Source: Gramella sp. Hel_I_59 | GTDB taxonomy: Bacteria > Bacteroidota > Bacteroidia > Flavobacteriales > Flavobacteriaceae | Direction: 5' to 3' | Assembly (NCBI RefSeq): GCF_006714895.1 | Contig: NZ_VFME01000001.1 | Span: forward strand, 2,480,001 to 2,544,000 | Length of the DNA: 64,000 bases | Shown here: piece after piece, positions 1-64,000 of the stretch | How positions within the stretch are numbered: position 1 is the stretch's first letter | Layout of the letters: each line of letters begins with the position of its first letter | The notes under the pieces: model-generated | What the model saw: the letters and a program-made list of their open reading frames with translations, nothing else | What the model was told of the DNA's origin: nothing | The model's database searches: none | Translations under genes and position numbers: made by a program

Positions 1-1
1 A

Positions 2-1246
2 GCGGTGAAATTGGGTCTCGCCCAGCATCCTACTTCAGTAAATCTAAGATTATACAAAGTTGAGATCCTGGTTTTTGAAGATAAACTGGATCTTGCAGAC
101 AGCATACTTAATGAGCTGAAGAATCTGGAATCTTCCAACGAGGAGATCTACATTCAAAAGGCTCAGATCTATTCTAAGCGAGATATGCATGCTGAAGCAA
201 TTACCATGCTGGAAGCAGCTTTGGAGATCACGCTTGAAGATGCAGAAATATTTTCGCTCATTGGGATGGAATATCTCTTTCTCGAGGATTTTGAGAATGC
301 GAAATATAGCTTTATGAAATGCCTTGAGGCAGATGATGAGGATTATTCTGCTCTTTACAATATCATGTATTGCTTCGATTTTCTTGAACAGAAAGAGGAG
401 GCTATTGATTACCTGAATCTATATCTGGACAAACACCCGTATTGCGAAGTAGCCTGGCACCAGGTTGGAAAGCAATATTTCGACCTGAAGAACTACACTA
501 AAGCACTGGCAGCTTTTGATTTTGCCATTATTAGTGATGACAGGTTCGTGGGAGCTTACCTGGAAAAAGGAAAGGTTCTTGAGAAATTAAAACGTTACAA
601 TGAGGCCATCGAAAACTATAATATTACTCTGGAACTCGATGATCCTACATCTTTCGCATATTTAAGAATTGGTAAATGCTTCGAAAAACTTGGTTGTGAT
701 GATTTCGCGATCAAAAACTATGAGCAAACCGTGCACGAAGATCCTTTACTCGATAAGGGCTGGATCGCGATTACCGACTTCTATATCAAAAAATTGAACT
801 TCCCAAAGGCTTTATATTATATCAATAAAGCAATCAACATAGACGAGGAAAATGTTCTTTACTGGAAGCGCTACGCAAAGATCAACAGTAGGCTGAATTT
901 CCCGGAAGAAGCTGAGCAAGGCTATAAAAAAAGTCTTGAGTTGGGGAATTACGAATTAGAGACCTGGATTAGAAGATGTGATATCCTGATTGGACTGGGA
1001 GAATATGAAACTGCAATTTCCAGCATGATGCAGGCTCTGGAATTTTACCCGGGTACTGCGGAAGTCGAATATCGTCTCGCCGGTTTATATTTTAATACAA
1101 ACAATGGAGATAAAGGTTATTTTCATTTGAATAATGCCTTGAAAACCGACTCAGAATATTACATCATCATAGAAGAACTTTTCCCGAATATTTTCGAGCG
1201 AAAAAGCATCAAACAAATTATAAATTCCTTCGTAAAGCTCTCTTAG
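2..1246 (+). CDS. Tetratricopeptide repeat protein, 5' end outside the window
   Basis: A chain of about ten tetratricopeptide (TPR) units fills the whole visible protein, with the usual spacing of A/G and P residues (for example the units around residues 145-180, 180-215 and 215-250). TPR proteins are helical scaffolds that bind other proteins; the partner here is unknown. No signal peptide or membrane segment is visible, so it is probably cytoplasmic. The reading frame is open to the left edge. The GTG at position 5 is the first possible start inside the window, but flavobacterial homologues I remember are longer at the N terminus, so I treat the gene as 5'-truncated by the window, not by mutation. 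It ends just before the promoter of the DUF368 operon. Confidence 0.85.
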   Translation, partial: AVKLGLAQHPTSVNLRLYKVEILVFEDKLDLADSILNELKNLESSNEEIYIQKAQIYSKRDMHAEAITMLEAALEITLEDAEIFSLIGMEYLFLEDFENAKYSFMKCLEADDEDYSALYNIMYCFDFLEQKEEAIDYLNLYLDKHPYCEVAWHQVGKQYFDLKNYTKALAAFDFAIISDDRFVGAYLEKGKVLEKLKRYNEAIENYNITLELDDPTSFAYLRIGKCFEKLGCDDFAIKNYEQTVHEDPLLDKGWIAITDFYIKKLNFPKALYYINKAINIDEENVLYWKRYAKINSRLNFPEEAEQGYKKSLELGNYELETWIRRCDILIGLGEYETAISSMMQALEFYPGTAEVEYRLAGLYFNTNNGDKGYFHLNNALKTDSEYYIIIEELFPNIFERKSIKQIINSFVKLS

Positions 1247-1249
1247 TAA

Positions 1250-1270
1250 TTTTGCTACCTTTGAGCAAAA
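1250..1270 (+). promoter_or_regulatory. Promoter -7 element inside a short inverted repeat
   Basis: TACCTTTG at 1256-1263 matches the Bacteroidota -7 consensus TAnnTTTG, 22 nt before the ATG of the first DUF368 gene. No good -33 TTG is present at the usual spacing. The -7 box is flanked by a perfect 7-bp inverted repeat, TTTTGCT (1250-1256) and AGCAAAA (1264-1270), which could be a repressor site or a weak terminator for the TPR gene. Promoter assignment is inference from the consensus. Confidence 0.5.
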
Positions 1271-1285
1271 TCATAAAATTCTAAG

Positions 1286-2224
1286 ATGCAACGCAGTTTA
1301 GTGGACTATCTAAAGATAAGCCTTAAAGGAATGGCTATGGGAGCCGCAGATGTTGTTCCCGGAGTCTCCGGCGGTACTATCGCATTTATTTCAGGTATAT
1401 ATGAAGAGTTGATCACCACCATTAGTGGAGTGAATCTTGGATTGCTTTCCACCTGGAAGGCAGACGGCTTTAAGGCCATGTGGGAAGAGCTGAATGGTAA
1501 TTTCATTGTAGCTCTTTTTGCAGGTATTCTCGTTAGCATATTTAGTGTGATGCGTGTAGCAAATTACTTGCTCGAGAATCATCCGGTTCTAATCTGGTCC
1601 TTTTTCTTTGGACTCGTGGTTGCCAGTATATGGTTTGTAGGTAAACAAATCCCAAAGTGGACCTGGAAGATCGTTTTAGCGCTGGTAATTGGTGCAGGGG
1701 TTGCGTTCTATATCGTTAGCCTGCCGCCACTTTCCGCCAGTAATTCCTATTTATTTTTATTCTTTGCCGGAGCACTTGCCGTTTGCGCAATGATCCTGCC
1801 TGGAATTTCTGGGGCTTTTATTCTGGTATTGCTAGGTGCTTATAAGTCGATTACAGAAGCAGCACATGATTTTGATCTGAAGACTATAGGTATTGTAGGT
1901 GTTGGAGCAGTTTTTGGATTGCTTACTTTTTCAAAGATCCTGAAATGGTTATTCGTTCATTACAGTAGTATTACTCTTGCGGTTCTTACCGGATTTATCG
2001 CTGGCTCACTGAACAAGATCTGGCCGTGGAAAGAAACTCTGGAAACTGCTATGTATGGTGAAAAAGAGGTTGTACTCAAGGAAGCTTCAGTATTGCCATG
2101 GAATTTCGACGGAGATCCACAAACACTATGGTCTGTCGTTCTTATGCTGGCCGGATTCTTCCTCATTTTAGGTCTGGAAATGCTGGCTGGTAATAAACCT
2201 GAAAATGCCAATGCAGCAAACTAG
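1286..2224 (+). CDS. DUF368 family membrane protein (PopT-like undecaprenyl-phosphate translocase)
   Basis: The protein has 312 residues, with many hydrophobic segments and the two family signatures that mark the inverted duplication of DUF368: DVVPGVSGG at residues 22-30 and LPGISG at 171-176. DUF368 proteins (PopT) have been shown to return undecaprenyl phosphate across the inner membrane for reuse in cell-wall and surface-polymer synthesis. The substrate for this copy is inferred from the family. It overlaps the next gene, a second DUF368 paralogue, by 20 nt, so the two are probably co-transcribed from the promoter just upstream. Confidence 0.85.
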   Translation: MQRSLVDYLKISLKGMAMGAADVVPGVSGGTIAFISGIYEELITTISGVNLGLLSTWKADGFKAMWEELNGNFIVALFAGILVSIFSVMRVANYLLENHPVLIWSFFFGLVVASIWFVGKQIPKWTWKIVLALVIGAGVAFYIVSLPPLSASNSYLFLFFAGALAVCAMILPGISGAFILVLLGAYKSITEAAHDFDLKTIGIVGVGAVFGLLTFSKILKWLFVHYSSITLAVLTGFIAGSLNKIWPWKETLETAMYGEKEVVLKEASVLPWNFDGDPQTLWSVVLMLAGFFLILGLEMLAGNKPENANAAN

Positions 2225-3227
2225 GACTTTCACAGATAAGTTCCTGCTGGTTCTTAAAGGCCTGGCTATGGGCGCTGCGAACAAGGTTCCTGGCGTGTCT
2301 GGCGGTGTTGTTGCCTTTGTTGCCGGATTCTATGAAGAGTTCATCTATTCATTACAAAAAGTAAACCTTAAAGCCTTTAAGCTTTTAATTTCTGGTAGAT
2401 TCAGAAGCCTTTATCATTATATCAACGGAAAGTTCTTAATTCTGTTGATACTTGGGATGCTCATTAGCTATTTTAGCGTTTCCAAGATCCTGGATTATCT
2501 AATCATACATTACGAACTATACGTCTGGTCAGCATTCTTCGGAATGATCATTGGCTCCATTTATTACATTAGTAAGGACTTTGAAGACTGGGATCGTAAC
2601 TCTATTGTATTTGCAGTACTCGGGATCATTGCCGGAATAGCCATTAGTTTCCTGGAACCCGCAAGAGAAAATGACAATCTCTGGTTTGTTTTTATCTGCG
2701 GAATGATAAGTGTATCGGGAATGACCCTTCCGGGCCTCTCAGGCAGCTTTATATTGATTCTAGTAGGGAATTACGTCCTGTTGCTGGTAGACTCTGTTAA
2801 TGCGCTCTATGATACGATGGCAGACATCCTGATGATGGATTTCTCCTGGACCGGGAATGCAGAAAGAATTCAGATGCTTAAAGTACTGGCGGTATTCGCG
2901 ATTGGGTCCCTGGCCGGACTGGTTTCATTGTCTCATTTGCTGGGATATGTACTCAAAACAAGAAAAAGAGAAACTTTTGCAGTCATCATTGGTTTTATCA
3001 CGGGCTCCCTTGGAGTTGTATGGCCATGGAAGGAGAAAGTATACAAAATTGGAGAACAGGGTAAAGTTCTAATTGATAGGAACGGAAATAAGGTGATCGA
3101 CAATTACGATCGATACTGGCCACAATTCGATCAGGTAGAAACTTTCGCGGCAATCTTCTGTATAGGAATAGGAATTAGCATTGTACTTGGACTCGCCTGG
3201 TACGAAAAAATTACTTCGGAAAAATGA
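2205..3227 (+). CDS. Second DUF368 family membrane protein (PopT-like)
   Basis: This 340-residue paralogue of the preceding gene carries the same two signatures, VPGVSGG at residues 28-34 and LPGLSG at 175-180, and a similar series of membrane segments. It has an extra hydrophilic stretch near the C terminus (about residues 280-310, rich in charged residues) that the first copy lacks. The start is the ATG at 2205; an ATG two codons later is equally possible. It overlaps the upstream gene by 20 nt and aroE by 4 nt (ATGA), giving a three-gene operon. Two adjacent, clearly diverged copies suggest different lipid-carrier specificity or pH/ion dependence, which is inference. Confidence 0.85.
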   Translation: MPMQQTRTFTDKFLLVLKGLAMGAANKVPGVSGGVVAFVAGFYEEFIYSLQKVNLKAFKLLISGRFRSLYHYINGKFLILLILGMLISYFSVSKILDYLIIHYELYVWSAFFGMIIGSIYYISKDFEDWDRNSIVFAVLGIIAGIAISFLEPARENDNLWFVFICGMISVSGMTLPGLSGSFILILVGNYVLLLVDSVNALYDTMADILMMDFSWTGNAERIQMLKVLAVFAIGSLAGLVSLSHLLGYVLKTRKRETFAVIIGFITGSLGVVWPWKEKVYKIGEQGKVLIDRNGNKVIDNYDRYWPQFDQVETFAAIFCIGIGISIVLGLAWYEKITSEK

Positions 3228-3952
3228 GAACTTTTGGACTCGTTGGAAAAGACATAGATTATTCTTTTTCCAGAAACTACTTCAGCAAGAAATTCAGCAA
3301 TAAAAATATCGATGCCAGGTATATCAATTTTGATCTTGAAAGCATTGATCAGTTTCCCGAAATTTTCAAAAATACCGAAGTTTCCGGATTGAATGTAACC
3401 ATTCCCTACAAGGAAAAAGTAATTCCATTTCTAGATCATCTTGACTCTGAAGCGCAAAAAATAGGCGCTGTGAATACCATTAAAATTTCTGAAAGCGGTG
3501 AGCTCACTGGCTATAATACAGACCATTTTGGCTTTAAAAAAGCACTGGAAAATCACTTGGAAAGTTTCCATAGCTCTGCTCTTATCCTGGGGACCGGAGG
3601 AGCTTCAAAAGCCGTCGCTTATGCTCTTGACAAACTGTCAGTTCCCTACCAGTTTATCTCCAGAAATTCTTCAGAAAATACGCTATCATATAGTGAACTA
3701 AGCGTTGAAGTAATTAGTCATAACAAACTGGTAATTAATACAACACCTCTAGGTACTTCTCCTGAAACCGACCGTTATCCAGATATTCCTCTCGAGGGTA
3801 TTTCCAACCAGCATATCATCTTTGATCTTATCTATAATCCGGAAGAAACCAAGCTCATGAAGTTAGCTTCTGAACGTGGTGCAAAAACCCTAAATGGTTA
3901 TAAAATGTTGGAACTACAGGCTGAAAAAAGCTGGTCCATCTGGAATTCTTAA
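3224..3952 (+). CDS. aroE: Shikimate dehydrogenase (AroE)
   Basis: AroE reduces 3-dehydroshikimate to shikimate with NADPH in the pathway to aromatic amino acids, in the cytoplasm. Visible family marks are the shikimate-binding SFS (residues 14-16), NVTIPYKEK with the catalytic Lys63, GAVNT around residue 84, YNTD with the catalytic Asp100, the dinucleotide-binding GTGGASKA (123-130), and the C-terminal NGYKMLELQAEKSW. At 242 residues it is slightly shorter than typical AroE (about 270), as is common in Bacteroidota. The start overlaps the preceding stop by 4 nt (ATGA), so translational coupling is likely. Confidence 0.95.
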   Translation: MRTFGLVGKDIDYSFSRNYFSKKFSNKNIDARYINFDLESIDQFPEIFKNTEVSGLNVTIPYKEKVIPFLDHLDSEAQKIGAVNTIKISESGELTGYNTDHFGFKKALENHLESFHSSALILGTGGASKAVAYALDKLSVPYQFISRNSSENTLSYSELSVEVISHNKLVINTTPLGTSPETDRYPDIPLEGISNQHIIFDLIYNPEETKLMKLASERGAKTLNGYKMLELQAEKSWSIWNS

Positions 3953-3997
3953 TTCGACTCTCAAAACTTCATTCTGTTTATAAATAGAATCATTCCC

Positions 3998-4028
3998 TTG
4001 TCCAATTTTAGTGGAGTTGTTATCTTTC
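3998..4028 (+). promoter_or_regulatory. Bacteroidota-type promoter for the DUF349 gene
   Basis: A TTG at 3998-4000, a 20-nt spacer and TATCTTTC at 4021-4028 (one mismatch to TAnnTTTG) give the correct Bacteroidota -33/-7 layout. The predicted start of transcription lies some 30 nt before the ATG at 4068. Confidence 0.5.
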
Positions 4029-4067
4029 AGAATAATTCGATTTTGAAGAACCCTAACATTGAAAGAT

Positions 4068-6344
4068 ATGTCCACTACAGAAAATGATAACAAGAAAAAT
4101 GAAATGTCTGAGAACCAGGAAAAGGACTCCAAACAGACCTCCGGTTCCACAGATCATTCTTTGAATGACCCGAACGATAATTCTGCAAAACTTCAGCAGG
4201 AAACTGAACGAAAAGGTGATGATGGGACCGATCATGAAGATGCGATCGTTCATGAATCTGCTTCAGGAAAGGCAACTTCAGATCAAAAGAAAATAGAAAA
4301 AACTGATCCAGATAAAGATCCTTATACGGCCATGGAAGGAGACGGAGATACTTATCCTGTGAAGAAGAACAATGAATCTGTAGAACCTGAAAACAAATCT
4401 ATTCGAAAAGTTTCAGAATCTACAGATCATGAAGATGCGATCGTTTCAGAATCTGAAAACAGAAAAACGGCGGCAAATACTGAAGAACAGGATGACGATC
4501 TTGATAGTGATATTGGTGAAGCAGTTGTTGGAGAGAATCAGAAAGGCAGCGGGAGTCATGAGGAAGACATGGAGAACTCTGTTGCTGAAGAAAGTGAAGA
4601 TGAAAGCGCTGGTGAACGACACACTATAGAGAAAAAAGATTACCACTCCATGAGCAAGGAAGCACTTGTTGAGGAACTGGAAAGACTGCTGAAAACCGAG
4701 AAGGTTCAGGCGATCAAAGAACATGTACAGGAGATCAGAACTGAATTCAATGCTAAGTTCGATGAGGAAATGGAAGAGAAAAAGGAAGAGTTTCTTGCTG
4801 AAGGCGGGAATATAATTGACTTCCACTACTCTACTCCACTTAACAAACAATTTAGTTCGACATACTTTGATTATCGTGAGAAGCGGAATGATTATTATAA
4901 ACGCCTTAAAAAAGACCTCAACCAAAACCTGAATATACGCTTAGAGCTTATTGAGGAATTGAAGGGACTTCTGGGTGTTGAGGAAAATATCAATACTACT
5001 TACAATCATTTCAAGGAAATTCAGGATAAATGGCGTACCGCCGGACCTATTCCAAGAGATCGTTATAATAATGTATGGAACACATACCATCATCATGTGG
5101 AGAATTTCTATGATTTTCTGCATTTAAACCGGGAATTCAGAGACCTGGATTTTAAACATAATCTAGAGCAAAAGCTTAAGGTTATAGACCGTGCTGAAGA
5201 ATTAGCGCAGGAAAAAGACACGAATCGTTCTTTCCGGGAGTTGCAGATGCTGCACAAAATGTGGAAGGAAGAGCTTGGACCTGTGGCGAAGGAGTATCGG
5301 GAAGACATCTGGAAGCGATTTAGCGCAGCTACAAAAGATATTCACGATAAGCGTCAGGCATATTTTTCTCAGCTGGACGAACAGTACGAGAAGAACTGGG
5401 AGACAAAAAGAGATATCATTATCAAGATCAAGGAAATTGCAGAACAGGATTTTGATAGCCATAATAAATGGCAGCAAAGTATCAAACAGATCGAAGCTCT
5501 GCGAGAAGAATTCTTCAAGGCTGGGAAAGTTCCAAGAAACAAGAACCAGGAAACCTGGAATGAGTTCAAGGAGCATGTTCGTAAATTCAATCGTAAGAAA
5601 AATGCTTACTACAAGAATTTAAAGAAGGAGCAATATGATAATCTGGAGCAAAAGAAAGAACTAATCAAGATTGCAGAAGACAATATGAATAGTGATGACT
5701 TTAAAACGGTCACACCTCTCATGAAGAAGATCCAGAACGATTGGAAGAAAGTTGGACATGTACCCCGAAAGGATAGTGATAAGGTCTGGAAACAGTTTAA
5801 AAAGGCCTGTAATCATTATTTTGATCGCATGCACGCCCAGAAAAATGAAGAGAATAAGGATGAAGTAGAAGCTTTCGAAAAGAAAAAGGCCCTATTGGAC
5901 GAAGTAAAATCCCTGGAACTAGCTGGCACTAAAAAGGAAAACCTTGCCGCTATCAAGGATAAGATCAATTCCTGGAAGGAAGTGGGTCGTGTACCTTATA
6001 ATAAAAGATTTATAGAAGGAAAGTTTAATAAAGCGCTAGATCAACTCTTTAAAAAGCTTGATGTTGATAACACCAAGGCAGAGATGATGAAGTACGAGAA
6101 CAAGATCCAGGCTCTTGATGATGCCGATGATGATAAGAAGATCAGGAACGAACACTATTTCCTTACCAAGAAGATCGAAGAAACCAAAGCTGAGATAAGA
6201 CAACTCGAGAACAATTTACAGTTCTTCAGTAATGTAGATGATGATAATCCACTGGTACAGGATGTACACAAGAATATCGCTCAGCACAAAGCCGACCTGG
6301 AAGTATGGCAGGAAAAACTTGCGAAGATTAAGACCTTGTACTAG
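4068..6344 (+). CDS. DUF349 repeat protein with a long acidic N terminus
   Basis: The 758-residue protein has two parts. Residues 1 to about 190 are acidic, low in hydrophobics and probably disordered, with a repeated DHEDAIV motif seen twice. From about residue 240 to 680 there are about five DUF349 repeats, each recognisable by W(K/R)xxGxVPR-type turns (WRTAGPIPR, FFKAGKVPR, WKKVGHVPR, WKEVGRVPY and a degenerate one). The C terminus is a coiled coil. DUF349 proteins are found across bacteria and their function is poorly known. I chose the ATG at 4068 over an in-frame TTG three codons upstream. It is a single-gene unit followed by a strong terminator. Confidence 0.9.
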   Translation: MSTTENDNKKNEMSENQEKDSKQTSGSTDHSLNDPNDNSAKLQQETERKGDDGTDHEDAIVHESASGKATSDQKKIEKTDPDKDPYTAMEGDGDTYPVKKNNESVEPENKSIRKVSESTDHEDAIVSESENRKTAANTEEQDDDLDSDIGEAVVGENQKGSGSHEEDMENSVAEESEDESAGERHTIEKKDYHSMSKEALVEELERLLKTEKVQAIKEHVQEIRTEFNAKFDEEMEEKKEEFLAEGGNIIDFHYSTPLNKQFSSTYFDYREKRNDYYKRLKKDLNQNLNIRLELIEELKGLLGVEENINTTYNHFKEIQDKWRTAGPIPRDRYNNVWNTYHHHVENFYDFLHLNREFRDLDFKHNLEQKLKVIDRAEELAQEKDTNRSFRELQMLHKMWKEELGPVAKEYREDIWKRFSAATKDIHDKRQAYFSQLDEQYEKNWETKRDIIIKIKEIAEQDFDSHNKWQQSIKQIEALREEFFKAGKVPRNKNQETWNEFKEHVRKFNRKKNAYYKNLKKEQYDNLEQKKELIKIAEDNMNSDDFKTVTPLMKKIQNDWKKVGHVPRKDSDKVWKQFKKACNHYFDRMHAQKNEENKDEVEAFEKKKALLDEVKSLELAGTKKENLAAIKDKINSWKEVGRVPYNKRFIEGKFNKALDQLFKKLDVDNTKAEMMKYENKIQALDDADDDKKIRNEHYFLTKKIEETKAEIRQLENNLQFFSNVDDDNPLVQDVHKNIAQHKADLEVWQEKLAKIKTLY

Positions 6345-6359
6345 TTAAAGTTCAATATT

Positions 6360-6435
6360 ATAGCCTGTAAAATTTTAGTGATCGAGTAAGTATAAAAACT
6401 TAGCCTGATCGAAGTTTTACAGGCTATAGTTTTTT
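6360..6435 (+). terminator. Long-stem terminator after the DUF349 gene
   Basis: A perfect 13-bp inverted repeat (6360-6372 with 6415-6427, core TAGCCTGTAAAA) is followed by AGTTTTTT. The 42-nt loop is unusually long and can itself form a small AAGT/ACTT hairpin. It is placed directly after the stop at 6344. Confidence 0.7.
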
Positions 6436-6503
6436 AAAGAATCAGCAAACTAGCTATCCCGTTCGCGTCTCATACCCTATATAGTAACTAGCAATTATAA
6501 AAG

Positions 6504-6875
6504 ATGGCAGTAGTAACAGCAGAAAAGAATGAGCAAATTGCGAAAATGAATTTTGGCGCTGTTTATCCGCATTACCTGAATAGAATAAAGAAGCACGGTA
6601 GAACTAAAGATGAACTTGACTTTGTTATTTCGTGGCTAACGGGTTATGATCAGGATACATTGGAATCCTTTATTGGCGGTACTGGTACTTTTGATGATTT
6701 TTTTGAAGGAGCCAGTATCCACAAAAACGCACACATGATCAATGGAGTCGTATGCGGTTATCGTATTGAAGATATTCCTGAAGAATTTGCTTTGTATCGC
6801 GATTGCAGAAAAATGGAAAAGTTAATCGATGAATTAGCCAAAGGCCGAAAGATGGAAAAGATCTTGAGGCGCTAA
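6504..6875 (+). CDS. DUF2200 family protein
   Basis: This 123-residue cytoplasmic protein matches the DUF2200 pattern I remember: an N-terminal IAKMNFGAVYPHY, then GRTKDELDFVISWLTGY, then GVVCGYRIEDI, and a C-terminal DELAKGRKMEKILR. The family has no established biochemical role; it is small and single-domain and common in soil and marine bacteria and clostridia. The gene stands alone, with a terminator before it and 447 nt without a gene after it, so its neighbours give no clue. Identity with the family is confident, function unknown. Confidence 0.85.
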   Translation: MAVVTAEKNEQIAKMNFGAVYPHYLNRIKKHGRTKDELDFVISWLTGYDQDTLESFIGGTGTFDDFFEGASIHKNAHMINGVVCGYRIEDIPEEFALYRDCRKMEKLIDELAKGRKMEKILRR

Positions 6876-7322
6876 TAAGAATCGGAGTTACACTGATTAT
6901 AGCACTGACTATCACTAAATGCTAGTCTTCCCTCAATTAGGTAATCTCTTCGGAAATTTCAATGTGGTCGGTCCTTGTACATTTAAGTGCTTATCTAAGG
7001 CCAAAACTCACAGAGGAGTCTTTATATGCTCTTAAAGAAGTAAAAGTTTGCGCAAATATCACTTCAAAAATCAAAACGAATGGCTATCTAAATCTTTACA
7101 CTTTCTTCGGAAGTAGTTATTCTTGCGGCTAGAGTTGCAGATCCTATACTCAAAGTCTTAGGTATCCAAGCATATATCCAAAAGTTTAAGGAAATTTTGA
7201 GGTAATCTGAAAAGGTTGAGAAAAATTGAAAGTTTGATAAGAATAAATTCTAATAAATTTTGTTTTTCATTTCTGAAAACTACTTTTACTAGATAAGATG
7301 ACCAGGAAAATCTATAGTCTAT
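6876..7322. other. Intergenic region without a recognised feature
   Basis: No open reading frame with a plausible start, no tRNA and no strong hairpin was seen here. The composition is AT-rich. It separates the 3' ends of the DUF2200 gene and the convergent mazG. Confidence 0.6.
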
Positions 7323-8096
7323 TTATACTTTCTTAGCCTCGTTCCAGAATACATCCATTTCGGCTAGACTCATATCTTTTAGCGCTTTACCCTGCTCTGC
7401 CGCTTTACCTTCCAGATACTGAAATCGTTTTATAAATTTTTTATTGGTACGTTCTAAAGCGTTTTCAGGATTCACTTTTAGAAAACGTGCATAGTTGATC
7501 ATAGAAAATAGTACATCACCAAATTCTGCTTCGATTAGATCACTGTTATTATCTGTAACTTCGTCTTCCAGCTCCTTGAGTTCTTCCTGAAGTTTTTCGA
7601 ATACCTGTTTGGGTTCTTCCCAGTCAAATCCTACTCCTGCAACTTTATCCTGTATCCTGTTGGCTTTGACCATTGCCGGCAATGATCTAGGCACTCCTTC
7701 GAGAACACTTTTCTTGCCTTCTTTTAATTTCAGGTTTTCCCAGTTCCGCTTAACTTCTTCTTCATCTGCAACGACTACATCCCCGTAAATATGGGGGTGG
7801 CGGTCTATAAGTTTATCACAGATTCCATTCGCAACATCTGCAATGTCAAAATCGTTAGTCTCACTTCCAATCTTCGAATAAAACACAAGATGTAATAAGA
7901 CGTCTCCTAGCTCTTTCCGAATCTCCTCCATGTCTTTGTCCAGAATGGCATCGCCAAGCTCGTAGGTTTCTTCAATTGTAAGATGACGCAATGATTCCAT
8001 GGTTTGTTTACAATCCCAGGGACATTTTTCCCGGAGCTCATCCATGATGGTTAATAATCTATCAAAAGCCTGAAGTTGATCTTGCCTGGAATTCAT
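7323..8096 (-). CDS. mazG: Nucleoside triphosphate pyrophosphohydrolase MazG
   Basis: MazG hydrolyses NTPs and dNTPs to the monophosphate and pyrophosphate, cleaning damaged nucleotides and, in E. coli, lowering ppGpp. The protein carries the two tandem MazG domains: the first with CPWDCKQT, HLTIEETYELGDAI and ELGDVLLHLVFYSKI (metal-binding EExxE and ExxD), the second with the weaker EELKELEDEV and EAEFGDVLFSMINYAR. Length (about 257) is normal. An in-frame ATG seven codons upstream (8117) exists; I prefer the ATG at 8096 because family members begin close to MNSRxxQLxAFxRLL. It is a single gene, oriented away from the lipoprotein gene that precedes it on the same strand. Confidence 0.93.
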   Translation of the reverse strand: MNSRQDQLQAFDRLLTIMDELREKCPWDCKQTMESLRHLTIEETYELGDAILDKDMEEIRKELGDVLLHLVFYSKIGSETNDFDIADVANGICDKLIDRHPHIYGDVVVADEEEVKRNWENLKLKEGKKSVLEGVPRSLPAMVKANRIQDKVAGVGFDWEEPKQVFEKLQEELKELEDEVTDNNSDLIEAEFGDVLFSMINYARFLKVNPENALERTNKKFIKRFQYLEGKAAEQGKALKDMSLAEMDVFWNEAKKV

Positions 8097-8158
8097 ACTG
8101 AAATACGATTTTTTCAAAAGTAATATATCAAAACCGTATGATGAACATGAACTGAAGT

Positions 8159-8560
8159 TTATTGCTTACGATATCTGTAAATGCAAGCTTCTATACAACC
8201 TATGTAACTTATCTCCATTTCGCTTTCAGTAATGCTTACTACCCTAAAGGAGCGCATACTTTCCGTGTCATTCGTACAAGTGAATGAAAGTGTGTTTTCA
8301 TCAAGATCGAGATTATAGGTTCCTGTTGGACATTCATCCTGGGTAGCATTAAAATTACCATTTGGAGAAAATGTATATTCTCTACCGTTTTCAACGGTTT
8401 GCCAGGTTGTCTCACCACCCGGACTTACATATGCGTCAGTCATTTTCCAGGTTCCTGAAAGACTATCTACCGTAAGATCTACGATTAACAGGCTATCATC
8501 ACTACTGCTGCAGCTACTTAAAAAAATGGACGCGACGAAAAGAATTATTAATTTTCTCAT
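8159..8560 (-). CDS. Lipocalin-like lipoprotein
   Basis: The 133-residue protein begins with a lipoprotein signal, MRKLIILFVASIFLSSCSSS, with a good lipobox (LSSC). The body contains LSGTWKMTDAYV, EYTFSPNGNF and GTYNLDLDENTLSF, typical of small flavobacterial lipocalin-like lipoproteins of the cell envelope; ligand unknown. The open frame extends upstream to 8695, but that would run through the terminator and the tRNA-His gene, so I chose the ATG at 8560 that directly starts the signal peptide. Four cysteines after the lipobox could form two disulfides. Confidence 0.8.
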   Translation of the reverse strand: MRKLIILFVASIFLSSCSSSDDSLLIVDLTVDSLSGTWKMTDAYVSPGGETTWQTVENGREYTFSPNGNFNATQDECPTGTYNLDLDENTLSFTCTNDTESMRSFRVVSITESEMEISYIGCIEACIYRYRKQ

Positions 8561-8616
8561 TATTTCATTGATTTGATTCAATAGGTAGATGCAAATAATT
8601 GAGAAAGGTTGCGTAA

Positions 8617-8647
8617 ACAAAAAAAGCTTCTCATTTATGAGAAGCTT
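8617..8647 (-). terminator. Intrinsic terminator of tRNA-His
   Basis: A perfect 10-bp stem AAGCTTCTCA / TGAGAAGCTT (8624-8633 with 8638-8647) with a 4-nt loop is followed on the minus strand by a T-rich run (complement of 8617-8625). It lies seven bases past the tRNA 3' end. Confidence 0.9.
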
Positions 8648-8653
8648 TGTGAG

Positions 8654-8728
8654 GGTGGAAGACCGGTTTCGAACCGGCGACCTCCGGAACCACAATCCGG
8701 CGCTCTAACCAGCTGAGCTACAACCACC
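8654..8728 (-). tRNA. tRNA-His (anticodon GTG)
   Basis: On the minus strand the sequence folds as a cloverleaf: D arm from GTAGCTCAGC, anticodon stem CCGGA/TCCGG with loop TTGTGGT (anticodon GTG), T arm GCCGG-TTCGAAA-CCGGT. The extra G at -1 opposite discriminator C73 is the hallmark of tRNA-His. CCA is not encoded. Pairs 5-68 and 6-67 of the acceptor stem read T opposite T, so two U-U mismatches are present as read. Confidence 0.95.
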
Positions 8729-8788
8729 ATTTGATTAGCGGTTGCAAATGTAAGTTATTTGTACAATTCAGCAAAGAAAAATTTTCAA

Positions 8789-9505
8789 TTAAATTAGGTC
8801 AAATATAGAATCCACTGCTACATAACGATCTACATTATAACCTTCGGCATGTTCAGTATTAATAAGCCTTCCCATATCCTGGGCCCGATAAGTAATGCTA
8901 TCCAGGAAGTTACTGCTGGAAATTGGAGTTTCAGGCTCTTTACTATCTTCAATGTAGAATTGAGACCTGTAAGCTTTTACCGAATCAATTTTTTTATCCA
9001 GAAAGCCTGTAATATCCACTACAAAATCTGGTTTTAGATTCTTCCATTGGATATAATGGAAAACGTGCTTTGGTCGCCATGCGTTTTGGTTCTCACCATT
9101 CATAATAGTTTCAATCTTACGCAAACCACTCAGAAAGCAAGCATCACTAATTAATTTCGCAGCCTTTCCATGATCAATATGCCTGTCATCAACCGCATTA
9201 CATAGCACAATCTCTGGCTGGTATTTTCTAATCATTTTAATGATCTCCATTTGATGAGAGGCGTTGTTTGTAAAAAAAGCATCGCTAAATTCAAGATTTT
9301 CGCGAACCTCAACTCCTAAAACCTCGGCTGCAGCGGCTGCTTCCTGATCACGAATCTCTGCAGTTCCCCTTGTACCAAGTTCTCCCCTGGTGAGATCAAG
9401 AATTCCAACCTTTTTTCCTCGACTAATCTCTTTTGCAATGGTTCCAGCACAACTTAATTCCACATCATCTGGGTGTGCGCCAATCGCAAGTATATCTAAT
9501 TTCAT
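8789..9505 (-). CDS. bshB1: Bacillithiol biosynthesis deacetylase BshB1
   Basis: BshB1 removes the acetyl group from N-acetylglucosaminyl malate, the second step in making bacillithiol, the low-molecular-weight thiol of Bacteroidota and Firmicutes. It belongs to the PIG-L/LmbE zinc deacetylases. Visible marks are GAHPDDVEL (zinc ligands His11 and Asp14, catalytic Asp13), TRGELGTRG, and RHIDHGKA with His112 as the third metal ligand. Length 238 matches the family. It starts 6 nt after the stop of the upstream PLP enzyme on the same strand, so the two form an operon; that partner could supply the cysteine needed at the last step of the pathway. Confidence 0.92.
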   Translation of the reverse strand: MKLDILAIGAHPDDVELSCAGTIAKEISRGKKVGILDLTRGELGTRGTAEIRDQEAAAAAEVLGVEVRENLEFSDAFFTNNASHQMEIIKMIRKYQPEIVLCNAVDDRHIDHGKAAKLISDACFLSGLRKIETIMNGENQNAWRPKHVFHYIQWKNLKPDFVVDITGFLDKKIDSVKAYRSQFYIEDSKEPETPISSSNFLDSITYRAQDMGRLINTEHAEGYNVDRYVAVDSIFDLI

Positions 9506-9511
9506 AAAATT

Positions 9512-10660
9512 TTATTTGGTATTTGCTATTGCCTGCTCAAGGTCTTGTTTAATGTCTTCAAACTCTTCGATACCCACAGAGAATCTCAATAGATTATCCT
9601 TGATCCCTTGCTGTGCTCTTTCTTCCTCTGTCAGCAGACCATGACTGGTTTTCGAAGGTAAAAGAATGGTACTTTCCACACCGGCAAGGCTCATGGAGGG
9701 TTTAATTAGTTTCAGGGATTTCATAAAATGCTGCACATCGATCTCAGCATTTAACTCGAAAGACATCATTCCGCCGAAACCAGACATTTGCTTTGCTGCC
9801 AGTTCGTGATCTGGATGATCTTTTAAACCAGGATAATAAACGTTCGCGACACTGGAATGAGCTGTTAAAAATTCAGCCAGTTGCATAGCATTTGAATTCT
9901 GGGCTTTTACACGCAAACCCATGGTCTTAATACTTCTTTCCAGTAACCAGACCGTATAATCACTTAAGTTTCCGCCGAAATTCTTCGCCATTTGAAAGAT
10001 CCTGTCGATATGTGCTTCTGAACTTATTGCAGTTCCAGCCAGGATATCACTATGGCCTCCCATATATTTTGTTGCAGAGTGTAAAACGATATCTATTCCC
10101 ATATCCAAAGGGTTCTGGTTCACCGGTGAAGCAAATGTATTATCGATCATACTCACAAGTCCGTGCTTTTTGGCCAGACCTGCAACTCCTTTGATATCTG
10201 TGATCTTCAACAGAGGATTCGATGGTGTCTCGATATAAATTACCTTCGTATTTTCCTTAATTTCAGACTCCAATGAAGCTATTGATGAATCTTTAGCGAA
10301 CGTATATTCTATCCCGAATTTAGCGAACTCCTCTACCGCTAGGTTACTTGTTCCCCCATAAAGGGCATCTGGAAATACAACGTGATCACCAGATCTCAAA
10401 AATGCCATTAACGAAGTGCTTACTGCTGCCATCCCACTACCAAAGATCAAAGCAGCTTCTCCGTGCTCCAATGCAGCCATCTTTTTAGCAAGGGCTACCT
10501 GGTTTGGAGTATTAAAATATCTGGGATAACGCTTGGTCTCCACATCTTCAAATGCATAGGAAGTTGCCATATAAAGAGGAGAAACCGCTCCCTTAAACTG
10601 AGTGTCTTCCAGTTCTCCAGTATGTGTACATATCGTATTGATTCCTTTAGAATCGCTCAT
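9512..10660 (-). CDS. Trans-sulfuration PLP enzyme (cystathionine gamma-synthase/lyase family)
   Basis: This fold-type I PLP enzyme of 382 residues has the Cys/Met metabolism signature, with the cofactor lysine in SATKY (Lys198), the FGSGMAA phosphate-binding turn (73-79), YGGT and IETPSNPLLKITDI, DNTFASP before the lysine, and a C-terminal LLRFSVGIE. Family members make or cleave cystathionine or release methanethiol from methionine; which reaction this one performs cannot be read from sequence. It is the first gene of a two-gene unit with bshB1. No SAM riboswitch was recognised upstream. A role in supplying cysteine for bacillithiol is inferred from position. Confidence 0.88.
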   Translation of the reverse strand: MSDSKGINTICTHTGELEDTQFKGAVSPLYMATSYAFEDVETKRYPRYFNTPNQVALAKKMAALEHGEAALIFGSGMAAVSTSLMAFLRSGDHVVFPDALYGGTSNLAVEEFAKFGIEYTFAKDSSIASLESEIKENTKVIYIETPSNPLLKITDIKGVAGLAKKHGLVSMIDNTFASPVNQNPLDMGIDIVLHSATKYMGGHSDILAGTAISSEAHIDRIFQMAKNFGGNLSDYTVWLLERSIKTMGLRVKAQNSNAMQLAEFLTAHSSVANVYYPGLKDHPDHELAAKQMSGFGGMMSFELNAEIDVQHFMKSLKLIKPSMSLAGVESTILLPSKTSHGLLTEEERAQQGIKDNLLRFSVGIEEFEDIKQDLEQAIANTK

Positions 10661-10828
10661 AATTTAGAATTCAAAATTGAGCACCTAAGGTACTAAGAAT
10701 TCTTTGAAAGCAATGGACTACAGGAAACTTGACCTACGTCAATTCAGCGCGTTAAGAATAGTTAAACCTGTACACCACATCATCTTTAGCAGTTATAAAT
10801 TAAGTAACTTTCAGCAAAAGAGAATAAA

Positions 10829-11875
10829 ATGAAAAATGTAAAAGCTTACGGCGCAAAGTCGAATGATGCAGATCTTAATATGATGGAGATCGAACGCAGG
10901 GACATTCTTGCAAATGACGTGAAGATCGAAATCGATTATTGTGGAGTTTGTCATAGCGATATACACCAGGTTAGAAATGATTGGGGCAATAGTAAATATC
11001 CAGTGGTCCCAGGCCATGAAATTATTGGTCGCGTAGTAGAAGTTGGCTCAGACGTAAAAAACTTTAAGCAAGGTGATCTTGTTGGAGTTGGATGTATGGT
11101 GGACTCCTGCCAGGAGTGTAAATCTTGTGAAGATGGTCTTGAGCAATATTGCGAAAATGGAATGACCGCTACTTATAATGGTAAGGATAAGCATTTAGGT
11201 GGTCATACTTTCGGAGGATATTCTGAAATGGTGGTGGTACGAGAAAAATTTGTACTGAAGGTTCCTGAAAACCTGGATACAAAAGCCGTTGCACCATTAT
11301 TATGTGCAGGAATTACGACATGGTCTCCACTTAGACAATGGAATGTAAAAAAAGGTGATAAAGTTGGAGTTGTTGGACTGGGAGGTCTGGGACATATGGG
11401 TGTTAAGTTTGCTCACGCATTGGGAGCTCACGTTGTGATGATCACTACCTCTCCTGCTAAAGCCGAAGATGCTAAATCCCTGGGTGCAGATGAAGTTTTG
11501 ATCTCGAAGGACGAAGCAGAAATGAAGAAACATGCGAATTCATTCGATTTTATTCTGAATACTGTTCCTGTTGGACATGATACAAATCCTTATGTTGCCT
11601 TACTGAAAAGAGATGCGACAATGACTTTAGTGGGCGCGATCGATGAAGTAGATATTCATGGTGGCGGACTTATCATGGGTAGAAAAAGACTTGCAGGTTC
11701 ATTAATTGGCGGAATCAAGGAAACGCAGGAAATGCTAGATTTCTGTGGAGAGCATAACATTGTTTCAGATATTGAAATGATCGATATGGACTTTATAAAT
11801 ACTGCTTTCGACAGAGTTGTAAAATCTGATGTTAAGTATAGATTTGTAATCGATATGAAATCATTAAAAAATTAA
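10829..11875 (+). CDS. NAD(P)-dependent zinc alcohol dehydrogenase (cinnamyl-alcohol dehydrogenase type)
   Basis: A medium-chain zinc dehydrogenase of 348 residues, related to the CAD/YahK group that reduces aldehydes with NADPH. Catalytic zinc ligands are Cys38 in CGVCHSD, His63-Glu64 in PGHE, and a cysteine in PLLCAGITTW; the structural zinc is held by Cys94, Cys97, Cys100 and Cys108. The nucleotide-binding loop is GLGGLGHMG. A TAACTTTC at 10805-10812 resembles a -7 element a short distance before the ATG. The PH-domain gene begins 2 nt after its stop, so the two are co-transcribed. Physiological substrate is unknown; broad aldehyde reduction is the usual activity. Confidence 0.92.
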   Translation: MKNVKAYGAKSNDADLNMMEIERRDILANDVKIEIDYCGVCHSDIHQVRNDWGNSKYPVVPGHEIIGRVVEVGSDVKNFKQGDLVGVGCMVDSCQECKSCEDGLEQYCENGMTATYNGKDKHLGGHTFGGYSEMVVVREKFVLKVPENLDTKAVAPLLCAGITTWSPLRQWNVKKGDKVGVVGLGGLGHMGVKFAHALGAHVVMITTSPAKAEDAKSLGADEVLISKDEAEMKKHANSFDFILNTVPVGHDTNPYVALLKRDATMTLVGAIDEVDIHGGGLIMGRKRLAGSLIGGIKETQEMLDFCGEHNIVSDIEMIDMDFINTAFDRVVKSDVKYRFVIDMKSLKN

Positions 11876-11877
11876 TT

Positions 11878-12255
11878 ATGGGTCTACTGTCCTCATTGCT
11901 TGGTAATGCCGGTGCTATAGAAAATTCAGTTATTCAGGAGAAATATGGCAAGTTGCTAATTGATTCTGAAGAAGTTATTGCTGGTTTTAAGATCATTCGA
12001 GATACTTTCATTTTCACTAACAAACGACTGATCATTGTAGATGTGCAGGGATTAACCGGAAGTAAGATTGAATATTTCTCAGTTCTATACAAAAGCATAA
12101 CACGTTTTAGCGTGGAAACTGCTGGAAGTTTTGATCTGGATGCAGAACTTAAGATCTGGATTTCCGGGGAACAATCACCCAGTATTTCAAAGAGATTCAA
12201 TAAGAAAGTTGATATCTATGAAGTTCAGAAATTACTTGCTGAGTATACTTTATAA
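11878..12255 (+). CDS. Bacterial PH-domain protein
   Basis: The 125-residue protein matches the bacterial pleckstrin-homology-like family (bPH_1, formerly DUF1696): YGKLLIDSEEVIAGFKIIRDTFIFTNKRLIIVDVQGLTG-type start split by turns, then a central beta-sheet, IEYFSVLYKSITRFSVETAG, and a short C-terminal helix. Function is not established; in other bacteria such small PH proteins are cytoplasmic and form rings. It starts 2 nt after the dehydrogenase stop and is followed by a strong terminator, so it is the last gene of that operon. Confidence 0.85.
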   Translation: MGLLSSLLGNAGAIENSVIQEKYGKLLIDSEEVIAGFKIIRDTFIFTNKRLIIVDVQGLTGSKIEYFSVLYKSITRFSVETAGSFDLDAELKIWISGEQSPSISKRFNKKVDIYEVQKLLAEYTL

Positions 12256-12280
12256 AGCAGGATAGTCAGATATTTATAAG

Positions 12281-12307
12281 AAAAGCCACTGATATTCAGT
12301 GGCTTTT
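12281..12307. terminator. Bidirectional terminator
   Basis: A perfect 12-bp stem AAAAGCCACTGA / TCAGTGGCTTTT with a 3-nt loop (12293-12295), with T runs on both strands. It serves the PH-domain gene and the convergent DUF1622 gene. Confidence 0.92.
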
Positions 12308-12320
12308 TTCATGTACAGGT

Positions 12321-12689
12321 TTAAGCTTCCTGATCCAGCCTGTTCTCTTTTTCCTTCCTTTGCCATGGAAATCTACCTTCAATCTCCAGTTCAATGGAAA
12401 GACTCAAAAATGTTCTTATCAGGACGATGATCCCTAATGAGATAACCTCATACAGCGTTGGTTTTGTTACTACGGTTGCTATAATATCCGCAGCAACCAG
12501 GATTTCAAGTCCGAGCAGAATAGCTTTTCCCAATTCCTGTCTTAATAATTTGTAAGATCTGACTCCTTTATTTTGCTTGGCTAGTAAATATTTGAATAAT
12601 GCTACGATCGTTCCCAGAAGTATTACCACAACTCCGGTTACTTCTATAAACTTTGCCGCATACTCGATATACAAACTTATGTTTTCCAT
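12321..12689 (-). CDS. DUF1622 family membrane protein
   Basis: A 122-residue inner-membrane protein with three predicted helices (about residues 15-35, 55-75 and 80-98). The middle carries the family pattern YKLLRQELGKAILLGLEILVAADII and a C-terminal RTFLSLSIELEIEGRFPW, both typical of DUF1622. The role is unknown. It begins 3 nt before the end of the trehalase reading frame on the same strand, so it may be transcribed with it. Confidence 0.85.
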   Translation of the reverse strand: MENISLYIEYAAKFIEVTGVVVILLGTIVALFKYLLAKQNKGVRSYKLLRQELGKAILLGLEILVAADIIATVVTKPTLYEVISLGIIVLIRTFLSLSIELEIEGRFPWQRKEKENRLDQEA

Positions 12690-12692
12690 AAA

Positions 12693-14311
12693 CTATTCTT
12701 CTGAAGATAATTTTTTATAAACTCCGTTAGTCCAGCCAAACCCATCCTGGGTTGGATATTCCCCTCCTCCACTTTCTTTGGAAAGATCCATAACATTATA
12801 CTTCTCGGTCATCTTGTAGGTTCGATCGTAAACTGCGCTATTTACATCAAGCCATCTGCTCTTTATTTCTTCGGAAAGTTCCAGATGCTTATAATTTCTT
12901 AGACCCTGAATAGAGATCCACTGCAATGGAGCCCATCCATTTGGTGCATCCCATTGCTGTCCGGTATTATATGGCGTGGTTACAACTCCACCCGGTTTCA
13001 GGAAGTCTTCTTGGATCTTTGCAGCTACTTTGTTAGCCTGCATTTCATCTGCGATCTGGAAAAATAAAGGGTACATTGCAGCCAGAGATAGGTTTCCCGT
13101 AAATTCCTGCTTTCGAAAATTGTAATCCTGAAAGAACTCCATTTCAGGATCCCAGAAAAAATTTGCGATTGCCTTTTGTCGTTTTTCTGCCAGCTTCGCA
13201 TAACTAGCCGACAATTCTTTTTTGCCTGAAATTTTTGCTGCCTTAGAGATGGTCTTTTCGAGTTGGTAAAGCAACGAATTTAGATCAACCGGAAGAATGG
13301 AAGTGGTTTGAATACTCGAAAGTTCAAATTCATTTCGCTTATTTTTGACCAGCCATCTGCTTGAATAATCCCAACCAGACTCCGCCCCTGCTCTAAGATT
13401 ACGATAAACATCCTCTTTCTTGAGCATTGCATTGGCTTTCATTGCAATTTCCGCAGTTTTTACATCTTCACGATAACTTTCTGGTCTTGGAGTTGCGAAT
13501 TTATCATAATAGCGGTTCAGGACAGTTCCACCTTCAGCTTAACGACTCTATTACTAGCGTTCCCTGGTTTGAGTTCATTATTTCCCTTCATCCAGAACTG
13601 ATGTTCTCTCACCAATGCATTTAAAAACTCGGCATAAACCTGCTCGCCTTCAATATCAGCCAGAATATCGACCATAAGAGAAAAGAACGGTGGTTGAGAT
13701 CTTCCGAGGTAATAAGTACGATTCCCATTCGGAATAAAGCCTAGTTCATCAATAAGGAATGCGAAATTTACCACCATGTTCCTGATGACCTCATTTTCAC
13801 CATCTACCTGCAATCCTAACATGGTAAAATAGCTATCCCAGTAATAAACTTCACGAAATCTACCACCCGGCACTATATAATCATTTGGCAACGGAATAAG
13901 AGTTCCCGAAATACTATCATTTGCAGGCCTTTTCAGCACTTCCCATAAACTCTTTATGTGATTACCTATCTGCAGACTATCGCTTTTGAAGTCCAGATCG
14001 GCTTCAGGAATACTAAAATGTTGATCCAGAAAGGTTTTCATTCCCGAAACGGTAGTATCTTCCAGCATATCATATCGTTGCCGTATAAGGCCTACACTAT
14101 ATTTAGGAGTCGCATCAACAAAAGTCTTACTGTCCTCGAATATGGCCCGGGTTTGTACATCGTAGAATAAATTTCCGTAGAGCTCGGCTGGTGGCAGTAT
14201 ATTAATTTCCTGGTCATCATTGGCAACAACGGTATCCTCACTGGACTTACAACTATTGAACATAATTAGTAAGCATAGCAGGAATAACTTAAAATATCTT
14301 CGGAAGTTCAT
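12693..14311 (-). pseudogene. treA: Periplasmic trehalase (GH37), split by a one-base frameshift
   Basis: Trehalase cleaves trehalose to two glucose molecules. Both GH37 signatures are present but in different frames: PGGRFREVYYWDSYFTMLGL in the N-terminal part (13517-14311) and QWDAPNGWAPLQW in the C-terminal part. The N-terminal part begins with a lipoprotein signal ending LIMFNSC, so the enzyme would be anchored outside the inner membrane. Near 13533-13538 the frame breaks: NRVVKL is followed by KVELS and a stop, while the other frame reads EGGTVLNRYYDKFATPRPE straight into the second half. Adding one base there restores one open frame of 539 residues, a normal trehalase length. It is either a recent pseudogene, a programmed shift or a sequencing error. 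Confidence 0.88.
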
Positions 14312-14402
14312 ATAGATGTGTTTACGATGTATAAATATAAATAAATTGAGAACTGAAAAGCGTGGCTACTCAAAGCTTCTTTATATTTTTGACCCATAAC
14401 TA

Positions 14403-14867
14403 ATGATTATGGAGATACTCAACTGGGATAAAAAGTACGCGGAAGAATTTGAAAAAATGAATCTTCACTGGCTGAATGAATTCTTTTATGTGGAACCACA
14501 TGATGAAGAGGTTTTAGGAAAACAAGAAAAATATATCATTGAGCCAGGCGGAAAGATCTTCTTTGTAAGAAAAGACGAAACTATCGTAGCCTGTGTAGCT
14601 TTAATGAAGATGGAAGATGATATTTACGAGCTCACGAAAATGGCGGTTAAACCAGCATTTCGAGGTCAGAAGATCGGACACTTTCTAATTGACCATACCA
14701 TACAGTTTGCAAAAAATAGTGGCTGGGATAAATTGATCATTTACTCTAGTCGCAAACTGGAAAACGCCATCCATTTGTATCGTAAATATGGATTCGAAGA
14801 AATTCCTATTGAAGAAAATAATCCCTATGCCCGTGGTGATATTAAAATGTCATTAATCCTTTCATAA
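14403..14867 (+). CDS. GNAT family N-acetyltransferase
   Basis: A 154-residue acetyl-CoA-dependent acyltransferase of the GNAT fold. The acetyl-CoA binding turn is in KMAVKPAFRGQKIGHFLI (the R/Q-x-x-G-x-G/K region) and the C-terminal motif is LYRKYGFEEIPI. The start LNWDKKYAEEFEKMNLHWL resembles GNAT proteins in Bacteroidota often found with MarR domains, but no such domain is fused here. Substrate unknown. There are two close starts (ATG at 14403 or 14409). Confidence 0.85.
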   Translation: MIMEILNWDKKYAEEFEKMNLHWLNEFFYVEPHDEEVLGKQEKYIIEPGGKIFFVRKDETIVACVALMKMEDDIYELTKMAVKPAFRGQKIGHFLIDHTIQFAKNSGWDKLIIYSSRKLENAIHLYRKYGFEEIPIEENNPYARGDIKMSLILS

Positions 14868-14928
14868 TTCTTTATTAAACCAAATAGCTAAAGTCATGTC
14901 CAGCCTTATCTTAGGCCAAAAATTGACT

Positions 14929-15741
14929 ATGAAAAATGTAGCTACTCTAATTGCCGCAGGTTTATTGCTTGTTGGTTGTAAAGATCAAGGTAATGAAAAG
15001 GATAACATGATGAACGACACTCTTGCAGAGAAAAATGCAGAGATGAGTGAGATGCCTCTTCAGGAAACCATGGACCTAGAGATCGAACCTATTTCTCATG
15101 CCACAGCAGTTTTCAAATGGGGCGATAAGACCTTTTACACAGATCCCGTAGGTGGAGCAGAAGCTTTTGTTGATAAGGATAGACCTGATTTTATTTTGAT
15201 CACAGACATTCATGGAGACCATATGAATGCTGAAACGCTGAAAGCCATTGGTTTGGACAGTGTAACCGTCATTGTACCACAGGCCGTAAAGGATAAATTA
15301 CCTGCAGATCTGAAAGCTGAATATGTAATAATGGATAATGGAGACTCCAAAGAAATTATGGGTTTCAATATCAAGGCAATACCAATGTACAATTTACCTC
15401 AGTCTAAAGATGCTATGCATGTGAAAGGTCGTGGTAATGGATATATTATTGAGAATAATGGGAAGAGACTATATATTTCAGGTGATACGGAAGATATTCC
15501 GGAAATGAGAAACCTTAAGAATATCGATGTTGCATTAGTATCTATGAATCTACCTTATACCATGCCAGTAGATCGTGCGGCAAAAGGTGTGTTAGCCTTC
15601 AAACCAAAAAAAGTAATTCCATACCATTACCGTGGTAAAAATGGACTTTCTGATGTTAAAGAATTTAAGAAATTAGTAAACGAAGGAAATTCTGATATTG
15701 AAGTGGAACTAATGAACTGGTACCCGGAAAGATCGAAGTAG
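14929..15741 (+). CDS. Metallo-beta-lactamase-fold lipoprotein
   Basis: A 270-residue MBL-fold hydrolase of the UlaG-like branch. It begins MKNVATLIAAGLLLVGCKDQ, a lipoprotein signal with lipobox LVGC. Metal-site motifs are TDIHGDH (position of HxHxDH; the first histidine is Asp here, as I recall for this subfamily), ISGDTE with the bridging Asp, and a final PYHYRG histidine. Substrate unknown; UlaG relatives hydrolyse lactones or phosphoesters. The frame is open 11 codons further upstream, but the ATG at 14929 starts the signal peptide directly. The lipid anchor places it in the periplasm or at the outer membrane. Confidence 0.82.
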   Translation: MKNVATLIAAGLLLVGCKDQGNEKDNMMNDTLAEKNAEMSEMPLQETMDLEIEPISHATAVFKWGDKTFYTDPVGGAEAFVDKDRPDFILITDIHGDHMNAETLKAIGLDSVTVIVPQAVKDKLPADLKAEYVIMDNGDSKEIMGFNIKAIPMYNLPQSKDAMHVKGRGNGYIIENNGKRLYISGDTEDIPEMRNLKNIDVALVSMNLPYTMPVDRAAKGVLAFKPKKVIPYHYRGKNGLSDVKEFKKLVNEGNSDIEVELMNWYPERSK

Positions 15742-15759
15742 AAGAAATCTGAAAACAAG

Positions 15760-15869
15760 AAGTCGCTCTTCAGATTAATACGCTTGAAATTTTTGTAAAA
15801 TTTTTAGTTGGCTAAAACAAATTCAACAATTATTTAATCAAGCAAGAACATTAATCTGGGAAGCGACTT
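15760..15869 (+). ncRNA. Candidate structured RNA or hairpin element
   Basis: Two 20-nt arms (15760-15779 and 15850-15869) pair almost fully when read as plus-strand RNA: 17 Watson-Crick pairs, two G-U pairs and one C-A mismatch. A second stem GCTTGA/TCAAGC (15782-15787 with 15838-15843) closes an inner region with possible small hairpins. There is no T run after it, so it does not look like a normal terminator. No known RNA family was recognised. Confidence 0.4.
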
Positions 15870-16174
15870 TTAAGTTATTGATTCTCATATTATTAAATAT
15901 AAGGTTTCCTGTTTATTTAGAACGAGTCTTTTTTAACTCAATTGTTCTCAACCAGTAATTTTTAGAAAACTTTATGATTTAGCGGTTTTAAGATCTGAAC
16001 TTTTCATTGCAATAAATTGACTTTCTAAATCTCTAATACCCAGGTTCCATCCTACTTTAATGAAAATAAGTTTTATTATACATCAGGGAATAGAACTAGA
16101 TACTCAGAAATAAAATTGGGAACTATGATATTAGTTTAAGTAAAACAATTCATAACGCATAACATATAAAAACA

Positions 16175-16203
16175 AAAAACCCGGCCACTTGGCCGGGTTT
16201 TTC
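16175..16203 (-). terminator. Terminator of sucC
   Basis: A 12-bp stem with a GC core CCCGGCC/GGCCGGG (16180-16186 with 16191-16197) and a 4-nt loop is flanked by A and T runs, placing a T tract on the minus strand right after the sucC stop. The rest of the 15742-16221 gap holds only the hairpin element described at 15760-15869. Confidence 0.92.
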
Positions 16204-16221
16204 TATAATATGAATGAGTTA

Positions 16222-17415
16222 CTAGGAAAGTACTTCCTGAACTTTATCTGCAGCTTCCTGGAATTGTACCGCACTGTAAACTTTAAGTCCGCTATTATCG
16301 ATAAGTTCCTTAGCGATATCTGCGTTTGTTCCTTGCAATCTAACAATGATTGGCACATTCATAGCGTCTCCCATATTCTTGGAAGCGTCTACGATACCCT
16401 GAGCAACACGGTCACATCTTACGATTCCTCCAAAGATATTCACCAGGATTGCTTCTACTTTGTCATCTTTCAAGATCAGTCTGAAAGCTTCTTCTACTCT
16501 CTTAGCATCAGCTGTTCCACCAACATCAAGGAAGTTAGCCGGCTCTCCACCTGCTTGTTTAATAAGGTCCATAGTTGCCATTGCAAGTCCTGCACCGTTA
16601 ACCATACACCCAACGTTACCGTCAAGATCTACGTAGTTAAGTCCAACTTCTCTTGCTTCAACTTCAGTAGCATTCTCTTCACGAACATCACGCATTTCAG
16701 CATAATCCTTATGACGGAAAAGTGCATTATCATCTAATGTTACCTTAGCATCTACTGCCATGATCTTATCATCACTCGTTTTCAACACAGGGTTGATCTC
16801 GAAAAGTGAAGAGTCAGATTTTTCAAAAGCTTCATATAAAGACATTACGAATTTGGTCATTTCTTTAAATGCCTTTCCGCTAAGTCCAAGATTGAAAGCG
16901 ATTCTACGCGCCTGGAATCCAAGCAATCCTGTAGAAGGATCAATCTCTTCAGTAAATATAAGGTCTGGAGTTTCTTCAGCAACAGTTTCGATATCCATTC
17001 CACCTTCAGTAGAATACATGATCATGTTACGTCCGGTAGCCCTGTTTAAAAGAACAGACATATAATATTCTTCCGGTTCACTGTCTCCAGGATAGTAAAC
17101 ATCTTCAGCAACTAAAACCTGGTGTACCTTTTTCCCTTCCGCAGAAGTTTGAGGAGTTACAAGATTCATCCCGATGATCTCTCCGGCGATTTCTTCAACT
17201 TCCTTCAGGTTTTTGGCAAGTTTTACACCACCACCTTTACCACGTCCACCAGCATGAACCTGTGCTTTGATCACATGCCATCCAGTCCCGGTTTGCTCGG
17301 TAAGTGCTTTCGCAGCATCTACTGCTTCTTTAGCGTTTGTTGCTACGGTTCCACGTTGAATGCGGACTCCAAAGCTGCTCAAAATTTCTTTTCCTTGATA
17401 TTCGTGTATATTCAT
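16222..17415 (-). CDS. sucC: Succinate-CoA ligase (ADP-forming) subunit beta
   Basis: SucC is the ATP-grasp subunit of succinyl-CoA synthetase in the TCA cycle: succinyl-CoA + ADP + Pi to succinate + CoA + ATP. The protein of 397 residues has the conserved start MNIHEYQGKEIL, the nucleotide loop GGRGKGGGV, FEINPVLKT and the subunit-interface region GNVGCMVNGAGLAMATMD, GGTADAKRVEEAFRLIL and NIFGGIVRCD. The partner sucD is not in the window, so the subunits are encoded apart, as is common in Flavobacteriaceae. The gene is a single unit with its own promoter and terminator. Confidence 0.97.
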   Translation of the reverse strand: MNIHEYQGKEILSSFGVRIQRGTVATNAKEAVDAAKALTEQTGTGWHVIKAQVHAGGRGKGGGVKLAKNLKEVEEIAGEIIGMNLVTPQTSAEGKKVHQVLVAEDVYYPGDSEPEEYYMSVLLNRATGRNMIMYSTEGGMDIETVAEETPDLIFTEEIDPSTGLLGFQARRIAFNLGLSGKAFKEMTKFVMSLYEAFEKSDSSLFEINPVLKTSDDKIMAVDAKVTLDDNALFRHKDYAEMRDVREENATEVEAREVGLNYVDLDGNVGCMVNGAGLAMATMDLIKQAGGEPANFLDVGGTADAKRVEEAFRLILKDDKVEAILVNIFGGIVRCDRVAQGIVDASKNMGDAMNVPIIVRLQGTNADIAKELIDNSGLKVYSAVQFQEAADKVQEVLS

Positions 17416-17449
17416 AATCAGCTATTTCTTCTGTATTTATTATGGAAAG

Positions 17450-17480
17450 CAAAAGTAACAAATACATACTATTGTACCAA
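17450..17480 (-). promoter_or_regulatory. Promoter of sucC
   Basis: On the minus strand TTG (17478-17480), a 20-nt spacer and TACTTTTG (17450-17457, full match to TAnnTTTG) form a textbook Bacteroidota promoter 35-65 nt before the sucC ATG. Confidence 0.65.
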
Positions 17481-17641
17481 TCTTTTTTGAGCTTCTTAAC
17501 GATAGGCTAATAGTCGGAAAATCTTATGCTGCAGGGCTTTCAGAATATCTACGGAAAAACGAAAAGGTTATCGCAGAAAACTGAAGTAAATCTGGTGAGA
17601 CTTTCGATTCTCACCTAAATTTGATCTTTTAATTATTTCTC

Positions 17642-18811
17642 ATGAAGAAGGCATTACTGGCGCTGGCAATTGGAGGTTTTGGAATAGGAATGACAGAATT
17701 TGTGATCATGGGAATTTTGCCTGAGATCGCTAATGCTCTGGAAGTTTCCATCCCGGTCGCAGGACATTTTATCTCGGCGTATGCTCTTGGGGTAGTCGTT
17801 GGCGCTCCCCTGCTTACCATCTTCGGAAATAAATGGCCGCCTCAAAAGACACTTTTAGGTTTGATGGTATGGTTTACCATATTCAATACGCTTTCAGCAT
17901 TTGCAGATTCCTACGAGCTTCTAATGCTCGCCAGGTTCCTGTCCGGTCTTCCTCATGGTGCATTCTTCGGAATTGGCGCTGTAGTGGCAGGAAAACTCGC
18001 CCGTCCCGGGAAAGAAGCTCAGGCAATTGCAATGATGTTCACCGGACTTACGGTGGCCAATGTGATCGGGGTTCCACTTGGGACCTGGTTAGGACAGAAC
18101 TTCAGCTGGGGAATTGCATTTCTTGCGGTTGGTGTAGTTGGGATTTGTGCAATGCTAAGTATAAAATTCTGGATGCCGGAAGTGAAAATTGCCAACGCCG
18201 GCGGAATGAAAGAAGAATTAAGATTACTTCGGAAACCAGAACTCTGGATGGTTATCCTTTTAACTACTATTGGAACTGGTGGTTTTTTCGCCTGGTACAG
18301 CTATATAGCTCCGCTAATTACAGATGTTGCCGGTCATTCTGAAGGTGTTGTAAGTTATGCGATGATCCTTGCAGGTCTAGGAATGGTCGCCGGAAACTTT
18401 CTGGGTGCGAAACTGGCTGAGATGTTCAGTCCGATCAAAGCAGTTATTATAGCGCTGATCCTGATGGTCACCGCGCTTATAGTGAATACTTTTGTTGCCT
18501 ATGATCAAATTGGAGTGCTCATTACTACGTTCATTATTCCTGTGATCGCATTTTGTATCGCCACACCTATACAAATGGCCGTCATCAATACAGCAAAAGG
18601 CTCTGAGATGTTGGGTTCTTCGCTTAATCAAAGTGCATTTAACATGGGAAATGCCAGTGGAGCCTATCTTGCCGGTCTACCTATCGCTTATGGGTACGGC
18701 ATTGTATCTGCTCAATATGTGGGAGCTGCTATGGCTGGAATTGGAATTATTATAGGAATTAGCGTCATTTATATGCGCAAAAGACAGGCAGCGCTTCAGA
18801 CTACTGCATAG
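17642..18811 (+). CDS. MFS transporter, DHA1/AraJ-like exporter
   Basis: A 389-residue major facilitator with twelve predicted membrane helices. The N-terminal GMTEFVIMGILPEIA and the ARFLSGLPHGAFFGIGAVVAGKLA stretch (motif B/C region) match the DHA1 drug-proton antiporter branch around AraJ/YdhP. Such proteins export sugars, arabinosides or drugs using the proton gradient; the substrate here cannot be told. It sits alone between sucC (divergent) and lysA (same strand, 100 nt downstream). Confidence 0.9.
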   Translation: MKKALLALAIGGFGIGMTEFVIMGILPEIANALEVSIPVAGHFISAYALGVVVGAPLLTIFGNKWPPQKTLLGLMVWFTIFNTLSAFADSYELLMLARFLSGLPHGAFFGIGAVVAGKLARPGKEAQAIAMMFTGLTVANVIGVPLGTWLGQNFSWGIAFLAVGVVGICAMLSIKFWMPEVKIANAGGMKEELRLLRKPELWMVILLTTIGTGGFFAWYSYIAPLITDVAGHSEGVVSYAMILAGLGMVAGNFLGAKLAEMFSPIKAVIIALILMVTALIVNTFVAYDQIGVLITTFIIPVIAFCIATPIQMAVINTAKGSEMLGSSLNQSAFNMGNASGAYLAGLPIAYGYGIVSAQYVGAAMAGIGIIIGISVIYMRKRQAALQTTA

Positions 18812-18913
18812 GAATATACATATTTAACAAAAGGTATAAATTGGTTATATTTAAATTTGATCTAGGGTAACTATTACAAAACACTGTAGTTTTACGCCAA
18901 ATTAGGATTAGAA

Positions 18914-20152
18914 ATGACACATAAGGATCTACTTTCTGTAGCAGATGATTTTGGCAGCCCGGTTTACGTGTATGATGCTGAAAAAATTACTTCTCAATAT
19001 CAAAGATTAACCAATGCATTTAAGGTTGATGAACTAAGAATACACTACGCAGTAAAAGCACTTTCCAATATTTCGATCCTTAAGTTACTTAATTCTCTGG
19101 GTTGTGGCTTGGATACCGTATCTATTCAGGAAGTAAAACTGGGAATACAAGCAGGTGTTTCTCCTCAAAAGATCATATACACTCCTAATGGTGTTTCCCT
19201 GGAAGAAATCGAGGAAGTGGTTCAACTCGGAGCCCAGATCAACATAGATAATCTTTCCATCCTGGAACAGTTTGGTAGCAGGCATCCTGAGATTCCTGTT
19301 TGCATTCGTATTAATCCTCATGTAATGGCGGGTGGAAATTCAAAAATTTCTGTTGGACATATTGATTCCAAATTCGGGATCAGTATTCACCAGATGCCAC
19401 ATTTGTTGAGAATTGTAGAAAACACAGGAATGCACATTAACGGTATTCATATGCATACTGGAAGTGATATTCTTGATATTGGAGTTTTCCTACATGCTTC
19501 AGAAATTCTTTTTGAAGCAGCAAGAAACTTTAAAGAACTTGAATTCATAGATTTTGGAAGTGGTTTCAAAGTTCCTTACCGTCCTGGCGATATAGAAACC
19601 GATATTGAAGATCTGGGTGAACAACTCACCCAAAAGTTTAAGGCTTTTTGTAAGGAATACGGTCGTGATCTTGCACTCGCTTTTGAACCTGGAAAATACC
19701 TGGTAAGTGACGCCGGGAAATTCCTGGCGAAAGTAAATGTGATCAAACAAACCACGTCAACTGTTTTTGCAGGAATCGATTCTGGATTTAATCATCTAAT
19801 CCGGCCCATGTTTTATGGATCACATCACGAAATTACCAATATTAGTAATCCGGAAGCCAAGAACAGGTTCTACAGTGTCGTAGGCTATATTTGCGAAACC
19901 GATACTTTTGGAAATAACCGGCGTATTTCTGAAATAAGGGAAGGCGACATTCTTAGCTTCAGCAATGCCGGAGCTTATTGTTTTAGTATGGCCAGCAATT
20001 TTAATTCTAGATTGAGGCCTGCGGAAGTATTATGGTACAACAACCAGGCTCATTTAATTAGAGAACGTGAAGTTTTTGAAGATCTTACCAGGCATCAGAT
20101 CGAACTTGATTTTGAAACTAGAGAAACTGAAGTTTCAGAAGTTCAGAATTAA
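18914..20152 (+). CDS. lysA: Diaminopimelate decarboxylase
   Basis: LysA decarboxylates meso-diaminopimelate to L-lysine, the last step of lysine synthesis, with PLP. The fold-type III enzyme has the cofactor lysine in YAVKAL (Lys48), HMHTGSDI and DFGSGF in the phosphate-binding region, EPGKYLV, and the second-subunit cysteine in ICETDTFG. The length of 412 is normal. The 3' end overlaps the convergent hemolysin III gene by 4 nt, with no terminator between them. Confidence 0.94.
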   Translation: MTHKDLLSVADDFGSPVYVYDAEKITSQYQRLTNAFKVDELRIHYAVKALSNISILKLLNSLGCGLDTVSIQEVKLGIQAGVSPQKIIYTPNGVSLEEIEEVVQLGAQINIDNLSILEQFGSRHPEIPVCIRINPHVMAGGNSKISVGHIDSKFGISIHQMPHLLRIVENTGMHINGIHMHTGSDILDIGVFLHASEILFEAARNFKELEFIDFGSGFKVPYRPGDIETDIEDLGEQLTQKFKAFCKEYGRDLALAFEPGKYLVSDAGKFLAKVNVIKQTTSTVFAGIDSGFNHLIRPMFYGSHHEITNISNPEAKNRFYSVVGYICETDTFGNNRRISEIREGDILSFSNAGAYCFSMASNFNSRLRPAEVLWYNNQAHLIREREVFEDLTRHQIELDFETRETEVSEVQN

Positions 20153-20796
20153 ACCACGTATAGGTAAATTGATATAAAATGGGAGAATGTTCCCATGAGT
20201 ACGAAGACATGGAAGATAGCATGGTTAAAAGGTATTTTCTTTAGCATGAAAAGTATAGCTCCTATGGTATAGGAAACTCCTCCAGCTCCCAGCCACCATA
20301 AACCTTCAGTACTCAGATTTTCTATCATGGAATTTCCGGCGAAAACGATAATCCAGCCCATCGCAACATACATGATAGTTGAGAGCAGCTGATATTTACC
20401 CGTAAAGAAAAATTTCAGAATTATTCCCGCCAGTGCGATCAGCCAGACGGTCCAGAGTATGATATTACCAACCAGGCCGGGTAAACTAATGACTGCAAAA
20501 GGTGTATAGGTGCCAGCGATCAAAACATAAATTGATGCGTGATCCAGAATATTCAATCTGGCTCTCTTTTGATGATCTTTAGCGCTATGATACAAAGTAC
20601 TCGCCGCATACAACAGGATCATACTGGCACCAAATACTGAAAAACTTACAAGATAAGCGGAAGAATCAAATTCTAATGCGCGCTGGATAAGCAGGTAAAG
20701 TGCGACTATACTCAGCAAAAAGCCGATGCCGTGGGAAATTATATTCAGTCGTTCCTCTTCTGGTGGATAGTATTTAGGCTCCATGCTTTTTTCCAT
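20149..20796 (-). CDS. Hemolysin III family (PAQR-like) membrane protein
   Basis: A 215-residue protein with seven hydrophobic segments and the family motifs SHGIGFLLS (segment 1), AASTLYHSAKD (segment 2-3) and a C-terminal HAIFHVFVLMGTFSHFI. These carry the conserved Ser/Asp/His set of the PAQR/hemolysin III superfamily, thought to bind a metal. Despite the name, a haemolytic role is not established for most members. An alternative start four residues later (MEPKYYPP) is equally likely. It ends convergently on lysA with a 4-nt overlap. Confidence 0.9.
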   Translation of the reverse strand: MEKSMEPKYYPPEEERLNIISHGIGFLLSIVALYLLIQRALEFDSSAYLVSFSVFGASMILLYAASTLYHSAKDHQKRARLNILDHASIYVLIAGTYTPFAVISLPGLVGNIILWTVWLIALAGIILKFFFTGKYQLLSTIMYVAMGWIIVFAGNSMIENLSTEGLWWLGAGGVSYTIGAILFMLKKIPFNHAIFHVFVLMGTFSHFISIYLYVV

Positions 20797-20850
20797 GGAG
20801 CAAAATTAATCTTTTTAAGAAATTCTTTCTAGAATTCTAATAGAAACCAG

Positions 20851-21957
20851 TTATGCAGGAATTTTCACTAAGGTTTCTACTCCATTCCCATCTGCCCTGT
20901 TCCTGATTTCAAAGATGTACTTGTCCTTATACAAATTTCTCAAACGATCATCAATATTTCTTAAACCAACGCCCTTTTCAAGCAGTTCTTTGTGAGTAAG
21001 TTTTAAAGGTTCTCCATCATTTTCAACTCTAATGATCAGATAACCTCCTTCTTCACGTATCTTAATCAGGATATGAAGATTTGTATGATCATAAGAATAT
21101 CCATGCTTGATAGAGTTTTCTATCATTGGCTGTAGTAACATTGCCGGAATCTTCTTCAGCAGTAGTGAGTCGTCAATATCCTTTTCTATACTGAGATGAT
21201 CTGAAAACCGAACATTCAGAATATTGAGATAATATTCCAGGATCCTGAGTTCCTCATCAAGGCTAATGCGGTTTCTATCACTATGGTAAAGGATCTCTCG
21301 TAGAAAATCGCTTAGATCTGCAATTGTATCCTTCGCTTTGTTACTATCCAGATCTGTTAACACGGCAATACTATTAAGCGTATTGAACAGAAAATGTGGT
21401 TGTAATTGCGAGGAAAGCATACGCATCCTGGTGTTCATTAACTGACTTTCCAGTTTCGAATGTCGTTTTTCTGCCTCTTTTACCTGGCGGAGATAATAGT
21501 AAGTATAGATGATAAAAATCATCGCAAAATAGATCAGAAAATTCAGGTCAAGCACATAGACAAACGCGTTTACACTCTTCCGAAGATCAAATTCTGCAAG
21601 GCTTATTCTTCCTGCAAGTATGGAATAGAAATCAAATACAAGCCTGATAATAAGGCCTATTAATATCGAGAACATGGTGTGTATGGAAATGATCTTTACC
21701 CATGAATAGTTCTTATTTAGAAACCTCTTTGTACTAATCGCAATGAGCGTCATATAGCTGACTACGATGATGTAATCAAAAAGCATATTATAAATAAGAA
21801 AGTCAGGCCAGCTGAAGTGTTGCATTTCCTTGGGCATGAACTCTTGCATATACGCCGTTTTGGCTATATGTATGAAGTCAAACATCAGGTAGAATCCTGC
21901 GAGTAAACGGACCAGCTTGAAGTCTATATACTTTTGTTTTAGTTCATGAAGACTCAT
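20851..21957 (-). CDS. LytS-type sensor histidine kinase
   Basis: The 368-residue protein has four membrane helices in the first 155 residues, a short coiled linker, then the His_kinase domain (PF06580 type) with QPHFLFNTLNSI, where His188 is the expected phosphoacceptor, and an HATPase domain with LQPMIENSIKHG (N box) and KGVGLRNIDDRL (G boxes). It has no periplasmic sensor domain, so it probably senses through its membrane helices. The start overlaps the stop of the response regulator gene by one base (TAATG), so the pair is translationally coupled, regulator first. Confidence 0.93.
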   Translation of the reverse strand: MSLHELKQKYIDFKLVRLLAGFYLMFDFIHIAKTAYMQEFMPKEMQHFSWPDFLIYNMLFDYIIVVSYMTLIAISTKRFLNKNYSWVKIISIHTMFSILIGLIIRLVFDFYSILAGRISLAEFDLRKSVNAFVYVLDLNFLIYFAMIFIIYTYYYLRQVKEAEKRHSKLESQLMNTRMRMLSSQLQPHFLFNTLNSIAVLTDLDSNKAKDTIADLSDFLREILYHSDRNRISLDEELRILEYYLNILNVRFSDHLSIEKDIDDSLLLKKIPAMLLQPMIENSIKHGYSYDHTNLHILIKIREEGGYLIIRVENDGEPLKLTHKELLEKGVGLRNIDDRLRNLYKDKYIFEIRNRADGNGVETLVKIPA

Positions 21958-22718
21958 TAGATTCCAATTTTTTCAAGAAATTCCTTCTTATGAGATTTGC
22001 TTACATGCAGTAATTCACCACATGTCATTTTTGCATCGATCTCAGAATAATCTGAATGTATAATCTCATGTACAAAATTGAGATTTACGATAGTAGACCT
22101 GTGGATCCTGATAAAATTATGATCCAGGATTTCTTCAAGGTTGTTTAATGATTCTCTCAGAACATGCTTCTTACCTTCCACATAAATTTCAGCATAATAA
22201 CCAGATGCCTGTATATAATGTATTTCCCGGGGATCTACCAGTGAAGTTTTATTGCCTTGCTTAATAGGGATTTTTGCCACCGAATTCAGATGCAGGTTAC
22301 TTTTAGAATATTCATGAAATAGTTCTACGAGTCGTTTTTCAAAATTCTCTTCAGCTTCAGAAGTAGTCGTGTTCAGAACCTTTGCAATTGTTTTAAAAAA
22401 TCTTTCGTCCTTGAAAGGCTTCAGAAGAAAATCAAATGCCTCCGCATCAAAGGCTTTAAGGGCATACGTGTCATAGGCCGTGACAAAAATCACGATTGGT
22501 TTGGGTTGAATTTCGATCTTCTTGAGCACATCAAAACCATTCATATCTTTCATGTTAATATCCAGAAAAATAAGGTCAGGTTTGTCTCGGTTAATTTTTT
22601 CTATAGCAGTTTTGCCATTGGAACACTCACCAAGAATGTCTATTTGCGATACATCTTCCAGTAGATTAAGAACACGTTTTCGGGCTAGTTCCTCATCATC
22701 GATGATTAAAGCTTTCAT
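21957..22718 (-). CDS. LytTR-family response regulator
   Basis: A receiver domain (MKALIIDDEELARKR at the start, acidic Asp7-Asp8, phosphoacceptor Asp53 in IFLDINM, conserved Thr and Lys in VTAYDTYALKAF and LLKPF) is followed by a LytTR DNA-binding domain from about residue 150 with IHYIQASGYYAEI and FIRIHRSTIVNL. LytTR regulators bind direct repeats in promoters as dimers after phosphorylation by LytS-like kinases such as its neighbour. I chose the ATG at 22718; the longer open frame adds 14 residues that are not receiver-like. Target genes are unknown. Confidence 0.93.
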   Translation of the reverse strand: MKALIIDDEELARKRVLNLLEDVSQIDILGECSNGKTAIEKINRDKPDLIFLDINMKDMNGFDVLKKIEIQPKPIVIFVTAYDTYALKAFDAEAFDFLLKPFKDERFFKTIAKVLNTTTSEAEENFEKRLVELFHEYSKSNLHLNSVAKIPIKQGNKTSLVDPREIHYIQASGYYAEIYVEGKKHVLRESLNNLEEILDHNFIRIHRSTIVNLNFVHEIIHSDYSEIDAKMTCGELLHVSKSHKKEFLEKIGI

Positions 22719-22829
22719 AAAAAATGTTATTTGGCCACTACAAGTTATGATTATTTCCAATAAGTCAAATTGCCTGAGCTTGTGGTAATTATTGATCTAT
22801 AAGCTAACGAATCTGTGATTGCTGAATAA

Positions 22830-22858
22830 AGGGCTATCGAACTTTATCCGACAGCCCT
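22830..22858 (-). terminator. Probable terminator of the secreted-protein gene
   Basis: AGGGCT...AGCCCT arms with an inner TCG/CGA pairing lie 27 nt past the stop of the 22885-23436 gene; on the minus strand the hairpin is followed by TTTATT. Confidence 0.55.
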
Positions 22859-22884
22859 CTGACTAACTAACTACTAACCTGTTT

Positions 22885-23436
22885 TTAATTACTTGCGACC
22901 GACACTCTAGTAATTGTACTCGGATCCAATTTAACCGTTCGTTTTTGATTTGCATTTTCCAACCTGATCTTATAAATTTCCCTGTCCAGGAACTCTCCTT
23001 TTCCAGAAGCTACGTATTTATTCGAAATCATGGTCCAGCCTTTATTAGAACTATAAAGTTCTGATCTTAATGCTGCTGGTAAAGCGATATTTTTGAATTT
23101 CTGACTGGTTTTTTGCAACGCCCCTTTTTTGTCGAATTCAGCTGCCAGGTAACCCTTGCTGCTTCTAAAGGTTACCTGATAGGAAACAAAGTCCTCTTCT
23201 GCCAGTTCGTCCAGCATCGCAGTGATATCGAGATTGGAGCGCATAAAGGCGATTGGATCTTTCTCAAATTCTCCGGATTGTTTTTCGGTTACGGAGTAAG
23301 TAAAACCATCGCCAGATTTGACAAAATTAGATTTGTTAGTTTCCAGACGAACCTCAGCTTCGTCTAATTCAATTTCCTGTGCGTTTCCAAATGCTGTTAT
23401 TGCGATTAGCAATAATGAAATAAATAAAGTCTTCAT
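22885..23436 (-). CDS. Secreted protein of unknown function
   Basis: A 183-residue protein starting with a classical signal peptide, MKTLFISLLLIAITAFGNAQ, likely cut after GNAQ or NA, so it is exported without a lipid anchor. The mature part is charged, with no cysteine and no motif I can name; a similar type of protein is common in flavobacteria and often mislabelled by automatic annotation. It stands alone with its own terminator, upstream of the two-component pair on the same strand but separated by over 120 nt. Confidence 0.75.
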   Translation of the reverse strand: MKTLFISLLLIAITAFGNAQEIELDEAEVRLETNKSNFVKSGDGFTYSVTEKQSGEFEKDPIAFMRSNLDITAMLDELAEEDFVSYQVTFRSSKGYLAAEFDKKGALQKTSQKFKNIALPAALRSELYSSNKGWTMISNKYVASGKGEFLDREIYKIRLENANQKRTVKLDPSTITRVSVASN

Positions 23437-23691
23437 AATGTACGTTTTTTGAATGATGAATAATGATTTATTGATATCACTAAACTACATTCAAACAACA
23501 ATTACAATTGACTCAATGATCTGGAGCACAGTTTTCTGGAACTGAAGACTGAGAAAAAAGATTTAAGTTGAAAAGGAGGGTAAAGGAGAGCAAGATGAAA
23601 GAAACTAGTTGTTCACCGCTCTAAAATAATGTTTCACAATGTATTCTAAGCTAACGACAGCTTTATAGTTAGGAAATGGAAATTTTCTTTA

Positions 23692-23895
23692 TTAATCAAG
23701 ATCCATCATTGGACCTGATCTGAATATAGTAGCAGATGTCATTCGCTTTCGAACTTTACGGAGTGAACTCAATTCCCGTTTGTAAGATTTAATAAGCTTT
23801 TCCTGCCTGGAATTGTCTTTTCTCAACTGGTAATAAATAGCTCCGATAATGGTAATTGCTGCACCCAATACTGAACAAAATAATGTAGTATCCAT
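23692..23895 (-). CDS. Small single-span membrane protein (hypothetical)
   Basis: A 67-residue frame with one N-terminal hydrophobic stretch (about residues 4-22, LFCSVLGAAITIIGAIYY) and a basic, hydrophilic tail containing KRELSSLRKVRKR. This is the normal layout of a small inner-membrane protein with the tail in the cytoplasm. There is no family I recognise. The frame lies alone in a gap of more than 600 nt, which slightly favours it being real, but the evidence is only composition. Confidence 0.4.
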   Translation of the reverse strand: MDTTLFCSVLGAAITIIGAIYYQLRKDNSRQEKLIKSYKRELSSLRKVRKRMTSATIFRSGPMMDLD

Positions 23896-24002
23896 TTTGT
23901 CTGTTTTAGAAGTTAAATCTTTTGGGGGGGATCTATAAAGATAAGTTTCAAAGCCACTTAACTTCTTAAAATTGAGTTAATTAACGTCGATGAAGAACAA
24001 AA

Positions 24003-24033
24003 AAAAGAGATCAATTATATCATGATCTCTTTT
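24003..24033 (-). terminator. Terminator after the SerB-SerA fusion gene
   Basis: An 11-bp stem AAAAGAGATCA/TGATCTCTTTT (24003-24013 with 24023-24033) with a 9-nt loop and a T run on the minus strand, 24 nt past the stop. Confidence 0.88.
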
Positions 24034-24056
24034 ATAAACTTCATATTAAATGTCAA

Positions 24057-25958
24057 TTAATATAGCACACGGAATCTAATTGTCCCCTGTATACCTTTCA
24101 ATTCCTTGATCACCACCTCATCGTAAGCCTTATCTATATCTGTAATCACATAACCTATGGTTTCATTGGTTTTTAGATACTGTCCAACAATATTGATATC
24201 GTTGGCCGCAAGTATTCTGTTTATATGAGCTATGATCCCAGGTTTGTTATGGTGAATATGAATAAGCCTGTGAGCATTTTCAAGAATTGGGAGTTGTAAA
24301 TTCGGGAAATTCACCGAGTTTGTAGTACTTCCCGTGTTAATGTAATTAATGATCTTTCCTGGTACAAAATTTCCTATATTTTCCTGAGCTTCTTCCGTAG
24401 AACCTCCAATATGCGGAGTAAGAATAAGATTAGGTAAACCTCTTAACGGTGATTCAAATTCTTCCTGGTTCGTTTTAGGCTCTTTTGGAAAAACGTCTAC
24501 TCCTGCTCCAATGATTCTATTGCTTTCAATATGTTTTCGCAGCGCATCTACATCAACCACCTGCCCCCTGGCGAGATTCAGGAAAACACTTCCTTCCTTC
24601 ATCCATCCAAACTGTTTATCGCCGATCATATTGGTATTTTCCTTGCGACCGTCAACATGCAGGGTCACAATATCAACTTTTTCGAATAGCTCTTTCAAAC
24701 TATTGCATTTAGTGGCATTCCCCAAAGCAAGTCTCTCCACTAGATCATAATAATAAACATCGAAACCTATCGCTTCTGCTACTACAGATAATTGCGATCC
24801 AATGTTCCCGTAACCAACGATTCCCAGTTTCTTTCCACGGGTTTCATAGCTACCTTTGGCAGATTTGTTCCATTCCCCTCGGTGCATTTCTGCAATTCTA
24901 TCGGGCAGATTTCTCATTAAAAAAATGATCTCTCCTATCGCCAGTTCCACTACAGACCTGGTATTGCTATACGGCGCATTAAAAACTGCAACTCCTTTTT
25001 TAAGGCAGGCTTCCAGATCGATCTGGTTAGTACCAATACAAAAAGCGCCAACTGCGATGAGTCGGTTTGCATTTTCAAGCACTTTTTCAGTAAGATTGGT
25101 CTTAGACCTGATCCCAAGAATGGAGACATCTTTGATCTTTTCTGCAAGTTCCTGCTCATCCAGAGCACCAGAAACTGTCTCTACATTGTAACCTTCTTCC
25201 TTCATAATGGCAACGGCATCTGCATGCACATTTTCAAGAAGTAGTACTTTAATTCTGTTCTTAGGGTATGATATTGCTTTGTTCATTTTGTGTAAGTATA
25301 GAAATTCGTCCAGACTGGGAGTTACATGATCAGCTTTTTCAAGCACCTCCCCACGTTGAACATTTTCAGTAAAAGCGTAAAATTTATTGGCCAGTCCTGC
25401 CGCCTTGATCTCGTAATCGTTGTAGCCATCGCCAATTACATAAACGTCACCCTGTAGATCCATCTGCTTTAGCAGGGCGACCTTACCGTTGCTTGAAGAT
25501 AATACATTATCTCTGTCAAACCCCGTTATATGACCGTTTTCAGAAGTAAAAGTATTCGCATATACATTTTCTTCCCTAACTCCAAGTTCCTTTACTATTG
25601 GAACAATGATCTCCTTAAAACCATTGGAAATTATATAGATATGGTCCTTGTTCTCCTGGAAGAAGGCTTCATTTCTCACAAAAGAAACAGATACCTTGCT
25701 TTTTAGATCTTCGATCACTGGAGGAATCATATTCATATCTGCTTCCAGGATCTCGAGTCTTTTTTCCAGAGATTCTCTAAAACCTATCTTTCCTGCCATT
25801 GCTAGATCTGTAAGCTCGGTTAATCGATGCAGTTTCTGATCCTTTTCAGGATGAGATTTTAGACTGATCTCGCCCAGAACATCCAATGCTTCCACTTGCG
25901 TGAAAGTGCTGTCAAAATCAATTACATAATGTCGGTTCTCCTTCATAGCAGGATTCAA
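24057..25958 (-). CDS. serA: Fused phosphoserine-phosphatase-like HAD domain and D-3-phosphoglycerate dehydrogenase
   Basis: At 633 residues this is a two-domain fusion. Residues about 8-215 are a SerB-like HAD phosphatase: DFDST (Asp14, Asp16), IISNG (Ser111), a lysine in SSNGKVALL, and GDGYND (176-181). From about 235 it is phosphoglycerate dehydrogenase, with GYGNIGS (382-388) for NAD, LARGQVVD with the catalytic Arg, and LTPHIGGST with the His; a C-terminal ACT domain (about 560-633) is the usual site of serine feedback. The enzyme could therefore carry out the first and last steps of serine synthesis in one chain; the middle step (SerC) is elsewhere. Such 630-residue SerA proteins are common in Flavobacteriaceae. 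A start at the second Met is possible. Confidence 0.93.
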   Translation of the reverse strand: MNPAMKENRHYVIDFDSTFTQVEALDVLGEISLKSHPEKDQKLHRLTELTDLAMAGKIGFRESLEKRLEILEADMNMIPPVIEDLKSKVSVSFVRNEAFFQENKDHIYIISNGFKEIIVPIVKELGVREENVYANTFTSENGHITGFDRDNVLSSSNGKVALLKQMDLQGDVYVIGDGYNDYEIKAAGLANKFYAFTENVQRGEVLEKADHVTPSLDEFLYLHKMNKAISYPKNRIKVLLLENVHADAVAIMKEEGYNVETVSGALDEQELAEKIKDVSILGIRSKTNLTEKVLENANRLIAVGAFCIGTNQIDLEACLKKGVAVFNAPYSNTRSVVELAIGEIIFLMRNLPDRIAEMHRGEWNKSAKGSYETRGKKLGIVGYGNIGSQLSVVAEAIGFDVYYYDLVERLALGNATKCNSLKELFEKVDIVTLHVDGRKENTNMIGDKQFGWMKEGSVFLNLARGQVVDVDALRKHIESNRIIGAGVDVFPKEPKTNQEEFESPLRGLPNLILTPHIGGSTEEAQENIGNFVPGKIINYINTGSTTNSVNFPNLQLPILENAHRLIHIHHNKPGIIAHINRILAANDINIVGQYLKTNETIGYVITDIDKAYDEVVIKELKGIQGTIRFRVLY

Positions 25959-26150
25959 TTCGGTTGAAATTATTTATAAAACTAGTTGTTTTCTGCAGAT
26001 TTAAAAATGACTAATTCCTTCTAATTTTACTGAATTAGCATATTCTCAATTTCAGTTTAAAATTTTGATTTAATCTGAAAAACGAAAGCACAATCAAGGT
26101 TTTGCCTGATATTAATTCAATCATTCAGAAAAGAATTCAATCTTAAGTTG

Positions 26151-27395
26151 TTATCCTTCCAGTACTTCCATCACTCCTAAGGCTGCGCGCTCACCACTAA
26201 GCATAGCTGCATTCTGGGAACCATTCAGCAGTTGATCTCCGGCAAGGAAAACCTGTGTACTCAAGCGGGCCTCCGTAGATTGCAGTTCATACTGAATATC
26301 TTTCAAGTCTGGAAGCGCCTTTGGAATATAGAAGTGTTTTAAAAATTTGATCGTTTTAATGCCAAATTCAAACTTTAGTTCTTCTGAAACTTTCTCAACC
26401 AATTCTTCTTCGCTGTATTCTACATCGCGTACAATGGTTGCTGATAATAGCTTTCCTTCTGAAGTGTTATTATTTGAAATTGATGAGTGGTAAAAGATAT
26501 TATTGACCAGTTTCTCTTTATCAGATTGCAAACCTATGATCGCATCCCCGATTACATCCTCTTCCACGGTAAAATATAGACATCGACATGATTTCCAGTC
26601 CTGGTTTTGCCCCCGAAGATTCGCTACTATCGAACTTGCTTCTGTTGCAATAATGGTAAAATGAGATTTCACTTGCTCGCCATTTTCCAGGGTCAGCACA
26701 TCATCAGTTACTTGTTTGATCCTGGAATTAAAATTCACCTTGGTAGTCTTCAGCCTTTTATAAAGTTGCATTGGGATCGCATTAATTCCATCTTTCGGGA
26801 TCACCGCGTCTCCTTCCCCAAACATTTTATAGACGAACTCAAACATTCTGCTGGAAGTATTCAAATCTGGTTCGAGAAAGATTCCGGAGAAAAAAGGTCT
26901 GAAAAAATTACTGATCATCTTTTCTGAAAATCCTCTATTCTGAAGGTATTCCAGCGTAGTGGTTTCTTCTTTACTGAAAATTTCCTGAAGGCTTAGTTTC
27001 TTAAGTTCAAGGTTAAGTTTAAGCACTTTGAATTTATCTGAAATGGAACCGATACTAGAGAAAATCGTCGGAAATAATGCCGAAATATCCCTGGTAGGAT
27101 CTCCAATCCTGGTACTTTCACGCTTATTGAAGATAACTGCGCCAGGCTTCAACTTTTGAAGTTGCAATGCTTCGAGATCAAGATATTGCTGAACTTTTGG
27201 ATACTGACCCAACATTACCTGGAAACCTCTGTCCAGCTGGTATCCATCCACCTCAAATGTTCGCAACCTTCCTCCTACATGACTTTCAGCTTCATAGATT
27301 GTAGGTTGATAGCCATGATCTTCAAGCACCCTGGCTGCAACGAGTCCGCTTAAACCAGCTCCAATAATATTAATACTGTAATCTTCTTTTTCCAT
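26151..27395 (-). CDS. FAD-dependent amine oxidase/desaturase-type flavoprotein
   Basis: A 414-residue flavoprotein with the N-terminal dinucleotide-binding motif INIIGAGLSGLVAARVL, followed by the second FAD signature YEAESHVGGRLRTF (the GG-R motif of the amine oxidase/phytoene desaturase/protoporphyrinogen oxidase superfamily), and the C-terminal FLAGDQLLNGSQNAAMLSGERAA that closes around FAD. The substrate is not evident; family members oxidise amines, porphyrinogens or carotenoids. The gene is divergent from sbcD, 274 nt away, and stands alone. Confidence 0.88.
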   Translation of the reverse strand: MEKEDYSINIIGAGLSGLVAARVLEDHGYQPTIYEAESHVGGRLRTFEVDGYQLDRGFQVMLGQYPKVQQYLDLEALQLQKLKPGAVIFNKRESTRIGDPTRDISALFPTIFSSIGSISDKFKVLKLNLELKKLSLQEIFSKEETTTLEYLQNRGFSEKMISNFFRPFFSGIFLEPDLNTSSRMFEFVYKMFGEGDAVIPKDGINAIPMQLYKRLKTTKVNFNSRIKQVTDDVLTLENGEQVKSHFTIIATEASSIVANLRGQNQDWKSCRCLYFTVEEDVIGDAIIGLQSDKEKLVNNIFYHSSISNNNTSEGKLLSATIVRDVEYSEEELVEKVSEELKFEFGIKTIKFLKHFYIPKALPDLKDIQYELQSTEARLSTQVFLAGDQLLNGSQNAAMLSGERAALGVMEVLEG

Positions 27396-27669
27396 AACAA
27401 CTCAAATGTAAAACTAAAAAGCAGCAGAAGGTTCTATAGAATTGTTAACATTCTCAAGATTACTACATTAATATCCCTGGCCGCCAGCAGATCTTTATTA
27501 CAGAAATTGTTGGTAAAAACCTGCTATTTTAAATGCTTCCGGCTTTCCTGAAACTCAAATTTCACTATCTTGATTTCGCGAATTTCTTACCTGAAATTCA
27601 ACAACTCCTCACTTGCGACGACAAGTTCTGTCACAGGTGCAGCTTACTTTAGCATTATAAAATTTTTGC

Positions 27670-28890
27670 ATGAAAATAGTTCATACTGCCGACTGGCATA
27701 TTGGAAAGAAACTACATAAGCATGATCTTAGTGAAGACTTCGATCTATTTATCAACTGGCTCACCAAGTTTATAGAAGTTGAAAATGTCGACCTGCTCTT
27801 GATCTCCGGAGATATTTTTGATCTGGCGAACCCGTCTTCTGAAGCTCGCAGACAATATTATCGCGCACTCATTCGCTTACAAAAACTGAATTGTAAGATT
27901 ATTGCCACCGGTGGGAACCATGATTCTCCGGCAATGCTGGACGCTCCACAAGAAATTATGCGAGCCTTAGATCTTAGTGTAATTGGAGGTCTCCCGCAAG
28001 ATCTGAATGAAGTGATCATTCCGTTAAAGAATAAAAGCGGAGAAACAGAACTGGTGGTCGCAGCAATCCCCTACTTACGCGATGCCGATCTTAGAAGCGG
28101 AGAGCAGGCTTCAAATCACGAAGATAGAATTGAAGCGATTAGACTGGGAATTGAAAGAGTCTTTACGGAAGCTGCAGCTATTTGCCAACAAAAATACCCG
28201 GGAATTCCTGCAATTGCCATGGGACATTTATTTACCGCCGGAATTGAATCTTCAGAAAGTGAACGAGACATTCAAATTGGTAATCTTGCTGCTTTCCGGG
28301 CTTCACAATTTGGTAGTTATTATGAGTATCTCGCACTGGGACATATTCACAAACCTCAAAGAGTATCTGCAGAAAAACCTGTTTTCTATAGTGGATCTCC
28401 ATTTCCGCTTAGTTTTAGTGAGAGAGCCGATGAAAAAAGAATCCTGTTATTGGATACCGATGACAGTTACGAACCAGATAGCATTGCGATTCCAAGTTTC
28501 AGGAAGCTTATAAAGTTGAGTGGAAATCTTAGCGAACTGGAATTAAAACTTAATTCACTGGATCATAACTCCAGTTTAAAATCTTTAATAGAGGTAGATC
28601 TTGTAGAAGAACAGTATGACGCACAGAAAGTCTATGCGCTGGACCAGTTAGTAGATCAATTTCAAACCGATGGTTTCGAGATCGTAAAACAGCGTGTTCA
28701 GTTTAAAAACCAGATAGAAGGTAGTTCCCAGTTGTATGACGAGGATCAGCAATTGGAAGACCTGAAGCCTAAAGATGTTTTTGCTGAATTAATAGCTACT
28801 CACCAATACTCTAAAGACGATCAAAATGAGATCATGGCTGCTTTTGATGAAATCCTGGAAGATGTTCAATCTGGAAATACTGGCATTTAA
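27670..28890 (+). CDS. sbcD: Exonuclease SbcCD subunit D (Mre11-type nuclease)
   Basis: SbcD is the metallophosphoesterase nuclease of the SbcCD complex, which cuts DNA hairpins and processes blocked double-strand ends. The five phosphodiesterase motifs are visible: HTADWHIGK at the start, LISGDIFD, GGNHDSP, AMGHLF and LALGHIHKPQ. The C-terminal domain carries an acidic coil typical of the family. The stop at 28890 is directly followed by the sbcC start at 28891, so the two are strictly coupled. Confidence 0.95.
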   Translation: MKIVHTADWHIGKKLHKHDLSEDFDLFINWLTKFIEVENVDLLLISGDIFDLANPSSEARRQYYRALIRLQKLNCKIIATGGNHDSPAMLDAPQEIMRALDLSVIGGLPQDLNEVIIPLKNKSGETELVVAAIPYLRDADLRSGEQASNHEDRIEAIRLGIERVFTEAAAICQQKYPGIPAIAMGHLFTAGIESSESERDIQIGNLAAFRASQFGSYYEYLALGHIHKPQRVSAEKPVFYSGSPFPLSFSERADEKRILLLDTDDSYEPDSIAIPSFRKLIKLSGNLSELELKLNSLDHNSSLKSLIEVDLVEEQYDAQKVYALDQLVDQFQTDGFEIVKQRVQFKNQIEGSSQLYDEDQQLEDLKPKDVFAELIATHQYSKDDQNEIMAAFDEILEDVQSGNTGI

Positions 28891-31800
28891 ATGAAGATCT
28901 TAAAAATAGAATTCGAAAATATCAATTCCCTCAAGGGATCTCATAGTATCGATTTTACCAAAGAACCTTTTACCACCAATTCGCTCTTTGCAATCACAGG
29001 TCCAACAGGTAGCGGGAAAAGCAGTATTCTCGATGTTATTTCTCTGGCATTGTTTAATCATGTGCCTAGATTGGGAAAGATCACCAAAAACGAGATCGCC
29101 ACCAAAGGAGCGATCCTTACCCGGAATCAGAAAAATGCGATGGCCCGCATTACCTATAGCTGTAATTCTGGGATCTACAGTTCCCAATGGACCATTGAAA
29201 TTAACCGAAACAACAATCTGAATGATTATGAAATGGAACTTCATGATCATCAATCTGGCAAATTAATTGACCTAAAAAAGTCGCTAATTCCAGGTAAGAA
29301 TGAGGAATTGATCGGGCTTAATTACGACCAGTTCATAAAAGCTGTTCTGTTGGCTCAGGGTGAATTTGCCCAATTCCTGAGGGCAAAGAAGGATGAACGA
29401 GGTGAATTACTGGAGAAGATCACTGGAACCGGTATCTATCGACAGCTTGGAATTAGAGCTTTTGAAAAGAATAAGGAAGCCAGCCAGGAGATCATTCAGC
29501 AGCAGAACGAGATCAGGATCATAGATCAAAATTTGCTTAGTGATGAAGTTTTTACCGAGAAACAGCAGGATCTAAAGGAAAAATCGCAGACATGTGAAAA
29601 TTGGAGATCTGAGATAGAAAGTATAAAAAAAGCTATTGAGCTTAAAAAATCTGTCTCAGACCTGGAATCGCAACTTTCTATTTTAAAATCTTCGGAAGAA
29701 AAAGCTAAATCACAACTAGAAGATTTCGAAAAGGAACAGGGAAAACGTTTAAAATTGCATGAGAAGATCGAACCCAAAGCTGAAAGCTTTCGGGAATGGT
29801 CTCAAAACACTGCTAGAATAAAAGAACTGGAAGCTGAAAAGTCCAGGCTCTCCAATAAGCTCATTTCTACAAAGAAGAATATTGAAGAGCTGTTGGAAAA
29901 TGCTTCAGCTCTTACAGGATCAAAACTTTCAGAAGAAAATCTGGAAAAAGGCATATTCGATTTTAGACAACGAGTGCTGGATCTACAACAGAAAAGAGCA
30001 GATAAACTTTCTCTTTACACTACCAGAAAGGAGCAGTTAAGGACCGAATTAAGAGATATGGAAATTTCAGTGAGTGATGATGCCGCTGAGTTAAAATCCA
30101 AACTCAATACTGCTTTCAATTCTATTTCTTCGGAATTAGAGAGGCTACTTCAGAAACATCAAATTGCGGCAATCGAGGATATTTCCGAAGAAATGGAAAA
30201 GCTACGAGTATTTCAGAAACGATCGCGGGATGCCTACCGTTATTTCATGGAGCTTCAGGATAGCAGAAAGGAGTCTGGCGCGGTACTGGAGCAGCTGAAA
30301 CTTCTGGAACCTGAGCTTAATTCTGCACCTGAAAAGATTAATAAACTATCCAAAGACACTGCCTTATTGAAGTCGGATCTGGCAAACAAGCAGCTTAGCC
30401 TTGAAAATTTAAAGTTACGTGCGAGCCTGGAGGAACACAGAAAGAATCTGGTAGATGGAAAGCCATGCCCTCTCTGTGGAGCAACAGAGCATCCTCTTGC
30501 CGAAGAAAATGGGGGAAGTGCTTCAGTTCTGGAAACTGAAATTGCCAGCCTTACAAAGAGCTACGAGAGTTCCCGGGAATTACTTATGCGGGAAGAATCT
30601 AAACTGGAAAATATCAGGAAAAATTTCAGTGAATATTCTGAAAAGTTGAAAGCACTTCAGCTAAAGGAAAAAGAGCAAATTCAGCGCTTAAGTACAAATT
30701 ATGAAGAATTCAGCAATTTAAAGACTAAGGAAGAATTTCAGAAATATGAAAACAGTCTGGAAGAGAAATCCCGGGATCTGGCAAAAATGGAAAGGTCTTC
30801 GCGTCTTAGCAATTCTTACAGGAATGCTCTGCCTATCGTGGATGAAATTCAGGAAATCATTGATGCTGGTAAAAATCTGAAATTACAGATAGATAACCTT
30901 TACTCAGGATCGAATATTCAAAATGATGTACAGCAACTGCATACAAACTGGATCAGACTTCTACAGGAAAGAGATAGCCTTACAGAGCAACTGAAAACAA
31001 TTTCATCACAATACACCAAAATCATTGAAAAGCAGGAGAATATAGAAGGCGAACTCAAAGCCTTCTGCTTAGTGCATGATTTTGAAAGTATTGAAACTGC
31101 GAGGAATTTTTTATTGAGCGAATCTGAAGCCAGCAACTTTAGAAGAGAAAAACAGCAGATCGCCAATCAATTAACCAGTGCTCATGCTTCTGGCAAAACA
31201 CTTCTGGAACAGCTATCAAAACTGAAAAAAATCGAACCTGAACAAGAGCGTTCGATACTCGAAGAACAGTTGAAAGAGAAGACAACTGAACTAGCTAACA
31301 TGGATACTGCTTGTAAGGAAATCGATAGGATCCTTAAAAATTACGAGGATAATATCAATCGTAAAACCAAACTCCAAGAGGAAATTTCAGAAAAGGAAAA
31401 GCAGAGTAAAAGATGGCGTATTCTTAACGAGCTTATTGGAGATTCCAAAGGGAAAAAATTCAACGATTTCGCCCAGGATCTTACGTTATCCAGATTACTC
31501 AGCCTTGCTAACGTTCGTTTAAAAGATCTAAATGATCGCTATCTTATCGATAAACCTGAAGTACAGGAAGACGACGGACTCGTAGCAATAGATCAGCATA
31601 TGGGTGGTCAGCGAAGATCTGTCAAAACGCTGTCTGGCGGAGAAACTTTTATACTCAGCCTGAGCATGGCGCTGGCATTGTCTGACCTTGCTTCTAAAAA
31701 TGTAGAAATTAACAGTCTGTTTATCGATGAAGGTTTTGGAACGCTGGATCCTGAAACACTGGATCAAACCCTGGATACGCTGGAAAGGTTGAAGGCCGAA

Positions 31801-31914
31801 AGTTCCAAGACCATTGGAATTATAAGTCACGTTGATTCATTAAAAGAGAGAATTTCCACGCAAATAAAATTAACAAGAAATGGACAGGGATATAGTAGCC
31901 TGGAAATAAGTTGA
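28891..31914 (+). CDS. sbcC: Exonuclease SbcCD subunit C (Rad50-type ATPase)
   Basis: The SMC-like ATPase partner of SbcD, 1007 residues. Walker A GPTGSGKS is at residues 37-44; two long coiled coils flank a zinc hook CPLC (Cys526, Cys529) that joins two molecules; the ABC signature LSGGE is at about 914 and Walker B SLFIDEGFGTLD at about 943-954. ATP binding closes the dimer and controls the SbcD nuclease. The gene ends 6 nt before a GC-rich hairpin. Confidence 0.96.
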   Translation: MKILKIEFENINSLKGSHSIDFTKEPFTTNSLFAITGPTGSGKSSILDVISLALFNHVPRLGKITKNEIATKGAILTRNQKNAMARITYSCNSGIYSSQWTIEINRNNNLNDYEMELHDHQSGKLIDLKKSLIPGKNEELIGLNYDQFIKAVLLAQGEFAQFLRAKKDERGELLEKITGTGIYRQLGIRAFEKNKEASQEIIQQQNEIRIIDQNLLSDEVFTEKQQDLKEKSQTCENWRSEIESIKKAIELKKSVSDLESQLSILKSSEEKAKSQLEDFEKEQGKRLKLHEKIEPKAESFREWSQNTARIKELEAEKSRLSNKLISTKKNIEELLENASALTGSKLSEENLEKGIFDFRQRVLDLQQKRADKLSLYTTRKEQLRTELRDMEISVSDDAAELKSKLNTAFNSISSELERLLQKHQIAAIEDISEEMEKLRVFQKRSRDAYRYFMELQDSRKESGAVLEQLKLLEPELNSAPEKINKLSKDTALLKSDLANKQLSLENLKLRASLEEHRKNLVDGKPCPLCGATEHPLAEENGGSASVLETEIASLTKSYESSRELLMREESKLENIRKNFSEYSEKLKALQLKEKEQIQRLSTNYEEFSNLKTKEEFQKYENSLEEKSRDLAKMERSSRLSNSYRNALPIVDEIQEIIDAGKNLKLQIDNLYSGSNIQNDVQQLHTNWIRLLQERDSLTEQLKTISSQYTKIIEKQENIEGELKAFCLVHDFESIETARNFLLSESEASNFRREKQQIANQLTSAHASGKTLLEQLSKLKKIEPEQERSILEEQLKEKTTELANMDTACKEIDRILKNYEDNINRKTKLQEEISEKEKQSKRWRILNELIGDSKGKKFNDFAQDLTLSRLLSLANVRLKDLNDRYLIDKPEVQEDDGLVAIDQHMGGQRRSVKTLSGGETFILSLSMALALSDLASKNVEINSLFIDEGFGTLDPETLDQTLDTLERLKAESSKTIGIISHVDSLKERISTQIKLTRNGQGYSSLEIS

Positions 31915-31920
31915 AAGAGA

Positions 31921-31941
31921 AAAGCCGGACTCTCCGGCTTT
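31921..31941 (+). terminator. Terminator after sbcC
   Basis: A 9-bp stem AAAGCCGGA/TCCGGCTTT with loop CTC (31930-31932), followed by GTCTT. The T run is weak but the hairpin is close to the stop. Confidence 0.7.
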
Positions 31942-32226
31942 GTCTTAGGCTAATTCAATGATTAAAAATTAAAAATTGAACCATAGTTTTGAAATTTATT
32001 TCTCCATATAAACCTCCTTCTTTTTAGTCTCAATATATTTACGACAAATTGTAAGTCAGGGTTTTACGGGAATCGACACTATTGGTTAAATGATTAACAC
32101 AAAAGCAACGATTGAGATGATTTTTCCTGTTTTCAGCAGGTTTTATCACAAAGTGACTGCAAAGCTGAATTTCATGCCGCGGAGTTTAATTATATTTACT
32201 GAAACTGTCTACTACACACATTATTT
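31942..32226. other. Intergenic region before the stress protein gene
   Basis: No gene seen. It contains a short palindrome GTTAA-ATGA-TTAAC near 32083-32096 of unknown meaning, and presumably the promoter of the stress protein, for which I see no clear -33/-7 pair. Confidence 0.4.
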
Positions 32227-33078
32227 ATGGAAAAGAAGATCCTAGTCCCTACCAATTTCACCAAACATTCATGGAGCGCATTGATTTTTGCCATGAAGCT
32301 GTTCAAGAAATTTCCATGCACTTTCTATCTAATTAACGTTTATAGCTCTCGCGGTTCATTAAGTGAAGCGATGTCCATCCACAAGGAAGATGATGAAGAA
32401 ACCAATGCATCTGTTTCTGAAAAAGGACTTGCAAGGATCATGCAGGGCTTGAATTTTAGAAAAGAGAATCAAAAACATCAATTTGAACAGATAAGTTTTG
32501 ATGGCAGTCTGGTTGAGGGAATACAGGAGCAGGTGAATAAGCTTGGGATCGATATGATCATTGTAGGTTCACCCGGCGATACTGCGGGAATCAATACTGC
32601 AGAGAATAACAAGATCTCCAAGATAACTGAAAAGATCAAAGAATGCCCAGTGCTGGTCATCCCGGAGAAGTATGAAACTGCGATCGACCCTAATCTGGAG
32701 ATCGTGTTTCCAACAAATTTACGCAAGCCGTTTAAGCCAAGCGAACTGGAACATCTCATAGAACTTGCTCAAAATACAGAATGTTCCATTAGAGTACTCT
32801 ATATCAATACGGAAGGGAAAGCACTCTCAACCGATCAGGAGAAGAATAAAGAAGACCTGTTGAAGCAACTGGCCAAGGTAAATACCAGTTATCATATGCT
32901 TACCAAAACCAGTCCTACAACCGGAGTGCATTTATTTATTGAAAGCAGGGAAAGTGATTTTCTTGCCTTGTATCAAAGAAAACAAGGATTCTTCGGAAAG
33001 ATATTTAATAAAGCAGCTATTGAGGATATAGATTTTGATCCAAAATTACCAGTGCTTATTCTGAAGGAAATACGCTAA
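32227..33078 (+). CDS. Universal stress protein (two-domain UspA family)
   Basis: A 283-residue protein made of two Usp-like Rossmann domains. The first starts MEKKILVPTNFTKHSWSAL and ends near IDMIIVGSPGDTAG, the second is more diverged and starts near LEIVFPTNLRKPF. The ATP-binding G-x2-G-x9-G(S/T) motif is incomplete in both, so nucleotide binding is doubtful. Two-domain Usp proteins of this size are frequent in Bacteroidota and respond to stress; the role here is unknown. It lies 122 nt before the AsmA-like gene on the same strand. Confidence 0.82.
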   Translation: MEKKILVPTNFTKHSWSALIFAMKLFKKFPCTFYLINVYSSRGSLSEAMSIHKEDDEETNASVSEKGLARIMQGLNFRKENQKHQFEQISFDGSLVEGIQEQVNKLGIDMIIVGSPGDTAGINTAENNKISKITEKIKECPVLVIPEKYETAIDPNLEIVFPTNLRKPFKPSELEHLIELAQNTECSIRVLYINTEGKALSTDQEKNKEDLLKQLAKVNTSYHMLTKTSPTTGVHLFIESRESDFLALYQRKQGFFGKIFNKAAIEDIDFDPKLPVLILKEIR

Positions 33079-33200
33079 GAATTTTATTTATTATATCCTA
33101 ATATTGGTTTCATATGAAAATGTGGAACCAATTCATTTTTAATGTATTTTGGATCACTAAGATTTCACCTGATTAACCTGGAAAGAGCTTAACCAAATCT

Positions 33201-36200
33201 GTGGATAATACCAGCAAGAAAAAAAAGAGAAAAAAGCCTAATTGGATCAAACGCATTCTTATTGCATTAGGTCTGCTGTTTCTTGCGCCCCTATTTCTTT
33301 TTACATTGGGATGGTTTAGTCGGGACCTTTTGATAGATGAGCTTCAAATATGGTATGAAGCAAATAGTAACGGGACTCTGGAAATTGGAGAGGTAAATGC
33401 AAATTTTATCACCGGTTTTCCAAATGTTGGTTTCAGTATAGAGGATGTCAAACAAAGTAGTTTCGATACGATTCTGGATAAGAGAACCATCATTAAGCTG
33501 GCGAGAGCAGATGTGAATATTGCCGCAAAAGACCTGATGCGGGGAAATATTCAGTTTCGTAATATCAAGATTAGAGATGCGAGTGTTCATACACAAGTTC
33601 TTACGGAAAAAAATCTCCAGGAATATATTGAACTGAAGCTAAAAAAGCAGCTCGAACAGAACAGCGGATTTGATCTTCCCTCCTGGGTTCACCCTGATAA
33701 AACAAATTTCCAGCTGCAGAACGTTCACTTTATCGCTGAAAATAAAATACTTCATAAGTACTTCGATCTTGTTGCAGAAAATGTTTCTGGACAAATTAGA
33801 TCAGGTGACGAAATCATCAGCGGAAATATTACCTACGAGGTTTTTATCAACGATCTTGGATTCAATACCCGAAAAGGTAGTTTTATCAATGGAGCCCTGG
33901 CCACGGGAAGCCCGGAATTTGAACTGAAAAAATCCAGTAATACGCTGAGTTTACCAGCTTTTGAACTTCAGCTGGATGATCAGTATTTTGAAGCAGAAGC
34001 TCAATTCGTGTTTAATAAACTTACAGAATACGAATTCAGTTTAAAAAATGAGGTAACAGATTTTAAAAAGATCCAGCAGTTTCTGGCAGATTCACTGGCC
34101 GCTAAGGTAAAACCATACCAGCTTCAGGATCCCATCGCCACCAATTTAAAACTAAAAGGAAAATTTGCATACGGAGACGTTCCTTTTATTCATGTCGACT
34201 TCAGTACGAATAATAACAAGCTTCAACTATTCGAAGAGCTTGAACTTGAAAATGTAGAATCTCACGGAATTCTCACGAACAATCTAAATTCGACAGACTC
34301 TCTGGCAGAACAACCCGGCAAGCGAGATATCAAGCTTTATTTCAAAGATTTTTCAGCGAATCTGGAAGATATACAGGTAAGTGCTCAGGAGAGTTATTAC
34401 CAGTCTACGGCGAACCTACGAAACCAGGTTAAGGCCAATATACAGGTCAACGGTTCTAATGAAACCATGGCCAGGGCTCTTGATCATGAGAACTTCAGTT
34501 TTGAAGGCGGACAGTTTTCTCTGGATGCTACAATAGATGGCAATATTGATGACCCATACATGATTCTTAATGCTGCCAAAGGCACATTTACTATGGGAAA
34601 TACGCGGGTGGCATTAAAGGAAAATAATGTACAGCTGCCACTGCGGCGTCTTGATCTGAAACTGGATAACAACAATTCGATTCTCAGGCAATTACAGATC
34701 GACCTTCCCAATGGGGAAAGTTTGAATTTTCGAGGAAATGTAAAGAATGTTTCAGCACTTATGGCTTCGAACCCTTCAAACCCTGCAGAGGCCAGTCTTA
34801 TTTTGAACTCAGATGCTCTTAATCTTGATGACCTCATCAATACGGCAACTAAATTCACTTCAGAAAATAAAGGTGATCAGGATAATTTAAAGACATTGCA
34901 TCAAACACTGGCGACGATCTATAAAAAGTTTCAACCTGGCTTTCAGCTGAATATAAATTCTGTGATCTACCAGGATAACTTATTTCAAAATTTAAAAGCT
35001 CGGGTACATTTAAAGAATTCTGAAGTTATACAGTTCGATCAACTTCAGTTCGATTATCAGGATGCCGAAACTTTACTTTCAGGAAGTGTTTGGGTTCCAA
35101 AGGTCAAAGAGAATAACCGCGAGCCTATTTTTATAAATGTAACTGCAGATTCGAAAGGTTCTATCAGAGTTTTCCAGGATCTTTTCAATATTAAACTGGT
35201 TTCTTTACGGAAGGGCGATTTTGCCTTTCAAGGTAAATTTACGGGCAACGTTCAGTATTTCGATCAGTTGCTGAGAAATGCTGAAGGTGATCTACAGTTA
35301 TCTGGCACAGAGTTTTACTATCCAGAGGCTGAAATGAAATTTGCCATGGATACCCTACATGTAGGTATTGAGAAAAGCGATATTCAGATCGATCGATTTG
35401 CATTGGAAACTATTGGTCATCACCCAATTTATCTACAGAGTAAGATCACAGATTTTGCTTCTTTTTTGCTGGAGAAAGATACCGATACCGGGAGTATTGC
35501 TGTAAAACTGGATGCAAACTATATTGATGTTGACCAGTGGTTGGAATCTATTGCTGAAATGGAGCGAGACAGTTTGAAGGATATTAACAAGAATACACAT
35601 GTTTCAAATATATTCCAGGATATTTATAAGTTTCATCCAAAGGTCCAGGTTGAGTTAGACTCAGTAAAATTCAATGATCTTATTTCTGAAGGTCTTAAGG
35701 CATTCGTGAATTTCGAAAATGACTCGATCCTCAAGCTTGATGATCTCAATCTAAAATTTAAAGAGACCCGCGCCAATATTCAGGGCTCTATCACTGCAAA
35801 GGAGCCAGTCATTAATACTGAAAATGAAAATCCCTTTGACTTCCAGTTTTCGCTAGCCATGAACGGAAAATCCAAAGATCTTAACGAGCTTTTAAATACT
35901 GTAAACTTTGAACTAAATTCTGGTGATTTTGAGTTTACCGGAAGTTACCAGGGACAGGCACAGGATCTTAGTATTCTTAATTCTAATGCGGAAGGAGACC
36001 TTAAACTTGGTGCTACCCTGGTCAGGATCAATGAAACAGACCTTGAAATCCCCGTAGATAGTCTGCATTTGATCATTAAAAATGATCTTGCAACTCTTGA
36101 TCGACTCGATGTGGATCTACCTGGTAAAAGTTCGATCGATATCACTGGTACTATCGATCATTTTTCGAATTTTATTAATAACGAACAATTGGAACTTGCC

Positions 36201-37154
36201 CATACTTCTAATTTCATGATTAGATCGCCCTATCTGGATAGTAAGGATATTGCTGAATTTATTGGTTCCGATTCCTCAAAGAGAAAGAAGAAGACTAAAT
36301 CTGAATTTAAGGTCACTAATCTCAAGGAAATTCTTAGGAATATTAATGACTCTTATTTTCCAACCGCCAGTGTCGCCCTGGACAGCGTTATACTTGAAGG
36401 GCTGGGAGTTTCAGATTTTAATGCCAAGTTGAGTTTTGACCCTGAAGGCAATTTTAAACTGAACAATACGAACTTTAGTTACCAACAAGGCTCAATTGAG
36501 GTTGAACTACTCGCCAGCGTTGATTCTTCGGAAGTGCTTCCAGTACATTTGATGACAGAGATAAATGCTGTAGATATTCAGAAGCTTATAGCAGATCTTG
36601 ACTATCTGAATATGGAAGAATTAAGTTCTGCTGAAAAAATTGCAGGTAAACTTAATCTGAAAATTGATGCCAGAACTAAGTTATTGTCAAACGGCAACAT
36701 AGATATCAACTCACTGAACGGCAGCATAGTATTTGACCTGCAAGATCTGGAACTATACGATTTTAAGCCAGTTCTGGAGTCGGTCGTTCTAATGAAAGAA
36801 GAACGTTTTGAAAAGCTGCGGTTCAGACCAATAACTCAAACTTTCAGGATTGAAAACGGCGTAGTAATAGTTCCAAGAACACAGATACAATCTTCAGCTT
36901 TGCAGTTGTATGCTGAAGGAGAATTTAAGCTGGATGAATATTTTGATATCTGGCTTTCCCTACCCTGGAAAAATTTGAAGTCCAATGACGGACTTCAATT
37001 ACCTGAAAAAGAAACCTACAAAGAGGCAGGAGCGAAGTTTTACCTTCAGCTAATTCAGAATAAAGAAAGTGATGAAGAGAAAGAACGAAAGCTAAGAACA
37101 CGTTTTCGATTATGGAACCGTGAGTTGAAAAATAAAACATCCTCAGATAATTAA
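33201..37154 (+). CDS. AsmA-like family envelope protein
   Basis: A 1317-residue protein with a basic N terminus (KKKKRKKPNWIKR), one membrane helix (about residues 18-42) and a very long extracytoplasmic beta-rich region. The C-terminal part has the AsmA-type pattern, IDINSLNGSIVFDLQDLELYDFKPVL and YAEGEFKLDEYFDIWLSLPWK. AsmA/TamB-type proteins form lipid-conducting bridges between the inner and outer membranes; that role here is inference. The start is a GTG at 33201, with no better ATG nearby. Internal repeats around the SGDFEFTG/KGDFAFQG blocks suggest tandem modules. It ends at a terminator hairpin. Confidence 0.83.
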   Translation: MDNTSKKKKRKKPNWIKRILIALGLLFLAPLFLFTLGWFSRDLLIDELQIWYEANSNGTLEIGEVNANFITGFPNVGFSIEDVKQSSFDTILDKRTIIKLARADVNIAAKDLMRGNIQFRNIKIRDASVHTQVLTEKNLQEYIELKLKKQLEQNSGFDLPSWVHPDKTNFQLQNVHFIAENKILHKYFDLVAENVSGQIRSGDEIISGNITYEVFINDLGFNTRKGSFINGALATGSPEFELKKSSNTLSLPAFELQLDDQYFEAEAQFVFNKLTEYEFSLKNEVTDFKKIQQFLADSLAAKVKPYQLQDPIATNLKLKGKFAYGDVPFIHVDFSTNNNKLQLFEELELENVESHGILTNNLNSTDSLAEQPGKRDIKLYFKDFSANLEDIQVSAQESYYQSTANLRNQVKANIQVNGSNETMARALDHENFSFEGGQFSLDATIDGNIDDPYMILNAAKGTFTMGNTRVALKENNVQLPLRRLDLKLDNNNSILRQLQIDLPNGESLNFRGNVKNVSALMASNPSNPAEASLILNSDALNLDDLINTATKFTSENKGDQDNLKTLHQTLATIYKKFQPGFQLNINSVIYQDNLFQNLKARVHLKNSEVIQFDQLQFDYQDAETLLSGSVWVPKVKENNREPIFINVTADSKGSIRVFQDLFNIKLVSLRKGDFAFQGKFTGNVQYFDQLLRNAEGDLQLSGTEFYYPEAEMKFAMDTLHVGIEKSDIQIDRFALETIGHHPIYLQSKITDFASFLLEKDTDTGSIAVKLDANYIDVDQWLESIAEMERDSLKDINKNTHVSNIFQDIYKFHPKVQVELDSVKFNDLISEGLKAFVNFENDSILKLDDLNLKFKETRANIQGSITAKEPVINTENENPFDFQFSLAMNGKSKDLNELLNTVNFELNSGDFEFTGSYQGQAQDLSILNSNAEGDLKLGATLVRINETDLEIPVDSLHLIIKNDLATLDRLDVDLPGKSSIDITGTIDHFSNFINNEQLELAHTSNFMIRSPYLDSKDIAEFIGSDSSKRKKKTKSEFKVTNLKEILRNINDSYFPTASVALDSVILEGLGVSDFNAKLSFDPEGNFKLNNTNFSYQQGSIEVELLASVDSSEVLPVHLMTEINAVDIQKLIADLDYLNMEELSSAEKIAGKLNLKIDARTKLLSNGNIDINSLNGSIVFDLQDLELYDFKPVLESVVLMKEERFEKLRFRPITQTFRIENGVVIVPRTQIQSSALQLYAEGEFKLDEYFDIWLSLPWKNLKSNDGLQLPEKETYKEAGAKFYLQLIQNKESDEEKERKLRTRFRLWNRELKNKTSSDN

Positions 37155-37156
37155 AA

Positions 37157-37178
37157 TTCCCGCCAATTGGCGGGAATA
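37157..37178. terminator. Bidirectional terminator between the AsmA-like and GH13 genes
   Basis: A perfect 9-bp palindromic stem ATTCCCGCC/GGCGGGAAT with loop AATT, between two convergent stops. Confidence 0.8.
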
Positions 37179-37191
37179 TTGAATTTATAAT

Positions 37192-38976
37192 CTATTCGTG
37201 AATAAAGATGAGTGCAGAGTATCCCGGGATTTCAAAAGTTCCCGTGTTCGCTTCTTCTTTACTCTCCATATGTATTTCCGGATCATCAACTTCCATTTCT
37301 GAAAAATCATCATCATACTCTTTAGCCACCGTGTTTAAACGCAGTTTCCAGTTAGACTGCTCCGCAAGATCCAGGTTGTATTCGGTATAATCTTTATTAC
37401 TGAAGTTTATAACTATTAAAACTTTGGAGTTCTCTTCGCCTCGAAGATATGCCAGAACTTTAGAATCATTATTTAAGTGTATGATTTCAATAGCCTGTTG
37501 TCTTAAACCTTCATAGCCTTCAATTTCTCCTGTTCTTATTTTAATAAGGTTACTAACCAATCTGGAAATCCCCTGGTGTTTTTCTAATTTCTCCCAGTTA
37601 AGCTCCACCGTATCCTGGAAATAAGAATCTTCCATAAACTCCTGACCCTGAAATAACATTGGAATGCCTGGAGTAGTAAGAGTTAGTACTATCCCCAGCA
37701 GAGCTCGCTTTTTAGCGAATGCACTTTCGGCATCACCGGGCTGAACCTCTTCAGGCACCCTTGCTTTTCCATTGGCGACTTCATCATGAGATTCAGTATA
37801 AATGATCCTTTTGAAAGCGTCGTTGCTTTGCACGAACTGCAATGCACCAGCGATCTTTTCCAGATCCCTGCTATCATCATGTGTATCGGTAAGTACTTCA
37901 CGTACCGGGTGTACAAAATTCATATCCCATTGGGAACCATAACCAATTCCGCCATTTTCGATCGTATCGGTTACCATATCATGACCTTTTAGATCTTCAG
38001 CAATAGTAATAATATGAGGATATTTCTCCTGAATTTCAGCATTGATCTCGCGCATCATTTGATTTCCTTCTTCAATAGCAGTGTCTTCACCCAGACCTCC
38101 ACCTTCAAAACGAATATAGGAAGTCGCATCCATGCGCAATCCATCACAACGATATTTCTCAATCCACATGAGGGCATTGTCTCTTAAATACTGTCTTACC
38201 TCTTCCCTACCATAGTCAGGACGAGTGTCACCCCAGGGAGTCTTGCTTCGATGGTCGTTATAGAAATAAATACCACCTTTGTCGTTTTGCGACCAGCCAT
38301 CAAACTGCCAGAGATCCATATCTGAAGGGCCAAAATGGTTGTAGACAACATCCATAATCACTCCAATTCCATGCTGGTGAGCAGCTTTTACCAGATTTGC
38401 CAGTCCGTTTGGACCACCATAATCCTGTTCTATGGCGAAAGGATGCGCCGGGTTATAACCCCAGGATTCTCCGCCGGGGAACTCAGCTACCGGAAGTAGT
38501 TCTATACAATTAATTCCCAAATTTTTCAAATAATCCAGTTTCTCGATAACATTTTCGAAAGTTCCAACAGTATCTGCCGATTTCCTATTGAAAGTTCCTA
38601 CGTGTAGTTCATAAATTACTAATTGATTGAAGGAAGGCAACTGGTATTGATCATCGCCAAAATCAAAGTTGAGATCTCGAATTACAGAATTACCATCGCT
38701 GTTGGTAAGCTCAAAAGCATAGGGATCATTGCGGTAGAAGGTTTCACCATTATTGTGGATGACGTATTTGTACTCATCGCCTTGCTTTGCCTTATCGGTC
38801 GTGCCAGCCCAGTAACCATTTTCTTCATGTTCAAGTTCCAGGTCATCGGCATTCCAGTCATTAAAGGTTCCCGTAACGAATATTTTATCGGCATTTGGAG
38901 CCCACACGCGAAAGGTAGTAAGCCCTTCATCTATGATGCAACCCATTCCTGGTGAGCGTTTTATGATAGTTTCCAT
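37192..38976 (-). CDS. GH13 alpha-glucan enzyme with CBM48 domain (branching-enzyme type)
   Basis: The 594-residue protein has an N-terminal CBM48/E-set domain (residues about 10-105, with FRVWAPNADKIFVTGTFNDW) and a GH13 barrel with DVVYNH (209-214), GLRMDAT with nucleophile Asp283, IAEDLKG with acid/base Glu327 and ESHDEV with Asp398. The HDEV-NGK region IV resembles branching enzymes and TreZ-like trehalose-forming hydrolases more than simple amylases, so the exact reaction is open. No signal peptide, so cytoplasmic. No glycogen synthase gene is nearby. A GTTAAT/ATTAAC inverted repeat (39056-39061, 39071-39076) lies upstream and could be an operator. Confidence 0.87.
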   Translation of the reverse strand: METIIKRSPGMGCIIDEGLTTFRVWAPNADKIFVTGTFNDWNADDLELEHEENGYWAGTTDKAKQGDEYKYVIHNNGETFYRNDPYAFELTNSDGNSVIRDLNFDFGDDQYQLPSFNQLVIYELHVGTFNRKSADTVGTFENVIEKLDYLKNLGINCIELLPVAEFPGGESWGYNPAHPFAIEQDYGGPNGLANLVKAAHQHGIGVIMDVVYNHFGPSDMDLWQFDGWSQNDKGGIYFYNDHRSKTPWGDTRPDYGREEVRQYLRDNALMWIEKYRCDGLRMDATSYIRFEGGGLGEDTAIEEGNQMMREINAEIQEKYPHIITIAEDLKGHDMVTDTIENGGIGYGSQWDMNFVHPVREVLTDTHDDSRDLEKIAGALQFVQSNDAFKRIIYTESHDEVANGKARVPEEVQPGDAESAFAKKRALLGIVLTLTTPGIPMLFQGQEFMEDSYFQDTVELNWEKLEKHQGISRLVSNLIKIRTGEIEGYEGLRQQAIEIIHLNNDSKVLAYLRGEENSKVLIVINFSNKDYTEYNLDLAEQSNWKLRLNTVAKEYDDDFSEMEVDDPEIHMESKEEANTGTFEIPGYSALIFIHE

Positions 38977-39214
38977 AGTATATTTAGATAATTTGATCGT
39001 TAATTGAAGTCGTTAAAACAAAAAGTAAAAGTAGCTGCAGATCTTATTACAAAACGTTAATTATCATTACATTAACTTGCACTTCAGCTGATCTAATTCG
39101 TCTAACTATTTATACTTCGGAAGAAGTTGTTTTGAGAAATAATACTGGACATGGGAACCTCTATTAATTCTGAATAATGTATATATTAAAAGTTGAAACA
39201 ATTAAAATTCAGTA

Positions 39215-39817
39215 GTGATTCGACAGAAAGAGCAGTATTATATCTTATCCAAAAAATGGAGCCTGGACCCAAATCAATGGTCTATGCTTATGGATGGCAC
39301 GGCAGTTTTATTGACCTTGTTCGGCTTTATCATCGCATTCTGGCTCTACAAGGTGCAGCGAGATGATAAAGCCACAGATGCACATCGATTCTTCAAATCT
39401 TCCCTACCCGGATTAAAATCTTCCATACATCACGCGATTACAGATCTTCGGGAGTTTAGAGAATCACTGGATCTGGACAAAGTGGTCGACCCTGTCCTTT
39501 CAGTTTCCCTGAATGATAAATTTCTGGAGAAAGTGAATCTAGTTGCTTTAAACCGCTATTATGCAAAAAATGAATCGGCAAATCTAGAACACTTCAATCA
39601 GTTGCTGGTTGATTCAAATTTTTTTGGAGATTACCGTGACTATATCACTAACCAGATCAAATATTTTAGAACTGTATACCTGGAAAGAGCTGATGATAAT
39701 TCTGGAAATATTCTAAGGATGAAAGAAAAGATAAGGACAGTGCTGGATAAAGATATTTCCAGATTCGAAGACATACTTGAGAATATTAATCTTCTACTTA
39801 AGGATAGTTCAAACTAG
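39215..39817 (+). CDS. Membrane-anchored protein of unknown function
   Basis: A 200-residue frame with one N-terminal membrane helix (about residues 24-45, around MDGTAVLLTLFGFIIAFWLY) and a hydrophilic helical remainder. I recognise no family. The start is a GTG at 39215; a shorter form beginning at the Met near residue 24 would place the helix at the very N terminus. It is a single gene, and its flanks (238 nt before, 176 nt after) show no other features. Reading-frame length and the clean helix support it being real. Confidence 0.65.
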   Translation: MIRQKEQYYILSKKWSLDPNQWSMLMDGTAVLLTLFGFIIAFWLYKVQRDDKATDAHRFFKSSLPGLKSSIHHAITDLREFRESLDLDKVVDPVLSVSLNDKFLEKVNLVALNRYYAKNESANLEHFNQLLVDSNFFGDYRDYITNQIKYFRTVYLERADDNSGNILRMKEKIRTVLDKDISRFEDILENINLLLKDSSN

Positions 39818-39993
39818 CTTCGGGCTGCCAAATCAGAGAATTGGTGCTAAATAATATTTCTGCTGTAAAAAAAATATCTATCGTTTGGCTGATTTAAAAT
39901 TAGGATTCTGAAAATTTATAAATGATTTATGATACTGAAAACTTCAATTTCGGGGGCTTTTGGTAATTTCAATTAAATCAAAAAAATCTCGTT

Positions 39994-40674
39994 ATGAAAA
40001 AGATATTAATGGTGGTGACATCTCATAAGGCATTGGAAAATACCGACAGCACCACTGGTTTATGGATTGGAGAATTTACAGATCCATATTATGTTTTTAA
40101 AGATGAAGGTTATTCAATAGAGATCGCCAGTCCTATGGGTGGCAAGCCGCCAATTGATCCAATGAGTGAGCTAACCGAACATATTACTAGTTCCAATCGA
40201 AGATTTCAAGACGATGAATTGGCTAAAAATGCATTAAATAATGCAAAACTTCTGTCTGAGGTTTCCGCAGAAAATTATGATACTTTATTTTTTCCAGGTG
40301 GGCACGGCCCCATGTTCGATCTTGCCACTAATCATGATAGCGGGAAATTGATCCTGGAGTTTATTGAAAGTAACAAACCGGTAGCTTCAGTTTGTCATGG
40401 ACCCGCGGCACTAATCAAAGCTGCTGAAATTGAACCTGACTTACTGAAAGGAAAGAGAGTGACCGGCTATTCAAATCTTGAAGAAAAAATGTCGCTTAAA
40501 ATGGACAATATTCCATACACACTTGAGAACCGACTGAAAGAACTGGGAGGAGAATATCATAATGCAAGCGCTCCCTTCCTTTCACATGTAGAGGTTGATG
40601 GATTATTGATTACCGGACAAAATCCATTATCTGCAGAACCAACAGCAAAGGCCTTAGTAGATTTTTGGAAATAA
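39994..40674 (+). CDS. DJ-1/PfpI family protein (type 1 glutamine amidotransferase-like, Hsp31 type)
   Basis: A 226-residue cytoplasmic protein of the DJ-1/PfpI superfamily. The nucleophile elbow is SVCHGPAAL with Cys134 next to His135, the interacting glutamate is Glu27 in GLWIGEFTDPYYVF, and FFPGGHGPMFDL precedes. This set matches class I amidotransferase-like proteins of the Hsp31/YdeA type, described as glyoxalase III or protein repair enzymes and often stress-induced. Which activity applies here cannot be told. It is a single gene followed by a very strong terminator. Confidence 0.9.
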   Translation: MKKILMVVTSHKALENTDSTTGLWIGEFTDPYYVFKDEGYSIEIASPMGGKPPIDPMSELTEHITSSNRRFQDDELAKNALNNAKLLSEVSAENYDTLFFPGGHGPMFDLATNHDSGKLILEFIESNKPVASVCHGPAALIKAAEIEPDLLKGKRVTGYSNLEEKMSLKMDNIPYTLENRLKELGGEYHNASAPFLSHVEVDGLLITGQNPLSAEPTAKALVDFWK

Positions 40675-40696
40675 TCATCATTTAATCAAGTAAGAC

Positions 40697-40740
40697 AAAA
40701 AGCAAAAACCCTGATTTCCAGATCAGGGTTTTTGCTTTTT
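40697..40740 (+). terminator. Strong terminator after the DJ-1/PfpI gene
   Basis: A perfect 19-bp stem (40697-40715 with 40722-40740) around CCCTGAT/ATCAGGG with loop TTCCAG, rich in A on the left and T on the right, so it can work in both directions. Confidence 0.92.
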
Positions 40741-40820
40741 TGATGGCTTTATTTTACGGAGAGTACACTATAAATTTTTCTCTTAGCTATGGCAGTTGCG
40801 GTAAAGATCATTCGCTAATG

Positions 40821-41840
40821 CTACTCTTTGATAAATATAAATTCCTGGCCTGCTTGTTTTAAAATCATTTCTTCAGTTTCAGCTTTAAACTCTATTTCCA
40901 CACCCACTTTATCATAAACGAAAATATTTTTCGATACCGCTTCCAATGGAAATGCAGTTTGTCCCGTAGCTTGCGCCAGTAAGGTATTCTCTTCCATAGA
41001 AATGGTGATTTTGGGTGGTATTTGTTCACTTGAATAAGTACCAACGAACGGTTCAAGCTCACTGGACTTTAAATCTATTTTTCGGAATTCTGGTAACTTA
41101 AATTCATCTCCATAAAAGCTTCCCAGTACTGCCAGAAGTATATCATTTTTATTAAAATTTACCCCATTGGAAAGAAGACTAATAGCCAGCTTATCTTCCG
41201 GAAAGTAGCTGGAGACCGCTTCGAAACCATCGATACCACCAGTATGACCAAAACTCCATTTATTAATATAAGGGAATCGTAATAGTCCCAAACCAAATCC
41301 ATTTTCTATAGTTTTCATTTGCTTCAAACTCTCTTCTGAAATTATTTCGTTCTTGAAAAGAATCTTAAGAAATATGTTTAAATCTGTGGGGGTTGATACT
41401 ATAGCTCCAGCGCCTTGCGGAATAGACATGTCGGTTTCTGCAGACTTTGTCCATTTTCCCAGATACGAATATGAATACGCTTCATTATTGAGTGGATCTA
41501 TTCTATTACCATAGGTAGTATTTTTTAAACCTAATGGACCCGTAATTTTCTCGTAGAGTAAGTCTTTAAAGCTTTTCTCGTAAACATCTTCCAGGATATA
41601 GGTAAGTAGCACAAAATTAGAATTACTGTACTCACTTTCTGTAGCTGGATCAAAGTCACTAGAGTAACTGGATATTCGTTTGAGCATGCTATCCTTATGT
41701 TGTTGTACCTGATTCCACATTAAATAATCTCCATTTCTTGTAAAGTCATGAATGCCACTGCTATGGTTAAGCATATTTTTGATTGTGATCACTTCAGAAT
41801 TAGTAATTTCAGGATAAAAATCTTTGAGTTTTTGATCCAG
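40821..41840 (-). pseudogene. Serine hydrolase (beta-lactamase family), 5' part lost
   Basis: The remaining frame carries the middle and C-terminal motifs of the class C/Pfam Beta-lactamase family: LLNHSSGI-type MLNHSSGIHDF, EYSNSNF with the YxN motif, and FGHTGGIDG (the K/H-T-G motif), plus a C-terminal FVGTYSSEQIPP-type domain. The N-terminal region that should hold the catalytic SxxK is missing: homology can be followed upstream in frame (LDQKLKDFYPEITNSEV) to 41840, then a TAA stop interrupts and the sequence turns to AT-rich DNA. A GTG at 41792 could start a shorter product, but it would lack the nucleophile. I call it a 5'-truncated pseudogene. Confidence 0.78.
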
Positions 41841-42006
41841 TTAACAAAATACATAGTATAACAATGTATTGTTTTAAAAATCAATTTCAATTTCGAATTC
41901 TGTACCTAAATTCTTCTACAATCTCTAACCCTTGCATTTGTTAATTTCATTATAAGCTCTATTAATTCAGCAGAACAATTGAGTATTTTTCGGGTAAAAA
42001 CTTTCA

Positions 42007-43194
42007 GTGAATATTGAATCCATAGCAAAAATTGTTGCGGAGCTAAAGGCTTATGGTAACCAAACGCCCTCGGTATCGTCAGACATCGAGTTAAGTGTCT
42101 GTATTCCTGCCAGGAACGAAGCCCAGACTATCTGGAAGACCTTAACGGCATTGGCAAATCAGCTTTCAGGAGATAAAGCCGTTCCTACTCAGTTATATGA
42201 AGTTCTAGTTTTGTGTAATAATTGTAATGATGATACTGTAGAGCTATGTAAAGTTTTTCAGGAGCTCAATCCAGAATTTCCGTTTTATATATATGTAACA
42301 AACAATCCAGCGAACAATAATGTTGGTGCTGCGAGGAAAGTTTTAATGGATCTTGCCAGCGAAAGACTTACCGACAACGGTTTTATTATCATGACCGATG
42401 CGGATACCATAGCAGATAAGAATTGGCTCCATTCATTTTTGAAACTTCAAACTGAACCTGTAGACCTTGTATGCGGACAGATCATACCAGACATGAAAGG
42501 TTTGAATACGAAAGCAAAGAAGAATCTTTTTGAAAACAGGCATTATCTTGACCTGGTTAGCAGACTTGAGAGTGAAATATACCCACAGCAATCTGATCCC
42601 TGGCCGAGGCATTCCCATAATTCAGGACCTAACATGGCGGTTCGAAATTTAGTTTATAAAAATATTGGAGGCATTCCTCCTATCGCCTGCCTGGAAGATA
42701 TCGCATTGTACCAGAAAGTGATAAGCTCTGGTTATGCAGTTAAACATGCGATGGAGCCTATGGTTACAACTTCCTGCCGCAGCTCTTCCAGAGTTCCGGG
42801 AGGTTTTGGTTCCCAGATCCAGAACTGGTCGGCTTCTAAAACTGAAAATGTCGAAGGCTATGCTAAACTAAGAGAACGCTTCACGGCCTTTGCTGAAATA
42901 AGACAATATTATTCCCAGCCTTTTGAAGAACTTCTGAATTCTATCGGTCACCGGTTGAAAATTCAGAAACAAATGCTGAGATCTTTAATTGAAAAACACC
43001 ACAGTAGTAATTCATTGGTCATTTACCTTGAAAATTTTTTGGAGGATCATTCTCCATGGAATGCTGCCCATCCTAATATTAATATAGCTGAAGCTATTCA
43101 CGAACTAGAAGATCACTTTTCTGTCTTTTCCCAGACTTCCAAAATATACAGTTCAGCTCGCTCAGAATTAAGCAGTTTAAAACGATCAATGTAA
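42007..43194 (+). CDS. Family 2 glycosyltransferase
   Basis: A 395-residue GT-A fold glycosyltransferase. It begins its domain with SVCIPARNEAQTIWKTLTAL, has the metal-binding MTDADT (Asp131, Asp133), and an acceptor-site CLEDIALYQKV region with the ED pair expected for an inverting base. There are no membrane helices. The start is a GTG at 42007; no ATG stands nearby. Its 3' end overlaps that of the convergent PIG-L/methyltransferase gene by 82 nt. Glycosyltransferase, PIG-L/methyltransferase and acyl-CoA dehydrogenase genes sit together in many genomes as I recall, pointing to a shared unknown product. Confidence 0.87.
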   Translation: MNIESIAKIVAELKAYGNQTPSVSSDIELSVCIPARNEAQTIWKTLTALANQLSGDKAVPTQLYEVLVLCNNCNDDTVELCKVFQELNPEFPFYIYVTNNPANNNVGAARKVLMDLASERLTDNGFIIMTDADTIADKNWLHSFLKLQTEPVDLVCGQIIPDMKGLNTKAKKNLFENRHYLDLVSRLESEIYPQQSDPWPRHSHNSGPNMAVRNLVYKNIGGIPPIACLEDIALYQKVISSGYAVKHAMEPMVTTSCRSSSRVPGGFGSQIQNWSASKTENVEGYAKLRERFTAFAEIRQYYSQPFEELLNSIGHRLKIQKQMLRSLIEKHHSSNSLVIYLENFLEDHSPWNAAHPNINIAEAIHELEDHFSVFSQTSKIYSSARSELSSLKRSM

Positions 43195-44432
43195 TTTTTT
43201 CTGAAGTGATCATGTACCTGTTGTCCTGTAAGTGGATATGATCTAACGTATGCCGTCCAGTGGACCATGACTAAAATTCCACCTGACTGCAAAGAGTCCG
43301 TAATATCTTTAAATAGTTTACCTAATCTGTTCAGATCGAAATAATAACCTACTTCAGAAAAAAAGATAGCGTCATAATTACTTCCTGGCAGACCATTACT
43401 AACATCCCATTGCATGAACTTACATTGCGAAAACGAAGCACACCTTTTTATAGCCGACTTTAAGGATTCCTGACTAAGATCGACAGCAAGTAGATTCTTG
43501 CATTTTGGAGCTAGTAATTTGGTAAAAACTCCGTTGGAACATCCAATTTCCAGAGCATTCTCGAATGACTTACCTAAGACCGATGCAATTGTTTTACGAT
43601 ATTTTTCCTGCTCGTAACTGCTAGTTTCAAAATCCCATGGATCTTCGTTATCTGCATATAAGTTCGCAAAATAGGTTTCATTAACTGCAGGTTTATATTT
43701 GGCTGGAAAAAAGAAATATTCATAATTCCCTATAAAAGGCTGCATAAGATCTTCTGTAAGAATAAAACCTTCAGGATCATCATCGATCAAATTTGTAGTC
43801 TGACTTATATGTGCCTGAATCGCTGCTTTCTTGATTTCTTTTACGGAATCGATCTTTAATCTGAAAGTCAGGACCTCATCTTCAGCGGGCCAGTCGGCAG
43901 ATTCTCCCTTTTTCCAGAGCCAGATTGGATATTCAACTATTGTGCTTTCCAGGCTCTCCGCTGCTTTGTTAATCAGGTTGTAAGCAGCAATATGATCAAT
44001 ATGATGGTCTCTACGCCAGGGTGCAAAAATTGTGTCCGGTTCCTTCTGCTGAAAGAGTTCTTTTAATTCATTTACGACCGAATCATCATTTTTAAACTTT
44101 TCAGCTAATTTCCCATCACTAGCATTTAGAAATATGAGATTTTTTTCCTTTACTCCTAAAATCTTACAAGCATTGATGGCTTCAGACTTTCGTAACTTCC
44201 CAAGTTTGTTTTGTGGAAATTTACTGGAATTAGGATGCGAAGCATCACCATTTGTAAGAAACAGTACGGATACTTCTGCATTCTGAGTAGCTAAATGAGC
44301 GATTAATCCTCCGCAACCAAGGCTTTCATCATCGGGATGTGGAGCTACAATGATCACTTTTCCCAGATCCCTATGGAGTCCTTCTATATTCAAAAACGGG
44401 GCTTTCTCAATGTGTTCCCTGGTATTTTTCAT
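43113..44432 (-). CDS. Fused PIG-L deacetylase and SAM-dependent methyltransferase (NodS-like)
   Basis: A 439-residue fusion. Residues 1 to about 245 are a PIG-L/LmbE zinc deacetylase (IVAPHPDDESLGCGG with His32, Asp34, Asp35; RRDHHIDHIAA with the second histidine set). Residues about 255-430 are a class I methyltransferase similar to NodS, with ALEIGCSNGVF (295-301 core) for SAM, FSEVGYYF and GGILVMVHW. It would deacetylate an N-acetyl sugar and then methylate the amine, which is inference from the order of domains. It begins within the stop of the acyl-CoA dehydrogenase gene (4-nt overlap, ATGA) and its 3' end overlaps the convergent glycosyltransferase gene. Confidence 0.9.
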   Translation of the reverse strand: MKNTREHIEKAPFLNIEGLHRDLGKVIIVAPHPDDESLGCGGLIAHLATQNAEVSVLFLTNGDASHPNSSKFPQNKLGKLRKSEAINACKILGVKEKNLIFLNASDGKLAEKFKNDDSVVNELKELFQQKEPDTIFAPWRRDHHIDHIAAYNLINKAAESLESTIVEYPIWLWKKGESADWPAEDEVLTFRLKIDSVKEIKKAAIQAHISQTTNLIDDDPEGFILTEDLMQPFIGNYEYFFFPAKYKPAVNETYFANLYADNEDPWDFETSSYEQEKYRKTIASVLGKSFENALEIGCSNGVFTKLLAPKCKNLLAVDLSQESLKSAIKRCASFSQCKFMQWDVSNGLPGSNYDAIFFSEVGYYFDLNRLGKLFKDITDSLQSGGILVMVHWTAYVRSYPLTGQQVHDHFRKNYIDRFKLLNSERAELYILEVWEKTEK

Positions 44433-45487
44433 TTCTTATAATAATCAAAAGTATAAGCGCCTACATTTTTGAGCGCAAGATCTGGTCCTGGTTGTTTGAG
44501 ATATACTTTGAGATCCCTGTAAACCTGCTCCATAGGATGATTTTCCATAAAACCCTGGACGCCAATGGAACGTTCGGTTAGCTGTAAAATTTCTTCGGAA
44601 ATATTTAAAATAGCGCTACGCATCATATCTGCAAAATTCACAATTTCAGCTGAAGTATAATTTTTCTGATTATCATCTATTTTTTGAGCCTTTTGTAACC
44701 AGAACTTCCCAGATTCAATCAGTATCGCCATGGTACCCATACGCTGTTGTTGATACGGGTCACTGGATTTATTTTGTGCATTCAGGTGATCGATCGCGGA
44801 AAGCATCAATGCCTCTGCCCCGCCGAATTGGACCGCTGCAAAACGCATGGCGCCACCCGAGAACCATGGCTGTTGCTGGTAAACATTTAATTTACCTAGC
44901 TTCAGGTCGCTTGACACTTCTAAGCCGGAAAAATCAATTCGGCAGCTTACCGAGTTTTTCATTCCCATGGGATTCCACAGGGACCAGTCCTCGATTAGTT
45001 TCGGATATTCCTTAAGCGGAAGGATCAACATCTGTTTATCCTCATCAACTTCAGCAGTTATGATCGCATGATCAATCTGTAATCCTCCTGAACAAAAAGT
45101 TTTTGCTCCATTCAGCTTAAGCTTGCTATAACTTACTTGTGCTGTAAGGGCTTCAGAACTCATTTCTGTATTCCATACGCTAAATAATCTTCCAATTCTG
45201 GCCTCCTGGAAAAAATATTCTTTTTGCGACTCAGATCCATGATCCTTAATTAGTTTGATGGCGTTTAAATGACCTTCATAAATACGCCCTGCAGATAGAT
45301 TGCATTTGCCAATCTTACTTAGTGTTTCATAAATAGGTATGCGTTCAGCATTTACCCGAAATTTCTTCGGAAGATTAATTTGCAGCAATGATTGTTCATG
45401 AAGTAATTGCATTGCAGTTGCTGGAAAATGCCGTGAATCTTCTGGCATCTTTAGACAACCTGAATTAATATCTGCAAAGTTTGGCAT
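44429..45487 (-). CDS. Acyl-CoA dehydrogenase-like flavoprotein
   Basis: A 352-residue protein with the acyl-CoA dehydrogenase fold: an N-terminal helical part, a middle beta domain (KLNGAKTFCSGGLQIDHAIITA, a GxKxFxSG motif) and a C-terminal helical bundle ending QGFMENHPMEQVYRDLKVYLKQPGPDLAL. The usual catalytic Glu of acyl-CoA dehydrogenases is not obvious, and the sequence is diverged, so it may act on a carrier-bound or sugar-linked substrate. It is the first gene of a two-gene unit with the PIG-L/methyltransferase fusion. Confidence 0.82.
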   Translation of the reverse strand: MPNFADINSGCLKMPEDSRHFPATAMQLLHEQSLLQINLPKKFRVNAERIPIYETLSKIGKCNLSAGRIYEGHLNAIKLIKDHGSESQKEYFFQEARIGRLFSVWNTEMSSEALTAQVSYSKLKLNGAKTFCSGGLQIDHAIITAEVDEDKQMLILPLKEYPKLIEDWSLWNPMGMKNSVSCRIDFSGLEVSSDLKLGKLNVYQQQPWFSGGAMRFAAVQFGGAEALMLSAIDHLNAQNKSSDPYQQQRMGTMAILIESGKFWLQKAQKIDDNQKNYTSAEIVNFADMMRSAILNISEEILQLTERSIGVQGFMENHPMEQVYRDLKVYLKQPGPDLALKNVGAYTFDYYKK

Positions 45488-45789
45488 GTTTAAATTTTAA
45501 ATAAAAATAAAATGTCCCGTGCACTCCCTTGTTAATATCATACTAAATTATTTTCAGGGCTTTAAAAAATACTGCCGCATGTATTCCAGAGGACCAGGGT
45601 TTAGCCACTAAAGTTCATGATTATATCAAAACTAGAAATCTAATATTGACTAAATATAAAGAGGCTTTTCAAATCATCAGATTTAAATGAGCTTCAACAA
45701 TCACCCAATGATGCTACGAAAAATGCAGGAAGAAGTCCGCATCCCGGAAAAATCTTCTATTTTCGCACATTAACCTAAAAACATCAAAA
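45488..45789. other. Intergenic region between acyl-CoA dehydrogenase and histone-like genes
   Basis: Divergent promoters are expected here. TATTTTCG at about 45760 weakly resembles a -7 box for the histone-like gene. Nothing else was recognised. Confidence 0.4.
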
Positions 45790-45966
45790 ATGAAAGAACT
45801 AGTTGAAAACATTCAGTCAACATTTGAATCATTCCAGACAGAGGCCAATACTCAATTAGAGAGTGGTAATAAAAGTGCTGGTACCAGAGCAAGAAAAGCA
45901 TCTTTAGAATTAGAAAAACTTCTAAAAGAATTTCGTAAAGTCTCTGTTGCAGAATCAAAAAAGTAA
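45790..45966 (+). CDS. Histone H1-like (Hc1-type) DNA-binding protein
   Basis: A 58-residue protein starting MKELVENIQSTFESFQ and continuing with SGNKSAGTRARKASLELEKLLKEFRKVS. This matches the small Hc1-like histone H1 family of Bacteroidota, with the conserved NK-AGTRARKASLELEKLLKEFR core. It is a basic, helical nucleoid-associated protein, and usually strongly expressed. The gene is too short for usual length cut-offs and easily missed. It has its own strong terminator 4 nt after the stop and sits next to the element's integration site. Confidence 0.88.
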   Translation: MKELVENIQSTFESFQTEANTQLESGNKSAGTRARKASLELEKLLKEFRKVSVAESKK

Positions 45967-45970
45967 ACTA

Positions 45971-45994
45971 AAAACCTCCTGAAAAGGAGGTTTT
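45971..45994 (+). terminator. Terminator of the histone-like gene
   Basis: A 10-bp stem AAAACCTCCT/AGGAGGTTTT with loop GAAA, followed by further T residues. Confidence 0.93.
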
Positions 45995-46497
45995 TTTATT
46001 ATATATAAGTTTTGAATCAAAATTAAATCTTGAAATTATAATTCAGGGTAAATTGACTTCGAGCAATTCTGTCGAAAAGTCTTAGTTCAAGTGACCTCAT
46101 TCACTAATCCCTACCCGGCGTTTACCTAAACACGTGATAAGTAATCTAGTTTCTATCAGGTACGCTATTCTAACTAAAGCCTTACTACGATAAATGCTTC
46201 GACTTAGAACAACCTGATTTGGCAATCTAAGCATTTGTATAATTTTCTAATCAATGTCTGGATGTTGTTATGAAATTAGCAAGTTTAGGGAAGTAGTTCA
46301 TATCAGAAAAAATCCTTTACTGTTCATTTTCGCAGAATAGTATATTCTAGCTAGTAATAACATGATTTCCAATGTTCAGAAATGGAAATTTATGCGCCTA
46401 TCTTTTTAAGATAAAACATCTATTCTTGAAAATTTCTCAAGGGTTGACTTTCTCTTTAATAACATCTGACGCGAAAATCCAAAGATCATATAAAAGC
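45995..46497. other. Gene-free stretch before the integration site
   Basis: About 500 nt with no plausible frame, tRNA or strong hairpin. It is chromosome-side DNA downstream of the original tRNA gene (minus strand). Confidence 0.5.
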
Positions 46498-46530
46498 AAA
46501 ACCCCGTTATCCAAAAGATAACGGGGTTTT
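46498..46530 (-). terminator. Hairpin terminator, probably of the original tRNA gene
   Basis: A perfect 13-bp stem AAAACCCCGTTAT/ATAACGGGGTTTT (46498-46510 with 46518-46530), loop CCAAAAG. On the minus strand it lies directly after the tRNA-like 3' end at 46533-46557. Confidence 0.9.
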
Positions 46531-46532
46531 TG

Positions 46533-46557
46533 TTGCGGAGAAAGAGGGTTTTGAACC
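46533..46557 (-). repeat. tRNA 3'-end fragment, likely attachment site (att) of the element
   Basis: On the minus strand the sequence reads GGTTCAAAACC then CTCTTTCTCCGCA, the T-loop and acceptor 3' strand of a tRNA (probably tRNA-Ser), ending at the terminator. Beyond the T arm no cloverleaf can be made. Such a fragment beside an integrase gene is the usual left junction of an element that entered the 3' end of a tRNA gene; the restored tRNA should lie at the other end, outside the window. Confidence 0.7.
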
Positions 46558-46632
46558 TAATATAATTCTTTTGCATCCATATTTATAATAGCCCTATTTT
46601 TCAGATATTTACAGTAATTTTATATTTAATCA

Positions 46633-46640
46633 TATCTTTG
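46633..46640 (+). promoter_or_regulatory. -7 element of the integrase promoter
   Basis: TATCTTTG matches TAnnTTTG exactly, 57 nt before the integrase ATG. The -33 region is only a weak TTTA. Transcription would start about 50 nt before the gene. Confidence 0.45.
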
Positions 46641-46696
46641 TTTTAGTGATAAAACATACCATTTATAACACCTAATTCGACACCTTTAAATCATAA

Positions 46697-47941
46697 ATGA
46701 ATTATTCTTTTAGGCTTAAATACCCAAACATAGACAAGGAATCTCTTATCTACTTTACAGCTTCATTTAAGAACGAAGGTAAGACCTTTGTCTATTCTAC
46801 TGGAGAAAAAATACATCCTAGAGATTGGGATTTTAAAAATAAGCGTCCAGCAAATTTATCGGGAAGAAGAAAAGATGCTGAGATTCGAAGAGCTATAGAA
46901 ATACAGTTATCCAGATACTCTAATTTTTTTATCGAGTTGATTAGCAGATACAAAACGATAAATGAGAATCTGACGATTGAAATGGTAAAGGACGAATTCA
47001 ATACGGAGTTTAAAAAGGTCAGTAAAAATGCTAATGATTTTTTCAAAGTATATGAATTGTTCTTAGAGGATAAAAGAAATGATAATTCTGATCAAGCCAA
47101 TACAGAGACAACGATCAAGCGTTATGAGTATAACAAAACTTTACTAGAAGATTTCCAGGCGCATAAATCTTACAATCTTAGATTTAATACCATCAATAAA
47201 GATTTCTACAATGCATTTATTCACTATAGTGTAAAAACGAAGAACCATTCTGCAAATACGTTGAGTAGAAATATCGGCCTCTTTAAAACTTTTATGAATT
47301 GGTCTATTGCAAACAAATATACCTATAACGAAGAGTTTAAATCATTTAAGAATATCAAGCGTTTCAAGACAGATGAAATTGCGCTTACCAAAGACCAGGT
47401 AGACGAGATTTATCAGTTTGATCTTAAAAAGAACGAGAAATTAAAGAGAGTTCGTGATTTATTCGTTTTTGGTTGCTGCACTGGGATGCGCTATTCAAAC
47501 TATTCTAAGGTGAAGAAAAATGATATCAGTGACGGTTTTATTAATGTCATTGACGGTAAGGATAGATCAAAAAAGCTATCAATACCTATCAATAAATATT
47601 CTAAGGAGATTTTAGAAAAATACGACTACGAGCTTCCTAGAATCTCAAATCAAAAGTTTAATGATTATCTAAAGGAGTTGTTTGAGGAAATGGAATATGA
47701 TCAAGTCATAAAAAAAACGATGCGTTATGGAAACGATATTGTAGAAACCGAGTCCACATATGCAGACAGAATCAGTTCGCATACAGCCAGAAGATCATTT
47801 ATTACCATTATGAAAAATGAAGGAGTTCCCGATAAGGTTATTATGAGTTATACCGGTCATAAAAGTATAGAGGTTTTCAATAATTACTATAGGCCAAATC
47901 AAGAACATAGAATCAATTTTATGAAAAATGTATGGAGTTAA
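46697..47941 (+). CDS. Tyrosine recombinase (site-specific integrase)
   Basis: A 414-residue phage-type integrase of the Bacteroidota kind, with an N-terminal arm-binding domain, a SAM-like core-binding domain (about 115-215) and the catalytic domain. Catalytic residues are Arg265 (GCCTGMRYSNYSK), His362 and Arg365 (SSHTARRSF), His388 (YTGHKS) and the nucleophile Tyr397 or Tyr398 (NNYYR). It would insert and excise the element at the neighbouring tRNA-derived att site. Its 3' end overlaps the next gene by 10 nt. Confidence 0.95.
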   Translation: MNYSFRLKYPNIDKESLIYFTASFKNEGKTFVYSTGEKIHPRDWDFKNKRPANLSGRRKDAEIRRAIEIQLSRYSNFFIELISRYKTINENLTIEMVKDEFNTEFKKVSKNANDFFKVYELFLEDKRNDNSDQANTETTIKRYEYNKTLLEDFQAHKSYNLRFNTINKDFYNAFIHYSVKTKNHSANTLSRNIGLFKTFMNWSIANKYTYNEEFKSFKNIKRFKTDEIALTKDQVDEIYQFDLKKNEKLKRVRDLFVFGCCTGMRYSNYSKVKKNDISDGFINVIDGKDRSKKLSIPINKYSKEILEKYDYELPRISNQKFNDYLKELFEEMEYDQVIKKTMRYGNDIVETESTYADRISSHTARRSFITIMKNEGVPDKVIMSYTGHKSIEVFNNYYRPNQEHRINFMKNVWS

Positions 47942-48741
47942 ATAAATTGAAAGAAAATCTCAGAATATCTAGAGAGCAAAGGGAAATCAATTATTGGTCT
48001 GAAAATTACGATCGAGCCCACTTTCGGATTCAAGATTCTCCGATAATAACTAAGAAGATAATTGCTGAAAACAAACTTCACATAAAGCAGTTAACAGAAC
48101 AATATCCCTTTTATCAAGATTTTCTTGATTTAATAAGAAAGCATCATAATGAATCTATTCTCAAATTAAACATCGTTCAATTGATAATTTCATATTTAGA
48201 ATTTATTTATGACAATGGTAACGTTCGTGTAAAAAGAGGTAATCTTGAGGGTATTGCTAAAAAGGATTACGCCATTGAAAAAAGTAAAATCCTGAAAGAT
48301 ATGGAAATGATGCTGTATCAAGCAATCTTGAGTAATAGGATCCGAGATAAAATAGTTCACGATGAAGTTAAATTATCGAGTTTAGACGGAGAAAAAGAAA
48401 ACGATTTTTTCAAAAAGCCTGGAAGAAAACCTTATTCCGAACTTGCCGTAATTGCGCTTAAGTATCACATCATTAATAAGTTTGACAAAAATGAAAATCC
48501 GCATTCAGACACTTCTCGGTTCGCTCGTGTTCAGGATTTTTATGATTACACAGCATCAAAGGAGAATTTAAATTCAGGCTCATTTAGCAATAAATACAAA
48601 GAGATCGGTAGAGAGAAAGATCTAGAAAAGTATTGTAAATCTAATACTAATGTTGTTCAAGCACTTATCAAATTAAATTGTTTTAGAGATAATGAAGAAT
48701 GTTACCAATATTTATCTCAATTTGATACTACTTCAGAATAA
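47932..48741 (+). CDS. Protein of unknown function coupled to the integrase
   Basis: A 269-residue, highly charged cytoplasmic protein, mostly helical by composition, with no motif I can name. It starts inside the end of the integrase gene (10-nt overlap), so translation is probably coupled. No signal peptide or membrane segment. The stretch FKKPGRKPYSELAVIALKYHII might mark a helical domain border. Position between integrase and excisionase-like genes suggests a role in control of integration or excision, which is inference only. Confidence 0.7.
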   Translation: MELNKLKENLRISREQREINYWSENYDRAHFRIQDSPIITKKIIAENKLHIKQLTEQYPFYQDFLDLIRKHHNESILKLNIVQLIISYLEFIYDNGNVRVKRGNLEGIAKKDYAIEKSKILKDMEMMLYQAILSNRIRDKIVHDEVKLSSLDGEKENDFFKKPGRKPYSELAVIALKYHIINKFDKNENPHSDTSRFARVQDFYDYTASKENLNSGSFSNKYKEIGREKDLEKYCKSNTNVVQALIKLNCFRDNEECYQYLSQFDTTSE

Positions 48742-48823
48742 GGTATAAATAGGTATTAATTCGAATTAATACTACCCACTTCATTACCATTCATTTGCAG
48801 TGATAATCTATAAAACTGCAATT

Positions 48824-49096
48824 ATGAATAATCCATTTGAAAGTATCCAAGGCGAATTATCTGAGATCAAAAACTTAGTTACTCAACTACTAAAAAAGCC
48901 CGATGAAGATCTATCCAACAAACTTTATACATTGAACGAAGCAGCAGATCTACTCAAAGTAGATCGGCAAACAGTACGCAACCATATTGACAGGGGAACG
49001 ATTAGTGCCACTTTCATAGGTAGGAGAATACTCATACCTCATAAGGAGTTATTCGATTCCTTAAACGATGTCAAATCTATTAAATATAAGAGATAA
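48824..49096 (+). CDS. Helix-turn-helix excisionase-like protein
   Basis: A 90-residue protein with a short coiled N terminus and a MerR/excisionase-type winged helix (HTH_17) from about residue 34: LYTLNEAADLLKVDRQTVRNHIDRGTI followed by GRRILIPHKEL. Such proteins direct excision or regulate the element's genes. A GTG frame begins at 48800, but the ATG at 48824 fits the family start better. Its stop overlaps the start of the DUF3987 gene by one base (TAATG). Confidence 0.87.
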   Translation: MNNPFESIQGELSEIKNLVTQLLKKPDEDLSNKLYTLNEAADLLKVDRQTVRNHIDRGTISATFIGRRILIPHKELFDSLNDVKSIKYKR

Positions 49097-50511
49097 TGGG
49101 AGCTGAAAAACAAGAAGCCTCCCATACCCTGAGAAGTATAAGAGGCTCGAATAATTTGTCTGAAAACGAATTTAGTAAAAATACAATTGATCGTCTTGAC
49201 TTAGAAAGTGATTTTTTAAATTTAACCGAGAAAAATGAAAATCAATTTCCCTTTGATATTTTTCCTAAAGTATTACAGGAAATAATTTTTGAGGCTTCTA
49301 ATAAATATCAATTTTCTATTGACTATTTGGGAGCGGGAATTCTATCAGCTTCTTCAGCTGCAATCGGTATTTCTCATAAAGTTAAAGTAAAAGAGGGATG
49401 GAACGTAAAGAGTAATCTATTTACCGTGATAGTTGGGCGGCCAGGAGATTCTAAAAGCCATGCTTTAAACTTTTGTTTCAAACCCATACACATAAGGGAG
49501 AGCGAACTTTTTTACAGATACGAACAAGAGGTCCTGAACTATGAAGATAGCCTAGAATCAGGACAAAAGAAACTAAAAAAACCGTTTCTAGAAAAGTTCT
49601 TAATCAGTGATTATACATTAGAAGCATTAATTCTATCCCATTTCTATAACAAGAGAGGTCTATATATATATGTAGACGAACTCCACGGATGGATAAAAAA
49701 TTTTAATAGGTATAATAATTCTGGTGAAGCAGAAATTTATTTGAGCCTGTGGAGCGGAACTACAATATCAACTGACAGGGCATCTGGCAAGAACCTACGC
49801 ATTGAAGATCCTTTTGTTGGAGTAATTGGAAGCACACAAATTGCAGTTCTCAAAGAATTTGCAAAAGAAGGTAGAAGTGCTAACGGTTTTATGGATCGTT
49901 TACTCTTTGCATATCCAGAAAATCAAAAGACTATAAAGTGGAACATAGATAAAGTGGATGAGAATATTTTACAAAACTATTTTACGATAATATCAAATCT
50001 AATTGATCTAAAAAATAATGAGAATGGCCAAGCAAATATTATTCCCATCGAAGAGAGTGCTGAGAAACACCTATTTAATTGGCAGAATAATCGGCCAGAT
50101 GAATATTTATTTGATTACGAAAGGAGCATAGAAGTAAAGCTTCAGGAATATGTAATTCGATTTGCGCTAATACTTCAGCTAATTCATTACGCTTCAGATA
50201 AAAAAACTAAAAACGAAGTGCAATTGTTTGCTGTCAAAGGAGCGATACGTTTATTCGAATATTTTTATCATAATGCCATAAAGGTGCGAAGTGAAATTAC
50301 CAAAAAAAATTATTTGGAATCCTTAACTGAACTTCAGAAAATCATTTTAGCAGAACTTCCAAAAAACTTCACCACTCAAGCCGGTCTAAAAATAGCATGC
50401 AAAAAAGTTGATGGTAAACCTAGGATTAGTGAGAGACAATTTAAAACCTATTTGAACGACAGAAAGTTATTTAAAAGAGTATCTCACGGTAATTATGAAA
50501 AGATACTGTGA
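49096..50511 (+). CDS. DUF3987 family helicase-like protein
   Basis: A 471-residue protein of the DUF3987 family, frequent in Bacteroidota elements and phages. It has a P-loop-like VGRPGDSKSHAL at about residues 112-123, a Walker B-like LYIYVDELHGWI, a sensor-like GVIGSTQ, and an arginine-finger candidate in GFMDRLLFAYP. These suggest a RepA/DnaB-like ATPase or primase-helicase used in element replication, which is inference. It is coupled to the HTH gene (1-nt overlap) and precedes the iteron-like cluster. Confidence 0.83.
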   Translation: MGAEKQEASHTLRSIRGSNNLSENEFSKNTIDRLDLESDFLNLTEKNENQFPFDIFPKVLQEIIFEASNKYQFSIDYLGAGILSASSAAIGISHKVKVKEGWNVKSNLFTVIVGRPGDSKSHALNFCFKPIHIRESELFYRYEQEVLNYEDSLESGQKKLKKPFLEKFLISDYTLEALILSHFYNKRGLYIYVDELHGWIKNFNRYNNSGEAEIYLSLWSGTTISTDRASGKNLRIEDPFVGVIGSTQIAVLKEFAKEGRSANGFMDRLLFAYPENQKTIKWNIDKVDENILQNYFTIISNLIDLKNNENGQANIIPIEESAEKHLFNWQNNRPDEYLFDYERSIEVKLQEYVIRFALILQLIHYASDKKTKNEVQLFAVKGAIRLFEYFYHNAIKVRSEITKKNYLESLTELQKIILAELPKNFTTQAGLKIACKKVDGKPRISERQFKTYLNDRKLFKRVSHGNYEKIL

Positions 50512-50579
50512 CTGCATTTTCCTCATTTTCTTCACTTTCTAATTTAAAGTGTTGAATTACAACTAAATAAAGCTTTTAT

Positions 50580-50731
50580 AAAATGCAATATTCGTGCATA
50601 AAATGCACAATCGTAATAAAAATTAAAAAACCCAACTTTTGAAAGTGCAATCAAAATGCAGAGAAAATGCAACTATAAACTATTTGTAACTCGTGCTATT
50701 ATTGAATAATGCAGAAAATGAGGAAAATGCA
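50580..50731 (+). repeat. Iteron-like cluster of AAAATGCA repeats
   Basis: AAAATGCA occurs exactly five times in 152 bp (50580, 50600, 50653, 50664 and 50724) with a near copy at 50706. The third and fourth are 11 bp apart, one helical turn. The cluster lies between the helicase-like gene and the primase-like gene in a gap of about 227 nt. It could be a replication origin or the binding site of an element regulator. Confidence 0.45.
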
Positions 50732-50738
50732 ACTTACT

Positions 50739-51788
50739 ATGTATAAATATACTCTAGAAAAAAAATCGATTAAACACATTTGCCCTAGATGTTATAAAAA
50801 AAGGTTCGTAAGATATGTTGATTCTGAAACGAACGAATATTTATCGCACCTAGTCGGTAGATGCGATAGGGAATTGAATTGTGCTTATCACTATCCACCA
50901 AAATATTATTTTAAAGATCTTAGTGAGCCTTATTTTCCAATTTTAGAGAATAGAGTTGTTGATCCTAAATTAGAACTGAGGACATCATTTCACAACTCTA
51001 GAGAACTTGAACGCACATTGATTAATAATGGGAAAAATAATCTTATTCAATTTTTGCACAGAACATTTGACCAATTAAAAGTAGCTAAAATGCTAAAGGA
51101 TTATAAAGTAGGAACTGCTTCTAATTGGCACAATGCAACAATTTTTTGGCAAATTGATGAGGAGGAAAAAATTAGAGGTGGAAAAATTATCAGCTATACC
51201 CAAACAGGGAAGCGTACGAAATACATCAATTGGGTACACGCCATTCAAATAAAAAATAGAAAAATCAATAGCTTTCATTTAAGGCAATGTCTATTTGGTC
51301 TTCATCTCCTTAATCATTCTCAAAAAATTATAGCTATAGTCGAATCAGAGAAAACTGCTTGTATTATGAGCTTACTCTTTGATAAGTATTTATGGTTAGC
51401 AACTGGAAGTCTGGGTGGGCTAACAGAGAATAAATTGAAACCAATAATAGGGAGGAAAATAATCCTTTATCCAGATTTAGGTGTGAAAGAAAACTCCAAT
51501 AGTCCATTTGAACAATGGTATTTAAAACAGAAGATGTTCGAAAAAAAAGGTTTTGATATAGCTATATCAGATTTACTTGAACGAAAAGGAACTGATAAGC
51601 ATAGGCAAAAGGGTTACGACATCGCAGATTACTTTTTAGATAATAAAAACAATAAACCAAGGAAAATAATATCTGAACAGCAACAAAAGTACATAGAGGT
51701 TTATATGAAAAACCAGAACCTAAAAACCTTGATCGATGTATTTGATTTACTTGATGAAAATGGGAACAGGATTAATTTTCATAATTAA
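50739..51788 (+). CDS. DUF6371 family zinc-finger/TOPRIM primase-like protein
   Basis: A 349-residue protein with an N-terminal zinc ribbon (Cys15, Cys18, Cys42, Cys48 in ICPRC and RCDRELNC) and a TOPRIM-like core: IIAIVESEKTACI with the metal-binding Glu, ATGSLGGL, and IILYPDLG with the Asp. This order matches primase-type proteins of mobile elements (DUF6371). I start it at the ATG at 50739, where family members begin with MYKxTL; the longer frame from 50709 adds ten residues made of the repeat sequence. Likely role: primer synthesis for element replication or after transfer. Confidence 0.85.
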   Translation: MYKYTLEKKSIKHICPRCYKKRFVRYVDSETNEYLSHLVGRCDRELNCAYHYPPKYYFKDLSEPYFPILENRVVDPKLELRTSFHNSRELERTLINNGKNNLIQFLHRTFDQLKVAKMLKDYKVGTASNWHNATIFWQIDEEEKIRGGKIISYTQTGKRTKYINWVHAIQIKNRKINSFHLRQCLFGLHLLNHSQKIIAIVESEKTACIMSLLFDKYLWLATGSLGGLTENKLKPIIGRKIILYPDLGVKENSNSPFEQWYLKQKMFEKKGFDIAISDLLERKGTDKHRQKGYDIADYFLDNKNNKPRKIISEQQQKYIEVYMKNQNLKTLIDVFDLLDENGNRINFHN

Positions 51789-51820
51789 TAGACGTTGAAA
51801 ACGTGTATACCGAAGGTGAT

Positions 51821-51861
51821 AGCAAGTTGAACAGGGGCTACTCCCCTATTTTCAACTTGCT
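51821..51861. promoter_or_regulatory. Candidate origin of transfer (oriT) hairpin
   Basis: An 11-bp outer stem AGCAAGTTGAA/TTCAACTTGCT (51821-51831 with 51851-51861) and a 5-bp inner stem AGGGG/CCCCT (51833-51837 with 51843-51847) stand out in an AT-rich gap 122 nt before the mobilization gene. oriT sites usually hold such repeats next to the relaxosome genes. There is no T run, so it is not a normal terminator, though one cannot be ruled out for the primase-like gene. Confidence 0.5.
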
Positions 51862-51982
51862 CTGCGAGGCCTAATCCCTTACTACCACTGGCTTAAACTA
51901 TCATAACTGGATTGTATAAATTTATACAAAAACTATATTTATATATGTATATAATTGATTATCAGGACTAAAAAATATTAAA

Positions 51983-52447
51983 ATGGCAAAAAAAAGTATC
52001 TTAATTTCAGCATACCACCATAAAGAACTTGCGAAACTATCAGAGGCATTTGGATATAGTTATTACAAATTGGTGGAAGAGATGATAACGTATTTTAAGA
52101 AAACAGGCATTAATCCTTTGGATTCAAAGAATGAAAATCCTTCTAAGGCAGTTAGAGAATTGGATAAGAGATTAATATCCTTTATTAGAATACAAGAAAG
52201 GGATATTTTAAAACCATTGCGCCAAGAGGTGTATGATTATTCTCAGGAGCAAAAACACGAGATTCAAAATTCTTACAAGATTTTAATAGAAGAACTTAGT
52301 AGGATAGATCGTTATGAACGAGAAAGGGCCAATACAGCATTAGCAGAAATTAAGAAACAACGAAAAGCAGTTATAGCTATTGCTAAACTAATCGATGCTA
52401 AGAACAAGTCCGGTATATTATCTAAAATCAATAATCTCTTTGATTAA
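51983..52447 (+). CDS. BfmA/BtgA-family mobilization protein
   Basis: A 154-residue accessory mobilization protein. The N-terminal ribbon-helix-helix-like part, MAKKSILISAYHHKELAKLSEAFGYSYYKLVEEMI split across turns, then KKTGINPLD and KAVRELDKRLISFIRIQERDILKPL, match the BfmA/BtgA family of Bacteroidota mobilizable elements. It binds oriT and helps the relaxase. Its stop overlaps the relaxase start by one base (TAATG). Confidence 0.87.
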   Translation: MAKKSILISAYHHKELAKLSEAFGYSYYKLVEEMITYFKKTGINPLDSKNENPSKAVRELDKRLISFIRIQERDILKPLRQEVYDYSQEQKHEIQNSYKILIEELSRIDRYERERANTALAEIKKQRKAVIAIAKLIDAKNKSGILSKINNLFD

Positions 52448-53352
52448 TGCCTATTAGTAAGCCACATAGTACGCTTGGAGCTAAAAACACTGGAAGTTGC
52501 ACGTTGCTAGTTAATTATCTCAATAAAGAAAATCAGGAGTTAGAAGCGACAATCAATACAAAGAATAGTTTAAAGGAAATCACTTTACTCGAAAACAGAA
52601 AACAAGATTTTTTTAATCATCAAAAGGAAGATACAAGCCCAATTGAGGTGATTGATAGTATTGACCGCAATATTAAAAAACTTGGAAAAACCGATGCAAA
52701 GTACTTTGCACCAACGATAAGTTTTAGTCAGGCAGAATTAAAACATGTTATTTCTCTGGCTACTGAAAAGAAAAATATTGATAACGTCTGGCAGCTTAGT
52801 AATAGCGAGTATGGAAAATACAATCATCTTTTAAAGAATTATATTAAGGAAATAATGGATAATTACGCCGAGAATTTCAACAGGCAAAATAAAGGATTGC
52901 AGACAGGAAATGATCTCGTGTATTACGCCAAAATCGAACACTTTAGAAAATTCAAAGGTACTGATGAAGAAGTTAAGCGAGGTTTATATAATTCAGGAGA
53001 TTATAAACCTGGACTTAACTCTCATGCTCATATTATCGTAAGTCGCAAAGATCAAACTCAACGATTAAAACTAACACCTACTACCAAAGAAAGGTCTACC
53101 CAGCGAAGTATAGGAGGAAATTCTTATCAAGTAGGTTTTGATCGTATGAAATGGATCAATAAGAATGAAAAATCTTTTGATACTCTTTTCAATTATAGAA
53201 GATCCGCCATTGAAAAATTTGATAATCAATACATTTTAAAGAATGGTTCTCCTCGGGAAAAAGACCTACTTATCAAAAAAATAGATGAAAGCAAAAGACT
53301 TAATAAGCAAAAAAATGTGATAAAAAGAGATTTTAAAGGGCCTAAAAGGTAA
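52447..53352 (+). CDS. DUF5712 family relaxase (MobB-like)
   Basis: A 301-residue protein of the DUF5712 family, which pairs with BfmA/BtgA in Bacteroidota mobilizable elements and acts as the relaxase that nicks oriT. The visible metal-binding core is LNSHAHIIVSRKDQ (HxH motif); YLNKENQEL with a tyrosine near the N terminus is a candidate for the nicking residue. C-terminal part basic (LNKQKNVIKRDFKGPKR). It is coupled to the upstream gene and is the last gene before a 520-nt gap. Confidence 0.85.
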   Translation: MPISKPHSTLGAKNTGSCTLLVNYLNKENQELEATINTKNSLKEITLLENRKQDFFNHQKEDTSPIEVIDSIDRNIKKLGKTDAKYFAPTISFSQAELKHVISLATEKKNIDNVWQLSNSEYGKYNHLLKNYIKEIMDNYAENFNRQNKGLQTGNDLVYYAKIEHFRKFKGTDEEVKRGLYNSGDYKPGLNSHAHIIVSRKDQTQRLKLTPTTKERSTQRSIGGNSYQVGFDRMKWINKNEKSFDTLFNYRRSAIEKFDNQYILKNGSPREKDLLIKKIDESKRLNKQKNVIKRDFKGPKR

Positions 53353-53683
53353 AATGATGAAAGTTCGAAATTAGCCCAAAGTTTTTAATGCTACTAAATT
53401 CTATTATTCTAAAGCAATAATGTTATTTTGTGATCTTATGGTTTTATTGCAAAATCATATTAGTGTAGTACCCTAATAGGTTTTTTATATCTTATAGAAC
53501 AAAAGCATTAAACCAATAAAAATTCTATTTTTGGTTACTAAGATTAATAGAAAACCTTAAAACTATAAATTTTAGAAATAATAAATATAGATTTTAGATT
53601 TAAAAATTATAAAAACATAAACTATAGAATAAAAAATATATTTTTTATAAAATAAAATTCTTAAGCGTTTAGCTTTTGATTTT
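53353..53683. other. AT-rich gene-free stretch after the relaxase
   Basis: About 330 nt of very AT-rich DNA with repeated ATAAA/TATAAA and TTTTAGA-like runs and no plausible gene. It may include a region that melts easily, or be degenerate. Confidence 0.5.
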
Positions 53684-53797
53684 GGTACTAGAAAATTGCC
53701 GTTTTTTAATGCACACCAATATCAAAGCAAGGCGCCCACGTTACGGCGTGGGCTGCTCTTGTGTTTGGTGTGCAGGCAAGGCAATGCCTCTAGTACC
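53684..53797. repeat. GC-rich nested inverted-repeat element
   Basis: Within AT-rich DNA a 114-nt block folds as stacked perfect stems: GGTACTAGA with TCTAGTACC (53684-53692, 53789-53797), ATTGCC with GGCAAT (53695-53700, 53780-53785), TGCACACCAA with TTGGTGTGCA (53710-53719, 53765-53774), AGCA with TGCT, and GCCCACG with CGTGGGC (53734-53740, 53747-53753) around loop TTACGG. All are perfect within each stem. I recognise no known family. Confidence 0.7.
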
Positions 53798-53872
53798 GAC
53801 ATGTTGCAGTTCCACGCTTTTTTTGTGTTTGGACTTCAGGATCAAAGGCTACTTAATCTCTAATATAAGCCT

Positions 53873-54268
53873 ATGAATCAGTTAGCACATCTAAGTTACA
53901 GTTTCGAAGAAGTTGAAATTTTGAAAACTCTTGCGAAATATCATGATCAGCCAGACATTGCTGAAAAGTTTTTATTCGCCGGTTTAAGCGAATATGAATA
54001 TACCCGGGTAAAAAAAATAATACAAAAATTTTACCTCGATGGTATATGGGACTTTGAAGACACTGCAAATGGCAAAGGTCAATCCACATTCAATTATGAT
54101 CTGAAAGACTACATACTTAAATATCCCAATCCTATTCCTAGCGAGTACAAAGAAGATATTGAGATAAACACCATTTCGGAGAAGCTTTATGCTTCAAATC
54201 TCGATAAGTCAGAACTGAAATATATCTCTGCACTTATCAAAAAAGATCTTATTGACCAACCTAAATAA
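53873..54268 (+). CDS. Small cytoplasmic protein of unknown function
   Basis: A 131-residue acidic protein, mostly helical by composition, with no recognisable motif, signal peptide or membrane segment. It begins 75 nt after the nested hairpin and ends 6 nt before a lipoprotein gene, so the two are likely co-transcribed. A domain of winged-helix shape is possible for the YSFEEVEILKTLAKYH and YTRVKKIIQKFYLDGIWDF parts, but this is a guess. Confidence 0.65.
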   Translation: MNQLAHLSYSFEEVEILKTLAKYHDQPDIAEKFLFAGLSEYEYTRVKKIIQKFYLDGIWDFEDTANGKGQSTFNYDLKDYILKYPNPIPSEYKEDIEINTISEKLYASNLDKSELKYISALIKKDLIDQPK

Positions 54269-54274
54269 AATATC

Positions 54275-54868
54275 ATGAAGAAAGCTTTACCATTTTTACT
54301 TATTACTATGATGGCTTGTAATAGCCTACAAAATACAGATGCTCAAAAACAGGCAATAATCAATTTTTTGCAAGAAGATGCTAAAGGAGTTAAAACCGAT
54401 TTAAAGATTGAAGTTTCGCAATTAGAAATTACAGACGTTACAGTGGCAGACAGCATTAGTATTTTGAAAGAAAGGTATCAATCAAAAATAGAAAAAGCTC
54501 AAAAGTCGATAGACAATTTTCGATTGAATATCGATAGTGCTGTGAAGGAAAACGAATCACTGGATGATTCCAGTATTGATAACCTTGCTAAAATAGCAGC
54601 CAACAAGTCTATTAGTGAAATGAATCAAAGAGGTCTTGAAAAAGCCCAGACTGCGCTAAAAGAGGTAGAAAAACAAAAATCTATATCGTTGGCTAAATAT
54701 GAAGATAGGGATGAAAATGAACTCCTTGCAAAAAAAGCCGAAACCACTTTTTCGTTTTTTAATCCCATACTACAGACACGTCAGGAAAGAACAGATGATT
54801 TTGTACTATCTAAAGATGGATCAGAAGTTTTGGCGATTATAGAAAATGGTAAATTGAGAAGGAAATAG
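54275..54868 (+). CDS. Coiled-coil lipoprotein of unknown function
   Basis: A 197-residue protein with a lipoprotein-type N terminus MKKALPFLLITMMACNSLQN (lipobox MMAC), then a mostly coiled-coil body (ILKERYQSKIEKAQKSIDNF and ALKEVEKQKSISLAKYE). It would sit in the envelope. Function unknown; surface or entry exclusion and envelope attachment are typical roles of element-borne lipoproteins, but nothing in the sequence proves this. It starts 6 nt after the preceding gene. Confidence 0.65.
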   Translation: MKKALPFLLITMMACNSLQNTDAQKQAIINFLQEDAKGVKTDLKIEVSQLEITDVTVADSISILKERYQSKIEKAQKSIDNFRLNIDSAVKENESLDDSSIDNLAKIAANKSISEMNQRGLEKAQTALKEVEKQKSISLAKYEDRDENELLAKKAETTFSFFNPILQTRQERTDDFVLSKDGSEVLAIIENGKLRRK

Positions 54869-54922
54869 TTACCCTACTCCCATCACTAAACTTTCAAATC
54901 TTATCAATTTTCTATTTAATTA

Positions 54923-54955
54923 TTTATATCTATATTTATCATATATAGATATAAA
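54923..54955 (+). promoter_or_regulatory. Palindromic operator before parDE
   Basis: A perfect 13-bp inverted repeat TTTATATCTATAT/ATATAGATATAAA (54923-54935 with 54943-54955), 7-nt spacer, ends 2 nt before the parD ATG. This is the expected site for self-repression by a ribbon-helix-helix antitoxin, covering the start region. Confidence 0.7.
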
Positions 54956-54957
54956 CC

Positions 54958-55182
54958 ATGAATATTAGTTTCACTAAAAAACAGGAAGAATATATCTCCA
55001 AGCAGGTTTCTTCTGGAGAGTACCAGAACAACAGTGAGGTAATTCGAGATGCCCTTAGACTACACGGTATTTACCGAGAAAAAGTTATTCAAGATCTCAG
55101 AAAAGAAATTGAACTTGGCTGGGATGGCCCGGATAGTTCCATGACCATGGATCAGATTATTGAATCCAAGCGGAAATCTTAA
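54958..55182 (+). CDS. parD: ParD-type antitoxin
   Basis: A 74-residue antitoxin with an N-terminal ribbon-helix-helix domain: MNISFTKKQEEYISKQVSSGEYQNNSEVIRDALRL read over its turns, the classic ParD pattern, and a C-terminal disordered arm (WDGPDSSMTMDQIIESKRKS) that wraps the toxin. It binds its own promoter, here probably the palindrome directly upstream. Its stop overlaps the toxin start by one base (TAATG). Confidence 0.92.
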   Translation: MNISFTKKQEEYISKQVSSGEYQNNSEVIRDALRLHGIYREKVIQDLRKEIELGWDGPDSSMTMDQIIESKRKS

Positions 55183-55475
55183 TGGATCATTATATTTTAT
55201 CCAAGAAAACTCAGGAAGATATTAATGATATATATGAATTTGGCGTTAATAAATTTGGCCAGGATCAGGCTATTGAATATCTAATCGGTTTGAGAACTCA
55301 CTTTGAACTTCTTCTAAAAAATCCACTAATAGGTAAAAAACGTGATGAAATTAAGGAAGGACTATTTAGCTTTCCCTTTATATCTCATATTGTTTTCTAC
55401 CGGATTTTCAATAATCATATTAGAATAGTTCGGGTACTTCATGGAAGTCGTGACATCAAAAAATTCATAAAGTAA
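55182..55475 (+). CDS. parE: ParE/RelE-family toxin
   Basis: A 97-residue toxin of the RelE/ParE superfamily. It begins YILSKKTQEDINDIYEF, has the central NPLIGKKRDEIKEGLFSFPF and ends HIRIVRVLHGSRDIKKFI, typical of ParE-like toxins that poison DNA gyrase. Pairing with ParD supports the ParE side over mRNA-cleaving RelE. The pair stabilises the element, inferred from the general role. It ends 5 nt before hsdR, so transcription may read through. Confidence 0.92.
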   Translation: MDHYILSKKTQEDINDIYEFGVNKFGQDQAIEYLIGLRTHFELLLKNPLIGKKRDEIKEGLFSFPFISHIVFYRIFNNHIRIVRVLHGSRDIKKFIK

Positions 55476-55480
55476 AATAG

Positions 55481-57799
55481 ATGATGGGAAATAAGATATC
55501 TGAATCTGATACCAGGGCAAATTTTATTGATCCTAAGTTGGTTGAAAATCAATGGGAGCCTATTCATATTGTACGAGAATATTATTTTACCGATGGTAGA
55601 AAATTGTTGGGAAACAAAAGAGGTAAGCGACTTTTCTTAGACTATCTTTTAAAGTTTAACAGCAAAAATTTAGCAATAGTAGAAGCTAAAAAGTTGGATG
55701 ATCATCCTACTAAAGGTTTGCAACAAGCCTTGGAATATGCCGAAAAACTAAAGATCAACTTTGTATATGCAACTAATGGGAAGCGTATTTACGAGTTTGA
55801 TAGACGCTCTGGAAAAGGAGATTATATTGAGAACTTCCCTACCCCCCAATCTCTTTATGACAGACTTTTTAGAAAGAAAAATAAACTCAAAGAGAAACTT
55901 CATAATGTTCCATTCTTATTAACCGGAAATTTTGCACCACGATACTATCAGGAAATTGCGGTCAATAAAGTTATGGAACATATTGCCGATGGAGATAAGC
56001 GTATGTTATTAACGCTAGCTACTGGAACGGGTAAAACATTTATTTCCTTTCAAATTGTACATAAATTATTACAGACAAAATGGAATTTGGATGGAGATGA
56101 TAGAAGACCTCGAGTTTTATTTTTAGCTGATCGAAATGTTCTTGCAGACCAGGCGATTAACACGTTTAATCCCTATGAAAATGATGTGATCAAAATTGAT
56201 GGGGAAGAAATAAGAAAACGAAATGGCGTTGTTCCTACCAATGCTTTTATATTCTTTGCGATTTATCAGGCTATTGCAGAACGGGAAGATATTGGTGGAT
56301 ACTACAAGGAATACCCGGAAGATTTCTTCGATTTAATTGTAATTGATGAATGTCATAGAGGAAGTGCAAATGAAGAAGGATCTTGGCGAGCTATTTTAGA
56401 TCATTTTAGTCCAGCAGTACATTTAGGCCTAACCGCTACACCAAAACGTGATGATAACGTAGACACCTACAAATATTTTGGAAAGCCTATTTATGAATAT
56501 TCCCTAAAGGAAGGTATACAAGATGGATTTTTAACTCCCTACAAAGTTAAACGCATCACCACCAATATCGACGAATATATCCATACCAATGATAGCAAAG
56601 TCATTCAAGGGGAAGTAACGAAAGACAGGTATGAAATAAGCGATTATAACAAAAATATTACCATCAATCAGCGTACAGATTTAGAGGCTAAGATCATCTT
56701 AGAACAAATTGGTGAAATGGAGAAAAGTATAGTTTTTTGCTCCAATCAAGATCACGCCTTAGATTTAAGAGATTATATAAACAAGCATAAAAAAGTTTCA
56801 GATCCAAATTACTGTGTGCGTGTTACTAGCGATGAAGGTAAAAATGGTCGCGATTTTTTGGAAGCTTTTCAGGATAATGATAGAGATATACCAGTAATTT
56901 TAACTTCTTCAAAAATGTTGACCACAGGCGTTGATGCACGGAATGTTCGCAATGTGATCTTAACTGCTCCTATAGGTTCTATGGTAGAGTTTAAACAAAT
57001 TATTGGAAGAGGCACCCGTATTTTTGAAGGAAAAGATTTCTTTACGATTATTGACTTTGTGGGAGCTACCAACCTGTTTTACGATGCTAATTGGGATGGC
57101 GAACCAGAAGACCCTGCAGATGGTGGCGAAGGTTATGGAAAGGAAAAACAAGAACGTAAAAAACGAATAAGATTAGAAGCAAAAGAAGATCAGGAAGATT
57201 ACGAGCGAAAGGAAAAGCTCATTGTGGAGCTATCTAACGGTAGACAATTAAAAGTAACTGATATCGATGTGCGCTATATAGATGAAAACGGAAAGCCACT
57301 CACAGTAAGGGAGTTTTTGGAAAGATTGGTTGGAGAATTACCTGCCATCTATAAAGATGAAGCTCATTTGCGTAAAATTTGGTCTAACCCAGATACGCGT
57401 GCAGATTTACTAACAAAACTAGGTGATTTAGGTTTTGATAATGTGCAACTCAATGATTTGCGTGATATGATAGCTACTCCCGATTGTGACATTTTTGATG
57501 TGTTATCACATATTTCTTTTTCATCGGAATTAATGACACGTAAGCAACGCGTTAAATTTGTAAAAGACGATGTGCAATTTTTTGAAGTTTACAAAAACCT
57601 GGAAGCTAAAGATTTTTTAGAGTTTGTTCTCAAGCATTACGAAGAATATGGGATTGAAGAATTACAGCGCGATAAATTGGGTGATTTGGTAAAGCTAAAA
57701 CTCGGCACCTCAAAAGATGCCAAAACAGCCTTTGGCGATATGAAAACACTTTTAGGCGCCTATTATAAATTACAAGAAAACATTTACAGAGCAGGATAA
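55481..57799 (+). CDS. hsdR: Type I restriction endonuclease subunit R
   Basis: The 772-residue motor and nuclease subunit of the type I system. The PD-(D/E)XK nuclease is at the start (Asp54, Glu68, Lys70 in LDYLL and VEAK), the SF2 helicase follows with Walker A ATGTGKT (about 180-186), DECH (about 288), GLTATPKR and IGRGTRI, and a C-terminal EcoEI R-like domain binds the methylase core. It translocates unmodified DNA with ATP and cuts at a distance. It is the first gene of R-M-S order, 28 nt before hsdM. Confidence 0.95.
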   Translation: MMGNKISESDTRANFIDPKLVENQWEPIHIVREYYFTDGRKLLGNKRGKRLFLDYLLKFNSKNLAIVEAKKLDDHPTKGLQQALEYAEKLKINFVYATNGKRIYEFDRRSGKGDYIENFPTPQSLYDRLFRKKNKLKEKLHNVPFLLTGNFAPRYYQEIAVNKVMEHIADGDKRMLLTLATGTGKTFISFQIVHKLLQTKWNLDGDDRRPRVLFLADRNVLADQAINTFNPYENDVIKIDGEEIRKRNGVVPTNAFIFFAIYQAIAEREDIGGYYKEYPEDFFDLIVIDECHRGSANEEGSWRAILDHFSPAVHLGLTATPKRDDNVDTYKYFGKPIYEYSLKEGIQDGFLTPYKVKRITTNIDEYIHTNDSKVIQGEVTKDRYEISDYNKNITINQRTDLEAKIILEQIGEMEKSIVFCSNQDHALDLRDYINKHKKVSDPNYCVRVTSDEGKNGRDFLEAFQDNDRDIPVILTSSKMLTTGVDARNVRNVILTAPIGSMVEFKQIIGRGTRIFEGKDFFTIIDFVGATNLFYDANWDGEPEDPADGGEGYGKEKQERKKRIRLEAKEDQEDYERKEKLIVELSNGRQLKVTDIDVRYIDENGKPLTVREFLERLVGELPAIYKDEAHLRKIWSNPDTRADLLTKLGDLGFDNVQLNDLRDMIATPDCDIFDVLSHISFSSELMTRKQRVKFVKDDVQFFEVYKNLEAKDFLEFVLKHYEEYGIEELQRDKLGDLVKLKLGTSKDAKTAFGDMKTLLGAYYKLQENIYRAG

Positions 57800-57827
57800 A
57801 AATTCTGCGTGATAATTTAAGAGATCA

Positions 57828-59327
57828 ATGAGTATACAAAATAGCATAGATAGGATTACTGATATTTTGCGTCGTGACGATGGGATTTCTGGCGCCATGC
57901 ACTACACAGAACAAATTTCCTGGATCTTATTTTTAAAATTCTTAAATGACTATGAAGACAATAGAGCAGATGAAGCTTTTTTAGAAGGCAAACACTACAA
58001 TTATGTGCTTCGGAAGGATTTACGTTGGAACGAATGGGCATCCCCAAAAGATGAAAATGGAAAATTAGATGTGAAGCGTGCGTTAACTGGAGACGATTTG
58101 ATTGAGTTTGTCAACAATACGTTCTTTCCATATCTAAAAGCTTTTAAGAATGCCACGAACGATCCTAAATCCTTAAGCTATAAAATAGGAGCAATTTTCG
58201 AATATTTGGATAACCGTATCGCGAGCGGACACACCTTACGTGAAGTACTAGATATTATTGATGCCTTAGATTTTCAAAGCAGTGACGAATTGTTTGAGCT
58301 TTCACAAGTCTACGAAACACTTTTGCAAAGTATGGGAAGTGACGGTGGTAACTCTGGCGAATTCTATACCCCAAGAGCAATTATAAAAGCTATGGTAGAT
58401 ACCACCCGTATTGAGGTTGGCGATACTATTTATGATGGTGCCATAGGAAGTGGTGGTTTTTTGGTGGAAGCTTTTGATTACCTGACTGCAGGAAACAAGA
58501 AAGAAAAGCTATCAGCCAGAGAATGGGAAACCATTCAGAATGACACTTTTTTTGGGCAGGAAAAAACAAGTATGGGTTATGTAATGGGAATGATGAATAT
58601 GATTCTACACGGTATTGAAAGTCCCAATGTTTTTAAAGGGAATACCTTAACCCAAAACATACGTGATTTTCAAGAGAAAGACCGGCACAATGTTATTTTA
58701 GCTAATCCACCCTTTGGCGGAAAGGAAAAGAAACAAATACAGCAGAATTTTCCGGTAGAAAGCAATGCTACTGAAATCTTATTCTTACAGCATTTTATGA
58801 AGATGTTGAAGTTAGAAGGGCGTGCAGCTATTGTTGTGCCAGAAGGTGTACTCTTTCAGACCAATAATGCGTTTACTAAAGTAAAGCAAAATCTCTTAGA
58901 AAATTTTAATGTCCATACAATCTTGAGCCTACCTAGTGGTGTGTTTTTGCCGTATAGTGGTGTAAAAACGAATGTACTTTATTTTGACCGCAAAGGAGCT
59001 ACCAATGACATTTGGTATTATGACGTAACACCACCTTACAAGCTTACCAAAAACAAACCCATTACCTACGAGCATCTTCAAGAATTTATACATCTCTTTC
59101 ACCACCCAGAAGAACGCAACGCAACCAACGCTAAAACAGGAGAAGGATGCAACGACTGGACAGTAAACGTAGCTGATATTAAAGATTACGACCTAAGCGC
59201 TAAAAACCCGCATAAAGTGGTGGAAGTAGTACATAGAACACCTAAAGAACTATTGACTTCCATCAAACAAAATGACATTAAAATAAATGAGTTGATGAAC
59301 CAAATTGAAAGTTTGATTGATGGATAA
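57828..59327 (+). CDS. hsdM: Type I restriction-modification methyltransferase subunit M
   Basis: A 499-residue N6-adenine methyltransferase. The N-terminal helical domain (about 1-150) is followed by the catalytic domain with FYTPR, the SAM motif DGAIGSGGFL (a variant of D-x-x-x-G-x-G) and the catalytic NPPF at 293-296. With HsdS it methylates the recognition sequence to protect host DNA. The 3' end overlaps hsdS by 8 nt (start ATGGATAA), typical of coupled M-S genes. Confidence 0.96.
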   Translation: MSIQNSIDRITDILRRDDGISGAMHYTEQISWILFLKFLNDYEDNRADEAFLEGKHYNYVLRKDLRWNEWASPKDENGKLDVKRALTGDDLIEFVNNTFFPYLKAFKNATNDPKSLSYKIGAIFEYLDNRIASGHTLREVLDIIDALDFQSSDELFELSQVYETLLQSMGSDGGNSGEFYTPRAIIKAMVDTTRIEVGDTIYDGAIGSGGFLVEAFDYLTAGNKKEKLSAREWETIQNDTFFGQEKTSMGYVMGMMNMILHGIESPNVFKGNTLTQNIRDFQEKDRHNVILANPPFGGKEKKQIQQNFPVESNATEILFLQHFMKMLKLEGRAAIVVPEGVLFQTNNAFTKVKQNLLENFNVHTILSLPSGVFLPYSGVKTNVLYFDRKGATNDIWYYDVTPPYKLTKNKPITYEHLQEFIHLFHHPEERNATNAKTGEGCNDWTVNVADIKDYDLSAKNPHKVVEVVHRTPKELLTSIKQNDIKINELMNQIESLIDG

Positions 59328-60576
59328 TAATATTAAAGATCTTCCTGAAAATTGGAAAACTTATTCCTTACAAGATTTAATTGACAATAATATTATTTTA
59401 AGTCATCTAGATGGTAATCATGGTAGCCTTTATCCGCGTAAGGAAGAGTTTATAGAGAAAGGAGTTCCATATATTTCAGCTAATTGCATTGAAGGTGATT
59501 CTATCTCGTTTGAAAAAGCGAAATATTTATCTAATGAAAGAGCTAAAAAATTTAAAAAAGGTGTAGCTAAAAATAGAGACGTCTTATTTGCTCATAATGC
59601 TACTGTGGGGCCTGTTGCCCTCTTAGACACAGATGAAGATTTTGTTATTCTTGGAACGAGTTTAACATATTACCGATGTAATGAAAAATTTTTAAAACCC
59701 GAGTATCTAAAACATTATCTAAGTTCTCAGGTATTTAAAAATCAATATTTAAAGGTGATGGGACAAGCTACTAGGAACCAAGTTCCAATAACAAAACAAA
59801 GAACTTTTTCCCATATTGTTCCCCCATTAGCCGAACAAAAACATATTATTGGCAAATTAGACAGATTATTTGAAAGGATCGATCAAGCTATTAGCTTGTT
59901 AGAAGAAAATATTTCCAACACAGAAGCTTTGATGGGGAGTGTATTGGATGAGGAGTTTCAGAGAGTAAAAGGAAAAGGTTGGCCGACATTAAAATTCACT
60001 GAATTTGCATCTTTAAGGCATGGACATCAATTTAGAAAATATGATTTTGTCGATTCAGGAATTCCTGTGGTGAAAATTGGTCAATGTAAAAAAGATGGAT
60101 CACTAAACCTTTCTAATTGTAATTATATTGAATCATCAAGATTGAATGAATTTGAAGGAGACAGAATATATAAGGGGGATTTGTTGATGGCGTTAACTGG
60201 TGGTACTTTGGGGAAAGTAACTTGGGTGAGTGAAGATTATGGAGATTTAGTTCAAAACTATCGTGTCGGAAATTTCTTTAATATAGAAGGGAAAAGTATC
60301 AAACGATTTTTAATGTATGTTTTAATGTCTTCAATTTTTCAAGATCTTGTTGCCTCCAAAGTTAATCAGGGTGCGCAACCAAACATTGGTAAAGAAAATA
60401 TAGACAATATGATTGTTCCTGTTCCTTCAATAAAAGAACAAGAAAAATTGGTTAGAAAGTTTGATGTAGCAATGAAAAATCAATCTAAAATAATAGAATT
60501 TCAAACCCAAAAACTCAATCATTTAAAAGTCTTAAAGAGCAGTTTGTTGGATCAGGCTTTTAAAGGGGAATTGTAG
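59320..60576 (+). CDS. hsdS: Type I specificity subunit S
   Basis: The 418-residue DNA-recognition subunit with two target recognition domains (about residues 5-175 and 210-365), each followed by a conserved helical region, LAEQKHIIGKLDRLFERID and IKEQEKLVRKFDVAM; both end with a short LL-x-x-AF-type tail (SLLDQAFKGEL at the C terminus). The start is the ATG at 59320, inside the end of hsdM. TRDs in such genes are usually exchanged between strains, so the target sequence cannot be predicted. Confidence 0.95.
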   Translation: MDNNIKDLPENWKTYSLQDLIDNNIILSHLDGNHGSLYPRKEEFIEKGVPYISANCIEGDSISFEKAKYLSNERAKKFKKGVAKNRDVLFAHNATVGPVALLDTDEDFVILGTSLTYYRCNEKFLKPEYLKHYLSSQVFKNQYLKVMGQATRNQVPITKQRTFSHIVPPLAEQKHIIGKLDRLFERIDQAISLLEENISNTEALMGSVLDEEFQRVKGKGWPTLKFTEFASLRHGHQFRKYDFVDSGIPVVKIGQCKKDGSLNLSNCNYIESSRLNEFEGDRIYKGDLLMALTGGTLGKVTWVSEDYGDLVQNYRVGNFFNIEGKSIKRFLMYVLMSSIFQDLVASKVNQGAQPNIGKENIDNMIVPVPSIKEQEKLVRKFDVAMKNQSKIIEFQTQKLNHLKVLKSSLLDQAFKGEL

Positions 60577-60578
60577 TT

Positions 60579-61757
60579 ATGGACTTGTCAAAAGCAGAAA
60601 ACTTACTTTACGAGTCCGGTGAAATTGTAAAAACGCACCAGGACGATATTAAAGAAAAAGGCGAAGACTTTAATATCTTTTCCATTTTAGATATGGAGAC
60701 TAAAGAAACCAAAACGCATTCGGCAATGTTGGTTGCCTTATTGGACCCTACTGGAAATCATTATTATGACGAACTATTTTTAAAGCTATTTCTGGAAGAG
60801 ATCGGATATAGAGACTATCAGAATGAAAATTTAAAGCTTGTTAAAGTGAAAGCTGAATATCCTCTTGGCACTATTTCTCAAGCTTACGACAGCGGAGGTT
60901 TTATAGATATACTGATTACCTTTCCATCTGGGAAAGCGATAGCTATCGAAAACAAAATTAATGCAGGTGATCAAAAAAATCAATTATATAGATATAGTTT
61001 GTATAAAGGGAACATGTGTGCATTGTACTATTTGAATCTTTTTGGAAAGTCACCCACGAAGGAAAGTTTGCATACTTTAGCAAAATCTGATTTTAAAATT
61101 ATCTCTTATAAATTTCAGATTTTAAAATGGTTAGAGAATTGTCTAAATATTACCAAAGAAGGCTCTATAGTTGAAAATGCAATTAGGCAATACTACATAC
61201 TAATACAAAAACTTACCATTACTATGGATAGGCCATTAGAAGATAAATTAAACAAGCTTATTGCAAATAATCTTAACGAGGCTGAGTTTATACGTACACA
61301 TTATCAAAATGTTGTCAATAAGATCAGAGAAAGATTCAGATCAGAACTCCTGAAAAAACTGAATGATTCACTAACACAATGTATTGTACAACCGAGTCAT
61401 CCTATCAATCATACCTATTCAAAAATATGGTTGACTCCAAGCGTTCCAAATCAAAAAGCCATTAAGTTTGGTATCGAATCATTCTCAGGAAAAAGTAAAA
61501 ATAATAATGGACGCATATTTATTGGAATTTACGATGAACAAAGTAATTATGAATTTAAAAGAGATGGGGATTATAGATTAAGTTCCTGTTGGCCAGTTGT
61601 AAGTGATATTACTACACCAGATCAAAACCCATTAAACCTGGGCAGTATGCAGACTTTGGAAAAATTAAATTCTGATGAAAATTATTTTGAAAATATGCTA
61701 GAAGCAAGTTCCGGGCAAATAATAAATTTTATTAGAACCTATTTTGAAGAAAATTAA
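60579..61757 (+). CDS. PD-(D/E)XK nuclease family protein
   Basis: A 392-residue protein of the PDDEXK_4-like family. The catalytic residues are Asp110 (FIDILI), Glu124 and Lys126 (AIAIENKINAG), followed by a conserved QKNQLYRY; near the start HSAMLVALLDP is typical of the family. The gene starts 3 nt after the hsdS stop, so it is in the same operon as hsdRMS. Its role is unknown: an extra nuclease, a type IV-like restriction factor or an accessory of the R-M system are possible. Confidence 0.85.
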   Translation: MDLSKAENLLYESGEIVKTHQDDIKEKGEDFNIFSILDMETKETKTHSAMLVALLDPTGNHYYDELFLKLFLEEIGYRDYQNENLKLVKVKAEYPLGTISQAYDSGGFIDILITFPSGKAIAIENKINAGDQKNQLYRYSLYKGNMCALYYLNLFGKSPTKESLHTLAKSDFKIISYKFQILKWLENCLNITKEGSIVENAIRQYYILIQKLTITMDRPLEDKLNKLIANNLNEAEFIRTHYQNVVNKIRERFRSELLKKLNDSLTQCIVQPSHPINHTYSKIWLTPSVPNQKAIKFGIESFSGKSKNNNGRIFIGIYDEQSNYEFKRDGDYRLSSCWPVVSDITTPDQNPLNLGSMQTLEKLNSDENYFENMLEASSGQIINFIRTYFEEN

Positions 61758-61791
61758 AACTGAAAGCGTGAATTTTTCTTCTGGTTACCAG

Positions 61792-62730
61792 TTAATCTGG
61801 AAAAATCAATTCCAGGATAGTTATTTCACCTGTTGGCTTTCGATCATTCATGGGGATTTCCTTTCCAGCTGAAATTCGCCAAACTTCAAGCATATCTTCA
61901 TGTTTTAATGCTAAGAGTAAGCATAATAAAGTGAACGGTTTAGGACCACATGGTGCTAAAATAACTCTATTTTCTTTGATTAATTGAGTACAAAGATTAT
62001 CCATTAAAAAATAAGTATATTCTAAATCCATAATTGGATATTCATATACATTTTTTTCAGCAACTTGGGTTAAAATCGTTTTGAGTATCTGTTTGGCTTC
62101 AGTATAGTAGTTTGAATTATAACTTTGATCTGTATGAAAAATGTAAGGAATTGCATCGAAATATTCCTTCAATCCGAAAACTTTATTAGGTTCGTTACCT
62201 AACCCAATGACTAATGAAGTAGGTTTAGTTGGTATTCCAAAATTACAGTAACCGTATAAAGGTTCGACAATTCTGTTAGGGGATTGATCGGGCTTTTCAT
62301 TAACATGCTCTGCATGTGAATATCCGAACAGAATTTTTGCTTTATTTTTCTTATCAATATGAAAAATTGAATAAATTATATAAGAGTACCAATTACGGCT
62401 CATGGAAGAATAATCAAGATAGATTACAGGATCATCATTTTCTGAGATAACCTTTTCAACGGCAAGAGAAATTTTATTTAAGAAAAGTGTTTCATTCTCA
62501 TGCTCTTCGGCCAGATAAAATTCGAAACCTAATTGCTTATATCTCGTATCGTTCTTGATTCTATTTTTGGAATTTTTGTAGTGATCAAAACAAATTACAA
62601 GTCCATTTTTTATAATTGATCGAAATTTGTTTGCTTGGAAAGTTGCCCTATTTTCAAAACCGGATGCCCCAATGAACAAATCGATTTTATTAATATTCTC
62701 TAATTTTTCGAAGTGTTGTACTTTAAACAT
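61792..62730 (-). CDS. Unknown protein, second gene of a two-gene ATPase unit
   Basis: A 312-residue cytoplasmic protein that I do not recognise. It alternates hydrophobic strands with helices in a Rossmann-like way: DLFIGASGFENRATF near the start, NGLVICFDHYKNS, VIYLDYSSMSRNWYSYII, SLVIGLGNEPNKVFGL, and near the end RVILAPCGPKPFTLLCLLLAL and VWRISAG. The SGFExR start and the APCGPKPF loop look like conserved sites. The gene follows the ATPase gene by 2 nt on the same strand, so they are co-expressed. A sensor or effector role beside the ATPase is inference from position in a defence region. Confidence 0.8.
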   Translation of the reverse strand: MFKVQHFEKLENINKIDLFIGASGFENRATFQANKFRSIIKNGLVICFDHYKNSKNRIKNDTRYKQLGFEFYLAEEHENETLFLNKISLAVEKVISENDDPVIYLDYSSMSRNWYSYIIYSIFHIDKKNKAKILFGYSHAEHVNEKPDQSPNRIVEPLYGYCNFGIPTKPTSLVIGLGNEPNKVFGLKEYFDAIPYIFHTDQSYNSNYYTEAKQILKTILTQVAEKNVYEYPIMDLEYTYFLMDNLCTQLIKENRVILAPCGPKPFTLLCLLLALKHEDMLEVWRISAGKEIPMNDRKPTGEITILELIFPD

Positions 62731-62732
62731 CT

Positions 62733-64000
62733 TTAGAAGATTTCAGTTTGATGATTGGTTGGTTTTTCACCTCTTAGAATAACACTTAATTTCACAAACG
62801 AAATAATCCGGTTTGGTATTTTGTATCTTGGAGTAAGAAATGCTGACAATCTAAACCTTTTATTAATTACGCCTGTTTTGGACAAACTCTCGACAGGATC
62901 CAAATAAACAATAGCACCTAGATGTAATGCCGTCTCTAATAATGCTACAATCTTTGCATTAATATCTACGTCTACAATAAAGGTTGTAGGTGAAGATTTT
63001 TGAAACTCGTTTGATACTAACTTTTGGAAAAAAAAGTTTCCAATTTTATCGATCAAATCAGTTGCCAAATTGAAATCCGAATTGTTTACAGTAATCGTAG
63101 AATCAGGATGATTTTTCAATAAGTTGAAATATTTCTTAGAAGCAACTGATATTACGCTGGACTGGCTATTTTTAGAAATTGGAAAATCACCCGAGTTATT
63201 TTGATTTAAAATCTCATTTATCAACCCAATTAATAACCGAGGATTACCATCACATATTTCATAAATATAAGGTACACCAAAGTGAATAGGTGGATTGCGC
63301 CTCGTTCTATTCTTATAAATCAATCGATAGATTGCATCAACCTTATATTTCAGAAAAACACTTTTCTGTAATGCTGGATCGTTTGTGAAGGGTTCGTCTG
63401 AATTAATACCTCTTTTATCTATAAATTGTTTAAATGAATCATCTATTATGGCTAATCGTTTGAAAAGGTAATACAGTGCACTTTTTTTCGCTGTAGAAGG
63501 ATATAATTGTGAATTTTTTTTATATCCTATCTGTTCCTTTTCAAAGGAATTTAAGCTGTTTAACTCATCCACTATTAGCGTATTTAATATCCATTCTCCA
63601 AATATGCTATTTACATCAAGGACACCACTGTCATATTTATTTATAATCTTTTTCTCAATTAAGCGAGCAGAAAATCTTGACCACTTATTAAGGCCCTCTT
63701 CGTCATATACCCAAAGTTTGACTGAACTAAAATCATTCCCCTGAGTAACATCTATTTCATTGTTTTCAATATCAAATAAAGGAGTAGTAGTTAACTTAAA
63801 TATAAATTTTTGGTCAACGCTTCTGAGAAACGAAACTAATTTCATTTGTAAAAACTTTGGAACTATTTCGAGCTCATCGAAGCATAGCGCCCACTTCATA
63901 TTATCTTTAAAATCAATATTTTCCTCTACTACTTTACAACCTAGCTTGGTCAGATCGAAAAATTCGTTAAAAACATAATTAGGGAGGTTTCCACGAAAAT
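62733..64000 (-). CDS. AAA-type ATPase (ORC/CDC6-like), N-terminal part outside the window
   Basis: The frame is open to the right edge, so the gene continues beyond it. Upstream of the first ATG in view (63899) the sequence still reads as protein (GNLPNYVFNEFFDLTKLG). The visible part has a Walker B-like KWALCFDELEI followed by FLRSVDQKFIFKLTTTP (sensor-1 position), the pattern of P-loop ATPases related to ORC/CDC6 or STAND proteins; the Walker A is expected outside. A long helical and winged-helix-like C-terminal region includes YIYEICDGNPRLLIGLINEIL (a sensor-2-like GNPR). Paired with the 312-residue protein (2-nt gap). Family assignment is tentative. Confidence 0.72.
   Translation of the reverse strand, partial: FRGNLPNYVFNEFFDLTKLGCKVVEENIDFKDNMKWALCFDELEIVPKFLQMKLVSFLRSVDQKFIFKLTTTPLFDIENNEIDVTQGNDFSSVKLWVYDEEGLNKWSRFSARLIEKKIINKYDSGVLDVNSIFGEWILNTLIVDELNSLNSFEKEQIGYKKNSQLYPSTAKKSALYYLFKRLAIIDDSFKQFIDKRGINSDEPFTNDPALQKSVFLKYKVDAIYRLIYKNRTRRNPPIHFGVPYIYEICDGNPRLLIGLINEILNQNNSGDFPISKNSQSSVISVASKKYFNLLKNHPDSTITVNNSDFNLATDLIDKIGNFFFQKLVSNEFQKSSPTTFIVDVDINAKIVALLETALHLGAIVYLDPVESLSKTGVINKRFRLSAFLTPRYKIPNRIISFVKLSVILRGEKPTNHQTEIF

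Follow-up and report, generated by a model that had tools for sequence, protein, structure and literature searches.

CARF domains are known chiefly from type III CRISPR, in which they receive cyclic oligonucleotides. In 2014, Makarova et al. (PMC4012209) described a CARF-kinase-AAA fusion, and in the accessible part of that report this CARF6-type fusion combines a CARF part with an AAA+ ATPase bearing an arginine inside its P-loop, as does the operon analysed here (GSRGCGKT). In comparison to the fusion, CARF and ATPase are here encoded by separate genes, a metallophosphoesterase (MPP) replaces the kinase, and a Dam-type methylase is added. ATPases of the ORC/Cdc6 clade (SspC, BrxC and BrxD) are, according to the available portions of two papers (PMC10853773, PMC12839542), parts of DNA-modification defence systems; BREX and SspABCDE thus resemble our operon in joining a DNA modification enzyme and such an ATPase in one operon, whereas ours lacks PglZ and phosphorothioate genes and has a CARF protein and an MPP in their place. 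Furthermore, the part of the DefensePredictor report at hand (PMC13092281) presents DS-8 and DS-9 as metallophosphatase defence systems (DS-8 also with a P-loop NTPase); the operon shares the metallophosphatase, but has no HAD or NACHT protein, and its MPP scores 65.5 bits against the DS-9 profile NF053862 (DS9_1; cut-off 420), which places it outside DS-9. In Pfam, the ATPase is a member of ORC-CDC6-like (PF24389), while PRTase-CE (PF24390), HD-CE (PF24391) and wHTH-Calcineurin_assc (PF24408) occur in relatives of the operon in the enzyme slot or at the MPP C-terminus; the consecutive numbers suggest that the authors of these families had presumably seen such neighbourhoods. Our search yielded no paper that joins the four families into one system or treats this operon; such neighbourhoods may be described in the 2020 CARF classification or in a 2020 J Bacteriol immune-system survey, both of which lay outside it. 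As the parts are already catalogued (CARF6 in PADLOC, ORC-CDC6-like in Pfam), the initial annotation's term 'undescribed' can apply at most to the operon as a working system, and we rate modification-coupled defence as the known kind with which it is best placed.

The window (the whole stretch of DNA analysed, 64,000 nt, C1:2480001-2544000 of a single-contig genome of 3.44 Mb) ends within the ATPase gene, and the operon was completed from its right flank (L002; L002 position + 61499 gives the window coordinate; hereafter L denotes a locus or contig stretch and G a genome, with G000 for the window's own). On the minus strand, the gene order is: a Dam-family methylase (282 aa, L002:4228-5076, beyond the window), the MPP (380 aa from a TTG start, L002:3089-4231, likewise beyond it), the ORC/CDC6-like AAA+ ATPase (617 aa, L002:1234-3087, of which 62733..64000 lie in the window) and, last, a CARF6-type protein of 312 aa (61792..62730), with intergenic gaps of -4, 1 and 2 nt. 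The operon has a G+C content of 0.316 (right flank, 0.40), and a tRNA-Ser(TGA) gene (L002:5336-5421, minus strand, beyond the window; ARAGORN) is found ~260 nt upstream of the methylase gene. The initial annotation had placed two reading frames correctly (312 aa at 62730..61792 and an ATPase frame running past the window end with its stop at 62733, both on the minus strand), and the 2-nt gap between them, as well as their convergence with the restriction-modification (R-M) operon, agree with the ORF coordinates. Its proposal of a two-gene unit is ruled out: the operon has four genes, the methylase and MPP lying upstream beyond the window end, and an enzyme gene precedes the ATPase in 11/11 genomes with a full-length ATPase match.

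Once completed with the sequence to the right, the ATPase has an intact Walker A (GSRGCGKTT), disposing of the earlier concern that this motif might be missing. The protein belongs to the ORC/CDC6-like AAA+ ATPases by profile (PF24389, E 3.4e-99, 333.6 bits, cut-off 27) together with Walker A, Walker B and sensor 2, and in 19 aligned homologues G44, R46, G47, G49, K50 and T51 of Walker A, D237, E238 and E240 of Walker B, and the sensor-2-like N448-P449-R450 are invariant. Its structural model aligns with archaeal Cdc6/Orc1, and STAND ATPases are resembled too. The four motifs first noticed in the pair (ALCFDELEI, GNPR, SGFENR and APCGPKPF) are all present, and the invariant residues in 19 aligned homologues of each protein lift them above chance.

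The 312-aa protein, for which Pfam and NCBIfam profile searches returned no match, is recognised by the PADLOC CARF6 profile PDLC01915 over residues 13-310 (E 8.7e-59), and CARF structures head the VIA-align list for its predicted structure (model pLDDT 87.3). It is thus a member of the CARF superfamily by profile and by its Rossmann-like fold: the initial annotation was wrong in holding the protein to be unplaceable. A new fold is ruled out by the same two matches. D106, Y137, G178 and G262-P263-K264 are invariant in 19 aligned homologues, and the motif [DN]x[ST]xxx[RK] after strand 4, given for CARF domains in the consulted part of Makarova 2014 (PMC4012209), is found in the N-terminal half in 18 of the 19, the C-terminal half having PxGPK in its place. 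We use 'tandem CARF' because of the structural match and the PADLOC name, since profile comparison of the two halves gave no significant sign of an internal duplication (probabilities 0.5 and 4.6 per cent).

The MPP matches PF00149 (E 7.4e-16) and, at 25.1 bits, falls slightly below the cut-off (27) of wHTH-Calcineurin_assc (PF24408); its TTG start yields 380 aa, and homologues begin near an ATG at codon 5. Among solved chains the nearest is Lmo2642 (E 5e-13), with SbcD well behind (E 0.002), and by sequence the protein leans towards cyclic-nucleotide phosphodiesterases; as the candidate enzyme of the operon, it could be a nuclease. The methylase exceeds the TIGR00571 cut-off (229 bits, cut-off 114.85), and 2dpm is its nearest solved chain (E 1.9e-48). 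The catalytic motifs of the operon are intact. In the operonic Dams of 14 loci (L002, L012, L014-L016, L020, L022, L023, L025, L027-L029, L033 and L034) an arginine replaces the lysine of the FLKW motif (14/14), this lysine being present in the two housekeeping Dams and the one R-M-type Dam compared; these sequences suggest that the operonic Dams form a separate clade.

A 15-bp repeat, the probable attachment site, is present as an exact match at 46534..46548 (inside 50 of 61 matching positions) and at L002:5335-5349, beyond the window, where it overlaps the 3' end of the tRNA-Ser gene. As this repeat recurs beside a tyrosine integrase gene (46697..47941, plus strand, PF00589 E 1.2e-17), the operon is probably right-end cargo of an integrated element of ~20 kb, in agreement with the location at the end of a mobilizable element that had been proposed for it. 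The element also has genes for a MobB relaxase, ParDE, a type I R-M system and a PDC-S26 candidate. The last of these encodes a PD-(D/E)XK_4 protein (60579-61757, plus strand; PADLOC candidate PDC-S26, E 1.8e-144); it immediately follows the specificity gene of the type I R-M system and is in convergent orientation to the CARF gene. The ParD/ParE toxin-antitoxin pair (54958-55475, plus strand) precedes the type I R-M operon, and a 131-aa protein (53873-54268, plus strand) has a sub-threshold Imm41 match alone (E 0.0075).

The operon ranges over Bacteroidota, Pseudomonadota, an acidobacterial MAG and Nocardioides. A search with the CARF protein (E <= 0.001; own genome counted in both sets) gave matches in 4 of 395 genomes at phylum level and in 6 of 397 at family level. 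Of these, three with weak scores (E 2.5e-4 to 7.2e-4) were dropped, namely an AcrB-family transporter in G289, BshC in G519, and G440 (L017), which had no match on re-scan. In the five relatives left (G312, G138, G623, G521 and G694) MPP, ATPase and CARF genes always stand in a row; Dam is in front in four, and in G138 it is encoded on the opposite strand ~3 kb away. At L013 (25-2182) a Dam gene lies beside one for a DUF6996/DUF6997/DUF7226 protein, perhaps as a separate R-M pair, ~3 kb from MPP-ATPase-CARF. Among 72,556 plasmids, separate tblastn searches with the ATPase and with the MPP retrieved the identical five records, two of which were also found with the CARF protein. In their annotated stretches, four of the five show Dam-MPP-ATPase plus a following gene, and the Pseudoalteromonas donghaensis record is devoid of Dam; the following gene was identified as CARF by single-sequence search in the Cupriavidus, Pseudoalteromonas and two Sinorhizobium records, and by position and alignment in the Methylobacterium one. 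On the Methylobacterium plasmid (L022, 11478-14950) a CHAT-domain gene and a second metallophosphoesterase gene are located just past the four-gene operon on the other strand, and on that of P. donghaensis (L021, 1643-5006) genes for an HNH protein and a 614-aa protein without a Pfam match come before the Dam-less MPP-ATPase-CARF.

Genome contigs held at least 10 ATPase loci, and the ten listed (Chryseobacterium, Bryobacteraceae, a beta-proteobacterium, Cellvibrio, Acetobacteraceae, Pseudoalteromonas, Aliivibrio, Gemmobacter, Nocardioides and Thalassolituus) all have an adjacent MPP. CARF is adjacent in nine of them, the tenth (L032) being a 3.7-kb contig that ends 98 nt past a short ATPase frame; Dam is in front in seven and lacking in two, and in the remaining locus it is encoded on the opposite strand and truncated by the contig end. 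Beside the Dam-less three-gene form of Aliivibrio (L031, 502-6383) we observed genes for a DUF2357 protein, an AAA protein (McrBC-like reading) and a ResIII-type helicase. Over 14 loci the pairwise distances of the four proteins correlate (r 0.87-0.95; 0 of 2000 permutations as high), as expected of a jointly inherited unit. No copies were found in phages and viral contigs (viral scans with few short patterns), and no near DNA match in E. coli genomes by a search suited to near matches.

The ATPase family as a whole was found above cut-off in 25 of 395 genomes, most of those beyond the 8 for which flanks were taken matching in the P-loop region only. A match over most of the length was obtained in 11 genomes (G000, G312, G138, G164, G689, G694, G521, G623, G656, G522 and G668), and in every one a CARF6-type gene follows directly behind the ATPase, bearing out the expectation that ATPase and partner would co-occur elsewhere. 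The enzyme in front is an MPP in six, PRTase-CE in four (G164, G689, G522 and G668) and HD-CE in one (G656). The upstream methylase is of the N6_N4 type in G164 and G689 and of the C5 type in G656 and G522; none was seen beside the operon of G668, where a HAD/SIS-type gene is found. Two genomes with partial ATPase matches (G078 and G259) have kinase-AAA-CARF fused, or kinase-AAA plus CARF, each with an N6_N4 methylase, so that a DNA methylase lies upstream in six of the seven relatives examined with non-MPP enzymes (all save G668). The flanks of partial matches in G403, G561 and G634 (of 11 genomes), G266 and G005 contain no CARF gene. At loci L065, L080, L081, L082 and L083 the MPP position is occupied by PRTase-CE or HD-CE, with an N6_N4 or C5 methylase upstream in 4/5. 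Thus, ATPase and CARF6 are constant, and the enzyme (MPP, PRTase-CE, HD-CE or kinase) and the methylase type (Dam, N6/N4 or C5) change.

Within the MPP type, Dam was found above cut-off in every genome tested (17/17), as compared to the window's family, where 14 of 199 genomes have one, two operon carriers included. In 12 of the 17 the operonic Dam is the Dam above cut-off (the other five are G138, G774, G778, G779 and G939), and in Cellvibrio and Thalassolituus it is the sole one in the genome. Pseudoalteromonas rubra (L030, G778) and Aliivibrio finisterrensis (L031, G779) have no Dam beside the operon, and both genomes encode a strong Dam in a trpS-gph-rpe-dam-damX-aroB context (read from ORFs). 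After this pattern had emerged, and in the expectation of meeting it again, further carriers were sought among 158 genomes of the order of G778, and the ATPase was recovered in two, G778 itself and G939, the latter with MPP-ATPase-CARF, no adjacent Dam and one Dam in a gph-rpe-dam context. All three carriers with a housekeeping-type dam (rpe-dam context: G778, G779 and G939) are therefore among the five without an operonic Dam, an outcome with a chance of 10 in 680 (0.015), to be read with small numbers and non-independent lineages in mind. In any lineage in which a housekeeping dam is common, only the lack of an operonic Dam is informative. The simplest reading of Dam in 17/17 genomes, and of a housekeeping dam where the operonic copy is absent, is a dependence of the other three genes on Dam methylation of the host DNA.

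No match to Cas10 (PF22335) was found in the window's own genome, nor in G312, G138, G623, G521 or G694 of the same phylum, as would be required of type III CRISPR. The Cas10 palm profile exceeds its cut-off in 4 of 16 carriers (one match, in G774, being strong, 8.9e-18), and is non-specific given that an E. coli control also matches, for which reason most of these matches are presumably to other cyclase domains. SMODS (PF18144, the CD-NTase profile used for CBASS) is above cut-off in none of the 16 carriers, own genome included. For MADS, PADLOC returned from ATPase, MPP and Dam only a mad8 match of 14 bits over ATPase residues 33-66, i.e. the shared P-loop and no further mad proteins; beyond this and a weak CARF6-fusion match it assigned neither MPP nor ATPase to a named system. 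With type II R-M the operon shares a DNA methylase (TIGR00571), and the Pfam search recognised no restriction endonuclease among the four proteins.

Taken together, these observations indicate that the operon is probably defensive, and we infer an anti-phage function. We give about even chances to a methylation-gated defence, in which the methylase marks self, ATPase and CARF protein detect unmarked DNA and the MPP executes. In such a scheme the Dam-type methylase would methylate the host's DNA, with GATC or a related sequence as the probable target, the constant core of ORC/CDC6-like ATPase and CARF protein would load on DNA and detect the unmarked kind, the CARF protein binding a nucleotide or otherwise gating the switch, and the exchangeable enzyme, here the MPP, would cut unmarked DNA or hydrolyse a nucleotide. 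We consider this the best explanation of the tight operon, the co-occurrence and correlated distances of its genes, the presence of Dam in all MPP-type genomes tested, the missing operonic Dam of the three housekeeping-dam carriers, the methylase in six of seven relatives, and the association of SspC, BrxC and BrxD with DNA modification.

The CARF fold and the proximity of the MPP to Lmo2642 rather than SbcD are also compatible with nucleotide signalling or abortive defence, where a STAND-like ATPase (a likeness noted above) would sense a phage component, the CARF protein would bind a nucleotide signal and the MPP would make, degrade or deplete a nucleotide, Dam protecting against another arm or tuning expression. 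PRTase-CE and HD-CE, the replaceable enzymes, are of classes acting on nucleotides, which speaks for such a scheme, as does the existence of metallophosphatase defence systems in the available part of PMC13092281 (DS-8 and DS-9). We nevertheless hold it to be unlikely: no known cyclase accompanies the operon, the absence of Cas10 palm2 and SMODS matches from the window's genome making classical cyclic-oligoadenylate signalling less likely, and Dam in 17/17 carriers is left unexplained. The Cas10-palm matches of four carriers point the other way, though through an unspecific profile. Quite improbable, in our estimate, is a role outside defence, in which the operon would serve mobile elements in maintenance, replication or the control of transfer and the ATPase would be an initiator or partition factor. 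The occurrence on an integrative element and plasmids and the alignment with archaeal Cdc6/Orc1 would favour this; against it, the Sinorhizobium plasmids own a RepC, the element in the window brings an integrase and a relaxase of its own, the exchange of MPP, PRTase, HD and kinase would be typical of conflict systems, and a type I R-M system and the PDC-S26 candidate are found in the neighbourhood.

Extending the methylation-gated reading to the relatives, we tentatively, and with some doubt, envisage a modular restriction-like immune superfamily, in which an ORC/CDC6-like loader would read methylation status and pass it through CARF, with no cyclase involved, to enzymes that can replace one another (phosphoesterase, phosphoribosyltransferase-like, HD or kinase). 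Methylation gating predicts that the three-gene form is tolerated in Dam-methylated cells only. If the superfamily reading is true, CARF ties self/non-self DNA marking to effector output outside CRISPR and CBASS, and a common role would be suggested for the ORC-CDC6-like, PRTase-CE, HD-CE and CARF6 families. In this operon, CARF is tied to a DNA-loader-like ATPase and to a DNA methylase, the output enzyme is swapped between relatives, and the window's genome gave a match to neither Cas10 nor SMODS, a setting that leads directly to the question of what a cyclase-free CARF protein senses.
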